23,231 bases of DNA from IMG/VR virus record IMGVR_UViG_3300010155_000101, positions 1-23,231 of that record; one strand, given 5' to 3'. Source of the stretch: a virus. Position 1 is the first letter of the stretch. Every line of letters begins with the position of its first letter. The translations under genes were made by a program, and so were the position numbers. Positions 1 to 23,231 of the stretch are shown here, in pieces. A model generated the notes under the pieces. The model had not been told where the DNA came from. It saw only the letters and a list, made by a program, of their open reading frames with translations, and ran no database searches.

Positions 1-1
1 G

Positions 2-1759
2 AACCAGAATCTTGGCAAGGCTGGTATAAAACTCCATAAATCTCTCCGTGACTGGCAGTATGCCAAGCTATCCGACCCATCGATGAACTATCTTGATTTT
101 ATGAAGGATCCCGCTATTGGCGGACAGCACGCCAAAAAGGGTATTGATAAGATTATAGCGGGGGATGCCAAGAGGCCTGGATTCTTTCAGGGATATGGGG
201 ATCTTATCGTGGGCGGACCGAAAAGGCGGTGGGCAAAGCATAAAAGAAATAAGGTAAGAGATGAGCTGTGGCCAGAAAAAGATAAGCCATCATGGCTCCA
301 GAAGTTTAAGAACAGAAATATTAAAGGTTATGACGAAAAATTTAACATACAAGAGATGATGAAGGCAAATGCTGATAAACTTGCGCAATCCAAAATAGTA
401 ACCCCTGTAGATCCTGAATTAGTTAAATTCAGGGAGGGTCTTTCCAGGGGATACATACCAGTTGGTAAACCCGAACATTCTGAAGAATACCTTAAAAAGC
501 AGGCCCAAGTACAGCAAGAACAGGCCAAACAAAAGCTGTGGCCAAAAAGAAAAGCGGCAATCGATATTATGAAGGATAAAGATGTATTTGCTATCGATCC
601 AGCCAATGTACCCGATGTACCTCTATCACCAGGCGAAGCTGTTAATGTTGAAGGAATGAAGGGTTTTATGCAGAGGCTTATACCAGGTGGTAAAACTGGC
701 AAGACATGGGTCGGTGCCACTTCCAATGTACCAACTAAGCCTGAGCTTTCTTCTGAAGACCTACTAAAAATACAGAGCGGAGCGGATACAGCTACATCAG
801 CTGCAAATGAACTAGCAACCCAAAAGCATGCCCAAAAACTTACCAGAGATTTTAAATTAGCGGAAGCTGAAAGCGGAGCAATAAATAAGAGCAATATTGT
901 AGCGGATGAAGCTAAAAGAATATATGAGGATAAAACTTACTATCCAATGAACAAAAGAGCGGCATTGCACCAGGCGGGTAAAAAGAATATACCTCAAACT
1001 CTAAAAACTGATGATAAGCTCCCTACGACAAATATGGGGAATATTATAAAATCCAAGATAGAAGGCACGGGTTTTGACCAATTCAAGGATTATCCTAAAC
1101 AACAAATATTAAACGATATGCCTGATGATACTATCGACATCCCTGATGATAATATCCCTGACTTGATGGATCTATATGAAGAAGAGTTAGCTACTACACC
1201 AACAACTGGCGGTCCCATGACAGCGAGCCTGGCAAGTGATACATATACCGCTACAGGGGATGTGCTTGGTACTGACGCTACGAGTATACCTGTTGATGGA
1301 ACAGCCCCAGGTAAGATGATTGGCGATACTGTGTCAGGACTATCCCTGGCAAATAAAATAGCAGGGGGCAAATTTGCAAAAGGTGATACGCTTGATGTGG
1401 CCCAGGATGTAACAGGTGCTACTCAGGTAGGATCAAAAATAGCAACACAGATGGGGCAAAAGGCTGTTGGTAAGACATTGGGCAGTGCCGCGGGCAAGGT
1501 TGCCGCACCACTTGCTATTGCACAATCAGCAAAAACATTAATAAGTAAAGACTCAAGCGATGTGCAAAAAGCTGGCGCAGTTATGTCGGCAGCAGGAGCC
1601 GTTGCAATGACAAACTTCTGGAACCCAGCAGGCTGGGTAGCTGGTGCGCTTGCAGTAGGCGGTTCATTGTTACAGATGTTTGGGGGTAAGAATAAGAAAC
1701 AGAAAAGATCAGTAAGGTCCGCAACTGGGTATAGGGGCGGAACTATGCAGGGTTATTAA
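2..1759 (+). CDS. Virion-associated structural protein, 5'-partial
   Basis: The frame is open from base 2 with no stop before the first ATG at 83. That ATG has no Shine-Dalgarno upstream (the preceding codons read ...KLSDPS), so I take this as the C-terminal part of a gene that begins outside the window. From the ATG it is 558 residues. The first ~100 residues are rich in Lys, Arg and Trp, the middle is polar and low in recognisable motifs, and residues ~498-536 form an Ala/Gly-rich hydrophobic stretch followed by a very basic tail ending in GGTMQGY. An amphipathic body with a hydrophobic, membrane-active C terminus is typical of phage internal or ejected virion proteins or tail-tip proteins. 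It sits directly upstream of the acetyltransferase-like gene and the giant polyvalent protein, which supports a virion role. I do not recognise a family, and the exact function is unknown. Confidence 0.7.
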   Translation, partial: NQNLGKAGIKLHKSLRDWQYAKLSDPSMNYLDFMKDPAIGGQHAKKGIDKIIAGDAKRPGFFQGYGDLIVGGPKRRWAKHKRNKVRDELWPEKDKPSWLQKFKNRNIKGYDEKFNIQEMMKANADKLAQSKIVTPVDPELVKFREGLSRGYIPVGKPEHSEEYLKKQAQVQQEQAKQKLWPKRKAAIDIMKDKDVFAIDPANVPDVPLSPGEAVNVEGMKGFMQRLIPGGKTGKTWVGATSNVPTKPELSSEDLLKIQSGADTATSAANELATQKHAQKLTRDFKLAEAESGAINKSNIVADEAKRIYEDKTYYPMNKRAALHQAGKKNIPQTLKTDDKLPTTNMGNIIKSKIEGTGFDQFKDYPKQQILNDMPDDTIDIPDDNIPDLMDLYEEELATTPTTGGPMTASLASDTYTATGDVLGTDATSIPVDGTAPGKMIGDTVSGLSLANKIAGGKFAKGDTLDVAQDVTGATQVGSKIATQMGQKAVGKTLGSAAGKVAAPLAIAQSAKTLISKDSSDVQKAGAVMSAAGAVAMTNFWNPAGWVAGALAVGGSLLQMFGGKNKKQKRSVRSATGYRGGTMQGY

Positions 1760-1788
1760 TTGTAATGTTATAAATAAAGGATAAGTAT

Positions 1789-2169
1789 ATGATACCAGTT
1801 ATAAGGAAGATTACTACAATTGAAGAGATGGAGGCTACTATTAAGGCGGCGGAAAATGATAAGGATAACATGAGGTTCCCATCTCATATGATAACTAAAG
1901 ATGATAAAATCGTTGGGGGATGGTGTATGGGTGCAATCCCGCTTGTGTTGGTATGGCATGATACAAAATCTATCTCACCAAGAGATAGTTTAACGCAGAT
2001 GCAAACAATAGATGCCATAATGCATGATCGTGGCAATAAGAGTTACTTTATGGCCTGTAATTCTCATTCGCCATATTATTCAAAAATGGAGAAGTTGGGT
2101 TATAATAAGGGGTGGGCAACAAATCTATTTTATAAAAATATAGGGAGGGTATCCAATGCAGATATATAA
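1789..2169 (+). CDS. GNAT acetyltransferase-like phage protein
   Basis: A 126-residue protein preceded by an AAAGGATAAG Shine-Dalgarno. The C-terminal half reads like the last strands of a GNAT fold: an alpha helix, the segment MACNSHSPYYSKMEKLGYNK, then a final hydrophobic strand (LFYKNIG). The 'S-P-x-Y...M-E-K-L-G' pattern is common in short phage proteins annotated as acetyltransferases, often found beside internal virion protein genes in podoviruses. The usual acetyl-CoA pyrophosphate loop (Q/RxxGxG/A) is not evident, so it may have a degenerate, structural version of the fold. Its last 14 bases overlap the next gene, which implies co-translation. Function is inferred from fold resemblance and context only. 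Confidence 0.6.
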   Translation: MIPVIRKITTIEEMEATIKAAENDKDNMRFPSHMITKDDKIVGGWCMGAIPLVLVWHDTKSISPRDSLTQMQTIDAIMHDRGNKSYFMACNSHSPYYSKMEKLGYNKGWATNLFYKNIGRVSNADI

Positions 2170-2740
2170 TGAAATAATAATAGATATGAATACTGGTAAA
2201 ACTATATCTGAAGACAGCTATGAATATGATGGCCCTGTTATGTTATGTTGTGGAGGTGATGACGAACCAGATTATACTAAAGAAAAAGAAATATTAGCAC
2301 AGCAGAGAACTGATCTTGGCAGGCGCAAGAAAGAAATAGGTGAGTATTTTGATGATATTGGCGGTATGGCAGGGGAAGAACACTCTAGGCTACTAACTCA
2401 AATAAAAAATGAATATAGCGCAACGAAAACGTCCCGTGCTGACGATTTTTTAACACAATCTTATAGTATAGACAAGCAGGAAGATATCCAAAAAAGACTT
2501 AGTGGGTTTGAAGTTAATACAGAGCAGGATGATATAGCACAAGTAAATGAATCTAATAGGCTTAGATCATATGCAAATCAGGACAAAACAAATAGGAATG
2601 CTTTTAGATCTACCTTGGAAAGAGAAGGAATCCAAAAACGGAGAACTGATCTGGAGAGAAACAAGGCCTATGAAGATCAAATGAATAATATACAAGATAT
2701 GTTGTATCAGATAGAAACAACTGAAGCAGGTTTCACATAA
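2156..2740 (+). CDS. Coiled-coil phage virion-type protein with N-terminal CCGG motif
   Basis: A 194-residue protein starting 8 bases after a strong AGGGAGGG Shine-Dalgarno that lies inside the preceding gene. The N terminus (YNEIIIDMNTGK, then EYDGPVMLCCGG) follows a pattern I associate with phage structural proteins: a beta-strand preamble 'E-I-x-I-D-x-x-T-G-K', then 'E-Y-D-G-P', then a Cys/Gly cluster. From about residue 40 it is almost entirely charged helix (QQRTDLGRRKKEIGEYF; RSTLEREGIQKRRTDLERN), predicted coiled coil. No transmembrane segment is seen. Position between the acetyltransferase-like and repeat-containing genes suggests an internal virion or head-to-tail role similar in placement to T7 gp14; that is inference. 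No enzymatic motif is visible. Confidence 0.6.
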   Translation: MQIYNEIIIDMNTGKTISEDSYEYDGPVMLCCGGDDEPDYTKEKEILAQQRTDLGRRKKEIGEYFDDIGGMAGEEHSRLLTQIKNEYSATKTSRADDFLTQSYSIDKQEDIQKRLSGFEVNTEQDDIAQVNESNRLRSYANQDKTNRNAFRSTLEREGIQKRRTDLERNKAYEDQMNNIQDMLYQIETTEAGFT

Positions 2741-2749
2741 GGAGAAGTC

Positions 2750-4108
2750 ATGGCACAAAAAGCATCAGATAAATTAGCAAATTTCGCAATAATATCAGGA
2801 CTTCTAGATACCTACCTGGATTATAACCAGAGAGAACGGCAGATGTATATGACTGCCGCGTCAAGATCAAAGAACCGCCAGATAGTAAAGGGAGCTGATG
2901 GTTTTCAATATTACGCGGACACCAAGGAAAGGGTTATACCAGAAGCGACAGCACCAGCAGATACAAAGGATGCTAAGTATTTTCACTGGAAAGATCCTAG
3001 TAATAAAGTAATGACAGGAACTGAAACTCAGGCCTTGGCCTCTGGGCAGAATTTTTGGAAACAGGCTACTACTGATCCTACAAAGATAGATAAGGAAGCA
3101 AAGGATCGTACATATAAGGGAGCTGATGGGCATACATATTGGTTAGAAGGAGATAAGGCTAATCAAAGGGTCAATAAAGACATAGCGATGAAGTCATCTG
3201 CAAAGGATCGTACATATAAGGGAGCTGATGGGTATACATACTGGCTAGAAGGATCAAAGGCTAATGAAAGAGTCAATGAAGCCATACCAATGAAGGCATC
3301 TAGTGACCAATCCAAACCGAGGATTATTTCAGGCCCTGATGATAAAAAGTATTATGAAGATATTGCCCCTGATGGTACTAAAACATTAACACAGGTACCG
3401 CTCCCTAAAGTAGACTATAAGGCACAAACCCTGGATTATTTAAATAATTTACAGAATGTAGATGTTTCTGGCATTATAAAGCATGTGGAGGCAGATACTT
3501 CCGTTACGAAGGCAGATCTTAGCCAGTACACAGACCAGGCTGAAACTAAGGTTAAAGATGTAAAAGAGAAGAAACAAAGAAAGATCAATATAGCAAAATC
3601 ACAAGTAAGTAAGTATGCAGCCATGAAAAGTGGGGAAAAATTCTTTACATCATTCCAAAGTGATGACGTAGATTTTCAGACAGGTGTAGAATCGGAATGG
3701 AAAAATAAGAATATTGTCGATATGATGCATAATATTAGAAAATATAATATACAAGCAGATGATCAATATTATTCGCCTGAAGAGTTTGCCGTTCTTAATA
3801 AGGAATTTGTGCAATATAAAATTAATGATACAGCCAAAACGAAGTTCATTCAGCTAAACAAAAATGATAAAACTAATGGCCTGGATATGAGTAAAACATA
3901 CAAATTAGAAACGGGAAAGGATAAAACTGGGAAGGAAATAAAAAAAATGGATCCTATGGAATTACTGGATTGGTTTGGTACCTGGACTCAAAAGGATGAC
4001 GAAGAATACCCCATTATAGCAAAGAAATGGGTAACCGCCTATAATAATACTGCGAATATGGATTGGGAAAAGTATGGAAATGATAATTTAAAAGCATCTG
4101 GGTATTAA
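2750..4108 (+). CDS. Repeat-containing phage structural protein
   Basis: A 452-residue protein with an AAGGAG site 6 bases before the ATG. The N terminus has a short helical segment (LANFAIISGLLDTYLDYNQ). Residues ~45-205 hold four versions of a short module with the core G-x-D-x-x-x-Y-Y/W: KGADGFQYYAD near residue 47, two near-identical 34-residue units at 118-151 and 152-185 beginning KDRTYKGADG, and a diverged SGPDDKKYYED near 194. Such 'DG-x-x-Y-Y/W' modules are usually beta-hairpins in phage tail or virion proteins. The C-terminal half (from ~220) is charged and helical with no motif I recognise. It sits just before the giant protein (2-base gap), so it probably belongs to the same virion or ejection complex. 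The precise role is unknown. Confidence 0.6.
   Translation: MAQKASDKLANFAIISGLLDTYLDYNQRERQMYMTAASRSKNRQIVKGADGFQYYADTKERVIPEATAPADTKDAKYFHWKDPSNKVMTGTETQALASGQNFWKQATTDPTKIDKEAKDRTYKGADGHTYWLEGDKANQRVNKDIAMKSSAKDRTYKGADGYTYWLEGSKANERVNEAIPMKASSDQSKPRIISGPDDKKYYEDIAPDGTKTLTQVPLPKVDYKAQTLDYLNNLQNVDVSGIIKHVEADTSVTKADLSQYTDQAETKVKDVKEKKQRKINIAKSQVSKYAAMKSGEKFFTSFQSDDVDFQTGVESEWKNKNIVDMMHNIRKYNIQADDQYYSPEEFAVLNKEFVQYKINDTAKTKFIQLNKNDKTNGLDMSKTYKLETGKDKTGKEIKKMDPMELLDWFGTWTQKDDEEYPIIAKKWVTAYNNTANMDWEKYGNDNLKASGY
3101..3304 (+). repeat. Two tandem 102-bp units (34 codons)
   Basis: Two in-frame units, 3101-3202 and 3203-3304. The first 30 bases of each (beginning AAGGATCGTACATATAAG) are identical and the rest is diverged but alignable. 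They encode the KDRTYKGADG-x-TYWLEG modules of the protein around them. The near identity of only the 5' part suggests recent duplication or ongoing gene conversion. Confidence 0.85.
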
Positions 4109-4110
4109 TA

Positions 4111-7100
4111 ATGCCTAGAATAAATGAGATAGTGTTTGATGACCAAACCTTCCTAAAGGAAACAAATCTACCACCCTCTCTCCCAGAGCCAGAGCAACCT
4201 ATTGGCGATGGGGAATCAGAGGATATACAACCAGGGCAAATATATGATCAAATACCTGTAGACACAGAGGGTGTATCTGATATGTTACCTTTCGATCCTG
4301 AAGGCCTTGGGTATGACTATAATACCGCTACCCAGGTAGGAGGTATGCAGGACAGCAATGGACACTGGGCCAGCCGAGATCCCAATACTGGCATGATCTT
4401 AAAGGGCATGCAACATCCCACCATAGATAAAACAATCCAAGATGAAGAATTTATCGGAAATATCGTATCCAAGGGGGAAGATGGCCGTTATTACTCTAAC
4501 CCACCTCGCAAAGAAGATCTGGATACCACAATAGTTGATACTGGCATTAAAAATTACCTGGGCCACAATATTAAAGTTGCAAAGGATGTAGTAGAACCCC
4601 TGGCAAGGGTTACGGAAGAATTAAACATTGCAGGGATTAGCCTTCAGTTGGCAGATACTTATAGGTCGCAAGATGTTCAGGCCCAGATGTACCAGGCATC
4701 AAAAGGAACCCCAAAAGAGGGCCTTGTTGCCCCGCCAGGCAAGTCGGATCATGAACACGGCCTTGCTATAGACCTTGCCCAGATTGACACAATGAAAAAT
4801 GACCAGGTATTTGACACCTTGAAGAAACATGGATTTCATCCTATAGCTGATGAATGGTGGCATTGGTACTACGGCCCAGAGGATCCAAAGGCTATGATGC
4901 CACGCTCGGAACGTGCGAAAACCCAATCAGATCCACTTGTTAAACAACAATGGATGAGAAAAAAGATGGAATTAGCAAGAGGTAAGGTAGACAGGTTCCC
5001 GTTAGATGCCGAGAAACTGCTTAATGCTGAGATCGAAGCACCAGGATCTACTGAGGAAGTGTTTGATGAAATAACTAACACATATATAGGTATAGACCAG
5101 CCAAGTGGCCAGATTATTGATCCAGCGCAAGAAGAATTAGAATTAAATGTGAAAGATATTATTCGAGAGCAGAATTATAAGAATTATTTAATTAGCCAGG
5201 GCAAATATAAAGAGGCATTCGCTCAAGATACAGAAAACTTAGCACTTGCAGAAAAGTATCAGGACGGAGATTGGAAGCAGGGAATAATTGGCAATATGTT
5301 CTATAAGTTCGCAGATGCAGTGTCTGCTGGTACAAGTAAAGGTATATTAACCAAACCAGCATATACACAGCTTATGGAAAATTATAGGCGTGATGTTGGG
5401 TACTCAGAAGAAGATTTGATGGGAAAGATATGGCGTACCGCTTATGCTGCTGGTGAAGGGACTGGTCATGCTATAGGATACATGGGGCCTTCAAAGCTAT
5501 TTGGTTATACAAGATGGAATAAATGGATAAAGTCAGCACTGACCTTTGGTAGTGTTGGTGGAGTAAGGCGCGCAGGAGATCCAGAAGAACTGGAGCATAT
5601 GTCCCTTCGGAAATGGGTTATTGGCACGGGCCTGGATGCCACGCTAGGGGCATTCTTCCCCTTTCTTGGCAGTGCTGGGGGCAGTGTAGTCGCAGAACCA
5701 AGCACAACGATGGCATTAGCTAAATTCATGCTGCAGACTGGTGCTATAACTGGCGGTATGACTGTAACACAGCTAGCGGAAATGTTTAACGCTGAAATGG
5801 AGGATAATCCTGATCAGCCTGCCATGGAATCATTTGTGAAAGCATGGGATCAAGTTACGGATCCAGAAACTCTGATCAAGTCATTATCTATGATGGCGTT
5901 TCTACATGGTACCTCAACAGGGCAAAGGTTTATGAAGGATGGAAAAGTTAATGCCCAGCAACATGCCAACCTTGTAAAACAGGCGCAATTATATTTTAAA
6001 GATATGCCATTTAATTTAAAGAAAAGACCAACCACTCCTGAACAGGCTAAAGAATACTTTGAAGCCTGGGATAACTGGGCATTAAGTGAGGGCAACAGGG
6101 CTGAATATTTTAGGCAGACAACATTAAAAGATCAGAGAAAAGAGCGTAGTAATCAGATTAGCAAGAATGAACCTAGATTAGACTGGAAAAGGGATTTAGC
6201 CAGATGGCAGAATGAACAGATCCGTGTAAGGAAAAAGGATCAACGGACTGTGATTGAAGAAGAAGGCGTGGAAGAAGGGGTAACTAAGGAGAATATGGTA
6301 AGGCCAAAGGAACCCGTAGAATACGATCTGCGAAAGGAAAATCCCGAACTTATGAAAGAGGTCAATATTAAGGATATTAATGATCTGTTGAAGCAGGGTT
6401 ATACGGAGATGCAGATTGGCCAGATGACCAAAAATGAGATATATCAACGGCTCTCTAAATCAAAAAAGACTAAAGAAGTAGTCAAAGAGAAAAAAGATAT
6501 TAAAGTTGAAGAGAAGGTGAAAGTTGAAGAGAAGGAAAAGCCTACTGAGGATATATCAGAACATACACAGAGGGGATTAGACCAGGCAAAGATACAGAAT
6601 TTAAAACAACTCGGAGATAATATAAAAGCTGGGAAATATAAGGAAAATACTCCTCTATATCAAGAAATATATAATAAAAGATTAGCAAAAGAAACTACTG
6701 GGATGTCAGGGATCCAGGCAGAAGAGAAGGTAAAACCTGTTAAAGTAGAACCAAAGAAGGAACCTGTAAAAACAGATAAAGTTGATACAGGATTAGCAGA
6801 TAACGCTATAACCGAACTTGCAGATGGTCTAAAGTCAGGAATTGACAGCAAGATAAATCACTATACAAAAAGTTTAAAAGATAATATAAAGACATATGGC
6901 GAGCCAGTTAGGGAAATGATTAGAAATTCTGATTTGCCAGAAGATGTTAAAACCAAGTTATTAGGTAAAGAAAAGCCTGTGGTTAAAGAAGAATCTACCA
7001 AATTAACAGAAGAGCAGGAGAATGTGGTTGAGAAGGCTAAATTAGTTAACAAAGCGGAACCTGGCACACAAATAGATCAAATGGCTCAAGATCAGTTAAA

Positions 7101-10100
7101 GCATACTGATGTAGTTTCTACTTTTAAAGCCTTAAATATACCAGTAGAGAACTTGAGTGGGAAGACGAAGGCGGATTACTTTAATGCAATAATTAAGCAT
7201 GTTAAGGATGCTAAAGAAACAAAGACAAAACCAACAGAAGGCTATGCACCTCTTGCAGGTGAATCTGTTACCACGAAGAATGTCTTTAGGGGTAAGCATA
7301 AAACAATTACTGTCAATCCAGAAGATCTAACTATTAACCATCGCGATACCAAAGCGTCCGCCTCCTGGCTTGGCCAAATGCAGGAAAAGGGTTATGTGGA
7401 GCAAGTAGAGGTCAAGGAAGGGTTTCGTGCAAGATACAAGCTAACAGAGGCAGGAGAGAAGGTTTACAAACAAGGCCAGGCAAATGTTAAGGCAATGTTA
7501 GAAGGCGTGCCTGCGGATAAATATGAGCCTAAAAAGATTAACAAGAAACCAACTAATGATAAGGTAGATGATGTTGGTACAATATATACAGGCAAAATTG
7601 ATGGCCAACCAGCCTGGAGTGAGGGCCATATGATACTTCTTGGTAAGCCAGGAAAGGGTGATTTAGTATCTACAAACAAGCCAAATCTTCAAAATGTTGT
7701 GGCTAATAAGAAGGGCGATGTTGCGGAAACTGATTTGCGGTTAATTGGAGCTACCCAGGCCGAACCAGGCTTGGCAAGACATGTATGGCTATCAGATGGC
7801 AAAACTTTACATGAACTAAATGCCGATTACTTTGATTATATAAATTCAGTAGTAGAAAACCCAACATACAGAGCCTCTACTGGTTCAAAGGCTGAATTGA
7901 AAGCGGTACATATATATGAAAACGGCAAGTGGAAGGGTATGTTGATGCCTGTTAGGTATACTGACATACCTTCTAATATATCAAAGTTGTCTGGGATGAC
8001 TGAGAGTGGGCCGAAGTCTACAAGTGGAGAATCCATGAGGGCATATGGTGGCGGATCTACTACAGGTGAATCCACATCATCTGTTAAAGACAATTTTAAA
8101 ACTGCTGACTTGGATAATCCTATAACAAAGAGAAAAATCGGTGAAGAGCTTGCCAGGGATCTCGATCAGGAGCCAGGCAAGGGGACACGCTTTGGCCTAA
8201 TTGAGCGGTGGAAAAAGAGGTCAAGAGTACTTGGAATATTCTGGCCCCATAGCACGATCATAAGAGTGAGGAATATATCTGATGTTAAGGTCCTGTCACA
8301 TGAGCTGGGACATAAGCTGGATGATGTTGTATTTGGTTTCTCTGATAAGATGAAATACGACAAGCTGGATAAGGCTGATATTAAAGTTACTATGGCTAAT
8401 GGCTTGAAGGATGTGAAAAAGCGTGAACATAGGCTGAACCAACTCCGTAGTGAATATGGCGAAGAAACTGTTAAAAACTTGTTGGATAGAGCAGAACTAC
8501 GCGCAGAGTTAAAGAAATTCCTTGTTGATAGAGGATACCCAGAGGTTAATACTGCTGAAGGAATAGCGGAGATGATTAGCGATTACGTTGTTTCACCAAC
8601 AGGACTGGCTGAAAAGTTACCAAAATTTCATAAATTATTTGAAGAAACTATTGGGACTACCCCGAAGATTAAAGATGCACTACTGCATGCCAGGAAGCAG
8701 TGGGAAGAGTGGCATGCGCAGGATCCTAGGGTAAAGACAGAGTCTACCATCGCCAGGGAGAAAAATACATTCATGAATGGTATTTTAAGGAAGACGGAAG
8801 GCGCGAAGGAGAAATTATATTACAATATATTAGATAATACAGCATTGTATAAGAAAATTGAAAAAGAACTGACCAAAAAAACAGGGAAAATAAGCGGTGA
8901 AAACTCCCCTTATCGTAGGTTCCTGTCGATGCTGGGCATTGAAGGTAAGGCAGAGCAATTTTTACACAATGCCCCATTTATGATAAAAGGTGAGAATATT
9001 AAGCTAAGAAAGGATGTAAAACCTTTCTTAAAGATCATTAAGCCATATGTAGTAAATGGTGAATTAAAGGTGCTTGAGGGATATATTACTGCCAAGCGGA
9101 ATGTATCACTATATGAAGCATCCAAGAAAACTAAGGACCCTAGGTATAAGGGATCAATGACTACATCCATAGATCTTGCCAGGAAAACAATGGAAGGCCA
9201 TAGAAAGAATCGTCCTGATCTGGATCAGGCTGCCAAAGAGATACATAAGTATAATGATGCCCTGCTTGATTATTATGTGGACTCTGGTATGTTAAGCAAT
9301 AGCGATGCAACTTTGTTCAGGTCATATCATGATTTCTACATACCATTTAGAAGGTATTTTGCCCAGTATGAATATCAAAATGCATTCCAGGGGAAATTTG
9401 ATATGGGCAAGTTTATGAAAGAGCATGCGACTCCAAAGGTTAAGGCCATACAGAAAGGGGAGAAATTTAGGGAAATAATACCTCCAGTTGAGCAGGAGCT
9501 AAAGCAAACATATGATTTAATCCGTGCTTCAGATATGAATCGAACAAAACTAACAGTAATAGATGCATTGCAAGCTATAGATAAGCAATTGGTTCAGCTT
9601 ATACCAAAGAGCGTGATTAAAGGAGTTCCTGATTTTGACGGCATCGTACACTACAGTCGAAAAACAGAAAAGCCTGGTGGAGCTATATTGACTGTAAGGC
9701 GAAATGGGGAAATAGAATTTTATGAGGTGCCAAAAGAATATCATGAGAATCTAATGGCGGTTAATGCAGATGTACACGCGGCAATTAAAGTGTTAGCGTT
9801 ACCTTCCAGAATATTAAGGAAGGGCGCAGTAGATTATAACCCAGTGTTTGGGATTAGAAATATTTTTAGGGACCAGGGGTCTGCTATAATGTATTCCAGA
9901 CATGGGTATGCTCCGTGGGATTTTCTAAAAGGATTTAAAAGTCTTGTTACTAATGATGTATGGCACCAGAAGTTCCTGGCCAGCGGAGCCTCGCAATCAT
10001 TTCTTGTTGGCATGGACAAACACTTGCAATTTAGTAAGAAAAAAGGAATGTATACTAATGTTGGTGATATGACCTTGAAAGGAAAAATAAAGAAGTATGC

Positions 10101-11598
10101 AAACCCATTTAACATAGTAAAGGATATGAATCAGGCTACAGAGATGGGGACAAGAATAGGCGCGTTCCAGAAGGCTTATCGCAAGACAGGTGGGGATGTG
10201 TGGCAGGCCATGGAAGAGGCCAGACATGTATCTGCCGACTATGGTGTCAAGGGGGCAATGATGCAGCCAGTAGGTGCGCTATATCCATTCCTTAATGCAA
10301 GGATGGCCCATTTTCGTAACTTTGGAGAGGCCGTGAAGAACAGGCCTGGAAAAGTGCTGTTAAGGGGTCTTATGTTTAGTACAGCTCCTGCTGTAGCGAA
10401 CTGGTTTTGGAATAATAGGAATGAAGAAAGTAGACAGCTCTACCAGGAACTGCCAACATGGAGAAGAAATTCGTTTTATAATATGCAATTAGGAGATTCT
10501 AAATATCATTTTATGGTTCCAAAAGGCCCATTCGGGTATGCATTTGGTACAGGAGTTGAAACATTTCTGGATTGGATGTATGATAGCGAACCTGCTTCCC
10601 TTCTTGAATTTGCCCATGGGATGGTAAAAGAAACTTCCCCCATTGGAGGTGGTGGCGGTATGACTGAACTATTACCACAATTCGGAAGACCTATACACGA
10701 ATATTTAGCCAATAAGGATGCTTTTACAGGAAGACCTATTGTTCCTAAAAATCTAGAAGGCGGTTCAAAATTTATGCAGTATGATGAAACAACCAATCAG
10801 CTAATGGTCAAGATCGGTGAGAAATTGGATATATCACCGAAATTATGGCAACATGTGATTGAATCATCTACTGCTGGTACTGGTAAAACCGTCTTGAGCA
10901 TTACAGATGACCTGGCTGAGTTGATGGGCATTGTTGACAAAAGGCCTGAAAAGTGGAAAGATCTACTGGAATACCCAATGTCCAGGGCGTTCATGGCACG
11001 GCCATATATTGGATCCAGGGGTGAAAGTATGCAAAAAGTATGGGAAACCCTTGATGAAATAGAAAAAGTTAATACTGATTATGGCTTATTTATGGAAAGA
11101 GAATTTCAAGAGAGTGATCCTGATAAGAAATTGAAGATTAAGGCAGACTATGCAGAATACGATGAAGAAAATAAAGACACATATAATTGGTTTATACAGC
11201 AACTACCAGAGGCTGGCGGATCTACAAATGGTCAGCAAATGCACAAGTTTATGGAGGTAGTTAAATACTTGAGGATAGCAAATGAGAGATTATTAGAGGG
11301 TAAAATATCAACTACGATTAAAGGTGAAAAAATGCTTCGGGACATGTCTGATTCAGAGGTAAATTCTCTTACAGAAGAATATAAGTTATTAACGCCTACA
11401 CATTTGGTTAATCAAAATCATATGTATATCACGGAACAGGCGCGCATTCTTCTTGAGAAGTTTGAAAATAAGGAGCCTTTTATATTAAGCAAGGAACTGA
11501 ATAATTATCATTTAGGCCAGAGCATTAAACAGGATATGCAGTTGAGCTTGATTAAAAAAGGGTTTAAAAAACAAAGACAAATGGAACTAAATAAGTAA
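4111..11598 (+). CDS. Giant polyvalent virion protein: M15 peptidase, zincin and LPD38-like domains
   Basis: A 2495-residue multidomain protein. (1) Residues ~140-260 are an M15/VanY-type peptidase: SDHEHGLAID at 212-221 gives the SxHxxGxAxD zinc signature (H214, D221), and DEWWHW at 247-252 supplies the catalytic Glu248 and third ligand His251; it should cleave peptidoglycan peptides. (2) Residues ~440-560 contain Gly/Ala-rich hydrophobic stretches. (3) ~700-1040 is Lys/Glu-rich linker. (4) ~1053-1120 resembles a winged helix (LTEAGEKVYKQG). (5) HELGH at 1397-1401 with AEGIAEM around 1482-1488 looks like a second, gluzincin-type metallopeptidase. (6) NPVFGIRNIFRD at 1910-1921 matches the LPD38 region of phage polyvalent proteins. 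Such proteins are packaged and injected with the DNA. The start has only a weak ribosome site and lies 2 bases after the previous stop, so coupling is likely. Domain calls are by eye. Confidence 0.85.
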   Translation: MPRINEIVFDDQTFLKETNLPPSLPEPEQPIGDGESEDIQPGQIYDQIPVDTEGVSDMLPFDPEGLGYDYNTATQVGGMQDSNGHWASRDPNTGMILKGMQHPTIDKTIQDEEFIGNIVSKGEDGRYYSNPPRKEDLDTTIVDTGIKNYLGHNIKVAKDVVEPLARVTEELNIAGISLQLADTYRSQDVQAQMYQASKGTPKEGLVAPPGKSDHEHGLAIDLAQIDTMKNDQVFDTLKKHGFHPIADEWWHWYYGPEDPKAMMPRSERAKTQSDPLVKQQWMRKKMELARGKVDRFPLDAEKLLNAEIEAPGSTEEVFDEITNTYIGIDQPSGQIIDPAQEELELNVKDIIREQNYKNYLISQGKYKEAFAQDTENLALAEKYQDGDWKQGIIGNMFYKFADAVSAGTSKGILTKPAYTQLMENYRRDVGYSEEDLMGKIWRTAYAAGEGTGHAIGYMGPSKLFGYTRWNKWIKSALTFGSVGGVRRAGDPEELEHMSLRKWVIGTGLDATLGAFFPFLGSAGGSVVAEPSTTMALAKFMLQTGAITGGMTVTQLAEMFNAEMEDNPDQPAMESFVKAWDQVTDPETLIKSLSMMAFLHGTSTGQRFMKDGKVNAQQHANLVKQAQLYFKDMPFNLKKRPTTPEQAKEYFEAWDNWALSEGNRAEYFRQTTLKDQRKERSNQISKNEPRLDWKRDLARWQNEQIRVRKKDQRTVIEEEGVEEGVTKENMVRPKEPVEYDLRKENPELMKEVNIKDINDLLKQGYTEMQIGQMTKNEIYQRLSKSKKTKEVVKEKKDIKVEEKVKVEEKEKPTEDISEHTQRGLDQAKIQNLKQLGDNIKAGKYKENTPLYQEIYNKRLAKETTGMSGIQAEEKVKPVKVEPKKEPVKTDKVDTGLADNAITELADGLKSGIDSKINHYTKSLKDNIKTYGEPVREMIRNSDLPEDVKTKLLGKEKPVVKEESTKLTEEQENVVEKAKLVNKAEPGTQIDQMAQDQLKHTDVVSTFKALNIPVENLSGKTKADYFNAIIKHVKDAKETKTKPTEGYAPLAGESVTTKNVFRGKHKTITVNPEDLTINHRDTKASASWLGQMQEKGYVEQVEVKEGFRARYKLTEAGEKVYKQGQANVKAMLEGVPADKYEPKKINKKPTNDKVDDVGTIYTGKIDGQPAWSEGHMILLGKPGKGDLVSTNKPNLQNVVANKKGDVAETDLRLIGATQAEPGLARHVWLSDGKTLHELNADYFDYINSVVENPTYRASTGSKAELKAVHIYENGKWKGMLMPVRYTDIPSNISKLSGMTESGPKSTSGESMRAYGGGSTTGESTSSVKDNFKTADLDNPITKRKIGEELARDLDQEPGKGTRFGLIERWKKRSRVLGIFWPHSTIIRVRNISDVKVLSHELGHKLDDVVFGFSDKMKYDKLDKADIKVTMANGLKDVKKREHRLNQLRSEYGEETVKNLLDRAELRAELKKFLVDRGYPEVNTAEGIAEMISDYVVSPTGLAEKLPKFHKLFEETIGTTPKIKDALLHARKQWEEWHAQDPRVKTESTIAREKNTFMNGILRKTEGAKEKLYYNILDNTALYKKIEKELTKKTGKISGENSPYRRFLSMLGIEGKAEQFLHNAPFMIKGENIKLRKDVKPFLKIIKPYVVNGELKVLEGYITAKRNVSLYEASKKTKDPRYKGSMTTSIDLARKTMEGHRKNRPDLDQAAKEIHKYNDALLDYYVDSGMLSNSDATLFRSYHDFYIPFRRYFAQYEYQNAFQGKFDMGKFMKEHATPKVKAIQKGEKFREIIPPVEQELKQTYDLIRASDMNRTKLTVIDALQAIDKQLVQLIPKSVIKGVPDFDGIVHYSRKTEKPGGAILTVRRNGEIEFYEVPKEYHENLMAVNADVHAAIKVLALPSRILRKGAVDYNPVFGIRNIFRDQGSAIMYSRHGYAPWDFLKGFKSLVTNDVWHQKFLASGASQSFLVGMDKHLQFSKKKGMYTNVGDMTLKGKIKKYANPFNIVKDMNQATEMGTRIGAFQKAYRKTGGDVWQAMEEARHVSADYGVKGAMMQPVGALYPFLNARMAHFRNFGEAVKNRPGKVLLRGLMFSTAPAVANWFWNNRNEESRQLYQELPTWRRNSFYNMQLGDSKYHFMVPKGPFGYAFGTGVETFLDWMYDSEPASLLEFAHGMVKETSPIGGGGGMTELLPQFGRPIHEYLANKDAFTGRPIVPKNLEGGSKFMQYDETTNQLMVKIGEKLDISPKLWQHVIESSTAGTGKTVLSITDDLAELMGIVDKRPEKWKDLLEYPMSRAFMARPYIGSRGESMQKVWETLDEIEKVNTDYGLFMEREFQESDPDKKLKIKADYAEYDEENKDTYNWFIQQLPEAGGSTNGQQMHKFMEVVKYLRIANERLLEGKISTTIKGEKMLRDMSDSEVNSLTEEYKLLTPTHLVNQNHMYITEQARILLEKFENKEPFILSKELNNYHLGQSIKQDMQLSLIKKGFKKQRQMELNK

Positions 11599-11610
11599 AG
11601 GAACTAAAAC

Positions 11611-11802
11611 ATGGCAATGAATCTAGAAGATGTTGAAAAAAGGTTGGAGGAACTAGCTAAGTTTCTTGAACAGTGTAAAAATGAACAACAACAGTTAATA
11701 GGCTACAGGGCCAGGCTGATGGAAGAATCACAAACTGATGACGATGCCCCATCCGATAATCACAAGCCGAAGGAACAAGTTAAGGCAAAGGCAACAGCAT
11801 GA
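11611..11802 (+). CDS. Small coiled-coil protein of the lysis region
   Basis: A 63-residue hydrophilic protein with AAAGGAAC nine bases upstream. Residues 4-40 are one heptad-rich helix (LEDVEKRLEELAKFLEQC), followed by an acidic patch (QTDDDAP) and a basic tail. There is no signal peptide, lipobox or membrane segment, so it is not a recognisable Rz/Rz1 spanin. It is the first of four closely linked genes ending in the lysozyme and its stop overlaps the next start (ATGA). A role in virion assembly or lysis is possible, but no function can be given. Confidence 0.6.
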   Translation: MAMNLEDVEKRLEELAKFLEQCKNEQQQLIGYRARLMEESQTDDDAPSDNHKPKEQVKAKATA

Positions 11803-11996
11803 ATAAACTATTAGCATTTATGCAAAAATTTGCAATGGACTATGTGATTAAGTACTTGAAAAGTCATAAGGCTGATGTTATTAAATCTGCCAATGCCAAG
11901 GTTAATATCCCTATGTTGAACGAATCCCAGGAAGCTGAACTTATGGAAGCTATATATGAAGTAGTGATAGATGTTGTAGAAGGCATTAAAAAATGA
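11799..11996 (+). CDS. Small hypothetical protein of the lysis region
   Basis: A 65-residue protein whose ATG overlaps the preceding stop by 4 bases and whose own stop overlaps the next start in the same way. It has an amphipathic, basic N-terminal half (FAMDYVIKYLKSHKADVIKS) and an acidic C-terminal helix (ESQEAELMEAIYEVVIDVVE). Neither is long or apolar enough for a clear transmembrane helix. Position between a coiled-coil protein and the lysozyme makes a lysis accessory role possible, but no family was recognised. Confidence 0.6.
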   Translation: MNKLLAFMQKFAMDYVIKYLKSHKADVIKSANAKVNIPMLNESQEAELMEAIYEVVIDVVEGIKK

Positions 11997-12223
11997 TAAA
12001 ATTATTGCTAAAGGCAGTGACAAATCCTCACGGAGCAATTGCCAAGGCAATAATTGGACTTATTACATCACAATTTAAGCATGTAACTAAATATGTCGAA
12101 GAAGATAATGAGTTGGATATCGCACACCGCAAACTTGAACAAGATCATGAGGCTCTTAAAGATATGGTTATTGGGTTGGCGAAAGACTTCCACTCCCACG
12201 AAAATAACCACGCCCTTCACTGA
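11993..12223 (+). CDS. Small protein before lysozyme; doubtful holin candidate
   Basis: A 76-residue protein translated by ATGA coupling from the previous gene. Residues 14-26 (GAIAKAIIGLITS) form a short apolar stretch flanked by basic residues. The C-terminal half is a charged coiled coil (LDIAHRKLEQDHEALKDM) ending in a His-rich tail. Its position directly before the lysozyme (one base between stop and start) is where a holin often lies, but a 12-13 residue apolar stretch is too short for a normal membrane helix. I therefore leave it as hypothetical and note that no better holin is seen in the cassette. Confidence 0.6.
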   Translation: MIKLLLKAVTNPHGAIAKAIIGLITSQFKHVTKYVEEDNELDIAHRKLEQDHEALKDMVIGLAKDFHSHENNHALH

Positions 12224-12224
12224 T

Positions 12225-12641
12225 ATGGTTTCTCCTTCATTACTAGATTCTATAAAGCGGGAAGAAGGCTTTGTTGGTACTGTATATCAGGATCATCTTG
12301 GTAAAGATACCATAGGTTATGGGTTCCTGGTGCGGGATCTGTGGATGGAAGAAGATATAGCCTCATTATTATTACAAAGATATTTAGAAAAGCTCGCCCT
12401 GAAAGTTAATCGAAGACACCCCTGGGTAGTAGAGGCCCCAGCAGTGCTGCGGGATGTAGTGTATGAAATGTGCTATCAATTAGGGGTGGATGGCTTTAGT
12501 CGGTTTAAGAAAACTGTAAAACTAATGATAGATGGCCAATATGAAGATGCATCCGTAGAGATGCTTGATTCACTTTGGGGGAAAAAACAAACCCCCGAAA
12601 GAGCAAAGCGACTTAGCGACAGAGTTCGTAGTTTAGCGTAA
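12225..12641 (+). CDS. Endolysin, GH24 (T4-type) lysozyme
   Basis: A 138-residue muramidase that hydrolyses the MurNAc-GlcNAc bond of peptidoglycan. The GH24 catalytic spacing Glu-x8-Asp-x5-Thr is exact: Glu14 (REEGF), Asp23 (YQDHLG) and Thr29 (DTIGYG). The C-terminal region has the usual Gln-x-x-G helix (CYQLGVDGF) and a 'PERAKRLSDRVRSL' ending similar to phage lysozymes. The ATG at 12225 is one base after the preceding stop; there is no clear ribosome site, so translational coupling is assumed. The frame extends upstream to an ATG at 12093, but that part overlaps the previous gene and looks unnatural. No signal peptide or signal-anchor is present, so export needs a holin that I cannot identify here. 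Confidence 0.88.
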   Translation: MVSPSLLDSIKREEGFVGTVYQDHLGKDTIGYGFLVRDLWMEEDIASLLLQRYLEKLALKVNRRHPWVVEAPAVLRDVVYEMCYQLGVDGFSRFKKTVKLMIDGQYEDASVEMLDSLWGKKQTPERAKRLSDRVRSLA

Positions 12642-12649
12642 ATAATATT

Positions 12650-12684
12650 TTGTATTTGTCAGGTATGTGTTATACTTTTATAGC
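12650..12684 (+). promoter_or_regulatory. Sigma70-type promoter(s) for the recombination/replication genes
   Basis: Two overlapping candidates lie in the 48-base gap after the lysozyme. One is TTGTCA (12656-12661), 17 bases, TATAGC (12679-12684). The other is TTGTAT (12650-12655), 15 bases, then an extended -10, TGT-TATACT (12668-12676). The first would start RNA near 12691, just after an upstream ATG at 12690, which supports the use of the later ATG at 12720 for the next gene. This fits the change from lysis genes to recombination genes. Confidence 0.5.
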
Positions 12685-12719
12685 ACGAAATGACACAAGA
12701 TATCACAGGAAATCATGAA

Positions 12720-12902
12720 ATGCACACACTTCTTACTCCTAAAGAGGTGTCTTCTATTTTAAAAATATCCTACCGAAAAGTATTAGATCTTATCAATAAT
12801 GATGAACTTATTGCTTCTGTCATTGCGGGAAAATTTCGTGTTAAACAAAGTGATTTGGAAGGCTATATAGATGATAACGAAAGAACAATTAAAGGCTCGT
12901 AA
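12720..12902 (+). CDS. HTH_17/excisionase-family DNA-binding protein
   Basis: A 60-residue protein made of one MerR/excisionase-type helix-turn-helix: LLTPKEVSSILKISYRKVLD, then a short wing (IAGKFRVKQSDLEGYID). These small proteins bind and bend DNA as excisionases or local regulators. I chose the ATG at 12720 because AGGA lies 9 bases before it and the promoter above it would start RNA close to 12691. The in-frame ATG at 12690 (70 residues) has no ribosome site. The gene overlaps the YqaJ nuclease by 32 bases, so the two are co-expressed. Without an integrase in view, a regulatory role is at least as likely as true excision. Confidence 0.75.
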   Translation: MHTLLTPKEVSSILKISYRKVLDLINNDELIASVIAGKFRVKQSDLEGYIDDNERTIKGS

Positions 12903-13821
12903 AGAGTATATAGGCGGAAGCGATGCGCATCACATATTAGGCATAAAGCCGTATGGGTGCATGCGGTATCTATGGTATGACAAGACCGATCAGATCCCTG
13001 ACTATGATGTGTTTAATGATGATCTGTTGAAAAGGGGAAATAAATTAGAAAAATTAATTCTAGAGGAGTATAAGGAACGTACAGGATATAATGTCCGCCA
13101 GGTATATCGTTCAATAAAATCAAAGGAGTTTTCTTGGGCGATGGTCCACTTGGATGGGGAGATCGTAGGTCATAAGAATGGCCCAGGTGTACTTGAATGT
13201 AAGTCCGTAGGAAGGCATATATATTGGAGAGTGCTGGAGGAAGGTATTCCAAGTTATTGGATAGCACAGATCCAATATGCTATGTTCGTTACAGGAAGGG
13301 AATGGGCAAGTGTTGCCTTCCTATGGGCCGACGAATGGAAGTTTAAAACATTCGACATAGGTCGTGATCAGGGGTTTGTGGATATGCTTATAGAGGCGGG
13401 AGAAAATTTCTGGCGGAAGGTGGAGAATGGCCCTGCCCCAGATCGTCTGGATCCAAAGGATAAGCGATGCTCTAAATGTGCTTTTAGAACTACATGCCAA
13501 GGAGAGCATCTGTTGACAAGCCACAAAGATATAGGGGAAGAAATACCTTTTGATGCATCCTTGGATATGGATATAATGGAATTAAAAGAATTGGAAGGCA
13601 TATTAAGTGATGCCAAAGAATCAGTTGATGCTAAAAAAGAAAAGATAAAAGAATTAGTAGGCGCAAGGCCGATTGTAGATTGCACAGGCTATAGAATACA
13701 TTATAAGGTCGTGGAATCAAATCGTCTTAATAGCACTAAGTTAAAAAAGGACCGCCCTGACATATATAAAGAGTATGTCACCAAGAGCGTGTCCAGGCCG
13801 TTTAAAACAATAGCGAAATAG
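12871..13821 (+). CDS. YqaJ-family viral recombinase / exonuclease with Fe-S-type cysteines
   Basis: A 316-residue PD-(D/E)xK nuclease of the lambda-exonuclease/YqaJ group, which resects double-stranded DNA ends to give a 3' strand for the annealase next door. Landmarks are IGGSDAHHILG (14-24), RGNKLE (55-60), HLDGEI with Asp95, LECKS with Glu109 and Lys111, and IAQIQYAM (131-138), the usual YqaJ pattern. In addition Cys30 (YGCMRYLW) and C200-x2-C203-x5-C209 give the four-cysteine layout seen in Cas4/AddB-type nucleases that hold a [4Fe-4S] cluster. Residues ~230-316 are a helical C-terminal extension. GGAAGG lies 8 bases before the ATG, inside the HTH gene. Bet follows after 8 bases. Confidence 0.9.
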   Translation: MITKEQLKARKEYIGGSDAHHILGIKPYGCMRYLWYDKTDQIPDYDVFNDDLLKRGNKLEKLILEEYKERTGYNVRQVYRSIKSKEFSWAMVHLDGEIVGHKNGPGVLECKSVGRHIYWRVLEEGIPSYWIAQIQYAMFVTGREWASVAFLWADEWKFKTFDIGRDQGFVDMLIEAGENFWRKVENGPAPDRLDPKDKRCSKCAFRTTCQGEHLLTSHKDIGEEIPFDASLDMDIMELKELEGILSDAKESVDAKKEKIKELVGARPIVDCTGYRIHYKVVESNRLNSTKLKKDRPDIYKEYVTKSVSRPFKTIAK

Positions 13822-13829
13822 GAGTTAAA

Positions 13830-14756
13830 ATGGAAAAAACAACAGGGGGCCAGGAGTCCATTAGTATTACGGATTACCAAGGACCATCAAAACCCACAAG
13901 GGTTATAGATAATATCAATGAGGTTAAGGCATATACAAAGGACCAAATTGATTTAATTAAGAAGACAGTTGCCGTTGGGGCCACTGATGATGAACTGAAA
14001 ATGTTTATAGCAGTATGTCAGAAGGCGGGTCTGGATCCGTTTGCAAGGCAAGTTCACTTTATTAAAAGGGGTGGGAAGGCAACCATCCAAACAGGCATCG
14101 ATGGGTTTCGTGCTATAGCTGAAAGAACAGGTCAGTATGCAGGCAATGATGAATACCTCTATAATGGCAACCTTACTGAGTATGAATGCCTTAAAGATGG
14201 TCTTAAAACCCCTACTACTGCAAAGGCTGTGGTCCGCAAGATTGTGCAGGGTTCTGCATGTGAGTTCTCTGCCGTGGCATCATGGATAGAATATTGTCCA
14301 CAGGGCGGTGAGGCCTTTATGTGGAAAAAGATGCCCTATCTCATGCTTGGCAAGTGTGCAGAGGCTCTGGCACTTCGTAAGGCCTTTCCTAATGATATGT
14401 CAGGGTTGTATACCAACGATGAAATGGATCAGGCAGATCGTCCAGATGTAAAGAAGCTCTCGGAAAAAAAGAGTGCCACCATCATAGAGGAAGTGAAGAA
14501 AAGCAAGGTAAAGGAAAAACCAAAGAAGGTGCCTGAGAAGGATGAAACTACAGGGTTGCTGAAAACTATTGATAAATTATTAAAGAATGTTGACCTGGAT
14601 CAGGATAAAAAGGAAAAGACAGGGGAATGGCTTGAAAAATGTACCCCTACTTCCGATGTATTATCAAAAACAATTACGAAAATGGAGAAGAATATTGAAG
14701 AAAACCACACCAAAAGAACCGAAAAGGAAGGAGAGGATGACGATTTACCGTTTTAA
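13830..14756 (+). CDS. bet: Phage recombination protein Bet (RecT-family single-strand annealing protein)
   Basis: A 308-residue annealase with an AGGAG site 6 bases before its ATG. The Bet/RecT core spans ~35-205: DQIDLIKKTVAVGATDDELK, FIAVCQKAGLDPFARQVHFI, ATIQTGIDGFRAIAERTGQY, and later MLGKCAEALALRKAFPNDMSG and GLYTNDEMDQ. It anneals complementary single strands generated by the adjacent YqaJ exonuclease. Residues ~210-295 are a Lys/Glu-rich linker, and the protein ends in GEDDDLPF, which closely resembles the C-terminal tip of bacterial SSB (DDDIPF). The gene pair exonuclease-Bet is the classic SynExo module. The last 20 bases overlap a possible 30-codon ORF that leads into the replication gene. 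Confidence 0.92.
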   Translation: MEKTTGGQESISITDYQGPSKPTRVIDNINEVKAYTKDQIDLIKKTVAVGATDDELKMFIAVCQKAGLDPFARQVHFIKRGGKATIQTGIDGFRAIAERTGQYAGNDEYLYNGNLTEYECLKDGLKTPTTAKAVVRKIVQGSACEFSAVASWIEYCPQGGEAFMWKKMPYLMLGKCAEALALRKAFPNDMSGLYTNDEMDQADRPDVKKLSEKKSATIIEEVKKSKVKEKPKKVPEKDETTGLLKTIDKLLKNVDLDQDKKEKTGEWLEKCTPTSDVLSKTITKMEKNIEENHTKRTEKEGEDDDLPF

Positions 14757-14829
14757 TATACCATGGCTTGGTGCAAAGTGGAGATTATATGCCTCACTCT
14801 CTGTTCCTTATTATGTATGGTTTGAATGA
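14737..14829 (+). CDS. Possible 30-codon leader/coupling ORF
   Basis: A short ORF starts inside the end of bet, with a strong GGAAGGAG site 3-5 bases before the ATG, and ends at a TGA that overlaps the ATG of the replication gene (ATGA at 14826-14829). The product is aromatic and basic (begins MTIYRFNIPWLGAKWRLY; ends YYVWFE). The replication gene has no convincing ribosome site of its own, so this ORF could carry ribosomes across the 69-base gap after bet. The same frame is open further upstream, but only this ATG has a ribosome site. It may be a real microprotein or just a coupling device. Confidence 0.4.
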   Translation: MTIYRFNIPWLGAKWRLYASLSVPYYVWFE

Positions 14830-15692
14830 GATATAACGAAGTATCCATAAAGTTGTGGCTGTCTTCTGATTTCAGACAACTTACCACAAAAGGTCAGATG
14901 TTCTGGTTATATCTGATTACAGGCCCAAGGCGTAAGCAGGCCCCTGGGATCTATCGTGCAGGGTATGGTGCATGTTCAGATGATCTTGGTTGGCAAATGA
15001 AAGATATTAAGGCATCATTCAAAGAACTTATTGATGCTGAGATGATGCAATGGGATCCCGATAACAATGTTATATACCTACCTAATTGGCCTAAATACAA
15101 CAGACCCCCCGCAAATCCTAATGTTTTAAAGGCATGGCTGAACATTCTTGATGGAATACCAGATTGTGACTTAAAAACTAAATATATCGAGATATTGCGT
15201 GATGTTATAGAAACGGCCGAGAATCATTCTGCATCGCTAGATGTATACTCACTATGGGTAGAAACACTAAAGCCTGTTAAACGGCCTGTTAAACGGCCAA
15301 AAAAGGCTCCTGTTAAGGTATCTGATGAATTAATGAACGTATCTAAGTCTTATCATGACAAAGTTAAGCATGAATTTCCAAATTTGAGCATATTTAAAAA
15401 TGGTGGCATGTCCACTATAGTAAAAATGGGAGCGGTAGAACTTGAGAAACTTATCAATAAGGATAATCATGCGCTTGAAGAAGTAACTGCTGTATTGGAT
15501 TGGGTAATATCATCGTATGATGAAAGACAAGAATTTAATTGGCTGCCGAATTGCCAATCCCTGCGGTCCATCCGCAAGAAGTCCAAGAATGGTAATCCAA
15601 AGTATGATAATATAAGTAATGATTATATGGTGAATAAGTCCAAAGTAAAAGCAAAGGAAATAGATTATAGCAATGACGAACAACCCTTCTGA
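14826..15692 (+). CDS. Phage replication initiator (winged-helix N-terminus, DnaD/O-like)
   Basis: A 288-residue protein. Residues 1-85 match the N-terminal winged helix of phage replisome organisers: KLWLSSDFRQLTTKGQMFWL, GIYRAGYGACSDDLGW, FKELIDAEMMQWDPDNNVIY, then LPNWPKYNRPPANPNVLKAW. A Pro/Lys/Arg linker (PVKRPVKRPKKAPVK, 150-164) separates it from a C-terminal helical part (~170-260) that is likely to contact the helicase machinery. It is followed immediately by a helicase-loader-like gene (20-base overlap), as in many phages. The DNA of the linker carries iteron-like repeats that could be the origin. The C terminus reads NDEQPF, another SSB-tip-like ending. The family role is inferred from architecture and context; the start is set by the ATGA overlap at 14826. 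Confidence 0.75.
   Translation: MRYNEVSIKLWLSSDFRQLTTKGQMFWLYLITGPRRKQAPGIYRAGYGACSDDLGWQMKDIKASFKELIDAEMMQWDPDNNVIYLPNWPKYNRPPANPNVLKAWLNILDGIPDCDLKTKYIEILRDVIETAENHSASLDVYSLWVETLKPVKRPVKRPKKAPVKVSDELMNVSKSYHDKVKHEFPNLSIFKNGGMSTIVKMGAVELEKLINKDNHALEEVTAVLDWVISSYDERQEFNWLPNCQSLRSIRKKSKNGNPKYDNISNDYMVNKSKVKAKEIDYSNDEQPF
15273..15296 (+). repeat. Iteron-like tandem 12-mers inside the initiator gene
   Basis: CCTGTTAAACGG occurs twice in tandem (15273-15284, 15285-15296), followed by CC and a diverged copy CCTGTTAAGG at 15308-15317. Each junction creates GGCC-TGTTAAAC-GGCC, an imperfect palindrome around TTAA. Lambda's origin lies at the equivalent place, between the two domains of gene O. The simpler explanation is a duplicated Pro-Val-Lys-Arg linker. 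Confidence 0.45.
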
Positions 15693-16209
15693 AGAATATT
15701 TAAAGAAGATTCAAGCGGATTTCGTAGATAAGCTGAATAACTATATGAATGTCCGTGTCAAGATGGAGCCTATCCAGATAAAAGCCTGGACATGCGCTCT
15801 GGCAAACCATAGATATGAGGATATAAAGGCTATATGGAAGGATTTCATGCTAGAGGTACAGCCTGGGTATTTGCCACCTATTAAGTCGGTCATGGACATG
15901 ATACTGCGTAATGATGTAAGGCAGAGGGAGATATTCTCTAATAAAAAGAGAGTGATTGAGGAAAGACAACTAGAAACCAGGCCAGAGGAGTTCTCCAGGT
16001 TTATAAAAGAATTGCAAATATCATTGACCAAGCTAAAGGCGGGCGAATATAATATGGGAAATCATTATAATCACATGGCCGATACCATGGACGGCCTGGA
16101 CATAAAGGATGGTGCCAGGGAACATCGTTCATTAGCAAAGAAATGGATAGCAGAGAATCCAGAAACTATTGAAAAAGAGGCATATAGTGACGATGTATGC
16201 CCTATATAA
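15673..16209 (+). CDS. Helicase loader-like replication protein (G39P-type)
   Basis: A 178-residue protein overlapping the initiator by 20 bases. The region around residues 30-78 (KAWTCALANHRYEDIKAIWK, then QPGYLPPIKSVMDMI) has the 'W-x-x-x-L-x-x-x-x-Y-x-x-I... PP-x-x-x-x-x-x-x-I' layout of G39P-like helicase loader/inhibitors of phage SPP1 and relatives: a small helical N-terminal domain followed by a flexible charged region. There is no Walker ATPase motif, so it is not a DnaC-type loader. The C-terminal half (~115-178) is helical and charged. The gene after the initiator is the usual place for a loader. The assignment is by pattern and context, and moderately secure. Confidence 0.6.
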   Translation: MTNNPSEEYLKKIQADFVDKLNNYMNVRVKMEPIQIKAWTCALANHRYEDIKAIWKDFMLEVQPGYLPPIKSVMDMILRNDVRQREIFSNKKRVIEERQLETRPEEFSRFIKELQISLTKLKAGEYNMGNHYNHMADTMDGLDIKDGAREHRSLAKKWIAENPETIEKEAYSDDVCPI

Positions 16210-16211
16210 AT

Positions 16212-16283
16212 GGGCAATCTTTCTAACCTCATCAATGGATGAGGCATTGGTTACTCGTAATCTTCGCTTAGTAAAGGTTGCCC
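16212..16283 (+). ncRNA. Predicted three-way-junction RNA/DNA element
   Basis: The 82-base gap between the loader and the next gene folds almost entirely. An 11-bp closing helix pairs 16212-16222 (GGGCAATCTTT) with 16273-16283 (AAAGGTTGCCC; one G-U). Hairpin 1 is CCTCATC-AATG-GATGAGG (16227-16244, 7 perfect bp). Hairpin 2 is GGTTA-CTCG-TAATC (16249-16262, 5 bp, one G-U). The closing helix starts 3 bases after the previous stop and ends 8 bases before the next ATG, which has no Shine-Dalgarno. It could be a cis-regulatory RNA, a small RNA, a processing site or a folded single-strand origin. I recognise no family, and it is not a tRNA. Confidence 0.5.
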
Positions 16284-16291
16284 ACTAAATT

Positions 16292-16597
16292 ATGTTAAAA
16301 GAGATAGAGCAAAATGTTATTGGAATATTAACTGAAATCTCACGCACAAGGGACGATGACAATTTACTGATAGCTGAATATTGGCGCAGGCAGTTAGGTG
16401 GATCTGATATCACCAGACATCTGCCTGCCGATGCTCTACTTGAAGAATTTACCAATAAACGCCTCACACGGCCTGACACCATTACCAGGTGTAGGCGCAA
16501 GATACAGGAATACAATCCACATCTCCGTGGGACACAATATGAAAAGAGGCATAATAAGACAGCATCCTATAAAAAAGAAATAAAGGAGTGGTATTGA
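16292..16597 (+). CDS. Conserved-looking small phage protein of the replication region
   Basis: A 101-residue basic, helical protein. The sequence ISRTRDDDNLLIAEYWRRQL followed by LTRPDTITRCRRKIQEYNPHLRG is a pattern seen in short phage proteins of unknown function near replication and resolvase genes ('S-R-x-R-D-D-D-x-x-L-I-x-x-Y/V-W ... P-x-S/T-I-x-R-x-R-R-x-x-Q'). The basic C-terminal half (KRHNKTASYKKEIKEWY) suggests nucleic-acid binding. There is no ribosome site before the ATG; it lies 8 bases after the closing stem of the three-way-junction element, so translation may depend on that structure. Its stop overlaps a TTG-started microprotein (TTGA). Confidence 0.65.
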   Translation: MLKEIEQNVIGILTEISRTRDDDNLLIAEYWRRQLGGSDITRHLPADALLEEFTNKRLTRPDTITRCRRKIQEYNPHLRGTQYEKRHNKTASYKKEIKEWY

Positions 16598-16713
16598 GAT
16601 CACTACATGAATCAATGGTTGAAAAAGGTATAAGAAATAAGTTAAATTTATTAGTAATGTTATGGATCTTAGATAAGTTGGTCATGTGTTTATTGTTTTG
16701 GGCATTTAGATGA
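16594..16713 (+). CDS. 39-residue putative membrane microprotein (TTG start)
   Basis: A short ORF begins at TTG (TTGA overlap with the previous stop), 5 bases after a strong AAGGAG. It has a polar N terminus (RSLHESMVEKGIRNKLN) and an apolar C-terminal half (LLVMLWILDKLVMCLLFWAF) interrupted by Asp-Lys, consistent with a membrane-associated peptide. Its stop overlaps the next ATG (ATGA). An alternative internal ATG is at codon 8. The well-placed ribosome site and double coupling make it likely to be real. No family recognised. Confidence 0.5.
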   Translation: MRSLHESMVEKGIRNKLNLLVMLWILDKLVMCLLFWAFR

Positions 16714-16802
16714 TATGGGTGGCCTTTATATGCGGGTGCTGGATTGGTGTGTTCGTTGGAATACTTGCAGTATCACTTATGCAGGCCAATAGGAAACGAT
16801 AA
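16710..16802 (+). CDS. 30-residue single-pass membrane microprotein, DUF3789-like
   Basis: A 30-codon ORF coupled by ATGA to the preceding microprotein. The product is one transmembrane helix (MIWVAFICGCWIGVFVGILA and a few more apolar residues) followed by a basic end (NRKR), so the C terminus should face the cytoplasm. The pattern F-x-x-G-x-x-I/V-G-V-F-x-x plus an R/K tail resembles DUF3789-type phage microproteins, whose function is unknown. It is too short for most gene finders. It might act in membrane anchoring, superinfection exclusion or lysis timing; none is shown by the sequence. Confidence 0.6.
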   Translation: MIWVAFICGCWIGVFVGILAVSLMQANRKR

Positions 16803-16834
16803 AAAATCTCCTGTTTCGTGGGGGAAAAAGAATT

Positions 16835-17010
16835 GAGCAGGTTTATATCTATTCTGGCGCAAGCGGATGTTAAATACATATTGAACGCCCAGACATAGGG
16901 ATCCGCAAAATCTCAATATAACCTGCTCTCAAATTGGGTGATATAAGAGGCCCAATGAAGTCGGACTGATCTGATAGGGGGGGTGCCTTAATATTCTCGG
17001 CATTCCCCCT
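16835..17010 (+). ncRNA. Predicted structured RNA with pseudoknot (non-coding gap 16803-17055)
   Basis: The 253-base gap has no convincing gene but strong pairing. A 13-bp helix with one bulged T pairs 16835-16848 (GAGCAGGTTTATAT) with 16916-16928 (ATATAACCTGCTC). Inside, 16853-16859 (TCTGGCG) pairs with 16886-16893 (CGCCCAGA, one bulge) and 16863-16868 (GCGGAT) pairs with 16901-16906 (ATCCGC); these two interleave as an H-type pseudoknot. Next come ATTGGG/CCCAAT (16933-16938 with 16951-16956) and a 12-bp hairpin (16976-16987 with 16999-17010, two G-U pairs, 11-base loop). The last hairpin has no U-tract, so it is not a classic terminator. This may be a free RNA or the 5' leader of the gene at 17056. 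No known family recognised. Confidence 0.5.
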
Positions 17011-17055
17011 TGAAACCGATTAAATATCCAACTTAATACAAAGGAGAGATTATAA

Positions 17056-17250
17056 ATGTCATACGAACATAAACCAGGTACAGGAACAGTATTCCCAAAT
17101 GATTATAAGGAAAAAGGAGATAAGAAACCAGACTTTACAGGAAAGATGAATGTTAATGGCGAGATCCTTGAAGTGGGTATATGGAATAGTACAACGACTG
17201 ATGGAAAAGATTATTTGTTTATAAAAGCATCTGAGCCTTTTAATAAATAA
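17056..17250 (+). CDS. Small DUF736-like phage protein
   Basis: A 64-residue protein with AAAGGAG 9 bases before its ATG. The layout 'YEHKPGTGTVFPNDYKEKGD-K-x-P-D-F-x-G-x-x-x-V-N-G-E-x-x-x-V-x-x-W' followed by a final beta strand (YLFIKASEP) resembles short phage and plasmid proteins related to DUF736, predicted to be all-beta and sometimes considered possible single-strand-DNA-binding or replication accessory proteins. It follows the structured RNA region and overlaps the next gene by one base (TAATG). The family match is by pattern only. Confidence 0.65.
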   Translation: MSYEHKPGTGTVFPNDYKEKGDKKPDFTGKMNVNGEILEVGIWNSTTTDGKDYLFIKASEPFNK

Positions 17251-17750
17251 TGGCAAGAGATGTATTAGGCTATGCAAAAGACAAAGTGGTAGAGCATAAA
17301 AATGTTAGCGGTGGATTTGAAGGCAGTGAAGAGTCTACATTTATGCGAGTCTTTACCCATGATTCAGTGGATGCATGCATTACTATTGTTGAAGATTCAT
17401 ATAATGGATCCCCCAGGATTCAGGAATTTACAGGGGCATCCATGACTACCCAGGAGAAGGAAGATACAGGGGTTGATCAAATAGCACCAGGTTTATTGGT
17501 AGCAAGGTTTAGGGTTGGATCTACTGTTGTGCATGAGGGGGGTGATTTGGGTAATACTGTATTTATTGATGGGAAGGTATATTGGTTTCCCTGCGAAAGT
17601 CCAAATGGATTGGATTTCTATAATTTTCAGAACTTGTTGGAAAGAAAAATGGCAGTAGATTATATAGAATATGCCTCAAATTCAACAGCGGGTGAGATAG
17701 AATCAGCAAATGACGATTTGCAGGCTTGGATGGATAACATAGTAACATAA
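17250..17750 (+). CDS. Hypothetical protein between DUF736-like gene and RusA
   Basis: A 166-residue acidic protein joined to its neighbours by TAATG overlaps on both sides, so the three genes form one translational unit. It looks mostly beta-stranded to about residue 125 (FMRVFTHDSVDACITIVED; LLVARFRVGSTVVHEGGDLG; TVFIDGKVYWFPC) with a helical, acidic C-terminal end (AGEIESANDDLQAWMDNIV). I see no catalytic motif. Being between a possible ssDNA-binding protein and a Holliday junction resolvase suggests a role in DNA metabolism, but I do not recognise it. Confidence 0.6.
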   Translation: MARDVLGYAKDKVVEHKNVSGGFEGSEESTFMRVFTHDSVDACITIVEDSYNGSPRIQEFTGASMTTQEKEDTGVDQIAPGLLVARFRVGSTVVHEGGDLGNTVFIDGKVYWFPCESPNGLDFYNFQNLLERKMAVDYIEYASNSTAGEIESANDDLQAWMDNIVT

Positions 17751-18175
17751 TGATAATTGAGTTTTATGTGCCTGGGATCCCCAAGGCTTTGCAGAGGCAT
17801 CGCCATACCAGGACAGGCCTGACCTACGACCCTTCCAGAAACGATAAGCAGGATTTTATATTACAATGCCGTAGGTATAAGCCGCGCATACCACTTTATG
17901 GACCATTAGAATTAACCCTTAAATTTATTCTTCCTAGACCAAAGCACCATTTCCGCACAGGTAAGTTCTCTGATCAGCTTAAACCAAAGAGTCCCACCAG
18001 AGTAACAGGCCGTCCCGATTTGAGTAATCTTATCAAATTTGTTGAAGACTCATTTAATGGGGAGTTCTATAGGGATGATGCGGAGATATGCGTTCTATCG
18101 GCCTCTAAGGTCTATTGTGAGCCAAGCAAGTATCCCCGCACTGAGGTAATATTAACTACTCTGAATAAAGATTAG
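17750..18175 (+). CDS. rusA: RusA-family Holliday junction resolvase
   Basis: A 141-residue endonuclease that cuts four-way DNA junctions symmetrically. Family landmarks: the N-terminal strand EFYVPGIPKALQRHRHT (P-G-x-P-K then R-x-R), the basic strand LKFILPRPKHH, and the active-site block GRPDLSNLIKFVEDSFNG followed by YRDDAEI. Acidic residues visible are D90, E99, D100, D109 and D110. The second Asp of the E. coli D-x-D pair is Ser92 here (D-L-S-N), a change I also associate with other phage RusA proteins. Expected roles are debranching replication and recombination intermediates before packaging, in line with the Bet/YqaJ pair upstream. Its last 24 bases overlap the end of the opposing leftward gene. 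Confidence 0.88.
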   Translation: MIIEFYVPGIPKALQRHRHTRTGLTYDPSRNDKQDFILQCRRYKPRIPLYGPLELTLKFILPRPKHHFRTGKFSDQLKPKSPTRVTGRPDLSNLIKFVEDSFNGEFYRDDAEICVLSASKVYCEPSKYPRTEVILTTLNKD

Positions 18176-18565
18176 TTTTAGTTCATCCCAGGTGTATTTC
18201 ATATTGTTTAAGAGTTCCCTGGCAATGAATAGATCGAATGAGTGGGTCTTCCTCATCTTTGTAAGGAGATTCTTGATGCTTAAATCTTTGTACATTCCAC
18301 TTGATTCATCATAGTAGTCAGCAATTGAGGCCTCCCAATTACGTCTGGATGCAAGTTGTTTAGGTTCGATCTTCTTCCCTTGGTCCACATGGTATAGGAA
18401 ATCAATTTCTACTAGGCTGAAGATTCCCTGCATGTTCCTTACTGCATCATCGCGGAGTGATGGGATCCCCTCAAGTATTGATCTGGTCCCTGTGAATAGA
18501 TTTTTGAAGTTGGCTGCATAGTAGCTGATCGTGTCAATTGTTATGCTTGTTGATATTGTCTTCAT
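18152..18565 (-). CDS. Hypothetical helical protein, convergent with rusA
   Basis: A 137-residue protein read leftward, with AAAGGGGA just before the ATG. It looks largely helical (ISYYAANFKNLFTGTRSILE; MQGIFSLVEIDFLYHVDQGK; IKNLLTKMRKTHSFDLFIAR) with moderate charge and no Cys clusters, nucleotide-binding loop or membrane helix. It has its own promoter (18679-18707) and a terminator-like leader (18600-18660), separate from the methyltransferase operon upstream. It is therefore an individually regulated gene, perhaps early. The 3' end overlaps rusA by 24 bases in convergent orientation, so the two transcripts are complementary there. No family recognised. Confidence 0.65.
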   Translation of the reverse strand: MKTISTSITIDTISYYAANFKNLFTGTRSILEGIPSLRDDAVRNMQGIFSLVEIDFLYHVDQGKKIEPKQLASRRNWEASIADYYDESSGMYKDLSIKNLLTKMRKTHSFDLFIARELLNNMKYTWDELKLIFIQSS

Positions 18566-18599
18566 ATTCCCCTTTTGCTGTTATTTCATGATTTTGTCT

Positions 18600-18660
18600 A
18601 AAAACGGCTTTCATATTTAGGTCTTAAAGCCACGATCTCAATGACATGCATACCTAAATA
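18600..18660 (-). promoter_or_regulatory. Leader with terminator-like hairpin and competing pairing (attenuator candidate)
   Basis: In leftward RNA, 18631-18626 (GGCTTT) pairs with 18611-18606 (AAAGCC), followed by G and five U (18604-18600), which looks like an intrinsic terminator with a 14-base loop. A longer perfect 9-bp pairing, TATTTAGGT (18660-18652) with ACCTAAATA (18622-18614), uses that loop. Order 1-2-1'-2' allows an H-type pseudoknot or a switch between the two. It lies between the promoter at 18679-18707 and the gene at 18565. Confidence 0.45.
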
Positions 18661-18678
18661 CCCCCTATTATGGTATAT

Positions 18679-18707
18679 ATATTACGAATTAATAAGTGAT
18701 TTAACAA
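18679..18707 (-). promoter_or_regulatory. Sigma70-type promoter, leftward
   Basis: Read leftward: TTGTTA (-35, 18707-18702), a 17-base spacer, TAATAT (-10, 18684-18679). It is well spaced and both boxes are close to consensus. It is preceded by a terminator at 18777-18753 and followed by the leader and the 137-codon gene. Confidence 0.55.
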
Positions 18708-18752
18708 AGCAAGACGAGGGAATCCGTAAGTTAAATAATAAGTGGGATCGTA

Positions 18753-18777
18753 TAAAAGTGTAGTGGGGGTCTACACT
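18753..18777 (-). terminator. Intrinsic terminator of the leftward operon
   Basis: A perfect 7-bp stem, AGTGTAG-ACCCCCA-CTACACT in leftward reading (18777-18757), followed by TTTA. It lies 90 bases after the methyltransferase stop, where the leftward operon should end and before the promoter for the next leftward gene. The U-tract is short, so termination may be partial. Confidence 0.5.
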
Positions 18778-18866
18778 AGCTTGGAAAGTATCCAACAGAT
18801 GAAGATGAGGATCGAACATATTGAGATCATTTGGATGAAATCATTCATTAAATCTTTAAACAATGC

Positions 18867-19733
18867 TTATTCTCCTTTTATTAGCCGTCTTGCTATTTTT
18901 TCTACAACTGGCACACTGACAGCATTTCCCAGGCATTTATATCTCTGAGCATCACTATAGCCATCGGTGTGTCCTACTGGGAATCCTTGGACTTTTTCCA
19001 CTTCAGTGGGTGTTAGCCTTCTAATTTTGTTATCTATCATATAAAGGCCTGTTTTGGCCCCCATACCGCCGCCATATTTAATAGTTCGTGATACACCGCG
19101 GGGATCATAGACTCTAGTGGCCTCTGAGTCATCGCCAATGGTCCCGATTTGTTTTAGAATAATATTAGTTTTTGGGACATCTCCGCTGATAGGAAATACT
19201 TGCGGGATGGGTTTTCCTCTAATATGTCCAACAAAATAGATCCGTTCTCTATGTTGGGGTAGGCCACATACGAGCCTTGTATTAAGTAATTGCCATTGAC
19301 CATCATACCCAATGTCGGCAATTGATCTGAGTACGATGTCGAAGTCTTGTCCTTCGTTACTGGAAAACAACCCTTTGACATTTTCAAAGATAAAATTTTT
19401 GGGTCTTTTAGCCTCAATGATACGCAATGCCTCAAAGAACAAGCTACTTCTGTTAGCGCGGAGTCCTCCTCTTCTGCCACTAATTGATATATCTTGGCAA
19501 GGTGATCCGAAAGTAATGATGTCGATCTCTGGGAGGTTGTCTGGCTGAATAGATTTAATGTTTCCAAGTCCTTCTGCATATGGGAATCTCCGTTTATATA
19601 TATTTGATGCGTAGGGGTCTATTTCGCTATAGGCATGGTAGGAGAATTTAACCCCAGCACCAATGAAACCAAGGCTAAATCCCCCTATGCCACTAAATAA
19701 ATCGAGGAACTTAATCCTCACATCCTTCGTCAT
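18867..19733 (-). CDS. DNA (cytosine-5) methyltransferase, orphan
   Basis: A 288-residue C5-cytosine methyltransferase that transfers methyl from SAM to cytosine in a specific duplex site. Motif I is DLFSGIGGFSLG (11-22), motif IV GSPCQDIS with catalytic Cys79, motif VI FENVKG (116-121), motif VIII QHRERIYFVG (160-169), and motifs IX-X RLTPTEVEKVQGFP and YKCLGNAVSVP (266-276). The region between VIII and IX (~170-238), which should read the target, is only about 70 residues, so the enzyme is compact and its site cannot be predicted. No endonuclease partner lies in the window; it is last in an operon of small phage proteins, typical of an anti-restriction methylase. It overlaps the upstream gene by 23 bases, with AGAGG directly before the ATG. 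Confidence 0.93.
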   Translation of the reverse strand: MTKDVRIKFLDLFSGIGGFSLGFIGAGVKFSYHAYSEIDPYASNIYKRRFPYAEGLGNIKSIQPDNLPEIDIITFGSPCQDISISGRRGGLRANRSSLFFEALRIIEAKRPKNFIFENVKGLFSSNEGQDFDIVLRSIADIGYDGQWQLLNTRLVCGLPQHRERIYFVGHIRGKPIPQVFPISGDVPKTNIILKQIGTIGDDSEATRVYDPRGVSRTIKYGGGMGAKTGLYMIDNKIRRLTPTEVEKVQGFPVGHTDGYSDAQRYKCLGNAVSVPVVEKIARRLIKGE

Positions 19734-20124
19734 CCTCTAAATCTTCGCCCCTTAAATCGACACCCCATTCAAGCAGGAATCCCTCTATTTGCGGACATGG
19801 ATAATTATTTCTATCTCCACCATGAGCAAGGGCATGGGTATATATTTCCGTAAACAGTTTAATGGCCTCATTATCAATGCAATTATTATTATCACAAAGA
19901 GGGCATCCTATCTTCTCTACTTCTTCAACAGATACACACTCGGCCTGTGCAGGAGTTTCCTCTTTTACGCTTGTAGCAGTGGCTATAACCACTTTATCCA
20001 TTATTTCCATATCAGTGTACTGGTTCTTACAATCAAGGCATATAGGGATAAGTCCTGATTCATACTTGATATAATCCATGCTTTTTTCATGATGCCGAGT
20101 ATTACATAATGAGCAATCTATCAT
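19711..20124 (-). CDS. Small Cys-rich zinc-ribbon protein
   Basis: A 137-residue acidic protein with a near-perfect AAGGAGGT ribosome site 6 bases before the ATG. The N terminus is a zinc ribbon: C4-x2-C7 and C29-x2-C32. A second Cys group (C74-x2-C77-x4-C82) follows at the start of the C-terminal half, which is otherwise helical and acidic (LEDDEGCED end). Likely a zinc-binding adaptor or regulator of host or phage nucleic-acid processes; no family is assigned. Its ATG overlaps the preceding stop (ATGA) and its stop lies within the methyltransferase gene. Confidence 0.7.
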   Translation of the reverse strand: MIDCSLCNTRHHEKSMDYIKYESGLIPICLDCKNQYTDMEIMDKVVIATATSVKEETPAQAECVSVEEVEKIGCPLCDNNNCIDNEAIKLFTEIYTHALAHGGDRNNYPCPQIEGFLLEWGVDLRGEDLEDDEGCED

Positions 20125-20534
20125 TTGTTGACCTCCTTATCTTGTATGCAGTAGCCACAAACGGCCTTACCCAGATCATCAGGAAAGTATATTTCATCAG
20201 AAGGGTCTATCTTGTTTTTACACCTATTACAATCGTAATTCATTCTGGGAAATTTACTTTCATCCAACCCCACTAGCTCTTCATGGTGTCCATGGGCCTC
20301 TGCCTCTGTAACATCCGACCGCCCACCTTGATATCCTGTTTCTTCACAATCATATACATCCCAATCAAAATGGTAATGCTTAAAATTCTTCACGATTTTA
20401 CCATTGATCTTTAATACAGGATTTTCTCCGAGTCCATCACAAACACTCGTTATTATTTCAATAGACTTGGGTTTACTTAATTCCTCAATCTGTTCTTCCA
20501 AGTCCCATATTCGTTGTTTTAGTTGGTCCGCCAT
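20121..20534 (-). CDS. Phage protein with coiled coil and C-terminal zinc knuckle
   Basis: A 137-residue protein with AAGGAGG upstream. It has a short N-terminal coiled coil (LKQRIWDLEEQIEELSK), a beta-rich middle (VLKINGKIVKNFKHYHFDWD), a His/Glu stretch (EAEAHGHHEELVG) and a C-terminal zinc site, C102-x2-C105 with C126-x2-C129 (CNRCKNKIDPSDEIYFP...CGYC), of the treble-clef/LIM-like kind. Both ends overlap neighbours, showing tight coupling. Function unknown; a protein-interaction or DNA-binding adaptor is plausible. Confidence 0.7.
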   Translation of the reverse strand: MADQLKQRIWDLEEQIEELSKPKSIEIITSVCDGLGENPVLKINGKIVKNFKHYHFDWDVYDCEETGYQGGRSDVTEAEAHGHHEELVGLDESKFPRMNYDCNRCKNKIDPSDEIYFPDDLGKAVCGYCIQDKEVNK

Positions 20535-20731
20535 TATTTATCCTCCTTTTCTATTTCTACAATGTCCTCTGAAGGTATATACCAATCACCAGAACCATCA
20601 TCAGCCGAGAAACAACCGCCATCAGTATCTACGGCTATGGCATAGGCTTGATATACATTATCAGCCTCAACCTCCAGATAACAATATGTAGTCATTATCG
20701 CCATTACTCTAAACTTCTTTTTCTTGCTCAT
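20534..20731 (-). CDS. Small phage hypothetical protein
   Basis: A 65-residue protein with AAGGAGG 7 bases before the ATG. Basic start (SKKKKFRVMAIM), then a beta-alpha pattern, YCYLEVEADNVYQAYAIA, followed by GGCFSADDGSGDWYIPSED. The 'x-Y-C-x-L-E-V-E-A-x-x-x-x-x-A-Y-x-I-A' arrangement is common in small phage ORFs predicted to be an alpha/beta fold of unknown role. One-base overlap with the gene downstream. Confidence 0.65.
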   Translation of the reverse strand: MSKKKKFRVMAIMTTYCYLEVEADNVYQAYAIAVDTDGGCFSADDGSGDWYIPSEDIVEIEKEDK

Positions 20732-20734
20732 TTA

Positions 20735-21046
20735 TTATCCTCCTTCTGGATTAGGGTTATGTGATGTGCTACTACCATCACCCATGTCATTCTCATATTC
20801 CTGTATATATTCTTCGTGTTCAGCGGGTGTCAGGCATTCCTCATGTAGTTTCATACCATTCCATGTAACATCACAGTCCAGACCGATCATTTTATCACAC
20901 CTATCACATTCCATTTCCATACATTCTGGACAAGCATATCCATCATGTTCATCATCACAGGCGGGTATCCTGTTAACAAATCTACCAGAACCGAATGATG
21001 TATCTTTAAAGCAATAGATACATAAGTTGCCAATATCTTTAGTCAT
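20735..21046 (-). CDS. LIM-like zinc-finger phage protein
   Basis: A 103-residue acidic, Cys-rich protein. I use the ATG at 21046, which overlaps the preceding stop as ATGA, in line with the operon; an in-frame ATG at 21067 would add 7 residues. Zinc ligands come in pairs: C9-x2-C12, C39-x2-C42, and C47-x2-C50-x17-H68-x2-C71. The last has exactly the spacing of the first half of a LIM domain (ECDRCDKMI...WNGMKLHEEC). The C-terminal ~25 residues are acidic and disordered. Likely an adaptor that binds protein or nucleic acid; the partner is unknown. Confidence 0.7.
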   Translation of the reverse strand: MTKDIGNLCIYCFKDTSFGSGRFVNRIPACDDEHDGYACPECMEMECDRCDKMIGLDCDVTWNGMKLHEECLTPAEHEEYIQEYENDMGDGSSTSHNPNPEGG

Positions 21047-21273
21047 TTCACTACCCCATCTTCCCACTCAATATCTGAATCTTCCCCAAACCAACAATAT
21101 TCCAGACAACTGCCAAGTGTAGCAACTCCATCGATACAATCAAAGTTACAGCAATATGTAGTGTAGCCATGAGTTTCATATCGGAAGTCATCTCCAATAT
21201 TTATTCTTTTATCACAGCTATAACATACACAATAACATTCAGATTCTTTAATATATGGTTTATCCTTTTCCAT
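21043..21273 (-). CDS. Small Cys-rich protein
   Basis: A 76-residue acidic protein with nine cysteines (C13, C15, C17, C20, C41, C42, C46, C56, C60) arranged so that C17-x2-C20 and C42-x3-C46 can form one zinc site (CYSCDKRINIGDDFRYETHG...CNFDC). The rest of the C-terminal half is acidic (EDSDIEWEDG). GGAGG lies upstream. Another member of the zinc-knuckle group in this operon; role unknown. Confidence 0.65.
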   Translation of the reverse strand: MEKDKPYIKESECYCVCYSCDKRINIGDDFRYETHGYTTYCCNFDCIDGVATLGSCLEYCWFGEDSDIEWEDGVVK

Positions 21274-21782
21274 TATGCACTATCCTCCAGTTCTTTAAGG
21301 TCAAAGCCAACATGGATGCCCAGTGATGCTAGGGATCGTGCTAGTTCCTTCCAGTTATCGACATTCACTGGTTGGTGGCCAAGGTCATTAACATCATCCT
21401 GCAACTGCTCAATTATAGCATTGAGTTTTTCAGTATTTATCTTGGCTACTAGCTTGTTATATCGCTCTGCCAACTCACGATAGCGGTCATGAGCATGATA
21501 GCGGATATCAGCTATCATATCATTATAAGCAGGACTATTTGTTAGATATATAGAGAATATGGTGCCATCCTCTTTCCTGACTGATCCATCCGTATAGCTA
21601 TAACTTTTACCATCACCATTAGAGTTATAGCCTTCACGAGGTTTTCTGTACTTAATAATGAGCCTACTGGTTGAATCAGATTTCCGCATCAGCTTATTAA
21701 TATCTGATATCTTTTTCCTGTTTTCCTCGGTGTTTTCTATACCTCTTACGAGATGCCGATGGAACTTGGTTTGTTTTCCCAT
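21273..21782 (-). CDS. Hypothetical helical protein of the leftward operon
   Basis: A 169-residue protein with AAGGAGG before the ATG. A basic N terminus (TKFHRHLVRGIENTEENRKK) is followed by a short beta region (SYSYTDGSVRKEDGTIFSIY) and a long helical region (YHAHDRYRELAERYNKLVAK, AIIEQLQDDVNDLG). The last ~40 residues carry ELARSLASLGIHVGFDLKEL. No catalytic or metal-binding motif is visible. Start and stop overlap neighbours by one base, placing it firmly in the operon. Not recognised. Confidence 0.65.
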   Translation of the reverse strand: MGKQTKFHRHLVRGIENTEENRKKISDINKLMRKSDSTSRLIIKYRKPREGYNSNGDGKSYSYTDGSVRKEDGTIFSIYLTNSPAYNDMIADIRYHAHDRYRELAERYNKLVAKINTEKLNAIIEQLQDDVNDLGHQPVNVDNWKELARSLASLGIHVGFDLKELEDSA

Positions 21783-22093
21783 TAGAATACCTCCTTATAT
21801 CTCATTACTGGTAGGCATGGTTCATCTTTACTGGTTGTAGCCAGTGCGCCACCATTATTACCTTCATCATCCTGCATTGGATATACCCAGAACTCTTTTT
21901 TACCCTTGCGGATAAGTAGGCATACTGGTGAATGATACCATCCACTCTTTTCAGTTTCAGCAGGATTCATGTATCTGACATCAATAATACGGCCATTTAA
22001 TAATAGGTCCTGCGCAAGTTCGTTCCAGTATATTTGGCATTCCTTATCATTAGATAGATCGCATTCTTTTTTGGATATTTTACTTATTGTCAT
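21782..22093 (-). CDS. Hypothetical protein of the leftward operon
   Basis: A 103-residue protein with AGAGGAAA 7 bases before the ATG. The first half is helical (ECQIYWNELAQDLLLNGRII); the second half looks like an antiparallel beta sheet (GWYHSPVCLLIRKGKKEFWV, then YPMQDDEGNN). No known motif. Position suggests the same accessory function group as the zinc-knuckle genes downstream. Confidence 0.6.
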   Translation of the reverse strand: MTISKISKKECDLSNDKECQIYWNELAQDLLLNGRIIDVRYMNPAETEKSGWYHSPVCLLIRKGKKEFWVYPMQDDEGNNGGALATTSKDEPCLPVMRYKEVF

Positions 22094-22110
22094 TGGTTTC
22101 CTCTCTTTTA

Positions 22111-22308
22111 TTAAATTAAACCATGTATGCGCAGTGGGGATATTAATCGACCCTCACCACACTCGGTACAGGGATAATCAGCATCTGGTTCGACATTTTG
22201 AGTATAGCCACACTTTTCACAAGTGGCCGATGCATGGCATCTATCAAATATTATATCTTCCATTTCCTGCATTTCCTCTGGTGAAATAAAATCAACTGGT
22301 TTAGCCAT
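22111..22308 (-). CDS. Rubredoxin-type zinc-ribbon protein
   Basis: A 65-residue protein. I start at the ATG at 22308, 8 bases after GAGGAG; the frame runs upstream to 22377, but the extra 23 residues overlap the preceding gene and lack a ribosome site. The helical N terminus (VDFISPEEMQEMEDIIFDR) is followed by a zinc ribbon, C30-x2-C33 and C47-x2-C50 (CEKCGYTQNVEPDADYPC-TEC). The knuckles and spacing resemble the small rubredoxin-like ribbons common in phage early regions. Likely a small protein-binding module; partner unknown. Confidence 0.7.
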   Translation of the reverse strand: MAKPVDFISPEEMQEMEDIIFDRCHASATCEKCGYTQNVEPDADYPCTECGEGRLISPLRIHGLI

Positions 22309-22543
22309 TGTCTTTCTCCTCTTCTTTGGTTTTGGTTGTAACATTATAATGTAATGATAATGTATTCCAGAATACATAAAAGCCTGTCATGATAGGTAAT
22401 CGATCAGCACTTGGCATGGCCTCGATTACATCCATCATGTACTCTTGGGCCTCTTGTAGGGTCTTCCGACTACTGAACAGACCTATGGTTTGTACATTTA
22501 CTTTTACATTCTCATCGCATGGTATTACTTGTTCTTCAGTCAT
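22301..22543 (-). CDS. Hypothetical protein of the leftward operon
   Basis: An 80-residue protein with AAAAGGAAAAA before the ATG. Mixed alpha/beta with a beta start (VKVNVQTIGLF), a central helix (TLQEAQEYMMDVIEAMP) and a final strand (YVFWNTLSLHYNV), ending in a charged tail. It overlaps the zinc-ribbon gene by 8 bases and is coupled by ATGA to the 56-residue basic gene upstream. Not recognised. Confidence 0.6.
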   Translation of the reverse strand: MTEEQVIPCDENVKVNVQTIGLFSSRKTLQEAQEYMMDVIEAMPSADRLPIMTGFYVFWNTLSLHYNVTTKTKEEEKDNG

Positions 22544-22710
22544 TGTATTTTTCCTTTTATTTGGGTTTTGAGTCTGCTAAAAAATGACTCTTTTTTAGTA
22601 CTTTTATTTACACTCTCCTCTATTACTTCGGCTGAGTTCGTGCGCGGATCCGCGCGAAACGTAATATTTAGGCCCTTTCTTCGGGCCGTCCTGCGTTGTC
22701 TTGCATTCAT
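22540..22710 (-). CDS. 56-residue very basic small protein
   Basis: A 56-codon gene fits the gap exactly: its ATG overlaps the gp88-like stop (ATGA, 22710-22707), its TGA overlaps the next ATG (ATGA), and GGAGG lies 7 bases upstream. The N terminus is strongly basic (MNARQRRTARRKGLNITFRA), the middle acidic (SAEVIEES), the end basic (FFSRLKTQIKGK). This could bind nucleic acid. It is too short for many gene finders. A perfect G+C-rich palindrome lies inside it. Confidence 0.65.
   Translation of the reverse strand: MNARQRRTARRKGLNITFRADPRTNSAEVIEESVNKSTKKESFFSRLKTQIKGKIQ
22642..22655. repeat. 14-bp perfect palindrome GCGCGGATCCGCGC
   Basis: A G+C-rich palindrome centred on GGATCC, inside the basic 56-codon gene, in an otherwise AT-rich region. 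It could be a protein-binding site, a methylation target or simply codons for Arg-Ala-Asp-Pro-Arg. Confidence 0.7.
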
Positions 22711-23231
22711 TTAACTGCCTCCACAATTGATTTTGTCTTGTTTCCTAGGGTGTAACACTTCATACAATCGATACAACGGCCTTCACAGTTAATTAACGTG
22801 CTGTTATGGTCTGTTATATTGTTAAATACCTTGTCAAAGTGCTTTGGCGGTTTGGTCATAATCTTGTCAAGTTTAGGATTAGAATATACCAAAATTAAAT
22901 TTACAGGCTTGGTAATATTTATTACCTTGCTGAGTTTATTAACTAGGTCCTTCCGCTTGGTCCAGAGCGTAAATACGGCCTTGGGTTGCGCTCTGCATAT
23001 GTTATATATATTAATTAAATGTTTCATGTTGATTAGTTCACCATGACTGGAAAAACGGCCCACGGTTGCAGGACAAGGCGGTAAATATTCCCATGGGTGA
23101 ATCTTTGAGGATAGGAATTTGCTATTATCTTCAAACTTGGGCGTACAGCTTTTACGGTATGTCGAAAGCATGGCCATGCTGTAACAATGGGCGCAAATAG
23201 TATCATCCGCGCCCTTGTTCATTGACTGGCA
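22707..23231 (-). CDS. gp88-like phage protein, 5'-partial
   Basis: The frame is open to the window edge (codons Cys-Gln-Ser precede the ATG at 23222), so the start probably lies outside. From that ATG there are 171 residues. Features match the phage 'gene product 88' pattern: TICAHCYSMAML (Cys-x2-Cys-Tyr), then RFSSHGELINMKHLINIYNI (the usual 'R-F-x-x-x-G-D/E-x' strand and helix), PKAVFTLWTKRKD (strand ending in 'T-x-R/S'), and a C-terminal Cys cluster INCEGRCIDCMKCY. The Cys pattern suggests a metal or Fe-S site. The molecular role of this family is not established. It is the first visible gene of the leftward operon and couples by ATGA to the next one. Confidence 0.6.
   Translation of the reverse strand, partial: CQSMNKGADDTICAHCYSMAMLSTYRKSCTPKFEDNSKFLSSKIHPWEYLPPCPATVGRFSSHGELINMKHLINIYNICRAQPKAVFTLWTKRKDLVNKLSKVINITKPVNLILVYSNPKLDKIMTKPPKHFDKVFNNITDHNSTLINCEGRCIDCMKCYTLGNKTKSIVEAVK

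Follow-up and report, generated by a model that had tools for sequence, protein, structure and literature searches.

A conserved intergenic structured element of an uncultured phage and its probable role in local control or processing of the replication mRNA

Background

Phage intercistronic RNase III sites, such as the R sites of T7, are structured RNAs of less than 100 nt located between the genes of a polycistronic mRNA. In phages T4 and RB69 the operator of gene 32 consists of a pseudoknot and, after it, an unstructured segment with UUAAA/UAAA elements that is similar in length to a leader in the locus described here (PMC535899). T4-type phages are also known to carry promoter/stem-loop cassettes (PeSLs), which are mobile, according to work cited in PMC4503421.

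The window, which is the whole stretch of DNA analysed, is a 23,231-base virus record from an uncultured phage. A structured RNA had been predicted in a gap of its replication/recombination operon, at 16803-17055, and was borne out as an element that has no Rfam match and shows double compensatory changes in its sole homologue. This element, designated IR2 (16835-16928), probably serves the replication mRNA as a signal for local control or for processing. An upstream gap of the same operon contains another folded element, designated IR1.

Sequence data and homologue searches

Homologues were sought in IMG/VR using the SSB-like, p166, p101, RecT and exonuclease proteins, and in GTDB genomes using the exonuclease, and further searches covered phages by DNA and protein and plasmids by DNA. 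IR2 and IR1 were each also sought as a DNA pattern. The RecT search recovered IMGVR_UViG_3300023192_001221 (5,855 bases; hereafter L003), which has the same gene order as the window and proteins that are 59-80 % identical to those of the window (RecT, 67 %). These protein, DNA and pattern searches gave no third homologue, and the elements were held by L003 only; for the IR1 pattern, L003 was the sole convincing match among the matches listed, and a match in L109 was rejected as it sits in a coding gene. A scan of IMG/VR with TTGAGCNGG-N28-58-GGATCCGCAA returned 24 contigs, among which L003 alone has, like the window, a closing helix that is 9 bp or longer. The sequence of L002, whose RecT is identical, ends before IR1 and IR2, and in L004, as in exonuclease relatives further removed, this interval is occupied by other genes. 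The case for conservation of IR2 is a comparison of two sequences, the window and L003.

Gene organization

The rightward block around IR2 encodes an HTH/excisionase-like protein, an exonuclease, RecT, a loader, p178, p101, two ORFs, an SSB-like protein, p166 and RusA (Table 1). The gene downstream of IR2 had been described as DUF736-like, a label that was withdrawn, as a Pfam search with a cut-off as loose as E 5 gave nothing for this gene and PHROGs assigns it to single-strand DNA binding protein. The gap had also been called gene-free; on its upstream side this does not wholly apply, as 16592-16802 is occupied by two small ORFs.

Several other features of these sequences were recorded. A sigma-70-like promoter close to the consensus (TTGACC-18-TATAAT, 11/12) is located at 16024-16053, within p178 and upstream of IR1. 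The exonuclease gene contains a very strong inverted repeat at 13203-13328 (GTCCGTAGGAAGGCATATAT / GTGTTGCCTTCCTATGGGC), which is kept in L003 and was read as a coding coincidence because it is lost in the other exonuclease homologues. Positions 4111-11598 of the window encode a protein of 2495 aa that weakly resembles tail tape-measure and giant phage protein families. In L052, a 69-bp element at 9451-9519 with a 14-bp closing helix (z -6.39) precedes a small membrane-protein gene.

Table 1 Genes and structured features of the locus (window coordinates)
Feature	Position	Strand or direction	Remarks
YqaJ exonuclease	12871-13821	rightward	
RecT	13830-14756	rightward	
DnaD-like loader	14826-15692	rightward	
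p178	15673-16209	rightward	
IR1	16211-16284	+	Closing helix UGGGCAAUCUUU...; hairpins CCUCAUC-AAUG-GAUGAGG and GGUUA-CUCG-UAAUC; z -5.58, 0/200 shuffles
p101, conserved phage protein, 3' of IR1	16292-16597	+	77 % identity in L003, 40 % in L004
Two small overlapping ORFs	16592-16802		~39 and ~30 codons
IR2 core	16835-16928	+	Closing helix and two inner hairpins (three-way junction); fold z -3.47; homologue L003:4563-4659
IR2 closing helix, 5' strand	16835-16848	+	GAGCAGGTT(T)ATAT, U16844 bulged; 13 pairs
IR2 inner hairpin 1	16849-16898	+	CUAUUCUGGCG / CGCCCAGACAUAG, 11 bp with bulges; MFE structure
Proposed pseudoknot, 5' strand	16863-16868	+	GCGGAU; partner 16901-16906 (ATCCGC in DNA)
IR2 inner hairpin 2	16898-16914	+	GGGAU-CCGCAAA-AUCUC; GGATCCGCAAA common with L003
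IR2 closing helix, 3' strand	16916-16928	+	ATATAACCTGCTC; pairs with 16835-16848
7-bp hairpin	16933-16956	+	AUUGGGU / GCCCAAU; MFE; absent from the original prediction
6-bp hairpin	16960-16975	+	GUCGGA / UCUGAU; MFE
12-bp hairpin	16976-17010	+	AGGGGGGGUGCC / GGCAUUCCCCCU; pair probabilities 0.8-0.99
SSB-like gene, downstream of IR2	17056-17250	+	PHROG 18154, E 3.2e-7
RusA	17750-18175	rightward	

Folding and conservation of IR2

The predicted 13-bp closing helix was present, with pair probabilities in a 400-nt context of mostly 0.94-1.0 for the outer pairs and 0.4 beside the bulge, and it encloses an inner 11-bp helix whose strands lie at 16849-16859 and 16886-16898. Checked against shuffled sequences of the same composition, 16803-17055 folded at -76.9 kcal/mol, compared with -60.2 ± 4.9 for the shuffles (z -3.40), and was lower than all 200 of them; the core region at 16830-16935 gave a z of -3.54. 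Among 100-nt segments of the + strand throughout the window, a z of -3.1 is reached by about 1 %, many of them within coding DNA, and about 2.9 helices of the strength of the closing helix (score 28) are expected per shuffled 23-kb sequence. Taken alone, the energy of IR2 is only moderately unusual. The view that such an amount of pairing would be unlikely by chance was borne out mainly by conservation in L003, more than by energy or helix score, and the pseudoknot was near chance.

The L003 counterpart of IR2 is a 97-nt element at 4563-4659 in the same p101-to-SSB interval, with a 13-pair closing helix and a fold z of -3.53. Its closing-helix pair probabilities are 0.87-1.0, and the helix has a high pairing probability in a 300-400 nt context in both copies. 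Comparison of the 13 window pairs with L003 revealed five double changes, no one-sided changes, seven invariant pairs and one broken pair, and the one-base bulge is at the identical position in the two helices. When the partner strand was slid along as a control, the double changes fell to 0-1. Neutral divergence that keeps at least 12 of the 13 pairs with at least five double changes had a p of ~1e-6 to 6e-5 according to how much divergence was assumed, to be read as an order of magnitude only, since the simulation was a simple one with independent change and takes no account of the search by which L003 was found. Both copies of the element contain GGATCCGCAAA, each time as a hairpin with the loop CCGCAA(A), at an offset that differs between the two elements; the L003 form of hairpin 2 is UAUGGAU-CCGCAA-AUCCAUA. 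No clear counterpart of inner hairpin 1 was found in L003. It is highly likely that a conserved structured element exists at this position.

Downstream of the core, the expected 6-bp and 12-bp hairpins were both found, the former with G-U pairs, together with the 7-bp hairpin; none of the three has a counterpart in L003. An alternative long-range helix, GTTTCGTGGGGGAA / TTCCCCCTTGAAAC (16813-16826 / 17003-17016), would compete with the 12-bp hairpin, and was set aside with a pair probability of ~0 in context and no L003 counterpart.

Tests against known RNA types

The original prediction centred on an H-type pseudoknot. Both of its interleaved strands are present in the window, but the 5' strand, GCGG, is absent from L003:4563-4659, where the other strand is taken up by a hairpin, and when the inner 67 nt were shuffled, interleaved Watson-Crick helices of at least 5 bp occurred in 12.6 % of cases. 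The pseudoknot was therefore rejected and, though the more striking reading, should not be carried forward.

Rfam 15 gave no match at the gathering score anywhere in the window, including its twister, pistol, HDV and other ribozyme and riboswitch models, and no match up to E 10 at 16590-17260; sub-threshold chance matches occurred elsewhere only. Every Rfam ribozyme model was negative and there was no sign of a self-cleaving type; the known ribozyme and riboswitch families were rejected on the Rfam result. A hammerhead-like core seen by eye at ~16966-17016 (CUGAU...GAAA) was discarded, as the following GA is missing and there are two stems only. No tRNA or tmRNA was found. The search for intrinsic terminators gave no + strand match in 15600-18300, and a terminator was rejected for lack of a U-tract after the stem; the 12-bp hairpin, although stable, likewise has no U-tract and is not terminator-like.

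IR1, the second element

IR1 occupies the p178/p101 gap, starting 1 nt past the p178 stop and ending 7 nt before the p101 ATG, and is stronger than IR2 by fold z. Its homologue in L003 (4052-4136) lies in the same gap with the same closing helix (z -2.33), and CUCGUAAU is common to the two copies. The first hairpin, CCUCAUC/GAUGAGG, is CCUCUUU/AAAGGGG in L003, a difference of two double changes and one one-sided change, counted by eye. Neither the window nor L003 has a Shine-Dalgarno sequence in the stretch from IR1 to the p101 ATG. This absence and the 1-nt and 7-nt spacing suggest that folding of IR1 may place the p178 stop beside the p101 start. IR1 and IR2 occupy spacers between genes of this one operon in the window and in L003 alike.

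Interpretation

Because two conserved folded domains lie between genes of one operon, cis-acting mRNA elements are the simplest reading, and RNA is favoured over a DNA cruciform because IR1 and hairpin 2 of IR2 contain G-U pairs. The probability that 16835-16928 is a conserved cis-acting RNA element between cistrons of the rightward replication/recombination mRNA is put at about 0.5, and the odds that it is one of two such intercistronic elements, with IR1 as the other, are likewise about even. After transcription, IR1 and IR2 would each fold into a compact closed domain between a stop codon and the next start region, and these domains would set how strongly the genes on either side are expressed relative to each other. 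They could do so as a boundary of processing or stability, through cleavage of the RNase III type or by stopping exonucleases, or by drawing stop and start together for reinitiation, the route to which IR1 points. A structured duplex does lie between cistrons, in the same interval in L003, and the gene order suggests a shared transcript; RNase III-type action, however, needs long duplexes, which are clear in the window copy only. Control in cis that is specific to one gene is weakened because the gene adjoining IR2 is SSB-like in the window and a small unrelated ORF in L003, and the difference between the two IR2 interiors also counts against a cis-acting element. It is distinctly unlikely that IR1 and IR2 are founders of a class of intercistronic RNA domains not yet described in phages, in which the spacer would be folded away with the stop beside the start, so that translation would be coupled, or a replication signal sensed, across the recombination operon.

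The differing IR2 interior also bears on the possibility, doubtful but of some weight, that the fold is partly a chance one, with selection on the closing helix only, so that the interior pairing, the pseudoknot and the hairpins further downstream would be incidental. The downstream hairpins without counterpart and the number of score-28 helices expected by chance agree with this, as does the score-37 helix in the exonuclease gene, which is not kept in wider homologues, whereas the CCGCAA(A)-loop hairpin common to both copies and the high stability of the 12-bp hairpin do not. It is quite improbable that IR2 lets the SSB-like protein repress its own translation in the manner of T4 gene 32. Here the protein would bind the folded RNA, spread along the AU-rich leader and block the ribosome site, and the window does have a structured block, a ~45-nt AU-rich leader with UUAAA/UAAA elements, an AAGGAG Shine-Dalgarno sequence and the SSB-like ATG, although the Shine-Dalgarno region is predicted to be partly paired. 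The pseudoknot is not conserved, and L003 does not have structured RNA directly 5' of its SSB-like gene: about 700 nt and four ORFs lie between, another ORF directly precedes that gene, and the ORF adjoining the element (4685-4828) is not detectably SSB-like, a weak likeness seen by eye having been lost on testing. A leader of the downstream gene, as suggested earlier, is likewise not a conserved arrangement in view of L003.

An element acting at the DNA level, whether a cruciform, origin or binding-site palindrome or a small mobile palindromic cassette, is unlikely. The palindromic ~70-bp element of L052 is missing at the same junction in L037, L043, L046 and L047, so that cassettes of this sort may be gained and lost among these phages, and the PeSLs offer a precedent. 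Against this are the G-U pairs in hairpins, the conserved bulge, the lack of second copies in the window, and maintenance through compensatory change where a mobile relic would decay. Least probable among these readings is a new RNA family, be it an independent small RNA acting in trans, a leader that senses a ligand, or a ribozyme. The lack of any Rfam match would suit it, and the conserved loop CCGCAA(A) might serve for contacts; however, no good promoter-like site was found near upstream of IR2, the best one lying upstream of IR1, no intrinsic terminator follows IR2, and the window and L003 copies have no conserved complex core in common.

As cis-acting intercistronic RNAs, IR1 and IR2 would be candidates for post-transcriptional control of recombination/replication genes in phages without a cultured relative, and the compensatory changes point to an uncultured phage lineage that keeps two specific folded RNAs within its replication operon.

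Comparison with known systems

Like the T7 R sites, IR1 and IR2 are structured, shorter than 100 nt and located between genes of what appears from gene order to be a polycistronic phage mRNA; they differ in being three-way junction or single-domain folds and in coming from an unrelated phage. The window shares with the T4/RB69 gene 32 operator a folded RNA and an AU-rich unstructured leader before an SSB-type gene (PMC535899), but neither the pseudoknot nor the position relative to the SSB gene is conserved here. IR1 and IR2 are also intergenic stem-loops scattered among small phage genes, as are the PeSLs in the account cited in PMC4503421; unlike PeSLs as described there, they have no attached promoter or repeated copies and are conserved by compensatory change.
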